DNA of 64,000 nt, taken from positions 997,001 through 1,061,000 of the forward strand of contig NZ_CP088273.1 in assembly GCF_020731415.2 (NCBI RefSeq). The letters are read 5' to 3'. Position numbers and translations under genes: made by a program. Each line of letters starts with the position of its first letter. The first letter of the stretch is position 1. This stretch comes from Phyllobacterium sp. T1293. GTDB lineage: Bacteria; Pseudomonadota; Alphaproteobacteria; Rhizobiales; Rhizobiaceae. The notes under the pieces are model-generated. The model searched no databases. It was not told where the DNA came from and saw only the letters and a list, made by a program, of their open reading frames with translations. Below are positions 1 through 64,000 of this stretch, piece after piece.

Positions 1-2018
1 CGCTGGTTGGCCGCCTGATTCCTATCGTTGCTGACAATTACGCTGATCCGGAAGCGGGATCAGGTGCAGTCAAGATTACGCCTGCCCATGATTTCAATGA
101 TGCGGAGGTTGGCAAGCGCAACGATCTGCGCATTATCAACATCCTGAACATGGATGCATCGATCTTCCTGAAGGATAACAACGACTTCCTCGAAGGATTG
201 GAGAAATCGAGTCATCTTGATCAACTGATTCACGCACTGGATGGCAAGGACCGTTTTGCCGCGCGCAAGCTGATCGTCGCCATGATGGAAGAGGGCGGCT
301 ATCTCGAGAAGATTGACGATCATACGCACATGGTCCCGCATGGCGATCGTGGCGGCGTGCCGATTGAGCCTTATCTGACCGATCAGTGGTATGTGAATGC
401 CGGCGAACTCGCCAAACCCGCTATTGCCAGTGTCCGCGAAGGCCGCACGAACTTCGTGCCGAAGAATTGGGAAAAGACCTATTTCGACTGGATGGAGAAT
501 ATCCAGCCATGGACAATTTCGCGTCAGCTCTGGTGGGGCCACCAGATCCCGGCCTGGTACGGTCCAGATGGTCAGGTTTTTGTTGAGAAAACCGAAGAAG
601 AGGCCTTGAGCGCTGCTGTTCAGCACTACCTTGCGCATGAAGGGCCGATGAAGGCTTTCGTGCAGAACCTGCTTGAAGACTTCAAGCCGGGCGAGCTTCT
701 CACCCGTGACGAGGACGTGCTTGATACGTGGTTCTCGTCGGCTCTGTGGCCGTTCTCCACATTGGGCTGGCCCGACAAGACCCCCGAGCTTGCCATGTAC
801 TACAAGACCGATGTGGTCGTGACAGGCTTCGACATCATCTTCTTCTGGGTGGCCCGGATGATGATGATGGGCCTGCACTTCATGAATGAAGAGCCGTTCC
901 ACACGATTTATATGCATGCACTTGTTCGCGACAAGAACGGCGCCAAGATGTCTAAGTCGAAAGGCAACATCATTGATCCGCTGGAACTGATCGACGAATA
1001 TGGTGCGGATGCGCTGCGTTTCACGCTTGCGATCATGGCGGCACAGGGGCGCGATGTGAAGCTCGACCCGAGCCGCATTGCCGGATACCGCAATTTCGGG
1101 ACGAAACTCTGGAATTCCACGCGTTTTGCCGAAATGAACGGCGTCGCACGCAATCCCGCATTCCGCCCTGAGAATGCCAAGCTGACGGTCAATCGCTGGA
1201 TTTTGACAGAACTCACCAATGCGGTGCGCGATGTTACCGATGGCATTACGAGTTATCGCTTCAACGAAGCGGCTGGCGCTGCCTACCGTTTCGTCTGGAA
1301 TCAGTTCTGCGACTGGTACATTGAACTGCTGAAGCCGGTGTTCAATGGTGAAGATGCGGAAGCCAAGGCGGAAGCGCAGGCCTGCGCTGCCTATGTTCTT
1401 GATGAAATCTACAAGCTGCTGCATCCCTTCATGCCCTTCATGACGGAAGAGTTGTGGGCGCATACTGCAGGTGAGGGGCAGGTGCGTGAAACCTTGCTTT
1501 GCCATGCGGGTTGGCCGGAGCCGGATTTTCTGGATGCGGAAGCCGCTGCTGATATCAACTGGCTGATTGATCTTGTGACGGGTATCCGCTCGGTGCGGGC
1601 TGAAATGAATGTTCCGGCATCCGCAACCGCCCCGCTCGTCGTTGTTGGCACCAGCGATGCCACCAAGGAACGATTGGTGCGCCATGAAGCCTCGATCAAA
1701 TGGCGCGCGCGCGTCGAAACGATCAATCTGGCTGATGAAGCGCCAAAGGGTTCGGCTCAGTTTGTTATCGGCGAAGCGACTGCCTGCCTGCCACTGGGCA
1801 GCCTGATTGATGTGAAGGCTGAGGTTGCTCGTCTTGGCAAGGAAGCTGGTAAAATCAACGAGGAAATCGGTAAGATCGAGAAGAAGCTTGGCAATGAAAA
1901 GTTTGTCGCCAATGCCAAACCCGAGATTGTCGAAGCCGAACGCGAGCGCCTCGTCGAACTGCAAGCATCGATTGAGAAGATCGAAGTCGCCATTCGCCGC
2001 GTAAGTGAGGCAGGTTGA
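1..2018 (+). CDS. valS: Valine--tRNA ligase, 5'-truncated by window edge
   Basis: Charges tRNA-Val with valine in the cytoplasm. The reading frame is already open at base 3, so the gene starts upstream of the window; about 671 C-terminal residues are present. The visible part begins inside the CP1 editing domain (ITPAHDFND), continues through the class I catalytic core with an intact KMSKS signature at 945-959 (KMSKSKGNIIDP), then the anticodon-binding helical bundle. It ends in a lysine/glutamate-rich coiled coil (about 1810-1990), the tRNA-binding arm typical of ValRS. Editing domain plus coiled-coil tail separate it from IleRS and LeuRS. No frameshift is seen. The next 400 bases carry no convincing gene. 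Confidence 0.97.
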   Translation, partial: LVGRLIPIVADNYADPEAGSGAVKITPAHDFNDAEVGKRNDLRIINILNMDASIFLKDNNDFLEGLEKSSHLDQLIHALDGKDRFAARKLIVAMMEEGGYLEKIDDHTHMVPHGDRGGVPIEPYLTDQWYVNAGELAKPAIASVREGRTNFVPKNWEKTYFDWMENIQPWTISRQLWWGHQIPAWYGPDGQVFVEKTEEEALSAAVQHYLAHEGPMKAFVQNLLEDFKPGELLTRDEDVLDTWFSSALWPFSTLGWPDKTPELAMYYKTDVVVTGFDIIFFWVARMMMMGLHFMNEEPFHTIYMHALVRDKNGAKMSKSKGNIIDPLELIDEYGADALRFTLAIMAAQGRDVKLDPSRIAGYRNFGTKLWNSTRFAEMNGVARNPAFRPENAKLTVNRWILTELTNAVRDVTDGITSYRFNEAAGAAYRFVWNQFCDWYIELLKPVFNGEDAEAKAEAQACAAYVLDEIYKLLHPFMPFMTEELWAHTAGEGQVRETLLCHAGWPEPDFLDAEAAADINWLIDLVTGIRSVRAEMNVPASATAPLVVVGTSDATKERLVRHEASIKWRARVETINLADEAPKGSAQFVIGEATACLPLGSLIDVKAEVARLGKEAGKINEEIGKIEKKLGNEKFVANAKPEIVEAERERLVELQASIEKIEVAIRRVSEAG

Positions 2019-2415
2019 GTAAACTAGCCATTTCTGGCTAATTGATTCTCAATTTAATTGAATTAATCTGCGCTCCCCTTGAATAGGTGGGGAGCGCACC
2101 CTACTTTCGACAGTTATCCGCCCCAATTCGGTCATTTTTGAGCGCCGTTGCATTTGAGCAACATTGACGCTTTCTGGCTGAAAACGGCCCGTTTCTGGCT
2201 TCAATGCGGTGGTGTGCATTGCGAAATTCTGAAAAATCTGGGTGAAAATACGCGAAAGCTCCACGTTTTTGAATTTCGCGCCTCCAGCCTCCGAAAACCG
2301 CCCGTCGTAAACAAGTTGCAGGATTCGCGCGCTTTGTTACCTATTACGTATTGGTAACAATTTTGCTGAACTGTGATCGCGCGTTCAGAAGTTTTCAGGT
2401 CTCGGGGAGGACTTA
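2019..2415. other. Intergenic region valS to fadL-like gene
   Basis: No convincing reading frame on either strand. The right-hand end holds a palindrome (2334-2360, listed separately) and a good ribosome binding site, GGGGAGGA, just before the ATG at 2416. The rest shows nothing I can name. Confidence 0.6.
2334..2360. promoter_or_regulatory. Palindromic operator candidate upstream of fadL-like gene
   Basis: Perfect inverted repeat TTGTTACC-N11-GGTAACAA, starting 82 bases and ending 56 bases before the ATG at 2416. Dyads of this size and position are usual for dimeric repressors of the TetR or GntR type. No regulator gene is adjacent, so the binding protein is unknown. Operator function is inferred from symmetry and position only. 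Confidence 0.45.
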
Positions 2416-3657
2416 ATGACTAAGACTATTTCCACAATCATCGGCGGCGCGCTTCTTTTGACAAGTGTTGCTACTGCTGCTCAGGCCGGGGCCTTGAGCG
2501 CGGTGGTTACAACTGGGATCTCCTCTTCAGTGAAGAGCGTTTTGCGACTGAAGGTGGCGTGATCTACGTTATGCCTGATCGCAAGATCAAGAATGCGAAG
2601 GATACTGATCCACGCGATGGCAACAACAATAACAAAAGCAAGTCCGCAAACGAAACGCCTGACTATTCGGTTTATAAGTTTGGCGCGAAGGTTGGCATTA
2701 CACCCGATCTGGATTGCTTGGGCACCTATAGCCAGCCATGGGGCGTTCACACCAACCCAGGCAACAATTGGGCCGGCGTCAATCAGAACATCGAAACCAA
2801 GGTCAAGAGTGAAGACTGGGGTTTGACATGTTCCTACAAATTCAACGTCGGTGAAAAAGGCGACTTCCGCATTATCGGTGGTGTCTCCTATCAGGAAGTT
2901 TCCGGTTTCAAGGAACGTCAGGTTCATCCCGGCTTCCCAGGTCGTTTCGACGGCACAGGCCGTCTTGATCTGGAAGGCAATGGCGTTGGCTGGCGCATTG
3001 GTGCTGCTGGAAATCGCACTGCGCGCCAGCCTGATTTACAACTCAGAAGTTGATCTGGGTACAGTAACCGGGACGCTTGATCTGACGCAGTCGCCGCTGG
3101 CACCCGGCATCGGTGGCAAGATCACCAATGTTTACGGCACTGCAACCATGCCACAGTCGGTTGAATTCAAGCTGCAGAGCGGTTTCGCACCGGGCTGGCT
3201 GGCCTATGGCTCGGTTAAATGGGTTGACTGGAGTGTTCTCAACGTCATCGCTTTCTGCCCTACCGCTACGCAGGGAAAAATTGCCTGCGGACCAGCTTCG
3301 CCAGCACGGGCCACGTCGCTTGATCTGATGTTCCAGGACGGCTGGACAGTTACTGGTGGTGTCGGTCACAAGTTTAACGACCAGTGGAGTGGCCAGCTGC
3401 AGGTTAGCTGGGATCGTGGCACATCAACAGGCCTGACAACTCAGACCGATACCTATCTGCTTTCCGGTGGTGTTGCCTATTCGCCTAATAAGAATGTTGA
3501 AATTCGTTTGGGTGGCGCGATCGGCATGCTGACCTCCGGTTCCTACGGCCCGACGAGCTGCCCGAATGCCACAAAGAAATGCGGTACGGATGCTTCATAT
3601 GACTTTGGTGATGATCTCGTGACTGCAGTCTCGCTCTCGGGCAAGTTGAAGTTCTGA
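2416..3657 (+). pseudogene. OmpP1/FadL-type outer-membrane transporter, two frameshifts
   Basis: FadL-family proteins are outer-membrane beta-barrels that take up long-chain fatty acids and other hydrophobic compounds. The ATG at 2416 follows GGGGAGGACTTA and encodes a signal peptide ending near AQAG. The first frame stops early. The protein continues in another frame from LERGGYNWDLLF (from 2493) to GWRIGAA (ending 3008), then returns to the first frame from EIALRASLIYN (from 3010) to the C-terminal SLSGKLKF, ending in the aromatic residue normal for a barrel. The first break lies in a run of four G (2488-2491) where five would keep the frame; the second is at 3009. The two shifts cancel, and the repaired length, about 413 residues, suits the family. 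Either the gene is inactivated, or these are sequencing errors; the G run makes an error plausible for the first. Confidence 0.85.
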
Positions 3658-3679
3658 TCAACCAAAGATTGAACAGAAA

Positions 3680-3705
3680 AGCCCGGTATTCGTACCGGGC
3701 TTTTT
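3680..3705 (+). terminator. Rho-independent terminator after fadL-like gene
   Basis: Stem AGCCCGGTA / TACCGGGCT with a TTCG tetraloop followed by TTTTT, 23 bases after the stop at 3657. Confidence 0.9.
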
Positions 3706-4270
3706 AGTATTCAGGCCCTGGTTTGTTGTGCAGTGCGAAGCGCGTCGTCCTAAAAGTAAGAAATTCTCCATTACGTTTTGTGACGATTCAGCAACACTTC
3801 TGAGCGATGATTTGCAAGGCGGAGGCAAGGGGCAATTTTGCCCATTTTGCGCCACAAACCCGGAGCACCTCGATAGGGCGGCGACCGATAAGTGGTTGAA
3901 GATATATCGTGCAATGGTGCCGATATCCCGCACGGGGTAATGATGGACGCAAAACCGATCCTTCTGGCTTATACAGATAGCCGTTACGCGATGTCGGAAC
4001 TGACGCGCAGCCCCTACGATTCCATTCTTTCTTGCACACCAGATTCAAATGTAACCGGCCGTACTATTGCCGGAATGCGGTCAAACGATCGCTGGAATGA
4101 TGTGCAATATTTCTCGGTAACAACACTAGCAGCGCGAACAGCACTGGCTGGTACAAATTGGAAGGCGAGCCGCACGATTGCGGGCGTCGCCAAATATCAG
4201 GTCCTGACGAGATGTGCTGAGCGCGGCGATGCTGCGACGCACGCGTTCCGGACAAGGGAAGTGTACTGTC
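3706..4270. other. Intergenic region upstream of exoR
   Basis: Over 500 bases without a supportable gene. A 130-codon frame at 3892-4284 has no recognisable motif, no ribosome binding site and runs into the exoR start, so I do not call it. The region presumably holds the exoR promoter, but no clear -35/-10 pair stands out. Confidence 0.5.
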
Positions 4271-5065
4271 ATGTTCATCATTGATCGTTTCGCAGCCCCC
4301 ATGTTTGGGATTGGCCTTGCATTGAGTGTCATGACGCTGCCATGCCACGCCTTTGATGCAGGTAAAGAGATGAACGAGGATTCAAGCCCGTTCGATCTCT
4401 TCAAGTTCGGATTTTCTGCTTACAAGAACGGCCACAAGGACGAGGCTGTTAAAGCGCTACGGTTTGCCGCGGAAAAGGGTCATCAGGGCGCAAACTGGAA
4501 GCTTGCCCGCATGTATGCGGAAGGTGATGGCGTCAAGGAAGACGACTATGAAGCCTATAAGATGTTCGAGCAGGTCATTCATGAAGGCGCTGATCAGGGT
4601 ACAGAGAACGAGAGCTACGTTGCGGATGCGCTCGTCGCACTTGCCGGTTATGTAAAGCGCGGCATTCCGAACTCTCCAATTCGCTCCAATCCCGGCGCAG
4701 CGCGCGATCTCTATCTGCAGGCCGCATCGAATTTTGGCGACCCCGCTGCCCAGTTCGAACTTGGCAAAATGCTGATGAAGGGCGAGGGTGGTCAACCCAA
4801 CCCCAATCAGGCAGCGCGCTGGTTCCGTCTTTCCGCCCAAAAGGGCCATGCGGGCGCGCAGGCCATGCTCGGAAACCTCCTGTTTCAGGCTGGCAAGACC
4901 GTGCGCGGGCTGGCCATGATGACCGCTGCTTTCGAGCGGGCTTCCAAACAGGATCGTGTCTGGATCGGCGATATTCAGGAACAGGCGTTTTCTATCGCTG
5001 ATGAAGCGGACCGGCGCACAGCCATCGTTCTGGCCGAAGATATCATCAAAACCGGCGACTTCTGA
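4271..5065 (+). CDS. exoR: ExoR, periplasmic repressor of exopolysaccharide signalling
   Basis: In Sinorhizobium and Agrobacterium ExoR is a periplasmic Sel1-repeat protein that restrains the ExoS (ChvG) sensor kinase and so the ChvI response regulator, controlling exopolysaccharide, motility and the acid response. The protein here is 264 residues. It has a signal peptide (hydrophobic MFGIGLALSVMTLP, cleavage near CHA), the family opening PFDLFKFGF followed by Sel1 units such as AARWFRLSAQKGHAGAQAM, and the hallmark tail RGLAMMTAAFERA...QEQAFSIADEADRRTA. I chose ATG 4271 because it gives the signal peptide directly and has AAGGGA about 10 bases upstream; an in-frame ATG at 4214 would add an uncharacteristic leader. 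The signalling partners ExoS and ChvI are not in this window. Confidence 0.9.
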   Translation: MFIIDRFAAPMFGIGLALSVMTLPCHAFDAGKEMNEDSSPFDLFKFGFSAYKNGHKDEAVKALRFAAEKGHQGANWKLARMYAEGDGVKEDDYEAYKMFEQVIHEGADQGTENESYVADALVALAGYVKRGIPNSPIRSNPGAARDLYLQAASNFGDPAAQFELGKMLMKGEGGQPNPNQAARWFRLSAQKGHAGAQAMLGNLLFQAGKTVRGLAMMTAAFERASKQDRVWIGDIQEQAFSIADEADRRTAIVLAEDIIKTGDF

Positions 5066-5102
5066 TCGGGCTTTACCTGAGTTATTCAGGCCCGTTATCC
5101 CG

Positions 5103-5642
5103 TCAGGGTGCCATTTTCTTCTGAATCAAATCAAAGACGCGGCGCGCATCTTCAATTGCGAGAAACTGCGGCGTGTGATCGAATGCCGGTGACATGCTGG
5201 TCGTATTCCGGGAATCCCCGTATGCAGGTCGACCAAACAATATGGTGCCACGCCCGTCGGCTCTTTCATTGATATCAACTTCAGACAGTTGCGCGATATT
5301 AAGTGCGGTGAAACTGTTGGTCGGCCGCGAACGGATGATCAGTATTCGCCGATCCGTCACCGCATAATACATGCTGCTTCGCGCCCAGGCATCGACCAGA
5401 AACCGGCCAAAGACAAAATAGAGCCCGATGCAAACAAATAGCAGACCGAAGAGAGGGAAAGGTCCGCCTCCGGTTGTGTTTGTTGCTCCGATTGTCCAAA
5501 AAATTGCAAAACCGCACCATAAAAGGCTGAACGGAATGACAAACATATCGCGTGAGATAAAAAGGATACCCTGACTGGGCCGACCCTGCCACAGAATGCG
5601 TTCGCCACTCAGAAGACGGCCTGCAAAAGCCTGATCGATCAT
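5103..5642 (-). CDS. PH-domain membrane protein
   Basis: 179 residues. The N-terminal LLSGERILWQGRPSQG is the opening of bacterial PH-domain (YdbS-like) membrane proteins. Two transmembrane segments follow (about residues 33-53 and 63-80), then the beta-rich PH half beginning YYAVTDRRILIIR. The protein should sit in the inner membrane with its PH domain in the cytoplasm; no biochemical role is established. It converges with exoR (38-base gap, containing an imperfect dyad CCTGA...TCAGG) and lies 40 bases downstream of xthA on the same strand, so cotranscription is possible. Confidence 0.8.
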   Translation of the reverse strand: MIDQAFAGRLLSGERILWQGRPSQGILFISRDMFVIPFSLLWCGFAIFWTIGATNTTGGGPFPLFGLLFVCIGLYFVFGRFLVDAWARSSMYYAVTDRRILIIRSRPTNSFTALNIAQLSEVDINERADGRGTILFGRPAYGDSRNTTSMSPAFDHTPQFLAIEDARRVFDLIQKKMAP

Positions 5643-5682
5643 TCTCCACCCCTGCCGAATGTTCCCAAGCTTAGAAATTCAA

Positions 5683-6462
5683 TTAAATCAGGGAAATTGC
5701 AACAGGAACGTGATCGGAAGGCTTTTCCCAGGCGCGAACATGTTTTTCAATGCTTGCGGATTCAAGCCGGTTGGCTGCCTCAGGCGATAGCATCAGATGA
5801 TCGATATGGATGCCGTTATTCTTTTGCCAAGCGCCAGCCTGATAATCCCAGAACGTATAGATACCGGCCTCATCGGTGACTGAACGGATTGCATCCGTGA
5901 AACCCAGATTTTCCAGACGGCGGAATGCCTGCCGCGTTTCCGGTTGAAACAGGGCATCATTGACCCACGCTTCGGGATGTTTGGCGTCCTTTGGTTCGGC
6001 GATGACATTGTAGTCACCCGCGAGAACCAGTGGCTCTTCCAGCGCAAGCCGGCTTTCAGCCCAACGCTCGAGGCGCTCCATCCAGCGCAATTTGTAGGGA
6101 AACTTTTCCGTATCAATGGGATTGCCATTGGGCAAATAGAGCGAAACGACGCGGATGGCGCCGGTTTCTGTTGAAAATACCGCTTCGATGAAGCGCGATT
6201 GCTCATCGGTATCATCGCCGGGCAGACCGCGCGTTACCTCGTCAGGTGTCTTTTTTGACAGGATGGCAACGCCATTGAAGCCCTTCTGTCCGTGTGTTTC
6301 GATGTGATAGCCCAGCGCCTCGATCTCGGCACGCGGAAAGAGTTCGTCGACGGATTTGATTTCCTGCAGGCAGACGATGTCAGGATTGGACTCCTGCAAC
6401 CAGGCAATCAGGACTTCGATCCGCGCTTTCACGCCATTGATGTTCCAGGTGACAATTTTCAT
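5683..6462 (-). CDS. xthA: Exodeoxyribonuclease III
   Basis: AP endonuclease and 3'-5' exonuclease of base-excision repair. Its 259 residues match the family length of about 260. Visible motifs: MKIVTWNINGVKAR at the N terminus, the metal ligand in CLQEIKS, GFNGVAILSK, the catalytic AGDYNVI, FTDAIR, and the C-terminal SDHVPV with the catalytic Asp-His pair. The start is ATG 6462, where family homology begins; an upstream extension of the open frame to 6642 is low-complexity and crosses the erpA terminator. Sits downstream of the Fe-S carrier gene on the same strand but behind a terminator. Confidence 0.95.
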   Translation of the reverse strand: MKIVTWNINGVKARIEVLIAWLQESNPDIVCLQEIKSVDELFPRAEIEALGYHIETHGQKGFNGVAILSKKTPDEVTRGLPGDDTDEQSRFIEAVFSTETGAIRVVSLYLPNGNPIDTEKFPYKLRWMERLERWAESRLALEEPLVLAGDYNVIAEPKDAKHPEAWVNDALFQPETRQAFRRLENLGFTDAIRSVTDEAGIYTFWDYQAGAWQKNNGIHIDHLMLSPEAANRLESASIEKHVRAWEKPSDHVPVAISLI

Positions 6463-6611
6463 GGGAAACAACGACTTTGCTGGGTTTTTGATTGCACGGA
6501 GATCGATATTGATCCTGCGCAGAAGATACGCGCCCGCCAGCCAGCGGGTCAAGCGGCGAGGTGGCAAGTGTGAGCCGTGCTGCACATGTTCCTGACATAC
6601 AGTGCAAAAAC

Positions 6612-6638
6612 AAAAAGCCGCCCGTAAGGCGGCCTTTA
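6612..6638 (-). terminator. Terminator between erpA and xthA
   Basis: On the minus strand GCCGCC-TTACG-GGCGGC followed by TTTTTG, starting about 20 bases after the Fe-S carrier stop codon at 6660. Confidence 0.8.
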
Positions 6639-6659
6639 TCAAACGGTAGAAATGGTTGC

Positions 6660-6995
6660 TTATACGGAGAAGCTGGTTCCGCAGCCGCAGGATGACGTCG
6701 CATTGGGATTGCGGATCTGGAAAGACTGTCCCATCAGATCATCGACGAAATCGATCTCGGAGCCGCCAATATAGGGCAGAGAGATCGAATCGATCAAAAC
6801 CTTGGCGCCCAGCTTTTCGATGACGATATCATCGGCGTCCTGTGCATCGACGAGATCATATTTATAGGAAAAGCCCGAGCACCCGCCACCTTCGACAGAA
6901 ATGCGCAGGGCTGTCTTGTCGGGATCGGATTTCAGAATCGCCGAAATGCGCTTTGCAGCGGCATCGGATACGGAAACATTCATTGCATCACTCAT
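6660..6995 (-). CDS. erpA: A-type Fe-S cluster carrier (ErpA/IscA family)
   Basis: Receives and delivers iron-sulfur clusters. At 111 residues it has the three invariant cysteines of A-type carriers: the first in EGGGCSGFSY and the pair in the C-terminal SSCGCGTSF. ATG 6995 (MSDAMNVSVSD) was chosen because GGAG lies about 9 bases upstream; an upstream TTG would overlap that site. ErpA versus IscA cannot be settled from sequence alone; insertion-protein naming is common for this locus in rhizobia. Divergent from dgt across a 158-base gap that must hold both promoters. Confidence 0.88.
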   Translation of the reverse strand: MSDAMNVSVSDAAAKRISAILKSDPDKTALRISVEGGGCSGFSYKYDLVDAQDADDIVIEKLGAKVLIDSISLPYIGGSEIDFVDDLMGQSFQIRNPNATSSCGCGTSFSV

Positions 6996-7153
6996 TTCAT
7001 CACGCTCCAAATGCGAACAAGTTCGCCGCGCTCCGGCTTAAGTTGACATTGTCATGTCACACCTTGCCATTCATCATACACCATAGCTAAGAATTGGCGA
7101 CCGCGAAGTCAACGACCGCAGTGGTTGCAAAATGAAAGGCATTCAATTCAATC

Positions 7154-8362
7154 ATGTCGATGCAGGGAATTGGCTTCGGATACAGGGAGAGGGCATCCTA
7201 TGCCTGTGATCCACAGCACAGTCGCGGCAGGCTCTTTCCGGAAAACGAAAGTCCGACGCGCACGGTCTTTCAACGTGACCGGGACCGGATCATCCATTCC
7301 ACGGCTTTCCGGCGGCTAAAACACAAGACACAGGTTTTTATTGCCCATGAGGGGGATCATTACCGCACCCGTCTGACCCACACGATTGAGGTCGCCCAAA
7401 TTGCCCGGGCTTTGGCGCGGTCGATGTGGCTTGATGAAGATCTGGCAGAGGCCATCGCTCTGGTGCATGATTTTGGTCATACACCGTTCGGGCATACGGG
7501 CGAAGATGCGCTGAATGAGCGGATGATGGATTTCGGCGGCTTTGACCACAATGCCCAGTCATTGCGTATCGTCACCAATCTGGAAAAACGCTATGCGGAA
7601 TTTGATGGGCTCAATCTGACCTGGGAGACGCTCGAGGGGCTGGTGAAGCACAATGGCCCGCTCACTGGTACGGATGGCAAAGGGCTCAAACATCCCGTTC
7701 CTGCGGCTATTGTCGAATATAACAGCCAATATGACCTTGAACTTGGCCGCTATGCTTCCCTTGAAGCGCAGTGTGCGGCCATTGCCGATGATATTGCCTA
7801 TAATGCACATGACATTGATGACGGTCTGCGCTCGGGGCTGTTGTCACTGGATGCCCTTGAGGATGTGCCTTTGACCGGTGACATTTTGCGCGGGGTACGG
7901 GAGAAATATCCTGTTTTGGATGAGGTTCGCACTGCGCACGAGATTGTCCGGCGGCAGATCACTATCATGGTGGAGGATGTTATCAGGACCGCTCAATCCA
8001 ACATTGATGCGCTGCAGCCGCAAACTGTTGATGATATCCACAATGCAGGGCGTATGCTGATCGGCTTTTCTGACGCCATGCGTGAGAAGGAAAAGCTGCT
8101 CAAGGCATTCCTGTACAAGAACCTTTACTTTCACGAGAGCGTCGTTCGTATTCGAAAATCCGCTGACAAAATTGTGAGAGATTTGTTTGATGCCTATATG
8201 GCCGATGAGCAGACCATGCCGGAAGGCTGGCGCGACGGGCAGAAACAGGACGGTTTGGCGGCCCACGCACGGCTTGTTGCCGATTTTCTGGCTGGCATGA
8301 CCGACACCTATGCTGTGCGCGAGCATCGCCGCTTGTTTGACCACACGCCCGAATTGGCTTAA
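7154..8362 (+). CDS. dgt: Deoxyguanosinetriphosphate triphosphohydrolase-like protein
   Basis: An HD-superfamily enzyme that cleaves dNTPs to deoxynucleoside and triphosphate, controlling dNTP pools. 402 residues. The conserved opening [12 protein letters not shown] and SRGRLFPE lead to [10 protein letters not shown] and the HD metal site: H in [15 protein letters not shown] in [13 protein letters not shown], and the distal D in [14 protein letters not shown]. The length and [15 protein letters not shown] are typical of the alphaproteobacterial dGTPase-like group (type 2). Start ATG 7154 agrees with family N termini. Followed at 63 bases by argS, same strand, probably one transcript. Confidence 0.92.
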
Positions 8363-8425
8363 GCGGAGGGCCAATCGCGGTCAAAAGGCCGTATCAATTT
8401 GAAAAACCCGATCGAGTATAACGTC

Positions 8426-10183
8426 ATGAACATCTTCGCCGATTTCGACGCGCGGATTAAGAAAGCCCTGCAAGCGCTTGAATTGAAAACCATTGATGGC
8501 GCCGATGCGGACCTGTCCCGCGTAGGCGTGGAGCCGCCACGCGATCCCAGCCACGGTGATATCGCGACAAACGCTGCCATGGTTCTGTCCAAGGCCGTTG
8601 GTCAAAATCCGCGCGAATTGGCAGTCAAGATCGGCGATGCGTTGAAAAATGACCCTGATGTCGGCTCTGTTGATGTCGCTGGGCCAGGTTTTATCAATCT
8701 GCGCCTGAAAGATACCTATTGGCACAGGCAACTTGCCGGAATGCTGAGCACAGGTCTCGATTATGGCCGCTCGAAGCTTGGCTATGGCCACCGGGTTAAT
8801 GTCGAGTTCGTTTCGGCCAATCCGACAGGACCGATGCATGTCGGCCATTGCCGCGGTGCGGTTGTGGGTGATGCGCTGGCCAACCTTCTGTCCTTTGCCG
8901 GTTATGATGTCGCCAAGGAATATTACATCAACGATGCGGGCGCGCAGATTGATGTGCTCGCCAATTCGGTGATGCTGCGCTACCGGGAAGCGCTCGGTGA
9001 ACATATCGGCGATATTCCGTCAGGGCTTTATCCGGGCGATTATCTTGTGCCGGTGGGGCAGGCGCTTGCTGCCGATTACGGAACAAAACTTCTGGCAATG
9101 CCGGAAGAGGAAGCAACTGCGATCATCAAGGACCGGACCATCGATGCAATGATGGCCATGATCCGGGACGATCTTGCGTCGCTCAATGTGCATCATGATG
9201 TGTTTTTCTCCGAACGGACGTTGCATGCCGATAATGCCAAGCAGATCCGGTCGGCGATCAATGATCTGACGTTGAAGGGCCATGTCTATAAGGGCAAGCT
9301 GCCGCCGCCCAAGGGCCAATTGCCTGAAGATTGGGAAGATCGGGAACAGACCCTGTTCCGCTCGACCGATGTGGGCGACGATATTGACCGGCCATTGGTG
9401 AAGTCCGACGGGCAGTTCACCTATTTTGCGGCTGACGTTGCCTACTTCAAGGACAAGTATGACCGGCATTTCGATGAAATGATCTATGTGCTCGGCGCGG
9501 ATCATGGCGGCTACGTCAAGCGGCTGGAATCGCTGGCGCGCGCGGTTTCCGGCGGTACGGCAAAGCTGACGGTGCTGATTTGCCAGTTGGTGAAGCTCTA
9601 CCGCAATGGTGAGCCTGTGCGGATGTCGAAGCGGTCAGGCGAGTTCGTGACCCTGCGCGATGTGGTGGAAGAGGTGGGGCGGGACCCTGTCCGGTTCATG
9701 ATGTTGTACCGGAAGAACGACGCGCCACTGGATTTCGACTTCGCGAAGGTTACGGAGCACTCGAAGGATAACCCGGTATTCTACGTTCAATATGCTTCTG
9801 CGCGGTGCCATTCAGTGTTCCGGCAGGCGATTGAACAGCTCGGCATGGGCGAAGAATCACTTGCCGCAAGTGCGCAGCATTTCGGTCTATTGACGGATGA
9901 AAGCGAAATTGCGCTCATTCGCAAGCTCGCCGAATACCCGCGCTTGATCGAAACAGCCGCCATCCATCAGGAGCCGCACAGACTGGCTTTTTACCTTTAT
10001 GACCTCGCAAGTTCGCTGCATGCGCAGTGGAATAAAGGAACCGAAAACGCGGACTTACGTTTTATTAAGGTTAACGATCCAAACTTGTCCCAAGCCAGGC
10101 TAGGGCTGGTTCAGGTTGTTTCTAAGGTTTTGACGTCCGGATTGTCTATCATTGGTGCGGACGCCCCAACCGAAATGCGCTGA
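8426..10183 (+). CDS. argS: Arginine--tRNA ligase
   Basis: Charges tRNA-Arg; class I synthetase. 585 residues. N-terminal Add-1 tRNA D-loop-binding domain (about 1-110, with [14 protein letters not shown]), HIGH-like signature in [18 protein letters not shown], catalytic core with [15 protein letters not shown], a KMSKS-like [14 protein letters not shown], and the DALR anticodon-binding domain at the C terminus ([13 protein letters not shown] onward). I use ATG 8426 (MNIFADFD), where homology starts, not an in-frame TTG at 8399. The usual ArgS C-terminal methionine/arginine is present (EMR). Confidence 0.96.
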
Positions 10184-10282
10184 AAGGCGTAGAAATCCTG
10201 TCAACTTTTGCCCACATTGCGCTGGTATGGCCAATGCGTGACGTCTTTTGACGTCCATAGTTGAGAGTACAGGATTAACGCC

Positions 10283-12970
10283 ATGGCGGACAACTATCTT
10301 CAGCGTTCTCACCGGCAGGATGATTCGCGAATCGGTAATGACGATCCTCTGATGGAGCTTTCCCGTATTATGGGAACGCCCGAGGAAGAGGAGAACTCTG
10401 CGACCGGTTCCAGCGAGGATTTTGCTATGGATCTGGAGCGCGAGCTCATGGGTGACTTTGACGAGCACCCACAGGCAGCAGCTGCCCAACCTGCGCAAGC
10501 CGTGCATGATCACCATCCTGCAACTGCGCAGGACCCTTTTGCGAATTTCGATCTGCAGGATGCGGTGGAGCGGGAATTGATGTCGGATGAGGAACCTTCC
10601 CATTCACATCATGTCGCTGAACCTGTCCGTCAGGTAATTTCCGAACCGGTGGCAATCTACGAAGAACCTGATTACGCCGATTACGAGCCGGAAGCAGCCT
10701 ATGTGGACAGTGAAGCAGGTGAGGGCGCCGATGCGCACGAACCTGTCAGTTTCACTCCAGAGCCAACGCCTGCGCCGAGCGTAGAGCCTGCTGCTCTTTA
10801 TGCAGAAGAGCGCCCAGTCGTTGCCGCACCATCGCTCAGCCTTGAGGATGAGCTGGAGACGCTGCTTGCGGGTTCTGCCAAACCTGTGACCCAGCGTTCT
10901 GGCAACGCATCATGGGGTTATGGCTCGCAGGCGCCGGTTGTCGGCCGTACTGAAGCCGCCCCCATCATCAGCCGGGCAACATCCTATACAGCGCCCGTCG
11001 CCCAGCCTGCTCCCGTAGCAGCGCCAGCCTATGTGCCCGAACCAGCCGCTTATCAGGCTCCCATTGCCGATGAGCCGGTTCAGGTGCAGGAATCAGCACC
11101 GGTTCAGGATGATCCGCTTGATGATTTTGATACCGAAGAACTGATGGCTGCTTTTGATAATTTCGAAGTGCCTGTTGATATTGAGGATGAAGCTGTAGCC
11201 GAACCACAGGCGGAAGCCCGGGTTGAGGACGCAGAACTTCCCCATTATCAAAGCCCTGTTCAGTCCTACGCGGCTGTTCATCAGCCGGTTGCTTTTGCGC
11301 CGGAACCTGCGGTTGAGGCTCATCATCTGCCGGAGCCGCAGGATTTGAGCGGTTATGCGGATGAACTGGATCGCGCTGCGTCATCCATCGCGTCGGCGCC
11401 GGATGTTCATACGATGGCTGTCACAGAGAGCCGGGTTGAATATACGGAATCTCTCGATCTGCCTGAAGTGCATTACGAAGACGATGCTCCGCAGCATAAT
11501 GGCATGGGCGAACTGGAAACAGAATTCGCTGAAGTTTTCGGCTCGATCGAGGCGGAAGATCCTCGCGCTGCCTATGCCGCGCCGCAGGAAGAGCCGCAGT
11601 CAACGGCAGCACCCAAGGATGAGTATGCCGATATTTTTGCCGATGTGTTTGGCAATGAGGCAGAAAAGACTGGCCATGCCCCGGCAAATTACGCCATTGC
11701 CGGAGCTGGTGTCGCGGCAGCAGCTGCCGGTGTGGCAGCAGCCAGCGCCCATCAGGCACGTCCGGTTGCCAGCAATTACAGCAATGGCCCCGAAGACGAT
11801 ATGGACTTTGGCTACGATCCAAAGCGTGACGATGTCGGGATGGCCGCAACAAACTATGCTCAACCGGCAAGCCGCAAACGCAGCTTTATGGTTCCGGGTG
11901 CAGTGGCTGCGGCCGTTCTCATCGCCGTTTCCGGTGCCGCCGCCTATAAGTGGATGGGTGGTTCCGGTGGAACCCCCGTTGTGATCATGGCGGACAAAGC
12001 GCCGATCAAGGTTCAGCCTGAAACCACTGCCAACGCGACTGCTCCTGCTCAGGACAAGATTGTCTATGAAAAGGGTGCGACGGCAGACACTTCGCCGCCA
12101 AAGCAGCAGCAACTCGTCACCACGCAGGAAGCGCCTGTTGATCTTGCCGCTGCCGATGAAGACGAAGATGTGGCAATGAACGATACAGCGGGCAACAAAG
12201 CCGAAGAACGGGTTGATCCTGCCGCCGCCAATGTTGCTTCCACTGACCAGCAGGCGCAGCCGAACAACGCAATTGCACCGCGCAAGGTTCAGACCATGGT
12301 CGTGAAACCTGACGGTACGATGGTTGCTGCCATTCCGCAGGCCGCCGATCCAGTCAGCTCGGGTCCGGCTGCTGCACCCGCAGCGCGTCCAGTCGCCGCC
12401 GCTGCTCCGGCTCCTGTTAATGCGATGCCTGACGGCAATGATCAGATCGGCTCGCTCGCTGCCGCCAGCAATCCTGCCACACCCAAGCCCGCGGTTGAGC
12501 CATTGATTGCCAAACCGCAGGCTCCGGCTTCCGGCAAGCTTCCAGCCAAGGCGGTTGAGACGAAGAAGATCACGTCTGAAACCGTTGCGTCTGTCTCGCC
12601 GAGGAATGCCCCTGTCGTTGATCGTCCAGCTGACCAGCCGCTGAATGTTGTCGACCGGGTTGCTCCGCAGAAGGCAACCGCGCAGCCAGTGGCTCAGCCT
12701 CAGCAGGTCGCATCGGCTGTTGCTCCGGGTAGTTACCTGATCCAGGTTGCCTCACAGCCAACAGCTGAAGGCGCACAGAAGACCTACGCATCCCTGGCCC
12801 AGCGCTATCCGGGTGTGATTGCCGGTCGCGGTGTCGATATCAAGCAGGCCGAGATTGCCGGTAAGGGCACATTCTACCGGGTTCGCATTCCTGCCGGAAC
12901 CAAGGACGCAGCGGTTAATCTGTGTACCAAGTTCAAGTCGGCGGGTGGCAGCTGCTTCGTCACGCAGTAA
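10283..12970 (+). CDS. Large SPOR-domain membrane protein
   Basis: 895 residues. Residues 1-530 are acidic, proline/alanine/glutamate-rich and low in complexity, so probably disordered and cytoplasmic. One transmembrane helix follows at about 536-556 (VPGAVAAAVLIAVSGAAAY), a second Ala/Pro/Gln-rich linker, and a C-terminal SPOR domain (about 816-895, starting GSYLIQVASQPT and ending CFVTQ). SPOR domains bind denuded septal glycan, so the protein is expected to be a single-pass inner-membrane protein recruited to the division site. The position just before nagZ and scpAB is a familiar rhizobial arrangement. It has unusually long disordered tracts; it is not FtsN by any sequence I can recognise, though the topology is similar. 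Confidence 0.88.
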   Translation: MADNYLQRSHRQDDSRIGNDDPLMELSRIMGTPEEEENSATGSSEDFAMDLERELMGDFDEHPQAAAAQPAQAVHDHHPATAQDPFANFDLQDAVERELMSDEEPSHSHHVAEPVRQVISEPVAIYEEPDYADYEPEAAYVDSEAGEGADAHEPVSFTPEPTPAPSVEPAALYAEERPVVAAPSLSLEDELETLLAGSAKPVTQRSGNASWGYGSQAPVVGRTEAAPIISRATSYTAPVAQPAPVAAPAYVPEPAAYQAPIADEPVQVQESAPVQDDPLDDFDTEELMAAFDNFEVPVDIEDEAVAEPQAEARVEDAELPHYQSPVQSYAAVHQPVAFAPEPAVEAHHLPEPQDLSGYADELDRAASSIASAPDVHTMAVTESRVEYTESLDLPEVHYEDDAPQHNGMGELETEFAEVFGSIEAEDPRAAYAAPQEEPQSTAAPKDEYADIFADVFGNEAEKTGHAPANYAIAGAGVAAAAAGVAAASAHQARPVASNYSNGPEDDMDFGYDPKRDDVGMAATNYAQPASRKRSFMVPGAVAAAVLIAVSGAAAYKWMGGSGGTPVVIMADKAPIKVQPETTANATAPAQDKIVYEKGATADTSPPKQQQLVTTQEAPVDLAAADEDEDVAMNDTAGNKAEERVDPAAANVASTDQQAQPNNAIAPRKVQTMVVKPDGTMVAAIPQAADPVSSGPAAAPAARPVAAAAPAPVNAMPDGNDQIGSLAAASNPATPKPAVEPLIAKPQAPASGKLPAKAVETKKITSETVASVSPRNAPVVDRPADQPLNVVDRVAPQKATAQPVAQPQQVASAVAPGSYLIQVASQPTAEGAQKTYASLAQRYPGVIAGRGVDIKQAEIAGKGTFYRVRIPAGTKDAAVNLCTKFKSAGGSCFVTQ

Positions 12971-12992
12971 GCTATACTCACCTTAACCGGAC

Positions 12993-13017
12993 AAAGGCGG
13001 CCATTGGCCGCCTTTTC
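12993..13017 (+). terminator. Terminator after SPOR-domain gene
   Basis: Perfect stem AAAGGCGGCC / GGCCGCCTTT with a 3-base loop, followed by TTCCTTTTTT, 22 bases after the stop at 12970. It separates the SPOR gene from nagZ. Confidence 0.85.
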
Positions 13018-13048
13018 CTTTTTTGCATCAACGCAGTAGACTTCTGAT

Positions 13049-14068
13049 ATGAGCGAATCAAAAGCATGGATTGCCGGTACATCCGGTCTGAAACTGACCC
13101 CTGACGAAATCGCGTTCTTTCGCGACGAGCGCCCGTGGGGTTTTATATTGTTTGCCCGCAATGTCAGCGAAGCGGCGCAGGTTGAGGATTTAACCGCCCA
13201 TCTGCGCGATCTGGTGCGGCGCGACGAAGCTCCCGTGCTGATCGATCAGGAAGGTGGACGCGTGCAGCGCCTGCGCCCACCATTGGCGCCGAATTATCCT
13301 GCAGGTTCCGCATTGGGTGCCCTGTTCAAACAGGATGAGGAAGCCGGGCTGCGGGCCGCATGGCTTTTGTCGCGGCTCCATGCGTTCGATCTGTTGAAGC
13401 TTGGTGTCAATGTGGATTGCCTCCCGGTTCTTGATGTTCCCGTTGAAGGCGCCAATGACGTGATCGGCACCCGTGCCTATGGCAAGCATCCTGAGATCGT
13501 CACGGCGATGGGCAGGGCGGCGGCTGAAGGGCTGGTGGCTGGCGGCATGCTGCCTGTGATGAAGCATATTCCGGGGCATGGACGTGCTTTTGCCGATACG
13601 CATCATGAGTTGCCAACGGTAACAACGCCGCTTGAAGAGCTTGCGGAACATGATTTTGCGCCGTTCCGCGCTTTGGCGCATTTGCCAATGGCAATGAGCG
13701 CTCATGTGATCTTCTCGGCCGTTGATCCGAAGAGCCCGGCGACGACTTCAGGCAAGGTGGTGGAAGAAATCATCCGGGGCCATATAGGCTTTGACGGGCT
13801 GCTGATGAGCGATGACGTGTCGATGAATGCACTTTCTGGGGATTATTTCGATCGGACCAAAGCAATCTTTGCGGCGGGCCTTGATATCGTGCTTCATTGC
13901 CACGGTATTATGGAACAAATGACGGCGGTTGCCTCCTGTACGCCTGAACTAGATGGTAAAGCGCTGGAGCGGGCGCAGCGGGCACTCAAATATGCAAAGA
14001 AACCGGATGCCTCAGACGAGGCTGAAATCCGGGAAGAATTCCAGCGTTTCTTCGAAGCGGTGGCATAG
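13049..14068 (+). CDS. nagZ: Beta-N-acetylhexosaminidase NagZ
   Basis: Glycoside hydrolase family 3 enzyme of peptidoglycan recycling; removes GlcNAc from GlcNAc-anhydroMurNAc peptides in the cytoplasm. 339 residues, single TIM-barrel domain. Diagnostic: VLIDQEGGRVQRLR, the NagZ substrate loop KHIPGHGRAFADTHHE (about 171-186, holding the His-Asp catalytic dyad), and the nucleophile Asp in LLMSDDVSMNAL (about 250). No signal peptide, as expected for a cytosolic enzyme. Next gene scpA begins 14 bases after the stop. NagZ supplies muropeptides that can induce ampC where an AmpR system exists; none is visible here. Confidence 0.94.
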   Translation: MSESKAWIAGTSGLKLTPDEIAFFRDERPWGFILFARNVSEAAQVEDLTAHLRDLVRRDEAPVLIDQEGGRVQRLRPPLAPNYPAGSALGALFKQDEEAGLRAAWLLSRLHAFDLLKLGVNVDCLPVLDVPVEGANDVIGTRAYGKHPEIVTAMGRAAAEGLVAGGMLPVMKHIPGHGRAFADTHHELPTVTTPLEELAEHDFAPFRALAHLPMAMSAHVIFSAVDPKSPATTSGKVVEEIIRGHIGFDGLLMSDDVSMNALSGDYFDRTKAIFAAGLDIVLHCHGIMEQMTAVASCTPELDGKALERAQRALKYAKKPDASDEAEIREEFQRFFEAVA

Positions 14069-14081
14069 AAGCGAGAGAGAT

Positions 14082-14957
14082 TTGACGGCGACGGAACAGA
14101 AAACCAATGGCACGACCGCAGCACCCATGGAGGCGCTGTGGGAAAGCACATCGGATCGCGGCCTGAGCGAGCCGTCGCTGCTGATCGATATCAAGGGTTT
14201 TGAAGGTCCGCTCGATCTGCTCCTGCATCTGGCGCGCAACCAGCGGGTCGATCTCGCGCGTATCTCCGTTCTGGCTCTTGTTGAGCAATATCTGATCTTT
14301 ATCCGTCAGGCACAGGCTCTGCGGCTTGAACTGGCCGCCGATTATCTGGTTATGGCCGCATGGCTGACCTATCTCAAATCAAAATTGCTGATCCCGAAAG
14401 CCCCTGGCGATGAGGGCGAGAGTGGCGAGGAACTGGCCGCAACGTTGCAATTCCGGCTGAAGCGGCTGGAAGCCATGCGCGATGCGGCGACGAAACTCGT
14501 CAACCGCAACCGCCTTGGCCGCGATATTTTTGCGCGCGGCATGCCTGAGGCTGTCATCGTTGATCAGACCAATATTTATTCGGCAACGCTTTACGAACTT
14601 CTGACCGCCTATGCCTCGCAGCGGCAGAAGCAGGCCATTTCCCATGTGCAGATTGCGCGCCGCAGTGTCTGGTCTCTGAAAGACGCGCGGACGATCCTGA
14701 TGCGCCTCATCGGTGAGATGAAAGACTGGACGGCGTTGGACCAGTATCTGCTCGAATTCATTGCTTCACCGAGTGAGCGCGCGACAGTGCTTGCCAGTTC
14801 CTTTGCCGCCAGCCTTGAGATGGTGCGGGAAGGGCATATGGAAATTCAGCAGACCGGTGCGTTCAAGCCGATTTTCCTGCGCGACAGGGCGCCGCGGCCA
14901 GCGGAAAAGACAGGGCAGCCTCCGCTCACAACGATGAGGGATGTGGCCAATGGCTGA
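14082..14957 (+). CDS. scpA: Segregation and condensation protein A
   Basis: Kleisin subunit of the SMC-ScpAB complex that compacts and segregates chromosomes. 291 residues. The N-terminal kleisin motif IKGFEGPLDLLLHLAR (SMC-neck binding), the central helices, and a C-terminal winged-helix-like region with VTLLEF-type sequence (LDQYLLEFIASPSERA). I prefer TTG 14082, with GAGAGAG 6-10 bases upstream and no overlap with nagZ; ATG 14127 (giving 276 residues) lacks a ribosome binding site but remains possible. Its 3' end overlaps scpB by 8 bases. Confidence 0.92.
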   Translation: MTATEQKTNGTTAAPMEALWESTSDRGLSEPSLLIDIKGFEGPLDLLLHLARNQRVDLARISVLALVEQYLIFIRQAQALRLELAADYLVMAAWLTYLKSKLLIPKAPGDEGESGEELAATLQFRLKRLEAMRDAATKLVNRNRLGRDIFARGMPEAVIVDQTNIYSATLYELLTAYASQRQKQAISHVQIARRSVWSLKDARTILMRLIGEMKDWTALDQYLLEFIASPSERATVLASSFAASLEMVREGHMEIQQTGAFKPIFLRDRAPRPAEKTGQPPLTTMRDVANG

Positions 14958-15681
14958 CAATGGTCCTTTGCTTATGCAAGCCGACAATGATGAAAGCGAT
15001 CTGCGAGAGGCGGAATGGACATCGGCTATTCCAGTCTCCGAAGCCTTGCGGATGGCGGAAGCCATTCTGTTTGCTTCTGCCGAGCCGGTGACGGTGAGGG
15101 CGCTGGAAGAGCGCCTGCCATCAGGGGTTGACGTTCCGGCGCTGCTCGGTGAGTTGCAATCTGTTTATTCCAAGCGCGGCATTAATCTTCTGCAGGTTGG
15201 TGGTGCTTGGGCATTTCGAACCGCCGCTGACCTTGCCTTCCTGATGAACCGCGAGGCGGTGCAGCAAAAGAAGCTGTCCCGTGCGGCTCTCGAAGTTCTG
15301 GCAGTCATCGCCTACCACCAGCCGGTTACACGAGCCGAGCTTGAAGATATTCGCGGTGTTGAAACATCCAAGGGCACGCTTGATGTGCTGATGGAGACGG
15401 GCTGGATCAAGTTCCGTGGCCGCAGACGCACACCGGGCCGACCGATTACCTATGGCACGACGTCTTCATTCCTTGATCATTTCGGTCTGCAGGAAGTGCG
15501 CGATCTTCCCGGTATCGATGAATTGCGCGGTGCTGGACTTCTTTCAGCGCGCATGCCTGCAAATTTTGCCATTCCGGTTCCGGTCAACGACCCTGATGAG
15601 CTGACCGAGGATGAGGACCCGTTGACGGATATCGATCTGGAAGAGCTTGGACTTTTGACGCCACGCGTCGAGAACGATTGA
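14950..15681 (+). CDS. scpB: Segregation and condensation protein B
   Basis: Dimeric winged-helix partner of ScpA in the SMC complex. 243 residues. Conserved ALRMAEAILFASAEPV, then RAALEVLAVIAYHQPVTRAE and GRPITYGTTSSFLDHFGL, the family signature. The C terminus is an acidic tail. ATG 14950 is chosen because GAGGG is 9 bases upstream; ATG 14941 would sit on top of that site. The 8-base overlap with scpA indicates translational coupling. Confidence 0.94.
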   Translation: MADNGPLLMQADNDESDLREAEWTSAIPVSEALRMAEAILFASAEPVTVRALEERLPSGVDVPALLGELQSVYSKRGINLLQVGGAWAFRTAADLAFLMNREAVQQKKLSRAALEVLAVIAYHQPVTRAELEDIRGVETSKGTLDVLMETGWIKFRGRRRTPGRPITYGTTSSFLDHFGLQEVRDLPGIDELRGAGLLSARMPANFAIPVPVNDPDELTEDEDPLTDIDLEELGLLTPRVEND

Positions 15682-15870
15682 GTTTTTATTTGCCACATTT
15701 ATGCGCGATGGTGGCGCGAACATGCCTGTTTGCAAAATTCGTGACGAAGATTTCACTTCGCACTTGCGCCGAACAAACATGAATGTGAAACAACATTATG
15801 CACTTGTGTTTGAAAAGCACGGGGAAAAGGCATAGATCAGCTCAAACTGTTGAGCGAATGCGAGGGTAAG

Positions 15871-16092
15871 ATGGGTAGTTTTTCAATTTGGCACTGGTTG
15901 ATCGTTCTGGCGATCGTGCTTCTGGTTTTTGGTCGTGGCAAGATTCCTGAATTGATGGGCGACGTTGCCAAGGGCATCAAGAATTTCAAGAGCGGCATGA
16001 GCGACGACGATACGGCTGACAATTCCAAGACGATCGACAATCAGACGAGCCAGCCGGTGAATTCCACCAAGGAAAAGACAACAAAGTCCTGA
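15871..16092 (+). CDS. tatA: Sec-independent translocase TatA
   Basis: Pore-forming subunit of the twin-arginine translocase for folded proteins. 73 residues: a short periplasmic N terminus (MGSFSIWHW), one transmembrane helix ([11 protein letters not shown]), the [20 protein letters not shown] hinge and amphipathic helix with the invariant FG, and a charged tail. Start ATG 15871 with GAGGGTAA upstream; a longer frame from 15850 would bury the helix. First gene of a tatABC operon. Confidence 0.95.
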
Positions 16093-16156
16093 GTGGCACA
16101 TAATAGCGTTGTCCTGCGCGCGGCCTCGTTGCCGCGTCGTGGCTGGAGCATGATGA

Positions 16157-16798
16157 ATGTTTGAAGTTGGTTGGTCGGAAATCCTGGTGATCGTGATCGT
16201 CTTGATCGTAGTGGTCGGGCCCAAGGATTTGCCGAAAATGCTGCGCGCCTTTGGCAAGGCAACGGCCAAGTTTCGCGCCACAGCCGGTGAATTCCGGCGT
16301 CAGTTCGATGAGGCTCTCAAAGAGGCCGAACTCGATGACGTGCGCGATATCATCAATGATGCCAAAAGCCTCGATCCGCGCAATGATATTCGCAAGGTTT
16401 TCGATCCTGTCCGCACGATCGGCGAAGACCTGCGCTCGACACTGAAAGATGCGGGAACGGCAGCCAAGGACAATCTTGCTATTCCGGACCCCTCTGCGCC
16501 GGGTGCTACGCAAGTGCAGCCGCAGGTGATGGAGCCTGTTGCGCCATTGATGACCGCCACAACGCCGAAGAAGCCGGGCCGGACTGCCAAGCCGAAGGCC
16601 GCTGCTGAAAAAGCACCGGCGGCGGCGACGGCAGCCACAAAAGCTGCGCCAGCCAAGGCGGCTCCGGCAAAAGTTGCGACCAAGGCAACGCCTGCTGCCA
16701 AGACAGAAGCAGAAGCGCCTGTGAAGGCGGCTCCGGCAAAAAGAACGACGAAGCCGCGTGCCACTGGCAAAGCTGGCGATACGGGGACAAAATCTTGA
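16157..16798 (+). CDS. tatB: Sec-independent translocase TatB
   Basis: With TatC forms the receptor for twin-arginine signal peptides. 213 residues: transmembrane helix at the N terminus (EILVIVIVLIVVV), the VVGPKDLPKMLRAFGK hinge with the TatB-type Gly-Pro, an amphipathic helix, then a long Ala/Lys/Pro-rich C-terminal tail (about 110-213) that is longer than in enterobacteria but common in rhizobia. Overlaps tatC by 4 bases (TTGA). Confidence 0.94.
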   Translation: MFEVGWSEILVIVIVLIVVVGPKDLPKMLRAFGKATAKFRATAGEFRRQFDEALKEAELDDVRDIINDAKSLDPRNDIRKVFDPVRTIGEDLRSTLKDAGTAAKDNLAIPDPSAPGATQVQPQVMEPVAPLMTATTPKKPGRTAKPKAAAEKAPAAATAATKAAPAKAAPAKVATKATPAAKTEAEAPVKAAPAKRTTKPRATGKAGDTGTKS

Positions 16799-17625
16799 GC
16801 AAGGCCGATGACGAAATTGACAAAAGCTCAGCCCCGCTGATCGAACACCTCATTGAACTGCGCCGCCGCCTGATCTGGGCATTGCTGGCGTTCTTTGTGG
16901 CGTTTCTGGTCTGCTTCCATTTCGGCAAGCAATTGTTCAACCTTCTGGTCATTCCCTATCAGTGGGCTGTTGGTTGGGCTGGTTTTGATCCAGCCAAGGC
17001 ACAGCTGATCTATACGGCGCCACAGGAGTTCTTCTTCACGCAGGTCAAGATCGCCATGTTCGGCGGTATTGTTCTGGCGTTCCCGGTTATTGCTTCGCAG
17101 ATTTACAAATTTGTAGCGCCGGGGCTCTACAAGAACGAACGGATGGCGTTTTTGCCGTTTCTGATTGCGTCGCCGGTTCTTTTCCTCATGGGCGGCGCGC
17201 TGGTCTATTTCTTCTTTACGCCCATGGTCATGTGGTTTTTCCTTGCCATGCAGCAGGCTGGCGGTGCGGGCGAAGTGCAAATTTCGCTGCTGCCGAAGGT
17301 TTCGGAATATCTCAGCCTGATCATGACGCTGATCTTCGCCTTTGGTCTTGTGTTTCAGCTGCCCGTTGTTACCACTTTGCTGGCCCGGGTAGGGCTGGTG
17401 GGTTATGAGGGACTTCGATCAAAGCGCAAATATGCGATTGTCATCGCTTTTATCGTTGCGGCTGTTATCACGCCGCCGGACCCGCTTAGCCAAATCGGTC
17501 TTGCACTCCCGACGATCCTTCTCTACGAGGTTTCCATCTGGATGGCGCGTCTGATCGAGAAAAAGCGTGAAGCTGCTGAAGCTGAAGCACAATCAGGGTC
17601 CAGTGATAGCGATATCTCTTCCTGA
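16795..17625 (+). CDS. tatC: Sec-independent translocase TatC
   Basis: Six-transmembrane core subunit that binds the twin-arginine motif. 276 residues. Conserved ELRRRLIWALLAFF at the N-terminal first helix, APQEFFFTQVKIA, the FKFVAPGLYKNERM-type loop (QIYKFVAPGLYKNE), and AVITPPDPLSQIGLALP before the last helix. Starts at a TTG that overlaps the tatB stop (TTGA), so it is translationally coupled. Confidence 0.95.
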   Translation: MSKADDEIDKSSAPLIEHLIELRRRLIWALLAFFVAFLVCFHFGKQLFNLLVIPYQWAVGWAGFDPAKAQLIYTAPQEFFFTQVKIAMFGGIVLAFPVIASQIYKFVAPGLYKNERMAFLPFLIASPVLFLMGGALVYFFFTPMVMWFFLAMQQAGGAGEVQISLLPKVSEYLSLIMTLIFAFGLVFQLPVVTTLLARVGLVGYEGLRSKRKYAIVIAFIVAAVITPPDPLSQIGLALPTILLYEVSIWMARLIEKKREAAEAEAQSGSSDSDISS

Positions 17626-17694
17626 CGCGGCTATCGGTTTCGCCGGACAATCACGTCCTCATTCCAACGACTATTCCAAGACGGCTTTATTCCC

Positions 17695-18978
17695 ATGCTC
17701 GACATCAAATGGATACGCGAGAATCCGCAAGCGCTTGACGCAGCTCTGGCTAAACGGGGTGTTGAAGCTCAGTCGTCCCGGTTGATCGAGCTGGATGAAA
17801 AGCGCCGGCAGCACATTGCCAAATTGCAGGATGCTCAGGAGCGCCGCAATGCCGCCTCCAAGGAGATCGGCAAGGCGATGGGTGCCAAGGATCAGGCGAC
17901 GGCTGATCGCCTCAAGGCTGAAGTTGCTGATATCAAGGTGTTTCTGCAGTCTGCCGAAGAGGAGGAGCGCCAGCTTGACCGGGCATTGAACGATGCGCTG
18001 GCCGTGCTTCCAAACCTTCCGCTCGATAGTGTTCCGGTTGGCAAGGACGAAAGCGGGAATGTCGAAACACGCCGTGTTGGCCACCTGAAGAACTTTTCCT
18101 TCGAGCCGAAAGAGCATTTCGAGATCGGTGAAAATCTCGGCTACATGGATTTTGAACGGGCAGCCAAGCTTTCCGGCAGCCGTTTTACCGTTCTGAAGAG
18201 CCAGTTGGCGCGATTGGAGCGGGCACTTGGTCAGTTCATGATCGATCTGCACACGACGGAACATGGCTATATGGAGGTCAACCCGCCGCTGCTGGTCAAT
18301 GCTGACGTGCTTTATGGTACCGGACAGTTGCCAAAGTTTGAAGAAGACCTCTTCAAGACAACGGAAGGCCGCTATCTGATCCCCACCGCCGAAGTGCCGC
18401 TGACCAATCTGGTGCGGGAAGAAATTCTCGATATTCGCGATCTGCCGATCCGCATGACAGCGCTGACCGCCTGTTTCCGGTCGGAAGCGGGTTCCGCTGG
18501 TCGTGATACACGTGGCATGTTGCGCCAGCACCAGTTCATGAAGGTTGAGCTTGTATCGGTCACTGACGCTGAAAGCTCCATTGCTGAACATGAGCGGATG
18601 ACGGCTTGCGCCGAGGAAGTGTTGAAACGGCTTGATCTGTCGTTCCGCACCATGACGCTTTGCACCGGTGATATGGGCTTCGGCGCGCAGAAAACTTACG
18701 ATCTGGAAGTATGGCTTCCCGGCCAGAAGGCTTACCGCGAAATCTCCAGCTGCTCGGTCTGCGGTGATTTCCAGGCGCGCCGCATGAATGCGCGTTATCG
18801 GCCCGAGGGCGAGAAGTCGACGCGCTTCGTCCATACGCTGAATGGTTCCGGCACGGCTGTCGGTCGTGCGTTGATTGCTGTTGTCGAAAATTATCAGAAT
18901 GAGGACGGCAGCGTTACGGTTCCTGAAGCACTTGTGCCTTACATGGGTGGACTGAAACGAATCGAAAAAGCTGCATAG
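17695..18978 (+). CDS. serS: Serine--tRNA ligase
   Basis: Class II synthetase charging tRNA-Ser, also the entry for tRNA-Sec if present. 427 residues, standard. N-terminal long antiparallel coiled-coil arm (about 30-105), then the catalytic domain with motif 2 [20 protein letters not shown] and motif 3 in [28 protein letters not shown] is the serine/ATP pocket. Followed after 9 bases by surE. Confidence 0.97.
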
Positions 18979-18987
18979 GAGAGGGCG

Positions 18988-19746
18988 ATGCGCATTCTGC
19001 TGACCAACGATGATGGTATTCATGCGGAAGGTCTTGCTGTTCTTGAGCGCATTGCCCGCCAGCTTTCCGACGATGTCTGGGTGATTGCGCCGGAAACCGA
19101 CCAGAGCGGTCTTGCGCATTCGCTGACACTTTCAACACCGCTGCGCCTGCGCAAGATTGATGATCGCCACTATGCCGTGCGTGGTACGCCAACGGATTGC
19201 GTGATTATGGGCGTGCGGCACTTGATGCCGGAAGCACCGGATCTGATCCTGTCAGGCGTCAACTCCGGTTCAAACACGGCCGATGATGTGACCTATTCGG
19301 GGACCATCGCTGCGGCTATCGAAGGCACCTTGCTTGGTATCAATTCTATCGCTTTGTCGCAGGAATATAATCTGAATGGCGGCGCGCGTATTCTGCCATG
19401 GGAAATTGTTGAACAGCGGGCTCCGGCCCTGCTTAAAAAACTGCTTGGCGTCGAACTTGCCAAGGGCGTTTTGCTGAATGTGAATTTCCCCAGCTGCAGC
19501 GGTGGTGAACTGGCTGGTGTTCGCGTGACAGCTCAGGGCAAGCTTTCCCACGGTTTAACCATTGAAGAACGGCAGGACGGACGTGGATTGCCCTATTACT
19601 GGCTGCGTTATGGCCGTGGCAAGGATGAGCCTGCGCCTGATAGCGATGTGGCGGCAATCCGTGCGAACTATATTTCCATTACACCGCTTCAACTCGATCT
19701 GACGGCGCACGAAATGCGCCAGACTTTGGAGGAGGCCTTCGCATGA
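18988..19746 (+). CDS. surE: 5'/3'-nucleotidase SurE
   Basis: Metal-dependent nucleoside monophosphate phosphatase. 252 residues. Metal site [12 protein letters not shown] at the N terminus, [18 protein letters not shown] with the conserved Ser/Asn ligands. Ribosome binding site AGGAGAGGG 5 bases before ATG 18988. The stop overlaps the next ATG (ATGA), indicating coupling to pcm, an order shared with gammaproteobacteria. Confidence 0.95.
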
Positions 19747-20396
19747 AGCCTGCGCTTTCTGAACGGGAAGGCTTTGCCGCCTTCGTCCTGCGTATGCGGT
19801 CCTTAGGACTGTCGGACCAGCGGCTTATGGGGGCTTTCGAAGCGACGCCCCGCATGGCTTTTGTTTCCGGCAATCTTGGAACCGTGGCTTATGGCGACCG
19901 GATGCTGCCTATCGAGTGCGGCGAGTTCATGGAAGGGCTGGATTTGCAGGCCCGTTTGATCAAGTCGCTTGATCTGGAGCCAACGCACCGGGTGTTGGAA
20001 ATCGGTACGGGAACAGGTTTTACCGCCGCAATCATGGCCCGGCTTGCCGGACGCGTTCTTTCCATTGAGCGCTATCGCACGCTGATTGAACTTGCGCAGC
20101 AGCGCCATCAGGCATTGAAGATCGAAAACCTGTTCATCAAACATGCGGATGGCAAGCTCGGCCTGACGCATGATGGCCCGTTTGACCGCATTATTGTCTG
20201 GGCCGCCTTTGAAAGCATGCCCCGCCAGTTCGTCGATCTTCTCTCATCCAATGGTGTGATGATTGCACCGATTGGGCCGGTTGATGGCAAGCAGGTGGTG
20301 TCGCGCCTGTCCAAAATCGGAAGCCGTTTCGAACGTGAGGATATGATGCCTGCACGCTTCCTGCCGCTGCTGGATGGTGTTGCCACAGCGCTCTGA
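19743..20396 (+). CDS. pcm: Protein-L-isoaspartate O-methyltransferase
   Basis: Methylates isoaspartyl residues in aged proteins as the first step of repair. 217 residues, typical. SAM-binding motif [20 protein letters not shown], the second motif RVLSIERY, and [12 protein letters not shown]. The N-terminal part has [15 protein letters not shown], corresponding to the acceptor-binding YEDRPLPIG-type region of the family. Translationally coupled to surE. Confidence 0.9.
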
Positions 20397-20540
20397 CAGA
20401 CTCGTTTGCCGCAGGATTGGCGCAACCGTTTATGGACTTGGTGAATCTTTTACAAATTTTTTAAGCGTTTTAACTGTCGAGTAACATTAACGCGGTTTAA
20501 TGGTCCAATATTCTTGTATTGAGTACGGGCGGGATAAGCG

Positions 20541-21824
20541 ATGCGTTTGAGTGTACTAGACAAAGCGTCACAGCGGCTGGCACTGAATGCCAGCGTTCTC
20601 ATGATTGCAGCTTTGGCTGCAGGTTGTAGTTCCGGGGTGTCGCGCTTCACCAGCGCGGATTTCAGCTCCGGCTATAGTGACAACCAGCGTTCAATCATTC
20701 AGGGGCAGAATTCGGCTCCACGGGGTTATACGCCGCCGGTTGATTCAACGTACACGGCTTCGGTCAACCGCAACGCGGTTCCACCTGCAGGTGGTGTTCA
20801 GCGCAGCAGCCTGCCGCCAGTGGGTGCGGCAAGCGCCTCTGCACTTCCGCCGGTTTCCTCGCAGCCGATGCGCCCAGCCGTTAGTGCTGCTCCTGTTCGC
20901 CAGCAGGTCGCTTCGGCGCAGCCCATGGGTAATGTGCAGGCTCCGCCGCTTGTATCGTCTGCCGGTTCGCTGAAAACGCCGGATGGCCGCGAGGCACGTA
21001 TGCCGACAAAGCCAGCTGCACCGGCGGCAATTGCCAACAACACGGCGTCGCCAGCAAGCCATACCGGTTCATACACCGTACAGACCGGCGATACGCTCCA
21101 TGCCATCTCCCGCAAGACGGGAACCAATGTTGAGGCCATCAAGCAGGCCAACAATATGAAGGATGGTACGGTTCGTGTTGGACAGGCTCTGACCATTCCG
21201 GCATCAAGCTCATCGATGGCGCAGAATGTTGCCAACAACATGAAGGCCAAGGGCGCGGTCGATCAGGTCAAGACTGCCGCGACACCGCCAGTCGTGCAGC
21301 CAAAGGTTGTTGCAAGCGTGGCCCCGAGCGCGGCGACCGCAACCACTCCGGCAGCACCGCAGGCCGATAGTCAGGCAAAGCCATACACGCCGCCACAGGC
21401 GAGCGAAAAGGTTATCGATGATGCCGAAAAGGACGTTGCATCCGCACCATCAGCCACCGGCGCCTCGCAGATGCGCTGGCCGGTTCGTGGCCGTGTCGTT
21501 GCCAATTACGGCAAGGGCAATGATGGTATCGACATTTCGGTTCCAGAGGGCACGCCGATCAAGGCAGCTGAAAACGGTGTTGTCATCTATTCCGGTGATG
21601 GTCTGAAGGAGTTTGGCAACACGGTTCTCGTTCGCCATGATAATGGTCTGGTCACGGTTTACGGCAATGCGAGCAAGCTGAACGTGCAGCGCGGCCAGAA
21701 GGTGAAGCGCGGTGAAGAACTTGGCCGCTCCGGTATGACCGGCAATGCGACCTCGCCAAAGCTGCACTTCGAGGTTCGCAAGAACTCGACGCCGGTTGAT
21801 CCTTCGAAGTTCCTCGAATCCTGA
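20541..21824 (+). CDS. NlpD-like lipoprotein: LysM plus degenerate M23 (LytM)
   Basis: 427 residues. N-terminal signal ending in a lipobox (LAAGC, Cys at about residue 30), a Pro/Ala/Ser-rich linker, one LysM domain (about 177-220, SYTVQTGDTLHAISRK), another linker, and a C-terminal LytM/M23 domain (about 310-427). The M23 zinc ligands are missing: the HxxxD position reads NDGID, the HxH position reads KLHFEV and the third His site reads TVYGNA. This matches NlpD/EnvC-type factors that do not cut peptidoglycan but activate amidases at the septum. The order surE-pcm-this gene is the same as surE-pcm-nlpD in Escherichia coli, but no rpoS follows. A distinct name (for example a DipM-type factor) is possible. 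Confidence 0.88.
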   Translation: MRLSVLDKASQRLALNASVLMIAALAAGCSSGVSRFTSADFSSGYSDNQRSIIQGQNSAPRGYTPPVDSTYTASVNRNAVPPAGGVQRSSLPPVGAASASALPPVSSQPMRPAVSAAPVRQQVASAQPMGNVQAPPLVSSAGSLKTPDGREARMPTKPAAPAAIANNTASPASHTGSYTVQTGDTLHAISRKTGTNVEAIKQANNMKDGTVRVGQALTIPASSSSMAQNVANNMKAKGAVDQVKTAATPPVVQPKVVASVAPSAATATTPAAPQADSQAKPYTPPQASEKVIDDAEKDVASAPSATGASQMRWPVRGRVVANYGKGNDGIDISVPEGTPIKAAENGVVIYSGDGLKEFGNTVLVRHDNGLVTVYGNASKLNVQRGQKVKRGEELGRSGMTGNATSPKLHFEVRKNSTPVDPSKFLES

Positions 21825-21843
21825 TTGGTTCGCGCTTGAATTC

Positions 21844-21880
21844 AAAAGGCCCCCGCAGCGATGCACGGGCCTTTTGCTTT
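21844..21880. terminator. Bidirectional terminator between nlpD-like and DUF815 genes
   Basis: Stem AAAAGGCCC / GGGCCTTTT with a 14-base loop between two convergent genes; T-rich after the stem on the plus strand and A-rich before it, so it can serve both. Confidence 0.8.
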
Positions 21881-22744
21881 TCAGAGCTTTTTGCCGAGCC
21901 GCCCGGCAAGATCCTGCGTGAATTGCCATGCAACGCGGCCGGAGCGTGAACCACGCGTGGTCGACCATTCAAGTGCTTCCGCGTGCAGTTGTTCCTTCTG
22001 CATCGGTAGATCAAAGTGCGCAGCATAGCCGTCGATCATCGAAAGATAATCATCCTGACTGCATTTGTGGAAACCAAGCCACAGGCCAAAGCGATCTGAC
22101 AGCGAAACCTTTTCTTCAACGGCTTCAGATGGATTGATCGCCGTCGAGCGTTCATTCTCGATCATGTCACGCGGCAAGAGATGCCTGCGGTTGGATGTGG
22201 CGTAGAAGATAACATTGTCAGGACGGCCTTCAACGCCGCCTTCAAGCGCTGCCTTGAGCGACTTGTAGGATGTATCGTCATGATCAAAGGACAGATCGTC
22301 GCAAAACAGGATGAAACGATATTTTGTGTCCTTGATGGCCGCCATCAGGGCAGGGAGGCTATCAATATCCTCGCGGTGTATTTCGACGAGCTTCAGCGTA
22401 TTGTCATTGCCGGGCGCCGCAGCGTTTACCGAAGCATGAACGGCTTTGACCAGCGATGATTTACCCATGCCGCGCGCGCCCCACAACAGAACGTTGTTTG
22501 CCTGCAAGCCATCGGCAAAGCGCTTGGTGTTGTCGAAGAGAATATCGCGTACACGATCCACGCCGCGAATGAGGGAAATGTCGACACGATTGACCTTCTG
22601 AACCGGGTCAAAGGCAAGATGATCCGGGTTCCAGACGAAGCAATCAGCCACGTCGAGATTAGCGGGTTGCGCTTTTGGCGGTGCCATCCGTTCCAGCACT
22701 GCAATCAGTCGGTCAAGTTTATCGGCAAGCAATTCCTCGGACAT
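21881..22744 (-). CDS. DUF815-family ATP-binding protein
   Basis: 287 residues. A P-loop ATPase of the DUF815 group: Walker A WGARGMGKSSLV (about 88-99), Walker B-like FILFCDDLSF (about 144-153), and the sensor-like ATSNRRHLLPRD. DUF815 proteins are widespread AAA+-like ATPases of unknown target. ATG 22744 was chosen over an upstream TTG, with TTGAGAAGA preceding. Convergent with the NlpD-like gene, divergent from yajC. No partner gene is evident in its own orientation. Confidence 0.85.
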   Translation of the reverse strand: MSEELLADKLDRLIAVLERMAPPKAQPANLDVADCFVWNPDHLAFDPVQKVNRVDISLIRGVDRVRDILFDNTKRFADGLQANNVLLWGARGMGKSSLVKAVHASVNAAAPGNDNTLKLVEIHREDIDSLPALMAAIKDTKYRFILFCDDLSFDHDDTSYKSLKAALEGGVEGRPDNVIFYATSNRRHLLPRDMIENERSTAINPSEAVEEKVSLSDRFGLWLGFHKCSQDDYLSMIDGYAAHFDLPMQKEQLHAEALEWSTTRGSRSGRVAWQFTQDLAGRLGKKL

Positions 22745-22906
22745 TCTTCTCAAGCCTTTGTTTTTTCTGCGTTCAAGCCACTATCATGTTGATGGGAAAC
22801 CGAAAAGCGGGATGCGGGATTTTGCACTGTTGCTTTTCCCATTCCAAACATTGTATTCCGCAGGTTCTGTATCATTCAAACAAGAATTACTCTGGAGACT
22901 GTCTCT

Positions 22907-23248
22907 ATGTTCGTAACTCCCGCATATGCACAGACAACGGGCATCGGTGGTGCGCCGGAAATGCTGATGAGCATCCTGCCATTCATCCTGATTTTCGTGA
23001 TCATGTACTTCCTGATCATCCGTCCGCAGCGCACGCAGATGAAGAAGCGCGAAGAGCAGCTGAAGAACATCCGCCGCGGTGACACCATCATCACCGGTGG
23101 TGGTTTCGTTGCCAAGGTGACGAAAGTGTTCGAAGATACCGGCGAACTCGAAGTCGAAATCGGCGAGGGCGTCAAGGCTCGCGTTATCCGCGCATTGGTG
23201 TCGGATGTACGCGTCAAAGGCGAACCGGTTGCCGATAACAAGAAATAA
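22907..23248 (+). CDS. yajC: Preprotein translocase subunit YajC
   Basis: Small inner-membrane partner of SecDF. 113 residues. Short N terminus, single transmembrane helix ILPFILIFVIMYFLIIRPQ, then the conserved RPQRTQMKKREEQLKNIRRGD and the GGGFVAKVTKV segment. Start ATG 22907 with CTGGAGA upstream. Followed by secDF after 56 bases, with an intervening hairpin. Confidence 0.95.
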   Translation: MFVTPAYAQTTGIGGAPEMLMSILPFILIFVIMYFLIIRPQRTQMKKREEQLKNIRRGDTIITGGGFVAKVTKVFEDTGELEVEIGEGVKARVIRALVSDVRVKGEPVADNKK

Positions 23249-23260
23249 GTCATAGTGACG

Positions 23261-23279
23261 GGGCGGCATCAGGCCGCCC
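23261..23279 (+). terminator. Intercistronic hairpin between yajC and secDF
   Basis: Stem GGGCGGC / GCCGCCC with a 5-base loop, followed by a weakly T-rich stretch. It could attenuate readthrough from yajC into secDF, or stabilise the yajC message. Too weak a T-run to call a full terminator with confidence. Confidence 0.4.
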
Positions 23280-23304
23280 TGTTGATTCTTGAGGTCGCGA
23301 CTGC

Positions 23305-25563
23305 ATGCTCTATTTTAGCCGCTGGAAGACACTTCTCATCTGGGCCGTTGTTCTTGTAGGCGTGATCCTGGCTCTGCCAAATCTGTTTACCCCCATCCAA
23401 CTGGCGAACCTGCCAAATTGGCTTCCGAAAAAACAGCTCGCACTGGGGCTTGATCTTGAGGGCGGCTCGCGCATCCGGCTGCAGGTCGACAAGGACAAGC
23501 TGGCGCAGACTGACGCGACAATCGAGGTGATGAACCGCCGCCTCGGCGAGCTTGGCTATACCAATCCCAATGTGGAAAGCCAGAGAAATGGCCGTGTTCT
23601 CGTTGAAGTATCGGGTCTTTATGACTCGCAATTGCTCAAGGACATTCTAAGCCTCACAGGGCAATTGAGCTTCCGGATGATCGATACATCGGTGCCGGTG
23701 CAGCAGGCCATTGACGGCACGCCGCCCGCGGGCTCGGATGTTGTCTATTCCTTTGATGATCCGCCCGTCGCCTATCTCGTCAAGAAAGAGCCTATCGTCA
23801 CCAATGCGAATTTCGTTGGCGCACAGGCGGGTGTCGATACGGCGACCCAGCAACCGGTTATCACATTCAAGCTTGATAGTGCCGGTGCGGAGCGCTTCTC
23901 CAAGGCAACGAAGGAAAATATCGGAAACTCATTCGCCATTGTTCTCGATGATCAGGTGTTGTCGGCACCGGTTATCAGCGAGGCCATTCCGGGTAACACC
24001 GGCCAAATTGCCGGTAATTTCGATCTGTCCGGTGCCAGCAACCTTGCTATCGTGATGCGCGCCGGAGCATTGCCTGCGCCTGTTACTGTTATTGAAGAGC
24101 GTTCGGTTGGCACCGATCTTGGTGCGGCAGCCGTTTCAGCTGGCAAGATTGCGGCGCTTATCGGTGCTGGCCTTGTCATCCTCTTCATGCTGTTGACCTA
24201 TGGCCTGCTTGGCGTGATTGCCAGCATAGCGTTGATCGTCAACATCATTCTGATCCTGGCGTTTTTGACCATTGTTGGCGTCCCCCTCAGTCTCGCGGGC
24301 GTTGCTGGTATTGTTCTGACCATCGGCATGGCGGTTGACTCAAACGTCCTCATCTATGAGCGTATCCGCGAAGATCGGCGCGCAGGCTTTTCGGTCATTC
24401 AGGCAATTGATTCCGGGTTTGCCAGGGCGCAGGCGACCATTGTCGATGCCAACGTCACCACCTTGATCGCGGCTCTGGTGCTTTTCATTCTGGGTACCGG
24501 GCCCGTGCATGGCTTTGCCGTGACAGTCACTGTCGGCATCATTACCACGCTGTTCACAACCTTTACCCTCACACGCTGGATGGTTTCGGCATGGGTGCAG
24601 TGGTCAAAGCCGAAGGAAGTGCCCCGCGCGACGTTGAAGCTCGTTCCTTACAACACGAAAATCCCGTTCATGCGCCTGCGCGGGCTGACGCTTGGTTTCT
24701 CTGCATTATCAACAGTGGCGGTCATCGTCCTGTTCTTTGTTATCGGTATGAATTTCGGCATCGATTTCAAGGGCGGAACGATGGTTGAGATCGCCTCCAG
24801 TGAGGGCCCGATCGATCTGGATGATGTGTACAGCCGGCTTGATGACCTCAATATTGGCGATGTGAAAATTGAACCGTTCAAATCGGATGACCGCGCGCTG
24901 ATTACTGTTGGCAGTCAGGGCGAGGGCGAAAATGCCGAACAGACCGTCGGCGTTAAAATCCGCGGTGAACTTGATCAGGATTATGAATTCCGCCGCGTCG
25001 ATGTGATAGGGCCGACCGTATCAAGCGAACTGGCCAAAGCCGGTGGGCTGGCCGTTGCGCTTTCGCTTGCTGCAATCCTTGCCTATGTCTGGTTCCGTTT
25101 CGAATGGCATTTTGCGCTTGGCGCGATCATTGCGACGATCCACGATGTCGTGCTGCTGCTCGGCATGTTCATCATCTTCCAGATGGAGTTCAATCTCTGG
25201 AGTATTGCGGCCCTGCTGGCCATTGTTGGCTATTCGCTCAACGATACGGTTGTCATTTACGACCGCGTCCGGGAGAATCTGCGGCGGCATGGCAATGGTG
25301 TTTCCCTGTCTGCGGTGCTTGATGCCTCGATCAATCAGACCTTGTCACGTACCATCCTGACATCGCTGGCTACGTTCCTGGCACTGATCGTACTTTATGC
25401 TTATGGCGGCGATGATGTACGCGCCTTTGCACTTACCATTGCTGTTGGTATCGTGGTTGCGACCTATTCGTCGATCTTCGTCGCAGGCCCGTTGCTGATG
25501 CTGTTTGGCCTCAAGGGGCGGGATGTTGTCGAGGATGGCCGCCGGGCCGATGTCGGAGAATAG
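23305..25563 (+). CDS. secDF: SecDF fusion protein, compact first periplasmic domain
   Basis: Proton-driven accessory subunit that helps pull secreted proteins out of SecYEG. 752 residues with SecD and SecF fused. N-terminal helix, LGLDLEGGSRIRLQVD, then after only about 15 residues IEVMNRRLGELG, continuing to the first six-helix bundle with GMAVDSNVLIYERIRED. The SecF half begins near residue 450 with MRLRGLTLGFS, has NFGIDFKGGTMVEI, the second periplasmic domain, and VGYSLNDTVVIYDRVRENLRR. Rhizobial SecDF fusions are usually near 840-850 residues; the roughly 90 missing residues fall within the P1 periplasmic region. The reading frame is intact, so this looks like a real length variant, comparable to short SecDFs such as that of Thermus. 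Confidence 0.93.
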   Translation: MLYFSRWKTLLIWAVVLVGVILALPNLFTPIQLANLPNWLPKKQLALGLDLEGGSRIRLQVDKDKLAQTDATIEVMNRRLGELGYTNPNVESQRNGRVLVEVSGLYDSQLLKDILSLTGQLSFRMIDTSVPVQQAIDGTPPAGSDVVYSFDDPPVAYLVKKEPIVTNANFVGAQAGVDTATQQPVITFKLDSAGAERFSKATKENIGNSFAIVLDDQVLSAPVISEAIPGNTGQIAGNFDLSGASNLAIVMRAGALPAPVTVIEERSVGTDLGAAAVSAGKIAALIGAGLVILFMLLTYGLLGVIASIALIVNIILILAFLTIVGVPLSLAGVAGIVLTIGMAVDSNVLIYERIREDRRAGFSVIQAIDSGFARAQATIVDANVTTLIAALVLFILGTGPVHGFAVTVTVGIITTLFTTFTLTRWMVSAWVQWSKPKEVPRATLKLVPYNTKIPFMRLRGLTLGFSALSTVAVIVLFFVIGMNFGIDFKGGTMVEIASSEGPIDLDDVYSRLDDLNIGDVKIEPFKSDDRALITVGSQGEGENAEQTVGVKIRGELDQDYEFRRVDVIGPTVSSELAKAGGLAVALSLAAILAYVWFRFEWHFALGAIIATIHDVVLLLGMFIIFQMEFNLWSIAALLAIVGYSLNDTVVIYDRVRENLRRHGNGVSLSAVLDASINQTLSRTILTSLATFLALIVLYAYGGDDVRAFALTIAVGIVVATYSSIFVAGPLLMLFGLKGRDVVEDGRRADVGE

Positions 25564-25567
25564 GACT

Positions 25568-25957
25568 GTGGTCAAAGGCATTGAAATCCGGGATGCCCAT
25601 TTTCCGGGCCGCGCGCCGATAGATGCCTATGGCAATGGCGGGTTCCGGTTCGCCGATATGTCGCATCGCGGATCAATCCTGTGTCTGCCATCCGGCATTC
25701 ACGGCTGGACGCCGAAGATTCAGACTGCTCTTACGGCCGACGATTTGGCGCTTGTGCTGGAACAGTCCGCCGATATCGAGATTTTGCTGGTGGGTATGGG
25801 TACTGAATTGCGCCGCTTGCCACAGGCGCTGCGGGACGTTCTGCGCGAACATCGCATTTCCTCTGATCCGATGAGCACCGGTGCAGCTGTACGCACCTAT
25901 AATGTTTTGCTGGCGGAAGACCGCGCCGTTGCTGCGGCACTGATTGCGGTAGATTAA
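25568..25957 (+). CDS. Mth938-domain protein (NDUFAF3-like)
   Basis: 129 residues. Single Mth938-like domain: KGIEIRDAHFPGRAPIDAYGNGGFRFADMSHRGS, the core HGWTP, and LLVGMGTELRRLP. Its human homologue NDUFAF3 is an assembly factor of respiratory complex I; the bacterial role is not established. I chose GTG 25568, with GGAG 8 bases upstream and agreement with family N termini (VKGIEIR). ATG 25550, overlapping secDF, is the alternative. It lies 4 bases after secDF and 27 before the next gene, so the three are probably cotranscribed. Confidence 0.85.
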   Translation: MVKGIEIRDAHFPGRAPIDAYGNGGFRFADMSHRGSILCLPSGIHGWTPKIQTALTADDLALVLEQSADIEILLVGMGTELRRLPQALRDVLREHRISSDPMSTGAAVRTYNVLLAEDRAVAAALIAVD

Positions 25958-25984
25958 TTTAGCACTTGTCTGTATCTCAGCCCG

Positions 25985-26827
25985 ATGAACGCAAATGAAT
26001 CCCATTGTCTGCAATTGCTGCGGGATGCCGATCCGGACCGCTATCTTTCCGTGCTTTATGCGCCGGAAGAGAAACGGGGTGCCTTGGCTGCGCTCTATGG
26101 ATTCAATGTGGAGATCGCGCGTATCCGTGATCTGATCCACGATCCACTGCCCGGTGAAGTGCGATTGCAGTGGTGGCGCGATCTGATCAACGGCACCGAG
26201 CATGGCGAAGTGGTCGGCAATCCTGTTGCAGCGGCTTTGCTGGAAGCAATCAAGACGTATAATCTGCCACGCACGGCCTTCGACAATTATTGCGAAGCGC
26301 GTATTTTCGACCTCTATGACGATCCCATGCCCAGCCGCAATGATCTTGAGGGTTATTGCGGTGAGACGGCCTCTGCACTGATCCAACTGGCGTCTCTGGT
26401 ACTGGATGCGGAAAAGGCACCAGCCCAGGCAGATATTGCAGGACATGCAGGCGTTGCGCAGGCCGTAACCGGACTGTTGCGGCTATTGCCGCTGCACCGG
26501 CGACGCGGCCAGACTTACATTCCGGCAGATATATTGGCAGCCGTCGGTTGCAGCGCAGAGATGTTGCTCGAAGGTACGGATAAGGCCGCAATCAAACGCG
26601 CTATCGATGCAATGATTGCACTGGCTGAGGATCATCTTGGCAAGTATGAAGCCGTGGCAAAATCACTGCCAGCAACATTGCGCCCTGCCTATCTGCCCGT
26701 TGGTCTCACCAGAATGTACCTGAAAAAACTCAAGGCGAGCGGGTTTGATGTGGCGAATGAGACGCCGGTTGTTTCGCCGCTGCGCCGCCAGTGGACTATG
26801 CTCCGGGCATCGATGCGCTCTGCTTGA
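25985..26827 (+). CDS. Phytoene/squalene synthase-fold protein (NDUFAF6-like)
   Basis: 280 residues of the all-alpha trans-isoprenyl synthase fold: ALAALYGFNVEIARIRD, GEVRLQWWRDLI, YCGETASALIQLASLVL, LLPLHRRRGQTYIPADIL. The aspartate-rich DxxxD motifs needed to bind prenyl diphosphate are not seen (the first site reads NVEIARIRD), so a catalytic prenyl-condensing role is doubtful. The human NDUFAF6 protein, a complex I assembly factor, has the same fold and the same alphaproteobacterial relatives. Placement beside the Mth938 gene supports a shared role in assembling respiratory complexes; this is inference. Confidence 0.8.
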   Translation: MNANESHCLQLLRDADPDRYLSVLYAPEEKRGALAALYGFNVEIARIRDLIHDPLPGEVRLQWWRDLINGTEHGEVVGNPVAAALLEAIKTYNLPRTAFDNYCEARIFDLYDDPMPSRNDLEGYCGETASALIQLASLVLDAEKAPAQADIAGHAGVAQAVTGLLRLLPLHRRRGQTYIPADILAAVGCSAEMLLEGTDKAAIKRAIDAMIALAEDHLGKYEAVAKSLPATLRPAYLPVGLTRMYLKKLKASGFDVANETPVVSPLRRQWTMLRASMRSA

Positions 26828-26852
26828 GCGGGGTATTGTTCTGCCAGTTTTT

Positions 26853-27013
26853 ACCCCCCTATGCCCGTCGGGCATCTCCCCCACAAGGGGGGAGATCAGC
26901 CTTCAATGCCGCCTTCGCACAATTTGCAACTCTTCCGGTTATTTATGGGAAAGCGTTACTGTCAATGTGATCTCCCCCCTTGTGGGGGAGATGTCCGACA
27001 GGACAGAGGGGGG
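26853..27013. repeat. Palindromic repeat A, copy 1
   Basis: Two near-identical inverted arms of about 46 bases (26853-26898 and 26968-27013), each containing a TGATCTCCCCCC block, TTGTGGGGGAGATG and a GGGGGGT end, around a 69-base unique core. A related element lies at 60439-60544. It sits between the convergent 3' ends of the NDUFAF6-like gene and trmFO. Confidence 0.85.
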
Positions 27014-27043
27014 TGAAACTTGGCAAGATATCGCGCGTGATGC

Positions 27044-27203
27044 GTGGTTCGTGGTTCGACAAGCTCACCATGAGGGAGACTGTGGATGAAAGGGAGTCAG
27101 GTTCTGCAACCTTTGCGCTGCAATCCTTTTTGATCTGCAATTTCTGCGATGAGCGTTGCATCCTCACTCTCCCTCATGGTGAGCTTGTCGAACCACGAAC
27201 CAC
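27044..27203. repeat. Palindromic repeat B, copy 1
   Basis: Perfect 36-base inverted arms (27044-27079 and 27168-27203) containing GTGGTTCGTGGTTCGAC and AAGCTCACCATGAGGGAGA, around an 88-base core. A second copy with a related core is at 60266-60410. Short open frames within it (for example reading VVRQAHHEG) are products of the repeat, not genes. Confidence 0.9.
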
Positions 27204-27230
27204 AGGCTCTACAACACTATTGCTGAAAGC

Positions 27231-28640
27231 TTACTCGGCAGCCTCAGCTATCGCAGGTAAACCCAGCCAAGTCCGGCAATCCGCTAGCGCACGCGCGCTC
27301 ATGGCGCGTTTTTTTGCATTGGTTTTTTCCTTGCCACGTAGGCGCTTGCCCTCAGATTTTGGCGCTTCAATCGGTGGGAACAGACCAAAATTGACATTCA
27401 TCGGCTGGAACGAGCGCTTGCCGGGTTCCTCATCGCTGACAATGTGGCCACCGGTAATGTGACTGAGCAGCGCACCAAAAGCTGTGGTGACAGGCGGCGG
27501 CGTCAAACTCTGTCCCAGCCGCTCGGCGGCAGCAAAACGCCCGGCAAGCAGGCCGATGGCTGCGGATTCCACATAACCTTCGCAGCCCGTGATCTGACCG
27601 GCAAAGCGCAAGCCGGGACGTGATTTCAGCTGCAGCGTCGGGTCAAGCAGGATCGGCGAATTCAGATAGGTATTGCGATGCAGACCACCCAAACGCGCAA
27701 ACTCTGCGTTCTCAAGGCCGGGGATCATCCGGAAAATCTCGGTCTGCGCGCCATATTTCAGCTTCGTCTGGAAGCCGACCATATTGTAGAGCGTACCAAG
27801 CGCATTGTCCTGCCGGAGCTGTACGACGGCATAGGCCTTGACGGTTGGGTTATGCTCATTGGTCAGGCCCATCGGTTTCATGGGGCCGTGACGCAGGGTT
27901 TCAACGCCGCGTTCCGCCATGACCTCGATCGGCAGGCAGCCATCGAAATAGGGCGTGCCTTCCCATTGCTTGAACTCAGTCTTGTCCCCGCCAATCAGGG
28001 CCTGCACGAAGGCTTCATACTGCTCCTTGGTCATGGGGCAGTTGATATAATCCTTGCCGGTGCCGCCGGGGCCAACCTTGTCGTAGCGTGACTGGAACCA
28101 GCAGGTGTTCATGTCAATGCTGTCAAAATGGACGATCGGCGCAATGGCATCGAAAAAGGCAAGGGCGTCCGCACCTGTCTGCTTGCCGATGGCTTCCGCA
28201 AGCGAAGGGGCAGTCAGCGGGCCGGTCGCGATGATAACCTTGTCCCACTCTGCGGGCGGGAGGCCGGTGATCTCTTCACGCTCGATGGTGATGAGCGGGT
28301 GGGCTTCAAGCTTGGCCGTGACGGCTTGAGCGAAGCCATCACGGTCGACGGCAAGCGCGCCGCCAGCCGGAACCTGATGGGAATCCGCCGATGCCATGAT
28401 CAGCGAATTGGCGAGGCGCATTTCCGCGTGCAGGACGCCGACGGCGTTGGTTTCGGCATCATCGGAACGGAACGAGTTGGAACAGACAAGTTCAGCCAGA
28501 TCCTGCGTCTTGTGCGCATCTGTGCCGCGAACGGGGCGCATTTCATGCAGGATGACAGGAATGCCTGCTTCGGCCAGTTGCCATGCAGCTTCGGAACCGG
28601 CGAGACCGCCGCCAATGATATGTACGGGTGTGTTTGACAT
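27231..28640 (-). CDS. trmFO: tRNA U54 methyltransferase TrmFO (folate/FAD dependent)
   Basis: Makes ribothymidine at position 54 of tRNAs using methylenetetrahydrofolate and reduced FAD. 469 residues. N-terminal FAD-binding [27 protein letters not shown], the [10 protein letters not shown] segment, [15 protein letters not shown] with a conserved cysteine, and the C-terminal [19 protein letters not shown] with the catalytic cysteine region. This is the gid/TrmFO group, distinct from GidA by length. Start ATG 28640 is 8 bases after GGGG. No other tRNA-modification gene is adjacent. Confidence 0.95.
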
Positions 28641-28682
28641 AGCACCCCAATAAACCGTTTGGCGTCATGCTTCAATGGTGCA

Positions 28683-28714
28683 AAAGCCGCCACAGCTTGT
28701 CCGTGGCGGCTTTT
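28683..28714 (-). terminator. Terminator after aldo/keto reductase gene
   Basis: Stem AAAGCCGCCAC / GTGGCGGCTTT 7 bases beyond the reductase stop (28721), followed on the minus strand by TTGC; the plus-strand side also ends in TTTT. It separates the reductase from trmFO. Confidence 0.75.
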
Positions 28715-28720
28715 AAAGGG

Positions 28721-29668
28721 TCAGGCGCTCGCCTTATCAAGTTCGGCAATATCGCTTGCGTCAAGTTTCAGCGCCGCGGCCTTGATCAAGCTTTCCAGCT
28801 GCTGCAGCGATGTGGCACTGGAAATGGGGGCTGTTACGCCATCGCGGGCTATGATCCACGCGATGGCCACCTCGGCCTGCTTGGCGCCATGCCTGGCGGC
28901 AACCGCATCCAGCGCATCAAGAATGCGATACCCGCGCGAATTGAGATAATCCTTGACGCCGCTACCGCGTTGACTCTGTGCCAGATCAGCTTCGCTGCGG
29001 TATTTGCCCGAGAGAAAGCCGCGCGCGAGCGCGAAATAGCTGATGACGCCGATCTCTTCGGCAATGCACAGGTCCCGCAGCTTGCCATCAAAGCTGGCCC
29101 GACCATAGAGATTATATTCCGGTTGCAGAACGTCATAACGGGGAAGGCCATTCGCCTTGGCCACATCAAGCGCCGCACGCAGCTGGTCCGCATCGAGATT
29201 CGACCCGCCAATGGATTTGATCTTGCCTGCTTTCAAGAGCGTGTCATAGGCAGACAGTGTTTCCTCATAAGGCGTTTCCGGATCGGGCCAATGGGAGAGA
29301 TATACATCGATGCTATCCACTTGCAGCCGTTTCAATGATGCTTCAACTGCCTTGGCGATATAGGCAGGGGAAAGGTCCTTCTTGCCCTGACCCATGTCAC
29401 CACCGACCTTGGTGATGACAACCACCTTATCGCGTGCGTTGCGGGACTTGATCCACTCACCAATGATCGTTTCTGATTCACCGCCGCTGTTTCCCGGAAC
29501 CCAGCGAGAGTAAACATCAGCCGTATCGACTGCGTTAAGGCCCGCATCGACGAAGCGGTCGAGCAGATCGAAGGAGGTCTTCTTGTCGGCGGTCCAGCCG
29601 AAAACATTGCCGCCAAATACCAATGGAGCAATGGAAAGGCCGGTGCGGCCAAGGGGGCGTTTTTGCAT
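28721..29668 (-). CDS. Aldo/keto reductase
   Basis: NADPH-dependent carbonyl reductase family, (beta/alpha)8 barrel. 315 residues. The catalytic tetrad is visible: Asp and Tyr in AVDTADVYSRW, Lys in VVITKVGG, His in VYLSHWPDP. The N-terminal RPLGRTGLSIAPLVFGGNVFG is typical of the YajO/oxidoreductase subgroup. ATG 29668 has CGGAGATCA just upstream and matches the family start. Substrate unknown. Confidence 0.93.
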   Translation of the reverse strand: MQKRPLGRTGLSIAPLVFGGNVFGWTADKKTSFDLLDRFVDAGLNAVDTADVYSRWVPGNSGGESETIIGEWIKSRNARDKVVVITKVGGDMGQGKKDLSPAYIAKAVEASLKRLQVDSIDVYLSHWPDPETPYEETLSAYDTLLKAGKIKSIGGSNLDADQLRAALDVAKANGLPRYDVLQPEYNLYGRASFDGKLRDLCIAEEIGVISYFALARGFLSGKYRSEADLAQSQRGSGVKDYLNSRGYRILDALDAVAARHGAKQAEVAIAWIIARDGVTAPISSATSLQQLESLIKAAALKLDASDIAELDKASA

Positions 29669-29807
29669 GATTGATCTCCGGGGGAGGATGGTTGGGATTG
29701 CGAGTGTAGGCAGGTTCACCGTGCGTTTCCACCCGCAACCACGATGACGGTAACCAAATCAAGCGGTTGTGATAGGTTTTGACTATGGCCGTTGATACAA
29801 TGGGCAC

Positions 29808-30386
29808 ATGAAAACATCAGGCTTAGGGTTTTATCTTTCGCTGGTTCTGTTTACGGCGCTGTCAGGTTGGACAGGTTCTGCCGCTGCGCAAAGCTTCCGT
29901 GTCTGCCATGGCTATGGTTGTTACTTCCAAACGCCGGTGACGTTGACATCAGCCGATCGCAGCCGGATTGCCGCCATTATGGCAAATGGACGCAAATCAG
30001 CCGAAGCGGAGCGTGCTGCCATACGGCGTGCCGTGCAGGTGTTTGAGCTTCGCTCGACACAGGTGATTGGCGTGGCGGACCGTCCAAAGATGGAATTTGG
30101 CGAAGCACGGCAGAAAGGTCAGATGGATTGCGTGGATGAATCCACCAATACGGATCATTTCCTGCGCTATCTGCAAAGCGCCGGCCTGCTCCGGCACCAT
30201 AGTGTCAGCAGTCGTGAATCGCGCGGAAGCTTCATTGATGGCCGCTATCCGCATTTCGCAGCGGTGCTGCGCGACAAGTCAGGAACGCTCTGGGCCGTTG
30301 ACTCCTGGTATGAGCCAGCGGGCGGAAAACCTGACGTTATGCGTTTGGCTGAGTGGGAGGAGCGGGGTTTCAACAGCCAGAGGTAG
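29808..30386 (+). CDS. Exported protein with Cys-His-Asp pattern
   Basis: 192 residues. Signal peptide (LGFYLSLVLFTALSGW, cleavage near SAAAQ). The mature part has four cysteines; the most notable is in QMDCVDESTNT (about residue 106), followed by YPHFAAVLRD (His about 146) and LWAVDSWYEP (Asp about 162). That order and the 'H-x-xAV-x-x-xD-x-G-x-x-x-x-VD' pattern resemble transglutaminase/papain-like cysteine enzymes, but no family signature is certain. Likely periplasmic. No close ribosome binding site. I do not recognise a characterised homologue. Confidence 0.7.
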   Translation: MKTSGLGFYLSLVLFTALSGWTGSAAAQSFRVCHGYGCYFQTPVTLTSADRSRIAAIMANGRKSAEAERAAIRRAVQVFELRSTQVIGVADRPKMEFGEARQKGQMDCVDESTNTDHFLRYLQSAGLLRHHSVSSRESRGSFIDGRYPHFAAVLRDKSGTLWAVDSWYEPAGGKPDVMRLAEWEERGFNSQR

Positions 30387-30400
30387 GCCTGAAACAACAA

Positions 30401-30505
30401 CACCCACCGCGGGAGGAGGTGCGGTGGGTGCCGTTTGGTAAAGGCCGACTGGGAGGAGGAGTGCCGGCCTTTGATCGCGGAGGCTCTGGGAGGAGGATGA
30501 GCCTC
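30401..30505 (-). ncRNA. Anti-Shine-Dalgarno hairpin array (CcsR/cuckoo-like RNA)
   Basis: On the minus strand, directly after the DUF1127 gene, three stem-loops follow one another: 30480-30505 (stem GAGGCTC/GAGCCTC), 30440-30472 (stem AAAGGCCG/CGGCCTTT) and 30401-30430 (stem CACCCACCGC/GCGGTGGGTG). Each loop carries CUCCUCCC, complementary to Shine-Dalgarno sequences. The last is followed by TTGTTGTTT and can act as a terminator. CcsR RNAs of Rhodobacter sphaeroides and the alphaproteobacterial cuckoo family have the same loop motif and also lie downstream of DUF1127 genes. They are processed from the mRNA and act as small RNAs. That this locus behaves so is inference from structure and context. 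Confidence 0.8.
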
Positions 30506-30525
30506 GGCGATATTCTGTTATGCGA

Positions 30526-30672
30526 TTAGCGTACTGCAGACTTCTTGGCTACGAACGGGATGTCCGAGCGGGAGATGCCCAGATCGTTCAGTTCGCGGGT
30601 CGACAGACGGTTCAGCTCGGAAACCGTGTCACGATAACGGCGCCAGTTGCTGTAAGAGCGGATAAGGTTCAT
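30526..30672 (-). CDS. DUF1127 small basic protein
   Basis: 48 residues, arginine-rich, with the DUF1127 core SNWRRYRDTVSELNRLSTRE followed by LNDLGISRSDIPFVA. Some family members (for example CcaF1 of Rhodobacter) bind RNA and influence stress responses and sRNA maturation. ATG 30672 has GGTGA 5 bases upstream; ATG 30684 is an alternative adding four residues. The gene is followed at once by the anti-SD hairpin array on the same strand, the arrangement known from other alphaproteobacteria. Confidence 0.88.
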   Translation of the reverse strand: MNLIRSYSNWRRYRDTVSELNRLSTRELNDLGISRSDIPFVAKKSAVR

Positions 30673-30928
30673 TTCATTCACCATTCGGTTCAAATTGTTT
30701 CGTTGATCAGTCTTGATCGTTGAACTGAAGATAGTGGATGCCTTGCCGAATGTGCAGAGCCAAGTTTGCACGCCAGCTATGCGTATGTTGCATTGCATCA
30801 TTAATCGATTTTAATTGCTGCGTCGCACAATTGTCATCTTCATGGCTTTTTGCCCGAATCCGGCTGCAATTGCGTTTTCAATGAGGCTGTCGTTATTAGT
30901 GACACATCTCGAATCGGGAGCAGAAAGC

Positions 30929-32041
30929 ATGATAATCGGCTTCACCCTGCGCAAACATATTGCGCGGTGGCAGCGGGACGGGCTGATTGATGAAACCACG
31001 GCAGAACGCTTGCGCAAGGATATTGCCGGGCATGGTGTCAGCTTTGGCCTTGGCAATGTTCTGGCCATTCTCGGTGCTATTCTGCTTGGCGCTGCGCTTC
31101 TGTCCCTGATTGCTGCCAATTGGGAGGCCATGCCAAGGCTTGTCCGCGTTGGGTTGATCTTCGCTGTTCTCTGGTGCGGTTATCTTGGCGGCGCATGGCG
31201 GGCGAGCAGGGGTGACAAGGTTTTCAGCGAAGCGCTCTATCTGATCGCCGCGATAGGTTTCGGCGCCGGTATCGCGTTTGTCGGTCAAATGTATCATCTA
31301 TCGGGTGACATGGCCTCTGCTGCCCTGTGGTGGACTGGAGGAACGGTTATTGCTGCCCTGTTGCTGCGATCACCGACACTTGTCTCAACCAGCATTGTCA
31401 TTGCCGGTATCTATCTTGCAGCAAGCGTAGAGCCGGATAATACATCACGTTTGACCTATGTCTGGCTCGTACCAGTCTTTTCTGTCATGGCGGCAGGCCT
31501 GATCGGGTACGTGAAAGCTGACGTGGCGCGGCATTTTCTGGCGGTTTTGCTGCTTGTCTTTGTCTGTGTGGTTCATTTCGATCTGGATGCCAGCACCATC
31601 CTGTGGCTGGCACTTGCTACAGGACTTGGCTTGTTTCTGGCTGATGCATTGCGCTCGCCGGTTCTGGATGATCTGACTGGATGGAGTATAGGTCTTGGTG
31701 CCTATGGCTTTCTGGCTGCCCATATGGTGCTGATGATTTTCCAGTTTGATGATCATGGGTTTGGCCGGACGCGCGAGGTGACAATAGGCTTTGCCATTCT
31801 GGCGCTCGCGATTGCCGGTTTGGCCCTGTCGGGGCACCGCAATCTTGCCATAAGGTGGAGCGCCTATGCGATTTTCTGTGTTGAGGTTCTTTATCTTGCT
31901 TTCGAAACAATCGGCACGATGATTGGAACAGCCGGCTTTTTCCTCACCATCGGTGTGCTGGTGCTGCTGCTTGCGGTCTTTGTTATCCGCATGGAGCGCC
32001 GCCTTCAGAAAAAGAGTCTGCTGAAGAGTGTAGCGCCATGA
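30929..32041 (+). CDS. DUF2157 polytopic membrane protein
   Basis: 370 residues. The N-terminal amphipathic stretch (LRKHIARWQRDGLIDETTAERL) and the following GLGNVLAILGAILLGAALLSLIAANW are diagnostic of DUF2157; at least ten further hydrophobic helices follow. Function unknown. ATG 30929 chosen with GGGAGC upstream; the frame stays open from 30815 but that leader is not family-like. Its stop overlaps the next ATG (ATGA). Confidence 0.85.
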   Translation: MIIGFTLRKHIARWQRDGLIDETTAERLRKDIAGHGVSFGLGNVLAILGAILLGAALLSLIAANWEAMPRLVRVGLIFAVLWCGYLGGAWRASRGDKVFSEALYLIAAIGFGAGIAFVGQMYHLSGDMASAALWWTGGTVIAALLLRSPTLVSTSIVIAGIYLAASVEPDNTSRLTYVWLVPVFSVMAAGLIGYVKADVARHFLAVLLLVFVCVVHFDLDASTILWLALATGLGLFLADALRSPVLDDLTGWSIGLGAYGFLAAHMVLMIFQFDDHGFGRTREVTIGFAILALAIAGLALSGHRNLAIRWSAYAIFCVEVLYLAFETIGTMIGTAGFFLTIGVLVLLLAVFVIRMERRLQKKSLLKSVAP

Positions 32042-32607
32042 AAATAAATCGCTTTTTGATTGCAGGGATTGTCGTCGCACTGCTGCAGTCGGGTGTACTT
32101 TACGCCATGGTGGAAAAACATGCGATGGTTCTTCGCCATGGCACAATGATCACCTTGGCAACGGAACCGGTTGATCCACGCGACCTTTTGCGGGGCGAAT
32201 ATGTGCGGCTCGGCTATGGCATTTCATCCGTTGGAACAGACAAAGTGACCGGCAACAAGCCCGAGACAACAGGGCTCATCGATATCTATGTCACGGTCAA
32301 GGAAGGTGCGGACGGGCGGTGGAATTTCGCCAGCGCTTCCTGGCAGAAGCGTACGGACATTGCTGCCGGTGACGTTCAATTGCACGGACGGACGCTCAAT
32401 CATTCCTACGCGGTCACAAATGACGTTTATGCGGTCCAGTACGGCGTTGAGCGCTATTACCTTCCTGAAGGTTGGGGGCAAACTGTTGAGAAGATGCAAG
32501 GCGAACACGCTCTTGATGCTGTGATCGCGGTGTCGAAGGCAGGCGACGCCCAGATCAGTGCGCTCAAATATAATGGGCGTCTGCTCTATCAGGAGCCCGC
32601 ATATTAG
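32038..32607 (+). CDS. GDYXXLXY-domain protein
   Basis: 189 residues. One N-terminal transmembrane helix or uncleaved signal (FLIAGIVVALLQSGVLYAMV), then the family motif in DPRDLLRGEYVRLGYGIS, and a beta-rich domain that is probably periplasmic. GDYXXLXY proteins are typically encoded next to DUF2157 membrane proteins, as here, with a 4-base overlap, so the two probably form a complex of unknown role. Confidence 0.85.
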   Translation: MKINRFLIAGIVVALLQSGVLYAMVEKHAMVLRHGTMITLATEPVDPRDLLRGEYVRLGYGISSVGTDKVTGNKPETTGLIDIYVTVKEGADGRWNFASASWQKRTDIAAGDVQLHGRTLNHSYAVTNDVYAVQYGVERYYLPEGWGQTVEKMQGEHALDAVIAVSKAGDAQISALKYNGRLLYQEPAY

Positions 32608-32627
32608 ACATTATCTATAGAAAATAA

Positions 32628-32710
32628 TGGTGCGGATAGAGGGACTCGAACCCCCACGGTCTCCCGCCAGAACCTAAATCTGGTGCGTCTACCAATTTCG
32701 CCATATCCGC
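32628..32710 (-). tRNA. tRNA-Leu (anticodon TAG)
   Basis: 83 bases including an encoded CCA. Acceptor stem GCGGATA pairs with TATCCGC, the T-arm has TTCGAGT, a long variable arm of the leucine type is present, and the anticodon stem-loop CCAGA-TTTAGGT-TCTGG gives anticodon TAG. Confidence 0.95.
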
Positions 32711-32727
32711 AGATGGTTGCCGTATTC

Positions 32728-32771
32728 GACCCCCAAGCGCCGGTCTCTATATCACCGTCTTCTCGGGGGTC
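32728..32771. other. Imperfect long hairpin between tRNA-Leu and peptidase gene
   Basis: GACCCCC / GGGGGTC outer stem with an inner CCGGT / ACCG helix. It lies 27 bases after the peptidase stop and 18 bases before the tRNA 5' end, both on the minus strand. It may end the peptidase message or shape the tRNA leader; no T-run follows. Confidence 0.35.
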
Positions 32772-32798
32772 AAAGGAAAAAGCTGCTGTTTGAACAGT

Positions 32799-34886
32799 TT
32801 ACTCAGAGACTGGCTTCCAGCCGATTGCATCGCGCAGGAAAGTGTAGCCAAGCGCAATGAAGCTGGCCCGTTCTTTATTGTCCTTGCCATAGCCATGCCC
32901 ACCCGCCTCAGGCTCGTAGAAATAGGTGTTATAGCCAAGAGCCTGCAGCTTTGCCGCCATCTTGCGTGCGTGACCGGGGTGAACGCGGTCATCCCGGCGT
33001 GTTGTTGCAATCAGGATTGGCGGATAGGGACGACCGGGTACAGCATTGTGATAGGCTGACAGCTCTTTCAGGAAGTCCCAGTCCTCAGGCTTGTCAGGAT
33101 CACCATATTCGTCGACCCAGCTTGCTCCGGCGAGAAGCTTGTTGTAGCGGCGCATGTCGATCAGGGGAATGGTGCAGAACAGCGCCCCGAAACGTTCGGG
33201 GTAACGCGTCAGCATATTGGAGATCAACAGGCCGCCATTGGAGCCGCCTTCCGCCGCTATACGTTCGGGCCGCGTAACGCCGCGACGAACCAGATCTGCG
33301 GCAATGGCGGCAAAATCGTCGTGGGAGAGCTTTTTGCCCGCGCGGCGCCCGGCTTCGTGCCACGCGCTGCCGAATTCACCGCCACCGCGCAGATTGGCAA
33401 CCACGCTGGTGCCGCCGCGCTCCAGCCACAACTTGCCGATAGATGCGCTGTAATAAGGCTCCATCGACAAACCAAAGCCGCCATAGCCAGTCATGTGGAC
33501 GGGCGCGTCGCCCGTTTCACCCTTTGGTCCGATCTGTGTGTAAGGGATTGCTTCGCCATCCGTCGAGATAGCTTCATGCCGCGTGACAACAAGGCCGGTG
33601 GCATCAAAGACCGCAGGGCTTTGCTTGAGCAACGTTGGTACGGCGATGGCCTCTGGCTTGGCAATATTGAGCAACAGCACCTGTGCTGGGGTTATCGGGT
33701 CCTGCGCTGCAACCAGCAATTCGCCCGTGGTATCGTCATGTTCGACATCCAGCGACCAGAGGTGAACAATACCTTCGGCGGGAAGGGCGCTGACGGTTGT
33801 CTTTGCCCATTTGCCCTCGCTCGGTTCGAAAATTTCGAAGCGCGGCGCAAGATTATCGAGAAACGAGACGACAAGCTTCTTATCGTTCCAGAAAAAACCT
33901 TGTAGCGCGCGGCGCGGCGCGGCCTCGAACAGAATCTGGAAATTGCGCTCGCCCGCTAGAAAGGCCTGGAGCGAAATGCCCAGCAGCGTGTCGGCAGGGT
34001 AGGTGATGCCGGATACGGTCCAATCCTCCCTCGGCTTTACGGTCAGCCATTTATTGTAGGAGTTCCACCAGGCAGTTGCCGGTACGTCCAGACGCTGTTT
34101 GGCGCCTTCGCGGTCGCCGAGCCAGCCCGCCGTTTCAAAGAAGGAGCGCTGCTCGACAAACCAGATACGCTCGCTGCCGCTGCTGCGGTCAATATCAGCA
34201 CCCACAGCCATGGATTCCGGCGGGCATTCAAAGATGACAGGCGCAGACAGTGGATCGGTGCCACGCTTCCATAGACGTACGGTGCGGGCATAGCCTGATT
34301 GTGTGACCATGCCTTCGCCAAGCGCGCTTGAGATGAGGACGGTATCAATATCCAGCCAGTCAAGATCGCCTTTCGCTTCGGGCAGGTTGAACCCATCCTC
34401 GATAAAGCGGAAATTATCCATATCGAACTCGCGATGGACAACCGCATCGCTGCCACCGCGCGATAACTTGATGATGGCGCGCTGCCGTTTTTTCGATTCG
34501 ATGTGCGCGCCGCTCCAGATCCAGTCATCGTCCTCTGATCTGGCGAGCGCATCAATGTCGAGGAGAAGCTCCCATTCCGGCTCTGGCGTTTTATAGGACG
34601 CCATGGTGGTGCGGCGCCACAGGCCGCGTGGGTTCTGTTCATCCTGCCAGACATTGTAGAGATAGTTGCCGCGGCGGGCGACCATCGGAATCTTGTCTGG
34701 CCTGTTCAGAATTGCGGTCAGAACATCGCGATCCTGCTCGAATTGCTGGCCACCAAAACGCTGCAAGGTGGCTGCGGATTGCCGGGCAACCCATTCAAGC
34801 GGCTTGGCCCCTTCGATTTCCTCGAGCCAGATATGTGGATCATCATCGGGGGCGTCGACAGTCGGGCGGATATCTTGAACGGTCAT
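32799..34886 (-). CDS. Prolyl oligopeptidase family serine peptidase (S9A)
   Basis: 695 residues. N-terminal half is a beta-propeller (about 80-420), C-terminal half an alpha/beta-hydrolase. Catalytic triad visible: Ser in AAEGGSNGGLLISN (about 549), Asp in RRDDRVHPGH (about 632), His in AGGHGYG (about 662). No signal peptide, so cytoplasmic. ATG 34886 has AAGGAAG upstream and starts MTVQDIRPT; the open frame continues to 34991 without homology. Cleaves short proline-containing peptides by family. Confidence 0.93.
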   Translation of the reverse strand: MTVQDIRPTVDAPDDDPHIWLEEIEGAKPLEWVARQSAATLQRFGGQQFEQDRDVLTAILNRPDKIPMVARRGNYLYNVWQDEQNPRGLWRRTTMASYKTPEPEWELLLDIDALARSEDDDWIWSGAHIESKKRQRAIIKLSRGGSDAVVHREFDMDNFRFIEDGFNLPEAKGDLDWLDIDTVLISSALGEGMVTQSGYARTVRLWKRGTDPLSAPVIFECPPESMAVGADIDRSSGSERIWFVEQRSFFETAGWLGDREGAKQRLDVPATAWWNSYNKWLTVKPREDWTVSGITYPADTLLGISLQAFLAGERNFQILFEAAPRRALQGFFWNDKKLVVSFLDNLAPRFEIFEPSEGKWAKTTVSALPAEGIVHLWSLDVEHDDTTGELLVAAQDPITPAQVLLLNIAKPEAIAVPTLLKQSPAVFDATGLVVTRHEAISTDGEAIPYTQIGPKGETGDAPVHMTGYGGFGLSMEPYYSASIGKLWLERGGTSVVANLRGGGEFGSAWHEAGRRAGKKLSHDDFAAIAADLVRRGVTRPERIAAEGGSNGGLLISNMLTRYPERFGALFCTIPLIDMRRYNKLLAGASWVDEYGDPDKPEDWDFLKELSAYHNAVPGRPYPPILIATTRRDDRVHPGHARKMAAKLQALGYNTYFYEPEAGGHGYGKDNKERASFIALGYTFLRDAIGWKPVSE

Positions 34887-34973
34887 GAGCTTCACTTCCT
34901 TGAGAATCTGCCGAGCAGTCTGGTGAAAGTGAGGCGTTTTGCAATGCCTCAAAGGATCAATTTCGATGCCAGT

Positions 34974-35004
34974 AAAAAAACGCGCCGGCATTCATGCCGA
35001 CGCG
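34974..35004 (-). terminator. Strong terminator after RND operon
   Basis: On the minus strand CGCGTCGGCAT-GA-ATGCCGGCGCG (one mismatch) followed by seven T, 28 bases after the pump stop codon at 35033. Confidence 0.92.
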
Positions 35005-35032
35005 ATTTGATTTATACGGTGTGGTGCCAGCC

Positions 35033-38000
35033 CTAATGGGCAGGCGCTTCCGTGGGCGTCTCCACAGCCGCTTTCTTGCGCCCGATGGAGCGGAGTGCGA
35101 CGTAGAACACCGGCGTCAGGAACAGACCGAAGAATGTCACGCCAAGCATGCCGGAGAACACAGCCGTACCCAGTGATTGACGCATTTCTGCGCCGGGGCC
35201 TTGGGCAATCATCAGCGGCACGACACCGAAGATGAAGGCGAAAGCTGTCATCAGGATCGGACGCAGACGCTGACGGCTGGCTTCAATGGCCGCTTCAACG
35301 GGACTGGAACCTTCCGCCTGATGCTGGCGGGCGAATTCCACGATCAGGATCGCGTTTTTCGCCGCCAGACCAATCAGAACCACAAGGCCGATCTGGGTCA
35401 GGATATTATTATCCATTCCTCGCAAGAACACGCCTATCAGCGCGGCCAGAACCGCCAATGGGACAATCAGGATGATCGCCAGTGGCAGGACCCAGCTTTC
35501 ATACTGGGCGGCGAGTGCAAGGAAGACGAACACGACCGAAAGCCCGAAGATCAGGATTGCGGTATTACCTGTCTGCCTTTCCTGCAGCGAAAGTTCTGTC
35601 CACTGGAAGGTTGTTCCGGCGGGCAGGGTCTTGGCTGCCAATGCCTCCATCTTGTCAAGCGCGGAACCGGAGGAAACACCGGGTGCAGCATTACCCTGTA
35701 GCGGCACCGATACATACATGTTGTATCGCTGCACGAGCGAGGGACCGTTTGTGTCCTTGATTTCAATGAGCGTGCCAAGTGGAACCAGTGCGCCCGTGGC
35801 CGAGCGTACTTTCAGTGCAAGAATATCAGTCCGATCCAGCCGGTATTGCTGGTCGGCCTGCGCCCGCACCTGATAAACACGGCCGAAGGCGTTGAAATCA
35901 TTGACATAGGACGTGCCAAGATTGGTCGAGAGCGTTTCAAAGATGTTCGGTATAGGCACGTTGAGCGCCTGTGCCTTGTCTCTGTCGATCTCGAGGAAGT
36001 ATTGCGGGCTATTGGCGGAGAAAGTGGTGTAGACGCCTGTTAGTCCCGGTGTCTGGTTGGCTTCGCCCATCATCTGATAGGCAAGGCCGAGAACACGGCG
36101 CATGTCCGAACTGTCGCGATCCAGAAGCTGCATCTTGAAGCCACCGGCATTACCGACGCCGCGAATTGGCGGTGGCGGTACGGCGATGATGAAGGCTTCC
36201 TGAATACTCTGCAGACTTCCATAGATCTGCCTGATGATCGAATCACCAGTCTGGCCATTCTTGATCCGGTCAGCAAAGGGCTGGAACGGAGCAAAGACCA
36301 CGCCGGAGTTCGATGCGTTGGTGAAGGTCGCACCGTTGAAACCCGCAAAGGCCACGGCGTTGCGGACACCCGGAACGCCCCGGATGATCTTGGATGCCTT
36401 TTCAATAACCGCGTCGGTGCGGGCGAGGGATGCACCGTCAGGAAGCTGGACGACCACAATGGCGTAGCCCTGATCCATGGGCGGAACGAAGCCGCGTGGG
36501 ATCGTATTGGCCATGAACCATGTGGCACCGAGCAAGCCGACAAATACGAGCAGGGACGCGCCTATGCCAACCCACGATCCAACCAGACGCCGAACGATCC
36601 ACGAATAGCCGTTCGCCATCTTGTCGAAGCCAGTGTTGAAACCATTGGCGAGCATTCGCCCGAAACGTGCCGCGGGATTGTTCGACAGCGCATGGTTATG
36701 CGGCCGCAGCACGATCGCTGCCAGAGCAGGCGAAAGTGTCAGCGAGTTAAGCGCCGAAATGGCCGTCGCAGCCGAGATGGTCACGGCAAACTGGATATAG
36801 AACTGACCAGAGATGCCGGGAATGAAGGCTGTTGGCGCAAACACCGCAATCAACACCAGCGAAATGGCGATAACCGCAGTTCCGACCTCATCCATGGTTA
36901 TGTGGGAGGCTTCTTTCGGACTCATGCCCGCCGCTAGGTTTCGCTCGACATTTTCGACAACCACGATGGCATCATCAACCACGATACCGATGGCGAGCAC
37001 CAGACCAAACAAAGTGAGCATATTCAGCGAGAAGCCGAATGCCGAGAGTATGGCAAAGGTGCCGATCAGCGAGACTGGGATTGCAACGATAGGGATGATT
37101 GCCGTCCGCCAGGATTGCAGGAAGACAAGCACAACCAGTGCCACGAGGATGACGGCTTCGAAGATCGTCTTGTAAACATCGGAAATCGATTCAGAGATGA
37201 ATTCCGTTGGATCATAAACGATGTCGTATTTCAGGCCCGGAGGGAAATCCTTGGAAAGTTCCTCCATGGTCGAGCGGATTGTTTCTGCGGCGGCGAGGGC
37301 ATTGGTGCCGGGGCGGCTGAAAATACCCAGCGCAACGGCAGGACTGCCATCGAGATAGCTGTTCGTCACATAGTCTTTCGCACCAAGCTCGATGCGGGCG
37401 ACGTCCTGCAACTGTACAAGACGGCCATCACCGCTTGTCTTGACGATGACGTAGCGGAACTGACGGGCATCACTGAAACGGCCCTGCATGGTCACTGTGT
37501 ACTGGAAGGCATTGGTGCCCGATGTTGGCGGTCCGCCGATAGCACCACCATTGACCTGTACGTTCTGGTCACGCAGTGCCTGAACCACATCAGCGGATGT
37601 CATGCTGTAGGCGGCCAGCTTTTGCGGATCGAGCCAGATACGCATGGAGTATTGGCGTTCACCGAAGATGGTAACTTCACCAACACCGTCGAGCCGCAGC
37701 AGAACGTCGCGGATACGGGTGTTGGCATAGTTGGACGCATAAAGCTGGTCGTAACGATTATCAGGCGAGAGCACGTGTACGACCATCATCAGATCGGGCG
37801 AGCTTTTCGTCGTGGTGATACCGTTGCGCTGCACGTCCTGCGGCAATTGCGGTACGGCAATGGCAACGCGGTTCTGCACCAGAACCTGCGCCTTATCGAG
37901 ATCCGTGCCAAGCTTGAAGGTGATCGTCAGCGCCATTGAGCCGTCAGCGGTCGAGTAGGAGGACATATAAAGCATGTCCTCGACGCCGTTGATCTGCTGC

Positions 38001-38203
38001 TCGATGGGGGTAGCGACCGTATTGGCGATGGTTTCGGCATCAGCACCGGGATAGGCGGTGCGGACAACGATGGTTGGTGGTGCGATTTCAGGATATTGGG
38101 CAACGGGAAGCTGAGTATAGGCGATACCGCCGACAATCAGCAGCACAATGGACAGAACCGACGCAAAGATCGGTCTGTCGATGAAAAAATGCGCAAACCT
38201 CAT
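35033..38203 (-). CDS. RND efflux pump, inner-membrane transporter (HAE1/AcrB type)
   Basis: 1056 residues, full length for the hydrophobe/amphiphile efflux family. N-terminal FFIDRPIFASVLSIVLLIVGG, the proton-relay aspartates in GIVVDDAIVVVENVERN, the second conserved region TFVGLLGATWF..., and the relay lysine in IGLAAKNAILIVEFARQ. Works with the adjacent periplasmic adaptor and an outer-membrane channel not encoded here to export drugs and toxic compounds. In Brucella the similar pumps are BepE and BepG; I cannot say which. Overlaps the adaptor gene by 4 bases (ATGA). Confidence 0.95.
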   Translation of the reverse strand: MRFAHFFIDRPIFASVLSIVLLIVGGIAYTQLPVAQYPEIAPPTIVVRTAYPGADAETIANTVATPIEQQINGVEDMLYMSSYSTADGSMALTITFKLGTDLDKAQVLVQNRVAIAVPQLPQDVQRNGITTTKSSPDLMMVVHVLSPDNRYDQLYASNYANTRIRDVLLRLDGVGEVTIFGERQYSMRIWLDPQKLAAYSMTSADVVQALRDQNVQVNGGAIGGPPTSGTNAFQYTVTMQGRFSDARQFRYVIVKTSGDGRLVQLQDVARIELGAKDYVTNSYLDGSPAVALGIFSRPGTNALAAAETIRSTMEELSKDFPPGLKYDIVYDPTEFISESISDVYKTIFEAVILVALVVLVFLQSWRTAIIPIVAIPVSLIGTFAILSAFGFSLNMLTLFGLVLAIGIVVDDAIVVVENVERNLAAGMSPKEASHITMDEVGTAVIAISLVLIAVFAPTAFIPGISGQFYIQFAVTISAATAISALNSLTLSPALAAIVLRPHNHALSNNPAARFGRMLANGFNTGFDKMANGYSWIVRRLVGSWVGIGASLLVFVGLLGATWFMANTIPRGFVPPMDQGYAIVVVQLPDGASLARTDAVIEKASKIIRGVPGVRNAVAFAGFNGATFTNASNSGVVFAPFQPFADRIKNGQTGDSIIRQIYGSLQSIQEAFIIAVPPPPIRGVGNAGGFKMQLLDRDSSDMRRVLGLAYQMMGEANQTPGLTGVYTTFSANSPQYFLEIDRDKAQALNVPIPNIFETLSTNLGTSYVNDFNAFGRVYQVRAQADQQYRLDRTDILALKVRSATGALVPLGTLIEIKDTNGPSLVQRYNMYVSVPLQGNAAPGVSSGSALDKMEALAAKTLPAGTTFQWTELSLQERQTGNTAILIFGLSVVFVFLALAAQYESWVLPLAIILIVPLAVLAALIGVFLRGMDNNILTQIGLVVLIGLAAKNAILIVEFARQHQAEGSSPVEAAIEASRQRLRPILMTAFAFIFGVVPLMIAQGPGAEMRQSLGTAVFSGMLGVTFFGLFLTPVFYVALRSIGRKKAAVETPTEAPAH

Positions 38204-39357
38204 TGGCCTGCCTCCGCGCCCTTAACCTCCGGCGGAAGCTCGACGAGTTCAGGCTTGACCTTGATGCCGGGACGTATGCGCATCAGGCCGTTGACAACAA
38301 TGGTTTCATCACCCTTCAGGCCGCTGCGGATAACCCGGTAGCCGTAAAGTTTCGGTCCGAGGCGAACTGGTTTTGTGGTGACGGTTTCGTCAGCATTGAC
38401 CACATAGACAACGCGTTCATTCTGGTCGGAGCCAACGGCTTCGTCAGGTACGAGCGTGCCCTTATATGTGTTCGAGGCAGCCACTTCGACGCGCCCAAAA
38501 AGGCCGGGTTGAAGAATGAACTTGGGATTGTCGAAGCGCGCACGCACGCGCATTGTTCCTGTGGCGTCATCGAGCCGGTTCTCGGCAAAATCGAGTTTGC
38601 CCTTGAATGGCTGTTCGTTCGAATCGGTCAGCCTGACGGTGACTTCAAGACCGCCACCGCCTTCCTGCAGATTGGCGCCGTTTTCACGGGCTGTCTTCGA
38701 ATAGGACAACAGGTTGCGCTCATCCACGTCGAAGTAGAAATCGATCGGATCAAGCGAAACGATAGATGTCAGGATTGTATTGTTGGCATTGACCAGATTG
38801 CCGACCGAAATGAGCCGGCGGTCAATACGGCCATCCTGCGGGGCGGTGATCTGCGTATAGTTGAGGTTGAGCTGGGCTGCATCCACGGCAGCCTGTGCGC
38901 CAACCACACTCGCCTGACCGGCGAGAAACGCCCGCCGCTGGTCATCCAGCGTCGATACGGACAATGTACCACTTCCGGTCAGCGATTGTGTCCGCTTGAA
39001 CTGTGCTTCCGCATAGGTTTCCGTGGTCTTGGCAACTTCCAGCGCGGATTGTGCCTGAGCCAGCGCGGATATATATGGCCGCTGGTCGATGGTGAAAAGC
39101 GGATCACCCTTTTTGACCAGAGCACCGTCCTTGAAGTGGACAGTATCGAGGTAGCCATCAACACGCGACCGGACAGAAACCTGATCGACGGCTTCAAAGC
39201 GGCCGATGAATTCATCGCTGTCGATGACGTCGCGCACGACAGGTTTTGCTACGGTGACTGTCGGAGGCGGGGGAGCATTTTGCGCCAGCACCGGCAAGGC
39301 GGTCGTGAGCGCAAGTGCAAAGCCGAGGGTGAGTGTAGAAAGAGAGTTCCGTGACAA
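38200..39357 (-). CDS. RND efflux pump, periplasmic adaptor (AcrA type)
   Basis: 385 residues. Signal peptide (LGFALALTTALPVLAQ), lipoyl/barrel-sandwich halves around a helical hairpin (SVRSRVDGYLDTVHFKDGALVKKG and QITAPQDGRIDRRLISVG), and a C-terminal membrane-proximal domain. No lipobox Cys is apparent. The start is a TTG at 39357 with a strong GGAGG 7 bases upstream; no ATG is better placed. First gene of the pump operon. No regulator gene lies within the 660 bases upstream. Confidence 0.93.
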   Translation of the reverse strand: MSRNSLSTLTLGFALALTTALPVLAQNAPPPPTVTVAKPVVRDVIDSDEFIGRFEAVDQVSVRSRVDGYLDTVHFKDGALVKKGDPLFTIDQRPYISALAQAQSALEVAKTTETYAEAQFKRTQSLTGSGTLSVSTLDDQRRAFLAGQASVVGAQAAVDAAQLNLNYTQITAPQDGRIDRRLISVGNLVNANNTILTSIVSLDPIDFYFDVDERNLLSYSKTARENGANLQEGGGGLEVTVRLTDSNEQPFKGKLDFAENRLDDATGTMRVRARFDNPKFILQPGLFGRVEVAASNTYKGTLVPDEAVGSDQNERVVYVVNADETVTTKPVRLGPKLYGYRVIRSGLKGDETIVVNGLMRIRPGIKVKPELVELPPEVKGAEAGQ

Positions 39358-40019
39358 GGGCAGGCCTCCATGACGATCAGACTTCCGTGCCTCGTGAGAT
39401 GCGATTGCCTCTCCGTCCGCGCCGGTGATTCATCTTATGGCTACGAGTCAGATGAGCACTGACCAGAACAGCTGGAACGCTGGTGCCGCAGATAAACAAG
39501 TCAATTTCTCAGATTGTATCGATTTAATACTTAGTCTCGATAGGGACCAGCGCAAGGGCAGTTCCAAAATTCCGTATGGTGTATTTCCAGTATGGCTATC
39601 GATGGTCCCCACGCATCAAGATTTGCACAGTTGCACATGGTTGTCATCAGACAAATATTTCACTTCTTTTTGTGATCATGAAAGCGCCAGACTTGTGTGC
39701 AGGAGTTCAGGCGCACCGGCGCGGATTTTCAAATCGCATAGGGCTGTGCCATTGATTTTTGTACGCAGTGCAAGTAAATGGAGCCACCAATCGGTAAGGG
39801 TGCAATTTCTTCCGCGGCTTTGTGGCATATTCTGTGATATGAATTTTGACACAAATAACGGGCCGAAAAAGAAATAAAGCAATAAAATCAACGTAGATGG
39901 TCAGGGCATGGCTCGCCCCATCTGCACCAGAAGCCACGATGGCAGACAGTTTTTCTCCCGCAATTTGGCTAATAGGCCGGCGACGGCGGGACAAATGTTA
40001 AAAAAGTGAAGGTTTGGAC
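39358..40019. other. Intergenic region between RND operon and tig
   Basis: Divergent promoter region of about 660 bases. A 150-codon frame at 39425-39877 lacks a ribosome binding site, is rich in Ser/Cys and has no recognisable motif; I do not accept it as a gene. No regulator, tRNA or clear hairpin is seen. A TTGACA at about 39845 could belong to a tig promoter, but no good -10 is spaced from it. Confidence 0.5.
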
Positions 40020-41444
40020 ATGCAGGTTACTGAAACGCTCAATGAAGGGCTGAAGCGCGAGATCAAGGTCGTCGTTCCGGCCAAGGATCTGGAAGCAAAG
40101 CTTTCCGAACGCCTCCAAGGTGCCAGCGCCAAGGCGCGCATCAATGGCTTCCGCCCCGGCAAAGTGCCGCTCAATCACCTGCGCAAGATGTACGGCAAGT
40201 CCTTCATGGCTGAAGTCGTCAACGAGATCCTCAGCGATTCCTCGCGCACGATCCTTGCTGACCGCAATGAAAAGTCCGCTACCCAGCCAGAAGTCGCAAT
40301 GACTGAAGACGAGAAGGAAGCAGACAAGGTTCTGAACGGCGAAGCCGATTTCGAATTCACGCTGAACTACGAAGTTCTGCCAGCGATCGAACTCAAGGAC
40401 GCTTCCAAGATCTCCATCACACGCGAAGTCGTTGATGTTACGGATGCGGAAGTTGAAGAGCAGGTCAAGCGCGTTGCAAGCTCTGCCCAGACTTTTGAGC
40501 CCAAGAAGGGCAAGGCCGAAACCGGCGACCGCGTGACCATGGATTATCTCGGCAAGATCGACGGCGAACCGTTCGATGGCGGCGCTGATACCGATGCAAC
40601 GCTGATCCTCGGCTCGGGCCAGTTCATTCCCGGCTTTGAAGATCAGCTCGTTGGCACCAAGGCTGGTGACGAAAAGCAGATCAAGGTGACGTTCCCGGCT
40701 GAATATGGTGCGGCGCATCTGGCAGGCAAGGACGCAACCTTCGACATCACTGTCAAGGAAATCGGCAAGCCCGGCGAACTCGAAATCAACGACGAAACCG
40801 CCAAGAAGCTCGGCATTGAAAGCGCCGATCGTCTGCGTCAGGTTATCCGTGAGCAGATCGAAAGCCAGTACGGCTCATTCACCCGCCAGAAGGTCAAGCG
40901 TCAGATTCTCGATGCGCTCGATGGTGAGTACCAGTTCGAATCGCCAGAACGTCTGATCAACGCCGAGTTCAACAACATCTGGGCACAGATCGGTCAGGAC
41001 CTGCAGCAGGCTGGCAAGACTTTTGAAGACGAAGACACAACGGAAGAAGCAGCGCGCGAAGAATATCGCAAGCTGGCTGAACGCCGTGTTCGTCTTGGTC
41101 TCGTTCTCTCCGAAATCGGCAACAAGGCCGGTATTGAAGTGACAGAAGAAGAATTGCAGCGCGCCGTTTACGATCAGGTTCGTCAGTATCCCGGTCAGGA
41201 ACAGCAGATTTACGAATTCTTCCGCAAGACACCGGAAGCAATCAACAATCTCCGCGCTCCGATTTTTGAAGAAAAGGTTGTCGATCACCTTCTCTCGTCC
41301 ATCAATGTCACCGACAAGAAGGTGACGAAGGAAGAGCTGATGGCTGAAGACGAGTCGGACGAAAAATCAGGTGAAGCCAAGAAGCCTGCCAAGAAGGCAG
41401 CGCCAAAAAAGGCCGCCAAGAAGAAGACCGAAGACGAAGCATAA
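40020..41444 (+). CDS. tig: Trigger factor
   Basis: Ribosome-associated chaperone and peptidyl-prolyl isomerase. 474 residues. N-terminal ribosome-binding domain with the signature [17 protein letters not shown] (about 41-57), FKBP-type isomerase domain (about 160-245, [20 protein letters not shown]), C-terminal helical arms, and a Lys/Ala/Glu-rich tail usual for alphaproteobacteria. ATG 40020 ([11 protein letters not shown]) rather than TTG 40014, with GTGAAGG upstream. Confidence 0.96.
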
Positions 41445-41463
41445 GCTTCTGATTTATTGAATG

Positions 41464-41490
41464 AAAAGGCCGCTTTTGAGCGGCCTTTTT
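41464..41490 (+). terminator. Terminator after tig
   Basis: AAAAGGCCGC / GCGGCCTTTTT stem with a 6-base loop, 19 bases beyond the tig stop, T-rich after. Confidence 0.9.
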
Positions 41491-41560
41491 GTTATCTGTA
41501 CCCGGTCATGTTCAACAGGGTATGTTGGCACTCCGACTGATTCCAAAGAGATGCCGTGCA

Positions 41561-42205
41561 ATGTCCTTTGCTGCTTTTACGCCGTTCGAGGCGCTTGCCG
41601 AAAAATTGCTACCTCATGCGACCGAGGGTACAACTGATGGGTCCCACGACGTGTCGCATCTCTTGCGGGTCTGGAAAAACGCGTCGGCAATCCATACTGC
41701 GGAGGGCGGCGACAAGGAAATACTGGCTGCGTCGACAATCCTGCATGACTGTGTAGCGGTTGAAAAGAACTCTCCGCTCCGAGCGCAAGCCTCAAAACTG
41801 GCTGCGAAAAAGGCGTCTGACCTTCTCACGGGTATCGGCTGGCAAACTCAGAAGATCGCAGCAGCAGCACATGCTATTGAGGCGCATAGTTTTTCTGCAA
41901 ACATTCCACCACGTACATTGGAGGCGCAAATCCTTCAGGATGCAGACCGGTTGGATGCCATTGGTATGGTTGGTGCTGCGCGGTGCTTCTATATTGCGGG
42001 CAGAATGGGAAGTGGGCTCTATGATCCCGATGATCCAACGGCTGAAAACCGTAGCCTTGATGACAAGAGCTTCGCCATTGATCACTTTGAGACGAAGCTT
42101 TTCAAACTGACTGCTGGATTCAATACTGCAAAAGGCGCGCAGATAGCGCAGGCGCGGCAAGAGCGGTTACGCCGGTTTTTGGATGAGTTTCTCGATGAGA
42201 TATAA
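41561..42205 (+). CDS. HD-domain phosphohydrolase (YedJ-like)
   Basis: 214 residues. HD-superfamily metal site: His in GSHDVSHLLRVWKNA, HD in ILHDCVAVEK and the distal Asp in LQDADRLDAIGMVG. The C-terminal FAIDHFETKLFKL segment with a basic tail is typical of the YedJ-like group of predicted phosphohydrolases. Substrate unknown. Start ATG 41561 by family match (MSFAAFTPFEAL). Ends only 5 bases before the convergent BKACE gene. Confidence 0.85.
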   Translation: MSFAAFTPFEALAEKLLPHATEGTTDGSHDVSHLLRVWKNASAIHTAEGGDKEILAASTILHDCVAVEKNSPLRAQASKLAAKKASDLLTGIGWQTQKIAAAAHAIEAHSFSANIPPRTLEAQILQDADRLDAIGMVGAARCFYIAGRMGSGLYDPDDPTAENRSLDDKSFAIDHFETKLFKLTAGFNTAKGAQIAQARQERLRRFLDEFLDEI

Positions 42206-42210
42206 AATAT

Positions 42211-42927
42211 CTAGCGAGCAAGCAGGCTGAAAGCAGCGCGCAGCAGATCGGCATTATCCTTTGCCATTTGCCCTGAAGGCAGGAGATTGCCGTCTTCCAG
42301 ACCGATGCGGCTGTCAAAACCTCGCGCCATAGCTTCCCTGTAGACCGGCCAGACGCTGGCTTCATCGCCATGCATGAGGATGGGGAGTTTGCTGCCCGCC
42401 GCTTTCAGGACTGCCTGTATGCCCTCTGCAACGCGCAAGCCTTCCTCAACATCCTGTTCGTTGATCTCAATCAGGACACGCAGGCATTTTCCGGCGTTGC
42501 TTAACCTGACAAATCGGTCTGCGTCGTCGACGGACCAGAGACCGGCTTCGACGCCGATACCTTTGCCAAGAGCAAGGGCGATCAAATCCTCTGCATCGTC
42601 TTCGATGAGATTGATCGAGACATAGTCGGGGAGGGTCTTCCACTGGCGGATTGGTGCCTGCCGGGCAATTCCGCCCGGTGCTATGCGCCAATGGGTGGAA
42701 AGGCCGACAGGAATGCCTGGTACGGTTGCACGAATGGCTTGCAATGTATCGGCCACATGATCCGGATCGAGTGTTTCCAATCCGTCCGGGCCGCGTGGAT
42801 GGATGTGTAGTTCACGCGCCCCGGCTGCCACGACAAGCGCCGCATCTCCGGCTATTTCCGATGCCGTAAACGGAACTGCAGGGTGAAATTCCCGCGTCCG
42901 TCCTCCGTTGAGACAGGCTTGTAACAT
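42211..42927 (-). CDS. BKACE-family beta-keto acid cleavage enzyme
   Basis: 238 residues, shorter than most members (about 270-310). The zinc/CoA-binding pattern is present: N-terminal MLQACLNGGRTREFHPAVP, ELHIHPRGPDG with the two metal histidines, and the conserved Glu in VEAGLWSVDDA (family: GxEDN). BKACE enzymes transfer a beta-keto acid's acetyl part to acetyl-CoA; the founding member Kce acts in lysine fermentation. Substrate here unknown. Divergent from nothing: AraC-type gene lies upstream on the same strand. Confidence 0.82.
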   Translation of the reverse strand: MLQACLNGGRTREFHPAVPFTASEIAGDAALVVAAGARELHIHPRGPDGLETLDPDHVADTLQAIRATVPGIPVGLSTHWRIAPGGIARQAPIRQWKTLPDYVSINLIEDDAEDLIALALGKGIGVEAGLWSVDDADRFVRLSNAGKCLRVLIEINEQDVEEGLRVAEGIQAVLKAAGSKLPILMHGDEASVWPVYREAMARGFDSRIGLEDGNLLPSGQMAKDNADLLRAAFSLLAR

Positions 42928-42996
42928 GCTGGTTTCTCCGCTCCTGTGAGTTCATCATAGCGGATTTGCTGCTGACAGCACTGTGTCAGGATATGT

Positions 42997-43830
42997 TCAG
43001 CTATTGATGGGAATCCAGATTTCCATCCCGCCATTACCGGTTCGCGCATCAAATTCCGGACCATAACGCTCAAAATTGGGTGCATCGGCCAGTACATGAT
43101 CGGATTCGGGTATCCATTTACCCCAGATCGTCATGATGGTGCTGCGTATGGTTGAGATATGATCCCGATGCGAGAACACCAGATAGGTCTGGGCCGGTAT
43201 GCGAACCCGCGCAAACTCCGCCGGAATATCCGAAAAGTCTTTTACCTCGGCACCAGCTATATAGTCGAAATTGCTGGCATCATCGCCATTGCAGCAGACA
43301 CCATAGGCGACGTCACCAACCTGACCGTTGATATGGCCGAAATAGGGGCCGAAACGTTGCCATTGTGCCGGGATGGCTGAACTTGTTTCGCAGCTATAGC
43401 GTTCGCCTATGCCTGCGATGAGCATCGGCCTGCCATTTTCGATGCGCGGCTCTTCCAGATTGATAATAAATTGCTGATCCATTTTCATCGGCTCCACCAA
43501 TGGGATGTTTCTGACATGGCGCTGTGCGCGAACCTGTTCGGGGGTGAGCCCGAACTGATCGCGGAACGCACGCGTGAATGCCTCGTGGGAGCTGTATCCG
43601 GCATCAAGCGCGACACTGAGAATATCCGGGGCGCCTTCGCACAGGGATTTCGCTGCTTCCGTTAATCTGCGGCCACGTATATGGCTGCTGACCGAGCGCC
43701 CGGCAAAAATGCCGAAAGCGCGCGACATATGGAAACGCGATAGACCCGCAACGTCAGCAATATCATCGAGTGTTATTTCCTCGGCAAAATGCCCTTCAAC
43801 GTACCAGATCGCTTTCTCAACCGAATTCAT
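42997..43830 (-). CDS. AraC-family regulator with GyrI-like effector domain
   Basis: 277 residues. N-terminal AraC DNA-binding domain (about 1-105, two helix-turn-helix units: ITLDDIADVAGLSRFHMSRAF and DILSVALDAGYSSHEAFTRAF), then a C-terminal GyrI/SOUL-like domain (about 120-277) that binds small effectors in Rob and BmrR relatives. ATG 43830 chosen with GGAGAG upstream; an upstream GTG extends by four residues. Target unknown; the adjacent BKACE gene, 69 bases downstream on the same strand, may be cotranscribed. Confidence 0.88.
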   Translation of the reverse strand: MNSVEKAIWYVEGHFAEEITLDDIADVAGLSRFHMSRAFGIFAGRSVSSHIRGRRLTEAAKSLCEGAPDILSVALDAGYSSHEAFTRAFRDQFGLTPEQVRAQRHVRNIPLVEPMKMDQQFIINLEEPRIENGRPMLIAGIGERYSCETSSAIPAQWQRFGPYFGHINGQVGDVAYGVCCNGDDASNFDYIAGAEVKDFSDIPAEFARVRIPAQTYLVFSHRDHISTIRSTIMTIWGKWIPESDHVLADAPNFERYGPEFDARTGNGGMEIWIPINS

Positions 43831-43921
43831 GAAACTCTCCACATATGCACAGCATTCAACTACACGCCGCCGGGAGAGGGCATTTGATCGCGATTGCGGT
43901 TCGAATGCAATTTTGACGGGG

Positions 43922-44722
43922 CTAAAAAAGTTTCATGCCCTTGAGGCTGGCATGGCCGTTCCTGCCGATAATGATGTGATCATGGACCACGATGCCCATT
44001 TGCGAGCCGATATTGGCAATGGTCTTGGTCATTTCGATATCGGCTTTCGATGGTGTCGGATCGCCGGAGGGGTGATTGTGAACAAGGATGATGGCGCTGG
44101 CTGACAATTGCAGCGCCCGGGTGATGACTTCACGCGGGTAAACGGGCGTATGGTCGATTGTTCCGACCTGTTGCACCTCGTCGGCAATCAGGGTGTTTCT
44201 TTTGTCGAGAAACAGAATACGCAACTGCTCCCGCTGTTCATGCGCCATGGCGGCCGTGCAATAGTCGATCAGTTTGCCCCATGAGCCGAGCACGGTGCGC
44301 TGATTCATATCGCTGCGGATGATGCGGTGCGTGAAGGCAGCAATGAGTTTAAGATCAAAGGCCACCACGGGCCCACAGCCCTTTACCTCCTGCAGCAGAT
44401 GATCTGGCGCACCCAATACCTGAGCCAGACTGCCAAAACGAGCCAGAAGCGCTTTGGCGAGCGGCTTGGTGTCACCTTGCCGTATCGAGCGGTAAAGCAG
44501 CACTTCCAGCATTTCATAGTCAGCCAAGCCCTGATGGCCAACTTTCAGAAAACGCTCCTTCATGCGCTCGCGGTGACCGGTGTAATGAGGCTCGACTGGC
44601 TCATCCGGTTTGCTGGCAAGATTCGACGTGCCAGCGCTTTTTTCAACACCAGGTTGTTTCTGAAGGGTGTTTGGGGAAGGCTCATTGAGGAAGAAAGTCT
44701 TTTGTGGCTCGTCTTCGCTCAT
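43922..44722 (-). CDS. radC: RadC/JAB-domain DNA repair protein
   Basis: 266 residues. Helix-hairpin-helix region ([18 protein letters not shown], about 110-128) and a JAB1/MPN metalloprotease-like domain with the HxHx7SxxD motif intact ([17 protein letters not shown]). Called RadC by family, though the role in repair is unproven. Last gene of a probable sfsA-map-radC operon (13-base gap to map). Confidence 0.9.
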
Positions 44723-44735
44723 GGGCCTCTGCGTT

Positions 44736-45566
44736 CTATTCGAGTTTCAGTCCCGGGGCGAACAGACCTGCCGGTGATACCGTGAAGACTTCGCAGCCGT
44801 CTTTGGTAACGCCGACTGTGTGTTCGTATTGTGCCGTCAGCGAGCGATCACGCGTAACTGCGGTCCAGCCATCGGCGAGCACTTTGACGTGTGGACGGCC
44901 AAGATTGATCATTGGCTCGATGGTGAAGATCATGCCCTCCCGCAATTCGACACCCTCATTGGGTGTGCCGTAGTGCAGGATATTCGGTGCATCATGAAAC
45001 AGCTGGCCAACGCCGTGGCCGCAGAAATCGCGCACAACCGAGCAGCGCTCCGCTTCCGCATAATTCTGGATTGCTGCGCCGATAGCGCCGGTGCGCGCAC
45101 CGGGACGAACGGCTGCAATGCCGCGCATCAGGCTTTCGTGGGTTACTTCCATGAGCCGTTCCGCAGCGCGCTTGATTTCGCCAACCGGGTACATACGGCT
45201 GGAGTCGCCGTGCCAGCCGTCGAGAATATAGGTCACGTCGATATTGACGATATCGCCTTCACGCATTGGCTTGTCATCGGGAATGCCATGGCAGACCACA
45301 TGATTAATCGAGGTGCAGGACGATTTTGTGTAGCCGCGATAGTTCAGCGTTGCGGGCAGGGCACCATGATCGGCACCAAATTCGAAGACGAAGCGATCTA
45401 TGGTATTGGTGGTGACGCCGGGCGCAACGATGCTCGCAAGCTCATCGAGGCAGCGCGCGGTCAGCTGGCAAGCTTTGCGCATGGCCGCAAAACCATCAGC
45501 GCCGTGAAGCCTGATCTGTCCGGTGTTCTTCAGGGGCGCAGTCTGCGCATCGAGATAGGTAACCAT
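44736..45566 (-). CDS. map: Methionine aminopeptidase, type I
   Basis: Removes the initiator methionine from nascent proteins. 276 residues. The five metal ligands are visible: Asp in [19 protein letters not shown] (two), His in [13 protein letters not shown], and Glu in [10 protein letters not shown] and [12 protein letters not shown] 45566 with GGAAAG upstream. Middle gene of a short minus-strand operon with sfsA and radC. Confidence 0.95.
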
Positions 45567-45584
45567 GGTGCTTTCCGCTTGGCG

Positions 45585-46286
45585 TCAATCAATAATGGGT
45601 ATCGCGCCTGTTGCTGCGATACCCGAAGGTGTGATGTGGCATCTTATTGCGTAAGCTTCAACCCCACGCGCCATTGCACGCTCGAATGCCCTTGCATAAA
45701 CCGGATCAAGATCGCCGCAGATTCTCAAGCGGTCGCAATCGTCGCGCTGGATCACATAGAGCATGACACCACGGTGGCCATTCTCAACCATGTTGCCTAG
45801 CTCGTCCAGATGTTTTGCGCCACGGGCAGTCGGAGAATCGGGAAATTCCGCGAGATTTTCCGTTCGCGAGAAGTGGACGTTCTTCACTTCGACATAGGCT
45901 GCTGCGCGCTCAGGGTCAGTCAGCAGGATGTCGATCCGCGAATTGGCGCCATATCTCTGCTCGCGCTTTAGGTCGCGATATCCGGAGAGGCCGGGCAAAA
46001 GGCCAGCCAAAATAGCTTCCTCGGCGATGCGGTTGGGCAGGCCGGTATTGATGCCAACCAAAGTGCCCTGTGCTTCGACGATTTGCAGCGTGTGCGCATA
46101 TTTGCGTTTCGTATCATCGGACTGGGACAACCAGACACGAATGCCGGGATCGGTGAGCCCGAGCATCGAGCCTGTATTGGGAACGGAGCTGGTGATCGGG
46201 CTGCCGTCGTCCAGAATGATATCGGCGAGAAATCGTTTATAGCGCTGGACCAGTTTGCCGGTGGCGAGGGGCGTGGGGAAAATCAT
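45585..46286 (-). CDS. sfsA: SfsA family DNA/RNA nuclease-like protein
   Basis: 233 residues. SfsA stimulates sugar fermentation genes in Escherichia coli and has a nuclease-like fold. Conserved [38 protein letters not shown] with the nuclease-like Glu/Lys, and [18 protein letters not shown]. Upstream gene of the sfsA-map-radC operon; no clear ribosome binding site beyond a weak GGGC before ATG 46286. Confidence 0.92.
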
Positions 46287-46328
46287 GCCCGAGATGTATC
46301 CGAACCGGTGCCCCGGAACAATCTGTAA

Positions 46329-46388
46329 TCAGGACAGGCCTTCAGCCGTCAGGACAGGCGTTACGCCGTCAGGACAGGCTTTGAACTG
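46329..46388. repeat. 20-bp tandem repeat, about three units
   Basis: Units begin at 46329, 46349 and 46369, each starting TCAGGACAGGC; units 1 and 2 also share TT and GCCG. On the minus strand each unit ends CCTGTCCTGA, so the last supplies the stop codon of the candidate small protein at 46369-46491. Confidence 0.75.
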
Positions 46389-46491
46389 TTCGGATCACAT
46401 CTGCGAGGGACATATCTGCTGTCAGCACTGCGGCAATAGCGGCAAGGCCAGCCAGAAAGAATGTCAGCGTTGTTTTCGTTTGTTTGCTCAT
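46369..46491 (-). CDS. Candidate 40-residue membrane protein
   Basis: Short frame starting MSKQTKTTLTFFLAGLAAIA and ending in TVQSLS. Basic N terminus, one hydrophobic helix (residues 8-24) and a short tail: a typical single-pass small membrane protein. AGGAAAAC lies about 9 bases before the ATG at 46491. Upstream of sfsA on the same strand, 82 bases away. I do not recognise a family. The main doubt is chance: 40 codons is short, and the stop comes from the tandem repeat. Confidence 0.4.
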   Translation of the reverse strand: MSKQTKTTLTFFLAGLAAIAAVLTADMSLADVIRTVQSLS

Positions 46492-46601
46492 GATTATGTT
46501 TTCCTGCATGAGCCAAAGAGACAGAAAAAACGTGCCGGGATTGTGGCTCAGTTATGCTCATTCGCAGGCATTGTATCCGCGCTGTGCAAAAGCGCAGGGC
46601 G

Positions 46602-46740
46602 AAAAAAAGCCTGCCTTTTGAGGGGCAGGCAAATTTGCTCTGGGGTGGGAGAATTCGGGTTCGTTTGGAGGTTAAACCGAACCCTACTGCTAAAGATCGG
46701 AATCTCAGCAGTGATTCATGATAGGTCAGGTCAGGAATAC
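46602..46740 (-). ncRNA. Candidate trans-acting small RNA with anti-SD loop
   Basis: On the minus strand: a hairpin CTGCT...AGCAG (46687-46711, with inner AGAT/ATCT), then GGGTTC.../...GAACCC (46657-46684) with the loop AACCUCC, an unpaired UCUCCCACCCC, and a final hairpin GCCTGCC/GGCAGGC (46609-46630) followed by seven T. This three-part layout (folded 5' part, CU-rich seed, strong terminator) is that of Hfq-dependent rhizobial small RNAs. The 5' end is a guess; TTGTCA and TATGAG at about 46750-46780 (minus strand) are a weak promoter candidate. No protein gene on this strand would need the terminator. I cannot assign an Rfam family. Confidence 0.6.
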
Positions 46741-46866
46741 AACCTCATAACTTTCTTTAACAGTCGGTGACAAAGCTTGAACGCCGCGGGCTGTTCTCAT
46801 CGCTTTGAGTGTCTCATCCTGTGTCTTGCCTGCCTAAGGCGGGTGAAACGCATAGGAGGAGACACG

Positions 46867-47046
46867 ATGAACTATAAGTTTCTTGTACCGATTCTAGCGA
46901 TCGCTGCGTTTACGTTGGCAGCTTGTGACAACAAGCAATCAGGGGGTGGCACGACGCCACCTGCGACCACGTCGGAACCTGCAAAACCCGATGCAGCTCC
47001 GGCAACTCCCGCACCGGACCCAGCAAAACCGGCACCTGCAAACTGA
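46867..47046 (+). CDS. Small lipoprotein
   Basis: 59 residues. Signal peptide with lipobox (FTLAAC, Cys at residue 20), then a hydrophilic tail rich in Thr, Pro, Ala and repeats of PAKP/APA. Excellent ribosome binding site, AGGAGG, 8 bases before ATG 46867. Probably anchored in the outer membrane as a small Pro/Ala-rich lipoprotein; no functional family recognised. Confidence 0.75.
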   Translation: MNYKFLVPILAIAAFTLAACDNKQSGGGTTPPATTSEPAKPDAAPATPAPDPAKPAPAN

Positions 47047-47065
47047 TAATACTGACCAAAGACAG

Positions 47066-47095
47066 AACGGCCGGCTCCTTCACGGGCTGGCCGTT
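47066..47095 (+). terminator. Hairpin after small lipoprotein gene
   Basis: AACGGCC / GGCCGTT stem with inner GGCTCC / GGGCTG partial pairing, starting 19 bases after the lipoprotein stop; only a short T-run follows. Confidence 0.5.
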
Positions 47096-47166
47096 TCACA
47101 TGACCAAACGGCACGCAGGCTTGTTAGCCAGCTGTTATAAATCATTGATTTTCCGGGGAGAAAACC

Positions 47167-47241
47167 TGGTACGCCCAAGGGGAATCGAACCCCTGTTTGC
47201 GCCGTGAAAGGGCGCCGTCCTAACCGCTAGACGATGGGCGC
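47167..47241 (-). tRNA. tRNA-Glu (anticodon TTC)
   Basis: 75 bases including CCA. Acceptor GCGCCCA pairs with TGGGCGT (one G-U), anticodon loop CTTTCAC gives TTC, T-arm TTCGATT. Sits between the small lipoprotein gene and the peptidase gene. Confidence 0.95.
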
Positions 47242-47388
47242 CTGCAGGTAAGCGGCTTATAGTGAAACAGTTTTTCGACTGCAACCCCATATTTCATTCT
47301 TTTTTGGGAAAAGTGAAAATTGTTGTGGTGCCTGTGGGCAAATACACTGCCTGCCGGGCAGAAGGAGGGCCGCTACTATCGATTTATA

Positions 47389-48672
47389 CTAGCTGCGACG
47401 ACGGCCGCAGCGCCAGTTCCAGTCGCGAGTCGGGCCGATATCCACGTGGACTGATTCGGTATAGCAGTAGGTGCCAACGCCGCCACGCCCCGGCATTGAT
47501 CGGGCAAAATTTGCCAATTCCCATTTGGAAACACCGGGAACCTGAATATCGGCGGCAGCACAGGACATGTGCAAAGAGGCCTTTGCACCGTTCACCAGCC
47601 GGTTGTAGGGCGGGCTGCGATAGCCAGAGGTGACGATAACCGATTTGCCATAACGGCGTTCAATTGTTTTCAGTATGCCAACCAGCTGCGGTTTCAGGCA
47701 GGCGACATCGACGCTTTCGCGCTGAACCCTGAGGCCATTGGGTGCAAGACGGGCGAGACCAGCCGCTGAAGCGAGAATCACCGGAGCAGCTGACCCTTCA
47801 TCGTCATCCTGATAGAGGCTGTCGCGCTGCATGATGACAATGCCGCCATTGGGGCGCACGCCGGGCAGCGAGGCAAGATGCTCGGTCGGCTTGTAATCGG
47901 AAGGAGAGGGCAGTCCGGCCATTTGCACCTGACTATCGCTGCTGAGTGCCTTGAGCTGGGCTTGTGCCTTCGGTTGAATGACGGCCACGAGACGTTTTGA
48001 TGGCGGCGCAGCATTGTTATTGGAAAAAAGCCGCACCAGCCGCCCATTGTCCTTGCCAGTACCCGGCCTTGTTTGGGTCGTGGCGGCCTGTGCTTCCGCG
48101 GCTTGAGCAGCTTTTGCGGCCTTGCTGCCTACTTCTGGCGTTTCAACCTGCTGAGGTTGTTCTGCTGCTGCCGGTTCCGGAGCTTTGGTGGAACTGCCAA
48201 ACAATGATGTCTTGACCGGTGGTTTCGCCGCTGCTGGCGCCAATGCTGCAATCTGCTGCTGGGCTTCCGGTTGCGGTGTCGGTGCGCTTGATCCGAAAAG
48301 TGCGGTTTTTCCGGGTATCTTGCCCGGTGCCTGAGCCACAGTTGCGTCTTTGCCTGTCAGTGCTGCGGAGGTGTTGCTCTTGTCATGACCGGGCTGGGCT
48401 GCCGCATCATTGACGGTTTTCAGCGCATTCGTTTCTGAACCGCCAGCAAGTGCCAACGCTTCCGGAGACACACTTTCCGAGCCAGTCACCGGCATTGCGT
48501 TGGCGGTAGCCGTGGATGTTGTGGTTGTTGTTGGAGCGACACTGAGGACGGTACCTGCTGTCGGCGACGAACCCGTAGACGTACACGACACGGTTGCCAT
48601 CGCGAAAAGCGTGACAACGCATATGACGGTGCTTGCCCGGAAGGCCGCTACTGAGGCTGACAGCTTGTTCAA
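47389..48672 (-). CDS. YcbK/M15-type peptidase, exported lipoprotein
   Basis: 427 residues. N-terminal lipoprotein signal (FAMATVSC, Cys about residue 30), a long Ala/Pro/Thr/Gln-rich linker (about 35-300), and a C-terminal peptidase M15/DUF882 domain (about 310-427) with SVIVTSGYRSPPYN, HMSCAAADIQVPG and SVHVDIGPTRDW, giving the His-Asp-His zinc pattern. Such domains cut peptidoglycan cross-links or L,D bonds. The start is a TTG 48672 with GGGGG upstream; no better ATG. Confidence 0.85.
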   Translation of the reverse strand: MNKLSASVAAFRASTVICVVTLFAMATVSCTSTGSSPTAGTVLSVAPTTTTTSTATANAMPVTGSESVSPEALALAGGSETNALKTVNDAAAQPGHDKSNTSAALTGKDATVAQAPGKIPGKTALFGSSAPTPQPEAQQQIAALAPAAAKPPVKTSLFGSSTKAPEPAAAEQPQQVETPEVGSKAAKAAQAAEAQAATTQTRPGTGKDNGRLVRLFSNNNAAPPSKRLVAVIQPKAQAQLKALSSDSQVQMAGLPSPSDYKPTEHLASLPGVRPNGGIVIMQRDSLYQDDDEGSAAPVILASAAGLARLAPNGLRVQRESVDVACLKPQLVGILKTIERRYGKSVIVTSGYRSPPYNRLVNGAKASLHMSCAAADIQVPGVSKWELANFARSMPGRGGVGTYCYTESVHVDIGPTRDWNWRCGRRRS

Positions 48673-48924
48673 CGATTCCCCCGTCTCGTCTTTTCCGGCT
48701 CTTGCAAAAGTTCAGTCCAATCCGCTTTTCTTATGAGCAGGACGCTCGCGAAGTTTCGTTGAAGTGCAAAAAACACCGGCAGAGAGTTCGTAAAGTTAAC
48801 GGTTTTTAAACGTCTCTACAAGCGTTTGGCTATAGTGAGAATGAGGCAGAAAAGTGATTAGCCACTTTCCTGCCACGGTTCTCAACTCTTGGATAAACTT
48901 AAAAGCCAGCAAAATAGCGGGTTT

Positions 48925-50745
48925 TCACACGCGGATGCGGACATAGGTTCCGGGGGCATCGGCGAGGATTTCCGAACCATTTTCACCGGGTATGCGGGCC
49001 GGGACGCGGTTTTCGTCCTGCGATTCGATCCATTTGTGCCAATGATTCCACCAGGAGCCGGGATGTTCGGTGGTCTTGGTGAGCCATTCGTCAAATGCCC
49101 CAACGGGTGAACCACCGGTCCAGTACTGGTATTTATTCTTGGCGGGCGGGTTGACGACGCCAGCGATATGACCGGAGCCAGCAAGCACATAGGTGACATC
49201 GCCGCCAAAATATTTGCAGCCGGTGAAGACTGACAAAGCGGGAGCAATATGGTCTTCCTTGGCTGCGAGATTGTAGATGGGAATTTTGACGTTACCCAAT
49301 GACAGGTTCTCGCCTGCCAGCTTCATCATTCCGCGCACCAGATTATTATCGAGATAGCAATTGCGCAGATAATAGGAGTGATTGGCAGCGCTCATGCGTG
49401 TCGCGTCGGCATTCCAATAGAGAAGATCAAACGGCACAGGATCGCGGCCGCGCATGTAATTGTTGACGACATAGGGCCAGATCAGATCGCCTGAGCGCAA
49501 CATATTGAAGGCTGTCGCCATACGTGTGCCATCGAGATAGCCCTCGGCGGACATGGCAGCTTCCAGCGCTCGAATCTGATCCTCGTCAACAAAGACCTTG
49601 AGATCACCAGCGTAAGTAAAATCGACCTGAGTGGTGAAAAGCGTTGCGCTTTTGATCCGGTTTTCGCCTTCTGCCGCGAAAAGGGCAAGGGCAGCGCTGA
49701 GCAGGGTGCCACCAACGCAATAGCCGATGGCATTCACAGCCTTTTCGCCTGTGGCTTTCTCGACTGTATCGAGGCCAAAGCGGAGGCCTTCATTGATATA
49801 GGCGGTCCAGTCCTTCAGTGCGTGACGATGATCAGGATTGACCCATGAAATCACGAAAACGGTGTGACCCTGATCGATAGCCCATTTGATGAAGGATTTT
49901 TCGGCATTGAGGTCAAGAATGTAGAATTTGTTGATCCATGGCGGGCAGATCAGCAGCGGGCGCTTCAACACCTCCTTTGTGGATGCTTCGTACTGGATGA
50001 TTTCGGCCACGTCGCTGCGGGCAATCACCTTGCCGGGCGTGGTCGCGACATTCTCGCCAAGGGTGAATTTCGTCAGGTCTGATTGACGCAGGCGCAGATC
50101 ACCGCCACCGGCGACAATATCCTCCGCCAGCATCTTCATGCCCTTGACCAGATTTTCGCCATTGCTGGCGACCGTTTCCTTGTAAAGCTCTGGATTGGTC
50201 AAAAGGAAATTGCTGGGCGATATGGCTGAGGTCAGCTGCTTGACGTAGAACGCGGCCTTGTGGCGCGTGTGATCATCCAGACCTTCCGCATGAGTGACCA
50301 ACTCACCAGCCCAGTTTGCTGTGACAAGATAAGCCTGTTTGAGAAAATCAAAGAAAGCGTTCTTGCCCCAATCCTCATCGGAAAAGCGCTTGTCGCCTTT
50401 GTCGGGCTTGACGATATCTTCAACCTCTTCACCGCTCATTCGGCGGATGGAATTCGACCAGATGGTCATGTAGCTGGCGAAAAGCTTGGTTTGCGCTTCA
50501 AGGGCACGGCCCGGCTCGGATAACCAGTATTCGGAAACGCGTGAGAGGGTTTTCACCACATCGGTGACAGGATCGGCAATCGTATCGCGCTTCAGACCTT
50601 TTTCGCGCGGCTCAACCCAGGCGGAAGCGGCCTTGCCGGCCTGCTCAATCATATGGGCGACGTTACGCGCGAAGGCTTCAGGGTCCTTGATGACATAATG
50701 ATCGAGGTTCGGCGTTTTTCCGGTCTTGTCGCCGTGATTATCCAT
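48925..50745 (-). CDS. phaC: Poly(3-hydroxyalkanoate) synthase, class I
   Basis: Polymerises 3-hydroxyacyl-CoA into storage polyester. 606 residues, class I by length. Catalytic triad: Cys in the lipase-like box GYCVGGTLL (about 341), Asp in AAKEDHIAP (about 498), His in GSGHIAGV (about 526). Strong ribosome binding site GGGAGG before ATG 50745. Divergent from a small lipoprotein gene; phaA/B are not in this window. Confidence 0.95.
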   Translation of the reverse strand: MDNHGDKTGKTPNLDHYVIKDPEAFARNVAHMIEQAGKAASAWVEPREKGLKRDTIADPVTDVVKTLSRVSEYWLSEPGRALEAQTKLFASYMTIWSNSIRRMSGEEVEDIVKPDKGDKRFSDEDWGKNAFFDFLKQAYLVTANWAGELVTHAEGLDDHTRHKAAFYVKQLTSAISPSNFLLTNPELYKETVASNGENLVKGMKMLAEDIVAGGGDLRLRQSDLTKFTLGENVATTPGKVIARSDVAEIIQYEASTKEVLKRPLLICPPWINKFYILDLNAEKSFIKWAIDQGHTVFVISWVNPDHRHALKDWTAYINEGLRFGLDTVEKATGEKAVNAIGYCVGGTLLSAALALFAAEGENRIKSATLFTTQVDFTYAGDLKVFVDEDQIRALEAAMSAEGYLDGTRMATAFNMLRSGDLIWPYVVNNYMRGRDPVPFDLLYWNADATRMSAANHSYYLRNCYLDNNLVRGMMKLAGENLSLGNVKIPIYNLAAKEDHIAPALSVFTGCKYFGGDVTYVLAGSGHIAGVVNPPAKNKYQYWTGGSPVGAFDEWLTKTTEHPGSWWNHWHKWIESQDENRVPARIPGENGSEILADAPGTYVRIRV

Positions 50746-50994
50746 ATATTCACTTCCTCCCGCTGATCCTCCCGATCAGCATAATAGACATGATACCACA
50801 AGTCAGAGCAACGGACATTCAATTGAAGCCATTCTGCAGGAAAGATGATGGTGTTGTCACCTTGCCCGCAGATTGTATTTCCCTTGGAGAAACAGAATTG
50901 AACCTATTTGAATGTATGGGGCTCTAATGCTATCCCTCTAACCTGCAATTCTTATCACCATGATGAATATCGATTCCGGCAGTCAGGACAAACA

Positions 50995-51339
50995 ATGAAT
51001 ATCTCGGTCAAAACCATTATCCGCTTCTCGGTTGGCACCGTTCTGATTGCTGGTCTGAGCGCCTGTGCGAACATGCCGCCGGAGCCAATGTCCAACTCGC
51101 CGCTGACCGGTCCGGTCAATACCGGGACCTATCCGGTGTTCACACCCGATCCGAAGGGCGAGACCGCGCAGTTTACGCCGCAGGAGAAGGACGCAGTGCA
51201 TAAGAAGCTTGTTGCTGCCAAAAGCGGGCAGGGCAATGCCACCGCCGATCCCGCTGCCGTTGCCCGGCGACAGGCGGAAATGAAGAAGCTGGTCCAGCAA
51301 CAGCAGGATGATTTGAAGGCCATCGAAGGCTCGCAATAA
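50995..51339 (+). CDS. Small outer-membrane lipoprotein
   Basis: 114 residues. Lipoprotein signal with lipobox (LIAGLSAC, Cys about residue 23), then Pro/Lys-rich mature part ending in a Gln-rich helix (KKLVQQQQDDLKAI). No family recognised beyond rhizobial hypothetical lipoproteins. ATG 50995 with AGGA upstream; an ATG at 50908 adds a non-signal leader. 186 bases before the aminotransferase gene, same strand. Confidence 0.7.
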   Translation: MNISVKTIIRFSVGTVLIAGLSACANMPPEPMSNSPLTGPVNTGTYPVFTPDPKGETAQFTPQEKDAVHKKLVAAKSGQGNATADPAAVARRQAEMKKLVQQQQDDLKAIEGSQ

Positions 51340-51525
51340 CACGCTGCCCCGCACGGTCACGAAGACACCGCATTCACAGTGTCTTCCTAAGAAATCCCAA
51401 GCTGGATGGCATCGCAGCAATTGACTTAAGTGCAAGACACAAAAGGTCAATCATTGCTCGACCGCTTTGCAGTTTGGGTGTATAGCGCACCCGCACATTA
51501 AACCCATTTTACCGGACCCAAACCT

Positions 51526-52743
51526 ATGGAAGAATTTCATAAAGTTCGCCGCCTGCCACCTTACGTATTTGAACAGGTCAATCGCCTGAAGGCGAGCGCG
51601 CGAGCGGCGGGTGCGGACATTATCGATCTGGGTATGGGTAATCCCGATTTGCCGACGCCGCAGGGTATTGTCGACAAGCTGTGCGAGGCCGTTCAGGACC
51701 CGCGCACCCATCGCTATTCTTCATCCAAGGGTATTCCGGGTCTCCGGCGCGCTCAGGCCGCCTATTACGAACGCCGTTTTGGCGTCAAGCTCAACCCGGA
51801 CACGCAGGTTGTGGCGACGCTTGGCTCGAAAGAAGGCTTCGCCAATATGGCGCAGGCAATCACCGCGCCCGGTGATGTGGTGCTTTGCCCTGATCCGACC
51901 TATCCGATCCATGCTTTCGGCTTCATCATGTCCGGCGGTGTGATCCGTTCGATCCCGGCCATGCCCGATGACCAGTTCATCCCGGCGCTGGAGCGTGGCA
52001 TTCGCCATTCGATCCCCAAGCCGCTGGCGCTGATCCTCAACTATCCATCCAATCCAACCGCCCATGTGGCATCGCTGGATTTCTATAAGGATGTGGTTGC
52101 CTTTGCCCGCAAGAATGAAATCATCATTCTGTCGGATCTGGCCTATTCGGAGATTTACTTCGATGATGCGCCGCCTCCATCTGTTTTGCAGGTGCCGGGC
52201 GCAATTGATGTGGCGGTGGAATTCACCTCCATGTCGAAAACGTTCTCCATGCCCGGCTGGCGCATGGGCTTTGCCGTTGGCAATGAACGTCTGATTTCGG
52301 CGCTCACCCGGGTTAAATCCTATCTCGATTATGGTGCGTTCACGCCCATTCAGGTTGCCGCCGCTGCAGCGCTGAATGGCGATGGTTCCGACATTGCGGA
52401 AGTTCGCGCTGTGTATAGGCATCGCCGTGATATTCTGGTCGACAGTTTTGGTCGGGCCGGATGGGACATTCCGTCACCGGCAGCAACCATGTTTGCCTGG
52501 GCACCGATCCCGGAAAAGTTCCGCAGCCTCGGCTCGCTGGAATTCTCCAAGCTTCTGATCGAACATGCGGATGTGGCCGTTGCTCCGGGCATTGGCTTCG
52601 GTGAACATGGTGATGACTATATCCGCATTGCGCTGGTCGAGAACGAACATCGCATTCGTCAGGCAGCCCGTAATCTCAAGCGGTTTCTTGCCACGGCGGA
52701 TGAAAAGCTGCACAACGTCATTCCGTTGAACGCGCGCCGCTAA
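51526..52743 (+). CDS. Class I/II aminotransferase (AlaC/LL-DAP-AT-like)
   Basis: 405 residues, PLP-dependent fold type I. PLP lysine in SMSKTFSMPGWRMGF (about 239-250), with ILNYPSNPTAHVA and DLAYSEIYF for PLP phosphate and ring. Substrate uncertain: relatives are annotated as glutamate-pyruvate aminotransferase AlaC or LL-diaminopimelate aminotransferase. Placement just before hom suggests amino-acid metabolism around the aspartate family. Confidence 0.88.
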   Translation: MEEFHKVRRLPPYVFEQVNRLKASARAAGADIIDLGMGNPDLPTPQGIVDKLCEAVQDPRTHRYSSSKGIPGLRRAQAAYYERRFGVKLNPDTQVVATLGSKEGFANMAQAITAPGDVVLCPDPTYPIHAFGFIMSGGVIRSIPAMPDDQFIPALERGIRHSIPKPLALILNYPSNPTAHVASLDFYKDVVAFARKNEIIILSDLAYSEIYFDDAPPPSVLQVPGAIDVAVEFTSMSKTFSMPGWRMGFAVGNERLISALTRVKSYLDYGAFTPIQVAAAAALNGDGSDIAEVRAVYRHRRDILVDSFGRAGWDIPSPAATMFAWAPIPEKFRSLGSLEFSKLLIEHADVAVAPGIGFGEHGDDYIRIALVENEHRIRQAARNLKRFLATADEKLHNVIPLNARR

Positions 52744-52816
52744 GCGGTAAGCTGGAACCGGAACTCGCGGCGCTTTCGGGCGCCGTTTCAGGCTAGATAT
52801 TTCAGGGAAATGAACG

Positions 52817-54133
52817 ATGAGTGATGCGCTGCGCGTGGGAATCGCCGGACTGGGCACTGTTGGTGCCTCGGTCCTGAAAATTTTGCGGGACAAGGGCGAT
52901 ATGCTCACCCGTCAGTGCGGCAAGGAAATCATCGTCACCGCTGTATCTGCGCGTGATGCCAAACGCGATCGCGGCGTGGATTTTTCCTCAGCCAGATGGT
53001 TCGATGATCCCGTTGCCTTGGCGAAGTCTGATAATATCGATGTTTTTATCGAGCTGATCGGCGGCGATGAGGGTCCAGCCCGCGCTGCGGTTGAAGCTGC
53101 GCTCAAGTCTGGCCGTCATGTGGTCACTGCCAACAAGGCGCTTCTGGCCAAACACGGCGTGTCTCTTGCCAAGATCGCCGAGGAAAAGGGCGTTCTGCTT
53201 AACTTCGAAGCGGCGGTCGCTGGCGGTATCCCGGTTATCAAGGCCTTGCGTGAATCGCTCACCGGCAACACCGTGTCGCGCGTCTATGGCATCATGAACG
53301 GTACGTGCAACTACATCCTGACGCGGATGTGGGATGAAGGTATTTCGTTTGAGGATTGTCTCGCCGATGCCCAGCGTCTTGGCTATGCGGAAGCCGATCC
53401 TACCTTCGATATCGAAGGTAACGATACGGCGCACAAGCTGGCGATCCTGACCAGCCTGGCCTTTGGCACGCAGATTGCCGCCGATGATATTTACCTCGAA
53501 GGCATCAGCAATATTTCGCTGGCCGATATCAAGGCCGCCGATGAACTCGGCTATCGCATCAAGCTGCTTGGCGTTGCCCTGAAAACCGATAGCGGTATCG
53601 AGCAGCGTGTGCATCCGACCATGGTCCCGGTCGAATCGGTGATTGCACAGGTGCATGGCGTGACCAATGCGGTAGCCATTGAAACCGATCTGCTTGGCGA
53701 ACTGCTGTTATCAGGACCGGGTGCAGGCGGTGCCGCGACAGCATCAGCGGTCATCGGTGATCTTGCCGATATCGCCAAAAGCCGTCCGGGTTTCCAGCAT
53801 GGCCCCGTATTCGGCACACCGGCAAAAGCCCTTGCACCCTATAAACGCGCCAAGATGCGCTCGCACGAGGGCGGCTATTTCATTCGCCTGACGGTGCATG
53901 ATCGTGCCGGTGTTTTTGCCGCCATTGCCAAGCGTATGGCCGACAATGACATTTCACTGGAATCGATCGTCCAGCGTCAGACGCCGGAAAGCCATCCTGA
54001 TGCGACCAAGACTGTCATTCTCGTCACGCATGAGACGACCGAGGCGGCCGTCAAAAAGGCGCTGGAAGGCATCGTCAAGGATGGACACGCCACCGACAAG
54101 CCGCAGATGATCCGCATCGAGCGCGCTGGCTAA
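52817..54133 (+). CDS. hom: Homoserine dehydrogenase
   Basis: Reduces aspartate-semialdehyde to homoserine, the branch point to threonine and methionine. 438 residues: N-terminal nucleotide-binding domain (RVGIAGLGTVGASVLKIL), catalytic region with NGTCNYILTRMWDEG and the substrate-binding AEADPTFDIEGNDTAHK, and a C-terminal ACT domain (about 355-430) for threonine feedback. Ribosome binding site AGGGAA. The aminotransferase gene lies 73 bases upstream; likely one operon. Confidence 0.95.
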   Translation: MSDALRVGIAGLGTVGASVLKILRDKGDMLTRQCGKEIIVTAVSARDAKRDRGVDFSSARWFDDPVALAKSDNIDVFIELIGGDEGPARAAVEAALKSGRHVVTANKALLAKHGVSLAKIAEEKGVLLNFEAAVAGGIPVIKALRESLTGNTVSRVYGIMNGTCNYILTRMWDEGISFEDCLADAQRLGYAEADPTFDIEGNDTAHKLAILTSLAFGTQIAADDIYLEGISNISLADIKAADELGYRIKLLGVALKTDSGIEQRVHPTMVPVESVIAQVHGVTNAVAIETDLLGELLLSGPGAGGAATASAVIGDLADIAKSRPGFQHGPVFGTPAKALAPYKRAKMRSHEGGYFIRLTVHDRAGVFAAIAKRMADNDISLESIVQRQTPESHPDATKTVILVTHETTEAAVKKALEGIVKDGHATDKPQMIRIERAG

Positions 54134-54157
54134 CAGGCCAGATTATAACCGGTTCAG

Positions 54158-54196
54158 ACGCCATCCCTTGTATTCCAAGGGGTGGCGTTTTGCTTT
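54158..54196 (+). terminator. Terminator after hom
   Basis: ACGCCATCCCTTG / CAAGGGGTGGCGT stem with a short loop followed by TTTGCTTTT, 24 bases after the hom stop. Confidence 0.88.
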
Positions 54197-54299
54197 TGAG
54201 CGCCAAAATATATCTAAAACAGATGTTTATCGCTGTTGACCTCAACTATGCTTGAGGAATTACGCTTGGCAGATCGAGTGATTTTCAGGGATATGTGAA

Positions 54300-54962
54300 A
54301 TGAAGATTTTCTCTGCGCGCATCACTGTGCAGGATTTAAGCGCGGCTGTTTCTTTCTATCGGGATCTACTCCAGTTGCCGGTTGAAGAGCATATCAGCCA
54401 TGCCATTGTGACTGTGGGTTACAGCCGCCTTGTGATGGAACAGGGCACAGCATTCAGTGGTGTGCATCATCTGGCGTTCGGCATCGCGCCGACAAAGTTC
54501 GAGCGGATCAGAGACTGGTTGGGTAAGTGCATTAGGCTGATTTCCGTCGGTGGCAGCGATGTTGTTACCGGTCCGCAGGGCTGGCATTCGCGTTCACTTT
54601 ACTTCATCGGCCCCGAAGGAATTATTCTGGAATATATTGCCCATGATGAATATAGCGGTCTGCCTTTCGTTGGCCCGCAGCCATTTTCCATTGCCGAGGT
54701 TGGTTTTGCTGTTGAGAACGTCAAAACCTCCGTTGATCTGCTGACGACCGAGTTTGGTGTGCCGCCATTTCCACCCCAGACCGATACATTTTCTCCGGTC
54801 GGCGATACGGATGGGTTGCTGATTGTGGTCGACAAAAACCGATTGTGGTTTCCAACGCTCAATATCCATGCCGCCCGCGCTCCATTGCTGATCGAAATCG
54901 AAGCGCCCATGCGTGCCGGAACAATGCAGCTTTCGGAATGGACGACAGTGGTTTCTTTGTAA
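54300..54962 (+). CDS. VOC-superfamily protein (glyoxalase-like)
   Basis: 220 residues with two halves of the vicinal-oxygen-chelate fold: ITVQDLSAAVSFYRDLLQLP (first half) and GFAVENVKTSVDLLTTEFG (second). Family members bind a metal and act on small substrates, or carry drug resistance; no substrate can be given. ATG 54300 after AGGGATATGTGAA. Confidence 0.8.
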   Translation: MKIFSARITVQDLSAAVSFYRDLLQLPVEEHISHAIVTVGYSRLVMEQGTAFSGVHHLAFGIAPTKFERIRDWLGKCIRLISVGGSDVVTGPQGWHSRSLYFIGPEGIILEYIAHDEYSGLPFVGPQPFSIAEVGFAVENVKTSVDLLTTEFGVPPFPPQTDTFSPVGDTDGLLIVVDKNRLWFPTLNIHAARAPLLIEIEAPMRAGTMQLSEWTTVVSL

Positions 54963-55218
54963 GGCATATCTCCACTGCATCACCACGAACCGACCCCCAC
55001 TCAAAAGCCCGACCACATGACCCTTTGTAAAAGACCTGTATTGCATCGTGAACGACTGCTACCCCGTTTAATCGATTAGCTTTTTCGGTGAGGGCACTTT
55101 CCTGCTGGCGGGGTCTTGCCGCTGCGGCATGACTTTGACAAAAGGTTTGCACAGCAATGCTAGGAAGAGCCCTGTTGATCCGCAACTGGGTATCTCCACA
55201 CGAACGCAGGATAGATTT

Positions 55219-56208
55219 ATGCCGAAAACTTCCGACCAGACTTCAATGGGCCTTGACCGTATTTTGACCCTTGAGCTTGTCCGCGTGACCGAACGTGCCG
55301 CCGTGGCGGCTGCGCGTCTGCGCGGACGCGGCGATGAAATGGCTGCCGATCAGGCGGCTGTGGATGCCATGCGTCAGGAACTCAATCGTCTGCCAATCAG
55401 CGGTACCGTGGTGATCGGTGAAGGCGAGCGTGACGAAGCGCCGATGCTCTATATCGGTGAAGAAGTCGGTACACGTACTGGCCCCGAGGTCGATATTGCG
55501 CTCGATCCGCTTGAAGGCACGACCATCTGCGCCAAGAACCTGCCCAATTCGCTTGCCGTGATCGCGATTGCCGAAAAGGGCAATCTGCTTTACGCGCCAG
55601 ATGTTTACATGGAAAAGATTGCCGTTGGGCCCGGATATCCCGCTGGTATCATTCAGCTTGATGCGCCTGCAGCCGAGAATATTGCTGCCGTTGCGAAAGC
55701 CAAGGGCGTGCCAATCAACGAGATTACCGCCTGCATCATGGATCGCCCGCGCCATGCGCGTCTGATCGAGGAAGTGCGTGCAACAGGCGCTTCAATCCGC
55801 CTTATCGGCGATGGCGACGTGGCCGGTGTGATCCATACAACCGATCCTGATGAGACTGGCATCGATATCTATATCGGTATTGGCGGCGCGCCTGAGGGCG
55901 TTCTGGCTGCCGCAGCACTGCGTTGCATTGGTGGCCAGATGCAGGGCCGCTTGCAGCTCAACAGCGATGACAAGATCGCTCGTGCGGCCAAGATGGGTAT
56001 CAGCGATCCCAAGAAGATCTACACCATGGAAGAAATGGCTAAGGGTGACGTTCTTTTTGCGGCAACTGGCGTTACCGACGGCAATATGCTGTCAGGCGTC
56101 AAGTTCGCCCGCGACTATATCCAGACCCATACAATCGTCATGCGCTCGCACTCGCAGACCGTGCGCGAGATCAAGGCAAAGCATCAGGATATGAGCAAGT
56201 TCCAGTAA
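55219..56208 (+). CDS. glpX: Fructose-1,6-bisphosphatase, class II (GlpX)
   Basis: Gluconeogenic hydrolysis of fructose-1,6-bisphosphate. 329 residues. Metal and phosphate sites: VIGEGERDEAPMLYIGEEVG, the DPLEGTTICAKN Li-sensitive motif, and RPRHARLIEEVR. ATG 55219 with AGGA 8 bases upstream; the frame opens earlier but that leader lacks homology. Confidence 0.95.
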   Translation: MPKTSDQTSMGLDRILTLELVRVTERAAVAAARLRGRGDEMAADQAAVDAMRQELNRLPISGTVVIGEGERDEAPMLYIGEEVGTRTGPEVDIALDPLEGTTICAKNLPNSLAVIAIAEKGNLLYAPDVYMEKIAVGPGYPAGIIQLDAPAAENIAAVAKAKGVPINEITACIMDRPRHARLIEEVRATGASIRLIGDGDVAGVIHTTDPDETGIDIYIGIGGAPEGVLAAAALRCIGGQMQGRLQLNSDDKIARAAKMGISDPKKIYTMEEMAKGDVLFAATGVTDGNMLSGVKFARDYIQTHTIVMRSHSQTVREIKAKHQDMSKFQ

Positions 56209-56232
56209 GATCTGGCAATTGAAACACTTTTT

Positions 56233-56264
56233 GCCCTGCCGCTCACCCGAGCAGCAGGGCATTT
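56233..56264 (+). terminator. Terminator after glpX
   Basis: GCCCTGC / GCAGGGC stem with a 14-base loop followed by ATTTT, 25 bases after the glpX stop. Confidence 0.75.
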
Positions 56265-56344
56265 TGTTAACTGCGTTCGAGGCTCAGTCGGAATTGCCCT
56301 ATTGGGGCCATGGTTTTTAAGCTATTTTCATATCGGGAGTTCAT

Positions 56345-57028
56345 ATGAGTGTTAAAGCCATGAATATCCGAACGAAAATAAGTGCCTGCCTTGTTTCGAC
56401 GCTCGTATTCGCCGGGCTGTCCGGCAGTGCGTTTGCTCAGGACCCCTATCTTGACCTCATTCAGGGGTATCGATCCAATTCCATTGCCGACAGGTTTCCT
56501 GAGACCGTTGGGCCATTCACCTTGGTCAAGCACAGTGTCAATCCGCAGGATTTTGGTGTCACAGCGGAATATGAAGCTGTGGATGCCAAGGCAACGGTGA
56601 TAATGGCGGGCGTGAAGGCCAATAACAGGGCAGCCGCTTATCCCATCAAGGACGGTGCGGATGATCCGGTTGTTCGCGATCTCTTTGAGAAGGCGACCCA
56701 GTATCATTCGACCCAGCCCGGCGAGATCGCTGTTCAGAGCACGCTGCCATACAGCGCCGGGCTGGCAATGCCCTGTGTCAGCGCTGACGCGGCACAGGAA
56801 AAGCACGCCTTTCTTGTGTGTGTTGTCGGTATGCACAGCCGCTATCTGCTGATCCAACCCGCCGCCAATTATGCGAAGGGCAGCAAGGAAGCGGCGGAAC
56901 GCACCCTTTCAGACTTTGCAAGCTCCATTGCAACGGCAATGCATGACATTGGCGCACCGCCGCCGCCACCCGCAGATGGTGCCGTCGCGCCCGCAAATGG
57001 GGCGGTTACACCGGCGCCCGCACAGTAA
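56345..57028 (+). CDS. Exported hypothetical protein
   Basis: 227 residues. Signal peptide ending near SAFAQ. The mature region shows no motif I recognise; two cysteines (in AMPCVSAD and FLVCVVGM) could form a disulfide. The C terminus is a Pro/Ala/Gly-rich tail. Good ribosome binding site GGGAG. The following recJ gene begins 71 bases on. Confidence 0.7.
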   Translation: MSVKAMNIRTKISACLVSTLVFAGLSGSAFAQDPYLDLIQGYRSNSIADRFPETVGPFTLVKHSVNPQDFGVTAEYEAVDAKATVIMAGVKANNRAAAYPIKDGADDPVVRDLFEKATQYHSTQPGEIAVQSTLPYSAGLAMPCVSADAAQEKHAFLVCVVGMHSRYLLIQPAANYAKGSKEAAERTLSDFASSIATAMHDIGAPPPPPADGAVAPANGAVTPAPAQ

Positions 57029-57099
57029 TTGCGGGCTTGTTCACTGGATACATCATTCGGAGCATTGCATTCGGCGGCGCTGAGTGATTGAAGCGTTGC

Positions 57100-58890
57100 A
57101 TGGCAGCAGAACGGCTCTTCCTCGGCGTTGAAAACTCGGCAACCGGTCTCAAATGGATTGACCGGCTGGGCCCGCGCGAGGCCAATATCGCTCTTGCCAT
57201 GGCGCAGAACCATGGTTTTCCTGATCTTGTCACCCGTGTTCTTGCCGGGCGCGGCGTTGGTGTCGATGATGCACCGGCCTTCATGGACCCGACAATCAAG
57301 GGGCTGATGCCCGATCCGGCCACGCTGACCGATATGGAGAAGGCGGCCCTTCGCATTGCGCAGGCTATCGGCAAACACGAAAAGGTGGCGATTTTCGGCG
57401 ATTACGATGTGGACGGTGCCTGTTCATCGGCCATTCTGTCGCGATTTCTCACCCATTACGGCATTGCCAATCACATTTATATCCCTGATCGGATTTTCGA
57501 GGGCTACGGGCCAAATCCGCAGGCCATGCGTGAGCTGGCGCAAAACGGCGCTTCGCTGATTGTCACCGTGGATTGCGGCACCAACAGTGCTTTGGCCATT
57601 GAGGCGGCCCGGGAGGCCGGCGCCGATGTGGTTGTGCTTGATCACCATCAGGTGGGCGGTGAACTGCCAGCCGCTGCCGTCGCTGTGGTCAATCCCAACC
57701 GGGAAGACGATTTGTCAGGGCAGGGCTATCTTTGCGCGGCGGGTGTGGTTTTCCTCACGCTGGTGCAGGTTCTGCGGACCTTGCGCGAGCAGCGCATCGC
57801 GACGGGAACGCTTGCGCCTGATCTGTTGTCGATGCTTGACCTGGTGGCGCTGGCCACCGTCTGCGATGTGGTGCCTCTGAAGGAACTCAACCGCGCCTTT
57901 GTGGTCAAAGGTCTGCTGGTGGCGCGGGCGCAGCAAAATGCCGGGCTTGCCGCTTTGGCGCGGGTATCGCGCATCGGCGAGCCGCTGAGCGCTTTCCACT
58001 TCGGTTATCTCATCGGACCGCGCATCAATGCGGGCGGACGTATTGGCGATGCGGGGCTTGGCTCGCGCCTGTTGACGCTGGATGACCCCAATGAAGCGGC
58101 GCGCATTGCCACCGAGCTTGATCGGCTCAATTCGGAACGGCAAGCCATGGAAACCGTCATGCTGGAGCAGGCGGAAGCCGAGGCGATGTTTGAAATGTCG
58201 AGTGGCGGCGGTCCTGCCGTTCTGGTGACGGCAAGCGATGACTGGCACCCCGGAATTGTCGGGTTGATCGCTGCGCGCTTGAAGGAGCGAACGCGCCGTC
58301 CGGTTTTTGCCATTGCCTTCAACGTCAATGGCACGGGAAGTGGTTCCGGACGTTCGATCAGCGGATTTGATCTTGGCAAGCTGGTGCGTGGCGCGGTTGA
58401 TGCCGGGCTTCTGGTCAAGGGCGGCGGCCATGCCATGGCGGCGGGTATCACGCTTGAACGCGGCAAAATGGGTGCTTTACGGGCATTTTTTGAAGAGCAC
58501 GCGGCTGAAATGGTCGGCCAGTTGCGCGAAAACGAGTCTCTGGCCATTGATGGCGCGCTCAGCGCCTCGGGTGCTACGGTGCCGCTTTATGAAACGATGG
58601 AAAGGGCCGGGCCGTTTGGTTCGGGCCACCCGCAGCCCGTACTTGTGCTGCCGCACCACAGGCTGGTAGACGCGCGCACTGTTGGCACAAACCACGTCAA
58701 GGCAACGCTGGCGGGCGCCGATGGCAAGCGCATCAACGCCATTGCATTTCGCGCCACGGGTGCGCCGCTCGGTGATTTCCTCTTCGGCAATCTTGGCCAA
58801 TCCATGCATGTGGCGGGTAATCTTGCGCTCAACCACTGGAACGGGTCGACAACCACGCAGTTTCGTATCATCGACGCCGCAAAAGCCTGA
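57100..58890 (+). CDS. recJ: Single-stranded-DNA-specific exonuclease RecJ
   Basis: 5'-3' exonuclease in recombination and mismatch repair. 596 residues. DHH phosphodiesterase domain: GDYDVDGACSSAIL (about 100-113), DCGTNSALA, DHHQVGGELP; then GPRINAGGRIGDAGLG and the DHHA1 region with GGHAMAAGITL, and an OB-like C-terminal domain. ATG 57100 chosen over TTG 57088 by family match. Confidence 0.95.
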   Translation: MAAERLFLGVENSATGLKWIDRLGPREANIALAMAQNHGFPDLVTRVLAGRGVGVDDAPAFMDPTIKGLMPDPATLTDMEKAALRIAQAIGKHEKVAIFGDYDVDGACSSAILSRFLTHYGIANHIYIPDRIFEGYGPNPQAMRELAQNGASLIVTVDCGTNSALAIEAAREAGADVVVLDHHQVGGELPAAAVAVVNPNREDDLSGQGYLCAAGVVFLTLVQVLRTLREQRIATGTLAPDLLSMLDLVALATVCDVVPLKELNRAFVVKGLLVARAQQNAGLAALARVSRIGEPLSAFHFGYLIGPRINAGGRIGDAGLGSRLLTLDDPNEAARIATELDRLNSERQAMETVMLEQAEAEAMFEMSSGGGPAVLVTASDDWHPGIVGLIAARLKERTRRPVFAIAFNVNGTGSGSGRSISGFDLGKLVRGAVDAGLLVKGGGHAMAAGITLERGKMGALRAFFEEHAAEMVGQLRENESLAIDGALSASGATVPLYETMERAGPFGSGHPQPVLVLPHHRLVDARTVGTNHVKATLAGADGKRINAIAFRATGAPLGDFLFGNLGQSMHVAGNLALNHWNGSTTTQFRIIDAAKA

Positions 58891-58950
58891 CGGCTGTTGT
58901 CAGCAGAAATCGCAGCATTTCCCGAATAAGTTTGCACTCTCTCCGCATAT

Positions 58951-58965
58951 GTTCTATTTTTGTTC
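58951..58965. promoter_or_regulatory. LexA (SOS) box before Y-family polymerase
   Basis: GTTC-TATTTTT-GTTC, a perfect match to the alphaproteobacterial LexA operator (GTTC-N7-GTTC), ending 30 bases before ATG 58996, inside the expected promoter. Predicts DNA-damage induction of the polymerase gene. Confidence 0.85.
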
Positions 58966-58995
58966 TCATATTGGCAATGATAGAACCCGTGGCCC

Positions 58996-60240
58996 ATGCG
59001 CAAACCGACCCATCTGGAAAAACTGTATCTCGACTTTGACAGTTTCTTCGCCAGCGCCGAGCAGCAGCTGAACCCGGCACTGCGCAACCGTCCGATTGCA
59101 GTTGTGCCGCTGGATTCGCCCCACACGAGTGTGATTGCCGCGAGCCGCGAGGCAAAGCCATTCGGCATCAAAACAGGTACGTCCGTGCGTGACGCGCGGG
59201 AACTCTGTCCTGATATCGTGTTTCTGGAAGCCCGACCCGACGTTTATGTGAAATTGCATAACCAGATTCTGACAACCATTGAGACATGTGTGCCCATTGC
59301 TGCGGTGCGTTCCATCGATGAAGTTGCATGCACGCTGCTGGCATCGGAAGCGAAGGACCCGCATGGGCTTGCTGCACGCATCAAGCGGGCTCTGCACGAT
59401 GAAATGGGCGCGGTGCTGACCTGTTCCATCGGTGTGTCCCTGAATGAACTCCTTGCCAAGATCGCTGCGGAAATGGACAAGCCTGATGGTTGCGTCGTGC
59501 TTGATCATGAAGACCTGCCGGGACGGCTGTTCGATCTGCGGCTGAAGGATTTGCCCGGTATTTCCAAGGGTATGGAGCAGCGGCTGGGACAGGCCGGGGT
59601 GAATGATGTGCAGGGCCTTTGGGCGCTCGCACCCAAACATGCCCGTGCGATATGGAACAGCGTTGAGGGCGAGCGGTTTGTCACAGCGCTGCATGGTTAT
59701 GCGGTGGAAAAGCCCGAGACGGTCAAGCGCATGTTTGGCCATGGCCGCAACCTGCCGCCGGATTGGCGGGCACCTGACAAGGTGCTGCAATGCGCGCGGC
59801 TGCTTTGTCTCAGCGCCGCCCGGCGTCTGCGCCGTTCGCATTACCGCGCAGGAGCGCTCAGCTATACGGTGGGCGTGCGCCGGGACAGCCGCGTGACCAT
59901 GGAAGGTCAATTTCGCCCTGCGCGCGATGATCATAGCTTTCTCAATTGCCTCAATACGTTGCACGAAAAAATGGTCAAAGCAGATGAAATGCGGAACATC
60001 AGCTCCGTCACCGTCGTGCTGCATGATCTGTCCAGCGAGACGGAGGAAAGCCAGGATCTGTTTGATACGCATGCCGTCACCGAACAGCGCAGCCAATGGG
60101 AGCGCGTGTCCGATATGCTCGACAAGGTGCGCGTGCGCCACGGTTCCAAGGCACTCAATCTCGGGCTGACTACCGGGCCGGGGAATTATATCGGCTCAAA
60201 AATTGCGTTCGGCCGGATACCCGAGCCGGAGGATTTTTGA
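58996..60240 (+). CDS. dinB: DNA polymerase IV-like Y-family polymerase
   Basis: Translesion polymerase. 414 residues. Palm motif KLYLDFDSFFAS (about 9-20) and the second metal motif VRSIDEVACT (106-110 Ser-Ile-Asp-Glu-Val), HhH region LKDLPGISKGMEQRLG, then the little-finger domain. It differs from canonical DinB (YSIDEVF is RSIDEVA here) and resembles the divergent ImuB-like/DinB2 group that rhizobia carry beside true DinB. A LexA box precedes it. Confidence 0.9.
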   Translation: MRKPTHLEKLYLDFDSFFASAEQQLNPALRNRPIAVVPLDSPHTSVIAASREAKPFGIKTGTSVRDARELCPDIVFLEARPDVYVKLHNQILTTIETCVPIAAVRSIDEVACTLLASEAKDPHGLAARIKRALHDEMGAVLTCSIGVSLNELLAKIAAEMDKPDGCVVLDHEDLPGRLFDLRLKDLPGISKGMEQRLGQAGVNDVQGLWALAPKHARAIWNSVEGERFVTALHGYAVEKPETVKRMFGHGRNLPPDWRAPDKVLQCARLLCLSAARRLRRSHYRAGALSYTVGVRRDSRVTMEGQFRPARDDHSFLNCLNTLHEKMVKADEMRNISSVTVVLHDLSSETEESQDLFDTHAVTEQRSQWERVSDMLDKVRVRHGSKALNLGLTTGPGNYIGSKIAFGRIPEPEDF

Positions 60241-60265
60241 GGGTTTGTGCGGACGCGCGCGGTTC

Positions 60266-60410
60266 GTGGTTCGTGGTTCGACAAGCTCACCATGAGGGAG
60301 ATGGATGATGAAAGGGAGCCAAATTCTGCAACGTTAGTGATCTGCAACGTTGGCGATTATCGTTGCATCACCCAAGTCCCTCATGGTGAGCTTGTCGAAC
60401 CACGAACCAC
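60266..60410. repeat. Palindromic repeat B, copy 2
   Basis: Inverted arms with GTGGTTCGTGGTTCGAC and AAGCTCACCATGAGGGA (left from 60266, right ending 60410) around a 77-base core related to that of copy 1 at 27044-27203 (both cores hold GGATGA..AAAGGGAG, TGATCTGCAA and CGTTGCATC). Lies after dinB, between convergent genes. Confidence 0.88.
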
Positions 60411-60438
60411 TACCCGCGCACAATAGCTCTGCCAAGTA

Positions 60439-60544
60439 TCACCCCCTCTGTCCTGTCGGACATCTCCCCCCCCTTGTGGGGGGTCCGAAGGACGGGCGAG
60501 ACCCGTGGCTCGCCCCGGTAGTCCGACAGGACAGAGGGGGGTGA
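60439..60544. repeat. Palindromic repeat A, copy 2
   Basis: Inverted arms TCACCCCCTCTGTCCTGTCG (from 60439) and its complement ending 60544, with a CATCTCCCCC...TTGTGGGGGG block. Related to the outer arms of copy 1 (26853-27013), whose right arm ends GTCCGACAGGACAGAGG. The core differs. Confidence 0.8.
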
Positions 60545-60615
60545 GCGCCTCGACATCAATACCGGAACCTTGGTAGAGAAACCGGCGGGACCATTTGGCA
60601 CCGCCGGTCATCCAT

Positions 60616-60873
60616 TCACCGATTATCCAGCTCCGACCTTACCAGTTGCAGGCCGCGACGGGTTACGCGGTAGGGGCCGCCGCCGGATGAAGCGATAGCG
60701 CCCTTTTGCTTGAGCTTGCGGAAGAGCCGCAAATTGCAAGCGGAATAGCGGGAACCATCGCGGGTGAGGCAGATGATATCCGTGATGGCTTTGCGCTCAT
60801 CTTTTTCGAGTAAAATTTTGCCGCCCTGGGCGAGCAGGTGAAGTATGCGCTGTTCGTCGCGCGAAATATCCAT
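60616..60873 (-). CDS. yjhX: YjhX (TopAI) family toxin homologue
   Basis: 85 residues, the same length as the Escherichia coli protein. MDISRDEQRILHLLAQGGK, then a basic region and FRKLKQKGAI, PYRVTRRGLQLVR and a SELDNR end (E. coli: QPDNR). E. coli YjhX inhibits topoisomerase I and is neutralised by YjhQ (an acetyltransferase). No yjhQ-like gene is next to it here (the neighbours are repeats and a GlxA regulator), so it may be an orphan or have a different partner. ATG 60873 by family length. Confidence 0.85.
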   Translation of the reverse strand: MDISRDEQRILHLLAQGGKILLEKDERKAITDIICLTRDGSRYSACNLRLFRKLKQKGAIASSGGGPYRVTRRGLQLVRSELDNR

Positions 60874-61069
60874 TGATCCAAGTCCTGGGAAAACGGGCAA
60901 AAGCCCATAAGAACCTATCCGCTGCCAAAAGCGTTTGGCGCGGTGCTCCTGTTTTCACGCCCCAACCTTCAAAGAAGCTGGGGCTCTAGCGGGACTCAGA
61001 CTGATTAGACATAAACACTCCATCGGTGTGGACGAGCCGTATAGGACAAGATTGCCGCCCTGTCCACCC

Positions 61070-62020
61070 TCACAAATAGCGCCGCCTGTACTCCGCCGGT
61101 GTCACGCCGACATGGCGAACAAAGGCGCGGCGCAGCGTGTCCGCATCGGCAAAGCCGCATTCGGCAGCAACCTGTTTTGGTAGCCGGTGGCCGTTTTCCA
61201 GAAGATTGCGCGCTGCCGTGATCCGCGCCGTTTCCACCCATGCCGCTGGCGTAATGCCAACTTCCTGCTGAAAAATACGCGCGAAATGGCGCGCGCTGAG
61301 CCCGGTGCGCTGGGCAAGGCTGGTGACGGAGTGGTCTTCGCCGGGATTGGCGGCAACCCAGCGCTGTACCTCCTGCAGGGCGGACCGCCCGCCCGGTTCC
61401 GCCTCGCCGTGGCGGCTGAATTGCAACTGTCCGCCGGGGCGTTTGAAGAACATCACCAGTTGCCCCGCCACTTTGAGGGCGATATCGCGGCCAAGGTCCT
61501 CTTCAACCAGAGCAAGTGCCATGTCGAGCCCGGCTGTTACTCCCGCAGCGGTGCGAACGGGACCATCGCGCACATGCAGAGCATCCGCATCGACGTGAAT
61601 GGCGGGGTAGGTTGCTGCCAGGTCCTCCGCCACCGCCCAGTGGGTGGTGACGCGTTTGCCATCGAGCAATCCTGCCGCAGCGAGAATGAAAGCGCCGCTG
61701 CAAACGGAACCAAAGCGCTGCGCCCGCAGGCTGGAGGTACGCAGCCAGTGATGTTGCTCTGGCGTAAGCCGGATATCAGGCGCATGCGGGCATCCGGCAA
61801 CCAGCACCGTATCGCTGGCCTCTGCCTCATCCGGTATGATCCGGTCAGGCAAAAGCCGCACACCTGATGAACTGCGGATTGGCCCCGCTTCAATGCCAAC
61901 CACCTGCAACTCATATTCCGTGCGTCCCGATTGCACATTGGCTTCGGCAAACACGTCCATTGGTCCCGATACATCGAGAAGCTGGACGCCGGGCATGGCC
62001 AATAGACTGATGGTCCGCAT
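61070..62020 (-). CDS. GlxA-type transcriptional regulator (DJ-1/PfpI + AraC)
   Basis: 316 residues. N-terminal DJ-1/PfpI domain (about 1-190, with the nucleophile-elbow-like FGSVCSGAFILAAAGLL) and a C-terminal AraC helix-turn-helix pair (about 220-316, SVTSLAQRTGLSARHFARIF and RLPKQVAAECGFADADTLRRAF). GlxA regulators sense metabolites through the PfpI domain. Divergent from the HD protein at 62136, sharing a 115-base promoter region, so that gene is the likely target. Confidence 0.92.
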   Translation of the reverse strand: MRTISLLAMPGVQLLDVSGPMDVFAEANVQSGRTEYELQVVGIEAGPIRSSSGVRLLPDRIIPDEAEASDTVLVAGCPHAPDIRLTPEQHHWLRTSSLRAQRFGSVCSGAFILAAAGLLDGKRVTTHWAVAEDLAATYPAIHVDADALHVRDGPVRTAAGVTAGLDMALALVEEDLGRDIALKVAGQLVMFFKRPGGQLQFSRHGEAEPGGRSALQEVQRWVAANPGEDHSVTSLAQRTGLSARHFARIFQQEVGITPAAWVETARITAARNLLENGHRLPKQVAAECGFADADTLRRAFVRHVGVTPAEYRRRYL

Positions 62021-62135
62021 TTTTTGCTCCGTGGCGTTACGGATCGCATATTGGCAGAATTAGACGTATCCAGTCAATTGCTGCCAAATGGCGTGCGCGA
62101 TAGGGTCGGTTTCCCGAGACAAAGGAGAAATCAAA

Positions 62136-62777
62136 ATGTCCATATCCATTGGCGGTATCAGCATTCCCGATACGAAGCTTGCGCGAGGCGTCACCGAGCT
62201 GGTGCGCGACACGGCTTCGGAACTGCTCTTCAACCATTCAAGCCGCGTCTATTATTTCGGTGCGATTGCCGGACAGCAGAAGGGGCTGAAGTTCGATCGT
62301 GAGCTGCTTTATACGGGCGCAATGTTCCATGATATGGGCCTGACGCATCAGCACAGCAGTGCCGATGAGCGGTTCGAGGTGGATGGTGCCAATGCGGCAC
62401 GGGAATTTTTGCGCGGTCATGGCATCGCGCAGGCGGATATCGATACGGTGTGGACCGCGATTGCCTTGCATACAACGCCCGGAATCCCCAAGCACATGCA
62501 TCCTGTTGTGGCACTTGTGACTGCCGGCGTGGAGATGGATGTGCTGGGTCTGACCTACAAGCAATACAGCGATGCGGAGCGGGAGGCGGTGGTCAAGGCG
62601 TTCCCACGCAGTGACCACTTCAAGGAAGATATCATTCAGGCGTTCTATGACGGCATCAAGCACAAGCCCGATACCACTTTCGGCAACGTCAAGGCTGATG
62701 TGCTTGCGGACAAAGACCCGCATTTCCATCGCGGCAATTTCTGCGATGTGATCCGCTGTTCGCACTGGAAGGCGTGA
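62136..62777 (+). CDS. HD-domain protein, cyanamide-hydratase-like
   Basis: 213 residues. Metal site: His in LFNHSSRVYYFGAI, HD in GAMFHDMGLTHQH, then ALHTTPGIPKHMHPVVALV with further histidines, the layout of the cyanamide hydratase (Ddi2/CAH) HD group. These hydrate cyanamide to urea or act on isonitriles; substrate here unproven. Strong ribosome binding site AAAGGAG. Divergent from the GlxA regulator. Confidence 0.82.
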   Translation: MSISIGGISIPDTKLARGVTELVRDTASELLFNHSSRVYYFGAIAGQQKGLKFDRELLYTGAMFHDMGLTHQHSSADERFEVDGANAAREFLRGHGIAQADIDTVWTAIALHTTPGIPKHMHPVVALVTAGVEMDVLGLTYKQYSDAEREAVVKAFPRSDHFKEDIIQAFYDGIKHKPDTTFGNVKADVLADKDPHFHRGNFCDVIRCSHWKA

Positions 62778-62786
62778 GGCTGGTGC

Positions 62787-63410
62787 TCACTCCTTCGTAA
62801 TCTGTAGGGGATCGCGATCGCGCTTGGTGATGATCGTATCGACAAGCCCCCAGTCGAGCCCTTCCTGTGCGGTCATGAAATGGTCGCGGTCGAGGGTTTT
62901 CTCGACCTCTTCCACCGTGCGCCCGCAATGGTGAGCATAGAGACTGGTCATGCGCCGTTTAACGACGGCCATTTCCTGCGCCTGAATGAAAATATCCGAA
63001 GCCTGACCCTGAAAGCCACCAAGCGGCTGATGTACGTGCAGGCTGGAGTTGGGCAGGGCGGCGCGGTGGCCGGGTTCGCCTGCCATCAGCAGGAATGATC
63101 CCATGGAGCGGGCCGTGCCCATGCACAGCGTGGCGACAGGGCAGGTGATGAACTGCATCGTGTCATAAATGGCAAGGCCGCTGGTAATCACACCGCCCGG
63201 TGAATTGATATACATGGAGATGGGTTTTTTCGGGTTTTCCGATTCAAGAAACAGCAATTGCGCGCAGATCAGCGCCGCCATTCCATCCTCCACCTGACCA
63301 TTCAGAAAGACAATCCGCTCCCGCAGGAGACGCGAATAGATATCAAATGATCGTTCACCACGGCTGGATTGTTCCACGACCATAGGGACGAGCTGCATCA
63401 TGTCGCGCAT
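62787..63410 (-). CDS. clpP: ATP-dependent Clp protease proteolytic subunit
   Basis: 207 residues. Catalytic triad positions intact: Ser in [16 protein letters not shown], His in [15 protein letters not shown], Asp in [16 protein letters not shown]. No clpX or clpA beside it, so this is probably one of several ClpP paralogues that rhizobia carry. ATG 63410 with GGAG 8 bases upstream. Confidence 0.92.
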
Positions 63411-63446
63411 GGCGAACACTCCTTCGATATTGAGATTTTGTTTGGT

Positions 63447-63827
63447 TTAAGCGGCGAGGCGCATGGTTGTCGGCGGCGCGTTGCCGTTGGCAGCGGTGCG
63501 GCTGATCGGCTTTGCCAAGGTTACAGGCTCATGCACAATGCTGAACGTGGTGCCGCCCGAGCCATTGGGATCGATCCGGAAGGTGACGATGCTATCAGGC
63601 ACCGCTTCATCTTCTTCGCGCATGGAATAGCGGACAAAGCGCTCCGTATCGGCTTCGATGACTTCAAGGGAGATACGCGATGGCTCCTGTGGCGCCTGCG
63701 GATCAGGCAGCAGCCAGCGGGCAACGAATTCCGGCACGGTCAGCGCGCGCCAGACTTTCGAAGGTGCGGCATCCAGATCATATTCGTAACGCAGGGCGGT
63801 GTCGGCTTCTGCCGTGTCGCTGGTCAT
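63447..63827 (-). CDS. SRPBCC (AHSA1-like) protein
   Basis: 126 residues of the START-like/AHSA1 fold: LRYEYDLDAAPSKVWRALTVPEFVARWLLPDP and a beta-rich middle. Proteins of this kind are often encoded with an ArsR regulator, as here (4-base overlap, ATGA). Function unknown; some bind hydrophobic ligands. Confidence 0.85.
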   Translation of the reverse strand: MTSDTAEADTALRYEYDLDAAPSKVWRALTVPEFVARWLLPDPQAPQEPSRISLEVIEADTERFVRYSMREEDEAVPDSIVTFRIDPNGSGGTTFSIVHEPVTLAKPISRTAANGNAPPTTMRLAA

Positions 63828-64000
63828 TGATCCATCTCCTTCAAAAGCTGCTTCAGTTCATCGACGCGCTGCGGCCAAAAGGCACGGTAGCGGTTAAGCC
63901 ATTGGTGGATTTGCGCCAGTCCATCCGGGTTGACCCGGTAGTGAACATGGCGGCCGGTTTTTTGTTCGGCAACAAGCCCGGCGGAACGCAACACCGCAAG
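63824..64000 (-). CDS. ArsR-family regulator, C-terminal part (cut by window edge)
   Basis: 59 codons reach the window edge; the gene begins outside. The visible part is the end of a winged helix: LAVLRSAGLVAEQKTGRHVH (recognition helix and wing), then YRVNPDGLAQIHQWLNRYRAFW. ArsR regulators bound to SRPBCC partners are a recurrent pair in rhizobia. Its stop overlaps the SRPBCC start (ATGA). Confidence 0.85.
   Translation of the reverse strand, partial: LAVLRSAGLVAEQKTGRHVHYRVNPDGLAQIHQWLNRYRAFWPQRVDELKQLLKEMDQ

What the first reader, a model, noticed from the sequence alone, without database searches (positions are those of the whole stretch)
30401..30672. Three CUCCUCCC-loop hairpins downstream of a DUF1127 gene
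On the minus strand three consecutive stem-loops, each with a loop carrying CUCCUCCC (perfectly complementary to a Shine-Dalgarno core), follow a DUF1127 gene, and the last is followed by a T-rich tail. Stems differ in sequence (7, 8 and 10 perfect pairs) while loops are conserved, the mark of selection on the loop. The CcsR/cuckoo RNAs of Rhodobacter have the same loop motif and the same DUF1127 neighbour. Annotation pipelines rarely mark these. The three-hairpin array here may be processed into small RNAs that block ribosome binding sites under stress.
Basis: partly seen in the sequence, partly recalled or inferred. Interest (0 to 1): 0.75.

Follow-up and report, generated by a model that had tools for sequence, protein, structure and literature searches.

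The report
DUF1127 gene with ar14 small-RNA tail
Just downstream of a tiny protein gene, this Phyllobacterium-like bacterium carries a known kind of regulatory RNA: three hairpins whose loops match ribosome-binding sites, probably switched on together with the protein by a conserved regulator.

Summary
The minus strand at 30395-30515 is a full-length match to Rfam family ar14 (RF02344; 114.5 bits, cut-off 58.8). It has three hairpins with CUCCUCCC loops, folds far better than shuffles (z -8.3), and its stems covary: 18 of 37 pairs changed on both sides. It starts 10 nt after the stop of a 48-aa DUF1127 gene.

The arrangement is conserved. Of 80 loci fetched by the DUF1127 protein alone, 79 have the motif within 600 nt downstream; so do 49 of 59 best hits in a family-wide search.

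This is a known kind: ar14 is the NfeR1 family, and DUF1127 plus CcsR-like RNA has been named the CIN1 locus (PMC10253847).

What I add: a published VtlR/LsrB box lies upstream of 67 of these 80 genes, against 33 of 1600 control stretches, and upstream of the window's gene. A likely VtlR/LsrB gene is in the genome. VtlR-activated DUF1127 genes may thus be dual transcripts, protein plus RNA. Phasin genes are a second recurrent host. Expression was not testable.

The parts
30526..30672 (-). 48-aa DUF1127 protein gene (MNLIRSYSNWRRYRDT...)
   Evidence: Pfam PF06568, 60.9 bits against cut-off 23.3; 100% identical in Phyllobacterium myrsinacearum and P. calauticae
30395..30515 (-). ar14 small-RNA element, model positions 1-123 of 123
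   Evidence: RF02344, 114.5 bits, gathering 58.8, E 1.9e-20; fold z -8.34
30474..30511 (-). hairpin 1, loop with CCUCCUCCC
   Evidence: 12 pairs; 11 of 12 pairs have a change on both sides in relatives
30440..30472 (-). hairpin 2, loop with CCUCCUCCC
   Evidence: 10 pairs; 3 of 10 with a change on both sides, 98.3% of cells paired
30396..30435 (-). hairpin 3, loop with CCUCCUCCC, followed by a moderately T-rich tail; probable terminator (inferred)
   Evidence: 15 pairs; 100% of cells paired; 4 of 15 pairs with a change on both sides, each in a single sequence, L060 by the alignment
30770..30782 (-). VtlR/LsrB-type box GCAT-N3-TG-N3-T (GCATAGCTGGCGT)
   Evidence: Exact match to the box proposed for VtlR in PMC7486931; conserved in the alignment of upstream regions. 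The other published form, a Brucella 15-mer, scores 10 of 15 here and 11 of 15 at 30789-30803
30729..30734 (-). probable -10 element CTATCT
   Evidence: Present in 18 of 18 close relatives; CTATAT or TTATAT at the corresponding place in the alignments of two other groups. Not flagged by the simple promoter scan; start site not measured

Best explanation
This is a dual-output transcription unit. A VtlR/LsrB-type LysR regulator probably drives a promoter near 30729-30782(-). The transcript first encodes the 48-aa DUF1127 protein and ends in a 3'-UTR that folds into an ar14 RNA: three hairpins, each presenting CCUCCUCCC. The 3' part is probably cut off in the short spacer after the stop codon to give an RNA of about 120 nt. 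Its loops pair with purine-rich Shine-Dalgarno sequences of target mRNAs (transporters and catabolic genes) and block ribosome entry. Shown here: the sequence, fold, family membership, covariation, linkage and conserved promoter box. Inferred from NfeR1 and CcsR: expression, processing, trans-silencing. Inferred from VtlR/LsrB work: the activator.
For: RF02344 hit; z -8.3; covariation in 18 of 37 pairs, 0 of 500 shuffles reaching it, and pairing falls to 40-54% when partners are slid. DUF1127 linkage: 79 of 80 loci found by protein alone, 3 motifs in 911,472 background bases; 53 of 79 over-cut-off ar14 places have a DUF1127 ORF ending within 700 nt upstream, tandem units counted apart; 49 of 59 best DUF1127 hits from a family search. 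No promoter-like site between gene and array; the one found is at 30808-30837. VtlR box in 67 of 80 against 33 of 1600 controls, and in 36 of 59 against 18 of 628. Pyr_redox_2 C-terminus, LysR gene and ar15 in a row in this genome; the LysR matches PDB 9HH1 over its whole length, 481 bits, the A. tumefaciens LsrB structure. LsrB is an indispensable activator of NfeR1, the founding ar14 RNA, in S. meliloti, and NfeR1 silences ntrB by its aSD motifs (PMC10746234, abstract and passages). GGGAGGAG 3-9 nt before ATG: 19 pattern matches (18 sites) against 2 for the reversed pattern, among them solute-binding and ABC proteins, the MCH cyclohydrolase and a GlnE-type protein.
Against: No transcript data for this organism. 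The T-tract is weak and the promoter scan does not flag the proposed -10. The window matches the short VtlR consensus exactly but the 15-mer at no more than 11 of 15, a score that 59 of 800 control stretches also reach. 13 of the 80 loci and 23 of the 59 family hits lack the exact box; 10 of the 59 lack the motif downstream. PMC7143759 (passage) says that only one of six S. meliloti NfeR1 copies is reliably detected in tested conditions, so some copies may be quiet. PMC10746234 (passage) holds its NfeR1 promoter architecture to be restricted to plant symbionts, and PMC7486931 (passage) found no LsrB control of AbcR in S. meliloti, so the wiring differs by lineage. The trxB neighbour was recognised only from a generic domain (Pyr_redox_2).
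Confidence: 0.8

Rival explanations
1. A CcsR-type locus in the strict sense: RpoH-driven, cut by RNase E with help of the DUF1127 protein (like CcaF1) into several separate stress RNAs, one per hairpin or pair.
For: Same order of parts and same loop motif; the CcsR1 model gives a sub-threshold match over hairpins 1-2 (32.7 bits, E 9.8e-6). CcaF1/CcsR facts: PMC10253847 and PMC8625941 (passages).
Against: Below the CcsR1 cut-off of 65.3 while ar14 is far over its own; the conserved upstream element is a VtlR-type box. RpoH patterns were not tested.
Confidence: 0.15
2. The hairpins serve mainly in cis: terminator and 3'-end protection of the DUF1127 mRNA, with no trans targets.
For: Hairpin 3 ends the unit, and the array follows DUF1127 so often.
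Against: In the 26-sequence alignment the CTCCTCCC letters of all three loops are invariant apart from one inserted C in L062, while hairpin 1 drifts; ar14 copies without a DUF1127 neighbour exist (L003, L004); ar14 targets are validated in S. meliloti (PMC10746234, passages).
Confidence: 0.07
3. A chance cluster of C-rich repeats in GC-rich DNA.
For: Motif count in the window is not extreme (3 of 100 shuffles reach 4).
Against: Rfam E 1.9e-20, fold z -8.3, covariation, linkage in 79 of 80 relatives.
Confidence: 0.005

Closest known systems
ar14 / NfeR1 (Rfam RF02344; Smr14C2 of Sinorhizobium meliloti)
   Same: Three hairpins, CCUCCUCCC in each loop, variable stems, full-length model match; LsrB/VtlR-like box upstream
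   Different: NfeR1 is described as having its own sigma-70 promoter (PMC10746234, passage); here the element directly follows a DUF1127 ORF with no promoter-like site found in between
CIN1 locus / cuckoo RNAs; CcaF1-CcsR1-4 of Rhodobacter sphaeroides
   Same: Short DUF1127 gene followed by aSD-loop hairpins
   Different: Not over the CcsR1 cut-off; 48-aa instead of 71-aa protein; VtlR-type box upstream, where an RpoHI/HII promoter is reported for ccaF1 (PMC10253847, figure legend)
VtlR-activated small DUF1127 genes of Brucella and Agrobacterium (BAB1_0914, BAB2_0512, BAB2_0574; atu1667, an ortholog)
   Same: Short DUF1127 gene, published VtlR box upstream
   Different: In the passages that I read those genes are treated as small proteins, and for atu1667 the authors leave open protein or RNA (PMC7486931); an ar14 tail is not mentioned there. 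I did not see the sequence of atu1667 or of the B. abortus genes

Membership tests
ar14 (RF02344) | Covariance-model score over Rfam's gathering score | tested here: met
   114.5 against 58.8, positions 1-123 of 123
ar14 (RF02344) | Three hairpins each with the aSD motif in the loop, stems variable but paired | tested here: met
   stem 3 varies little
ar14 (RF02344) | Expressed as an RNA of about 115-123 nt that silences mRNAs at the SD | not testable with these tools
   No transcript data; known for NfeR1 (PMC10746234, PMC8844928, passages)
CIN1 / cuckoo locus | Short DUF1127 gene associated with CcsR-like aSD hairpins | tested here: met
   definition from a passage of PMC10253847, the original paper (PMC4615179) is not held
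CcsR1 (RF02791) | Covariance-model score over gathering score | tested here: not met
   32.7 against 65.3
CcsR1 (RF02791) | RpoHI/HII-type promoter | not tested
   No RpoH pattern was run; the conserved element found is VtlR-type
VtlR/LsrB regulon | Published box GCAT-N3-TG-N3-T in the promoter | tested here: met
   30770-30782(-), exact
VtlR/LsrB regulon | 15-bp Brucella form CAATGCAGCCATGCA | tested here: inconclusive
   Best match 11 of 15 upstream of the window's gene; 59 of 800 control stretches score 11 or more
VtlR/LsrB regulon | Loss of expression without VtlR | not testable with these tools
   Needs a mutant

The most novel reading that the evidence does not exclude
The small DUF1127 genes directly activated by VtlR/LsrB across the family are dual-function transcripts whose 3'-UTR is an ar14 anti-SD RNA. 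VtlR/LsrB would then control ribosome-binding-site silencing through one shared box set on stand-alone ar14 genes (already shown for NfeR1), AbcR genes and DUF1127-ar14 genes, and part of the phenotypes credited to the small proteins would come from the RNA. No paper in the held library contains both 'DUF1127' and 'NfeR1' (occurrence counts of its 11 papers), but the cuckoo paper itself and the first Brucella VtlR papers were not read.
Probability: 0.55. Interest if true: 0.55.

Novelty: new member of a known kind. Interest (0 to 1): 0.36.

Why it matters
The element itself is a further copy of a described RNA family. The useful part is the junction of two literatures: VtlR/LsrB-activated DUF1127 'small proteins' and the LsrB-activated NfeR1/ar14 anti-SD RNAs look like the two halves of one transcript. 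That makes an open question in print testable, namely whether the VtlR-controlled gene atu1667 acts as a protein or as an RNA (PMC7486931, passage). It also warns that deleting or overexpressing such a gene with its 3'-UTR may change an sRNA too.

Tried and rejected
Motif count alone as evidence (not extreme). CcsR1 membership (fails the cut-off). The 6C and mir-72 matches (27.6 and 18.4 bits against cut-offs of 47 and 60; taken as chance). The fourth CTCCTCCC at 30355 (not at that place in L036, L037, L106). The pattern TGCA-N6-GCAT as the general box: found in 23 of 80 upstream regions, 18 of them the window's closest relatives, so I used the published boxes instead. A uORF-type attenuator for the DUF1127 gene at L165: its upstream CTCCTCCC is in an unremarkable fold (z -1.05), so dropped. 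(58-sequence alignment: the window, L002 and 56 of the 64 references) mixed three- and four-hairpin arrays and was not used for pair counts. The counts use 26 three-hairpin sequences that I picked by eye, 24 of them distinct. In one search, 3 of the 82 over-cut-off places were not fetched. One search scored at most 16 candidates per genome with strict filters, so it misses weak copies. Of the 18 sites, 13 proteins were scanned and 5 were not.

Full report
WHAT IS THERE. On the minus strand a 48-codon DUF1127 gene (30672-30526; PF06568, 60.9 bits) is followed after 10 nt by an element that Rfam's ar14 model covers from end to end (30515-30395; 114.5 bits, gathering 58.8, E 1.9e-20). Its three hairpins (30511-30474, 30472-30440, 30435-30396) all carry CUCCUCCC in the loop. 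The fold is -62 kcal/mol against -32.5 +/- 3.5 for 200 shuffles, z -8.3. CcsR1 is a second, sub-threshold hit (32.7 of 65.3). The window is Phyllobacterium or very close: the DUF1127 protein is 100% identical in P. myrsinacearum, P. calauticae and Phyllobacterium sp. OV277.

STRUCTURE UNDER SELECTION. In 26 three-hairpin relatives chosen by eye (24 distinct), 97.7% of pair cells are standard pairs, 18 of 37 pairs show a change on both sides, and 0 of 500 shuffles reach any of the five measures. Sliding the partners by 1-3 columns drops pairing to 40-54%. RNAalifold on the same alignment finds the same 37 pairs. Hairpin 1 covaries most (11 of 12 pairs). Hairpin 2 has 3 of 10. Hairpin 3 is nearly constant: its four double-changed pairs are each seen in one sequence, so it is supported mainly by conservation. 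Limits named by the tool: control (a) ignores relatedness, and the structure was taken from the window's own fold, which favours it over the slid versions.

LINKAGE TO DUF1127. Three counts. (i) 80 loci fetched by the DUF1127 protein alone (best 80 of 294 relatives found): 79 have CTCCTCCC within 600 nt downstream (miss: L051); background 3 in 911,472 bases. (ii) From the RNA side, searched 199 genomes of the order: 66 match at E <= 0.001 and 34 are over the cut-off. Of the 82 over-cut-off places I fetched 79, and 53 have a DUF1127 ORF ending between 10 nt inside and 700 nt upstream on the same strand; tandem units count apart. (iii) Family search with the protein: 59 of 61 genomes match, from 58 of 60 genera. 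The best hit of each has the motif within 600 nt downstream in 49 of 59, two or more copies in 44 (L229 and L221 hold only 59 and 297 nt of downstream sequence). Background there is higher, 55 in 263,205 bases, probably in part because arrays extend beyond 600 nt. The link is specific to a subset of DUF1127 genes: in the window's own genome 2 of 11 DUF1127 genes have the motif downstream in the 1.5 kb examined.

COPIES IN THE OWN GENOME. Five ar14 places, all over the cut-off: the window; L002, also after DUF1127 (12 nt); L003 and L004, with no DUF1127 gene near; and L005, 20 nt after the stop of a phasin gene (PF09361, 63.4 bits).

PROMOTER AND LIKELY REGULATOR. Upstream regions, aligned in three groups of 19, 12 and 18 sequences, share a block close to GCA-W-AGC-W-G-N3-TGCAAACTTG followed by CTATCT, CTATAT or TTATAT. 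I tested two published VtlR boxes that were not derived from my data. GCAT-N3-TG-N3-T (PMC7486931, passage): 67 of 80 upstream regions of 160 nt against 33 of 1600 control stretches; the window's copy is exact at 30782-30770. For ar14 places without DUF1127: 13 of 26 against 15 of 520. Family-wide: 36 of 59 regions of 180 nt against 18 of 628. The 15-mer CAATGCAGCCATGCA (PMC12595884, passage): 56 of 80 score 12 or more against 11 of 800 controls, 33 of 80 score 13 or more against 0 of 800; for ar14 places without DUF1127, 10 of 26 score 12 or more against 0 of 260. The window itself reaches only 11, and not at the same spot; 59 of 800 controls also reach 11. In the own genome 32 sites lie within 2 mismatches of the 15-mer (5 for the backwards control). 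Four of the 32 sit just upstream of an ar15 gene, L003, a short DUF1127 gene at 2394399, and L002's DUF1127 gene; the window's promoter is not among them. The regulator is probably present: a Pyr_redox_2 C-terminus of trxB type, a LysR gene, then ar15, in that order. The LysR matches PDB 9HH1 over its whole length with 481 bits; the depositing paper fits an LsrB model there. That ar15 corresponds to AbcR rests on the names smrC15/AbcR2 and smrC16/AbcR1 in PMC7143759. Positions relative to a start site are inference.

HOW IT MOST LIKELY WORKS. Shown: parts, fold, covariation, linkage, box. Inferred: co-transcription (no promoter-like site between gene and array; the scan finds one only at 30808-30837, 0.5 expected by chance), cutting in the spacer, and silencing by loop pairing to SD sequences as reported for NfeR1 (PMC10746234, passages; review PMC7143759, passage). 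As a plausibility check, GGGAGGAG placed 3-9 nt before ATG occurs 19 times in the genome against 2 for the reversed pattern; two rows are the same site read with two ATGs (L180, L181). Several open frames are short and may not be genes. The 13 scanned proteins are an ABC ATPase, two solute-binding proteins, a DctP protein, a TPP enzyme, the MCH cyclohydrolase, a transthyretin/HIUase, an AMP-binding enzyme, an alcohol-dehydrogenase-type enzyme, a cupin, a GlnE-type protein, a GAF/Fis regulator and an AHSA1-type protein. This shows candidates, not regulation; a strong SD is also simply a strong SD.

WHAT IS KNOWN. ar14 = NfeR1 family: three aSD hairpins, redundant loops, Hfq-independent; LsrB is an indispensable activator and NtrC a repressor of NfeR1; ntrB is silenced (PMC10746234, abstract and passages). 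That paper considers its promoter architecture restricted to plant symbionts. Six copies in S. meliloti, one reliably detected (PMC7143759, passages). DUF1127 plus CcsR-like RNAs = CIN1 locus; CcaF1 binds RNA and takes part with RNase E in CcsR maturation (PMC10253847, PMC8625941, passages). DUF1127 proteins may instead act on PhoR (PMC12501420, passages). VtlR activates AbcR2 and three DUF1127 genes in Brucella (PMC12595884, passages), and abcR1, atu1667 and VrsA in A. tumefaciens (PMC7486931, outline, passages and two sections); there it is stated to be unknown whether atu1667 acts as protein or RNA. The founding cuckoo and ar14 papers (PMC4615179, PMC3346310) are not held, and Robledo 2017, Sheehan 2015, Budnick 2018 and Grutzner 2021 were seen only as citations; any of them may already state the VtlR-ar14 link.

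VERDICT. A real, conserved RNA element, correctly spotted; a new member of a known kind. Moderate added interest from the shared VtlR/LsrB box and from the dual-transcript reading.

Noticed in passing
L005 (G000:C1:2339020-2339135); L139, L149, L151, L153: ar14 copies 20 to 81 nt downstream of a phasin gene (Phasin_2 confirmed for L005 and L139, the others by similarity), 5 of the 26 places without DUF1127, in the window's genome and in four genomes of one other genus: a second recurrent 3' home for this RNA. One paper search listed 7 papers; the phasin passage of PMC7143759 concerns another RNA, MmgR, and PMC4633059 was not read.
   Followed up: partly
L121, L123, L124, L125: In one genus two DUF1127 genes are followed by two or three tandem ar14 units, up to nine hairpins; four motifs instead of three follow DUF1127 in many Brucella/Ochrobactrum loci.
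   Followed up: no
L017, L018, L021: ar14 copies 160-184 nt after a uvrA-like gene (recognised by eye, recalled, no family search), each with a VtlR-type box upstream.
   Followed up: no
G000:C1:2670345-2670494 (L184): A DctP-type solute-binding gene with a perfect GGGAGGAG ribosome site also has a VtlR-like 15-mer (2 mismatches) about 120 nt upstream: possible feed-forward target, may be chance.
   Followed up: no
L165 (G000:C1:2394399): A third short DUF1127 gene of this genome has a VtlR-like 15-mer upstream (13 of 15) but no ar14 array downstream; the L003 ar14 copy lies 3.7 kb away on the same strand.
   Followed up: partly
window 29808-30386 (+): A 192-aa protein gene, secreted by the look of its N-terminus (by eye), without Pfam or NCBIfam match at E 0.001, converges on the array; 8 nt separate its stop from the end of the ar14 match, so hairpin 3 may serve as a two-way terminator.
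   Followed up: no
L092, L095, L058: Records titled Bacillus subtilis SK6B4 and a Xylophilus MAG carry DUF1127 loci whose protein is identical to that of Pseudochrobactrum or Brucella pseudogrignonensis loci: probably mislabelled or contaminated assemblies.
   Followed up: no
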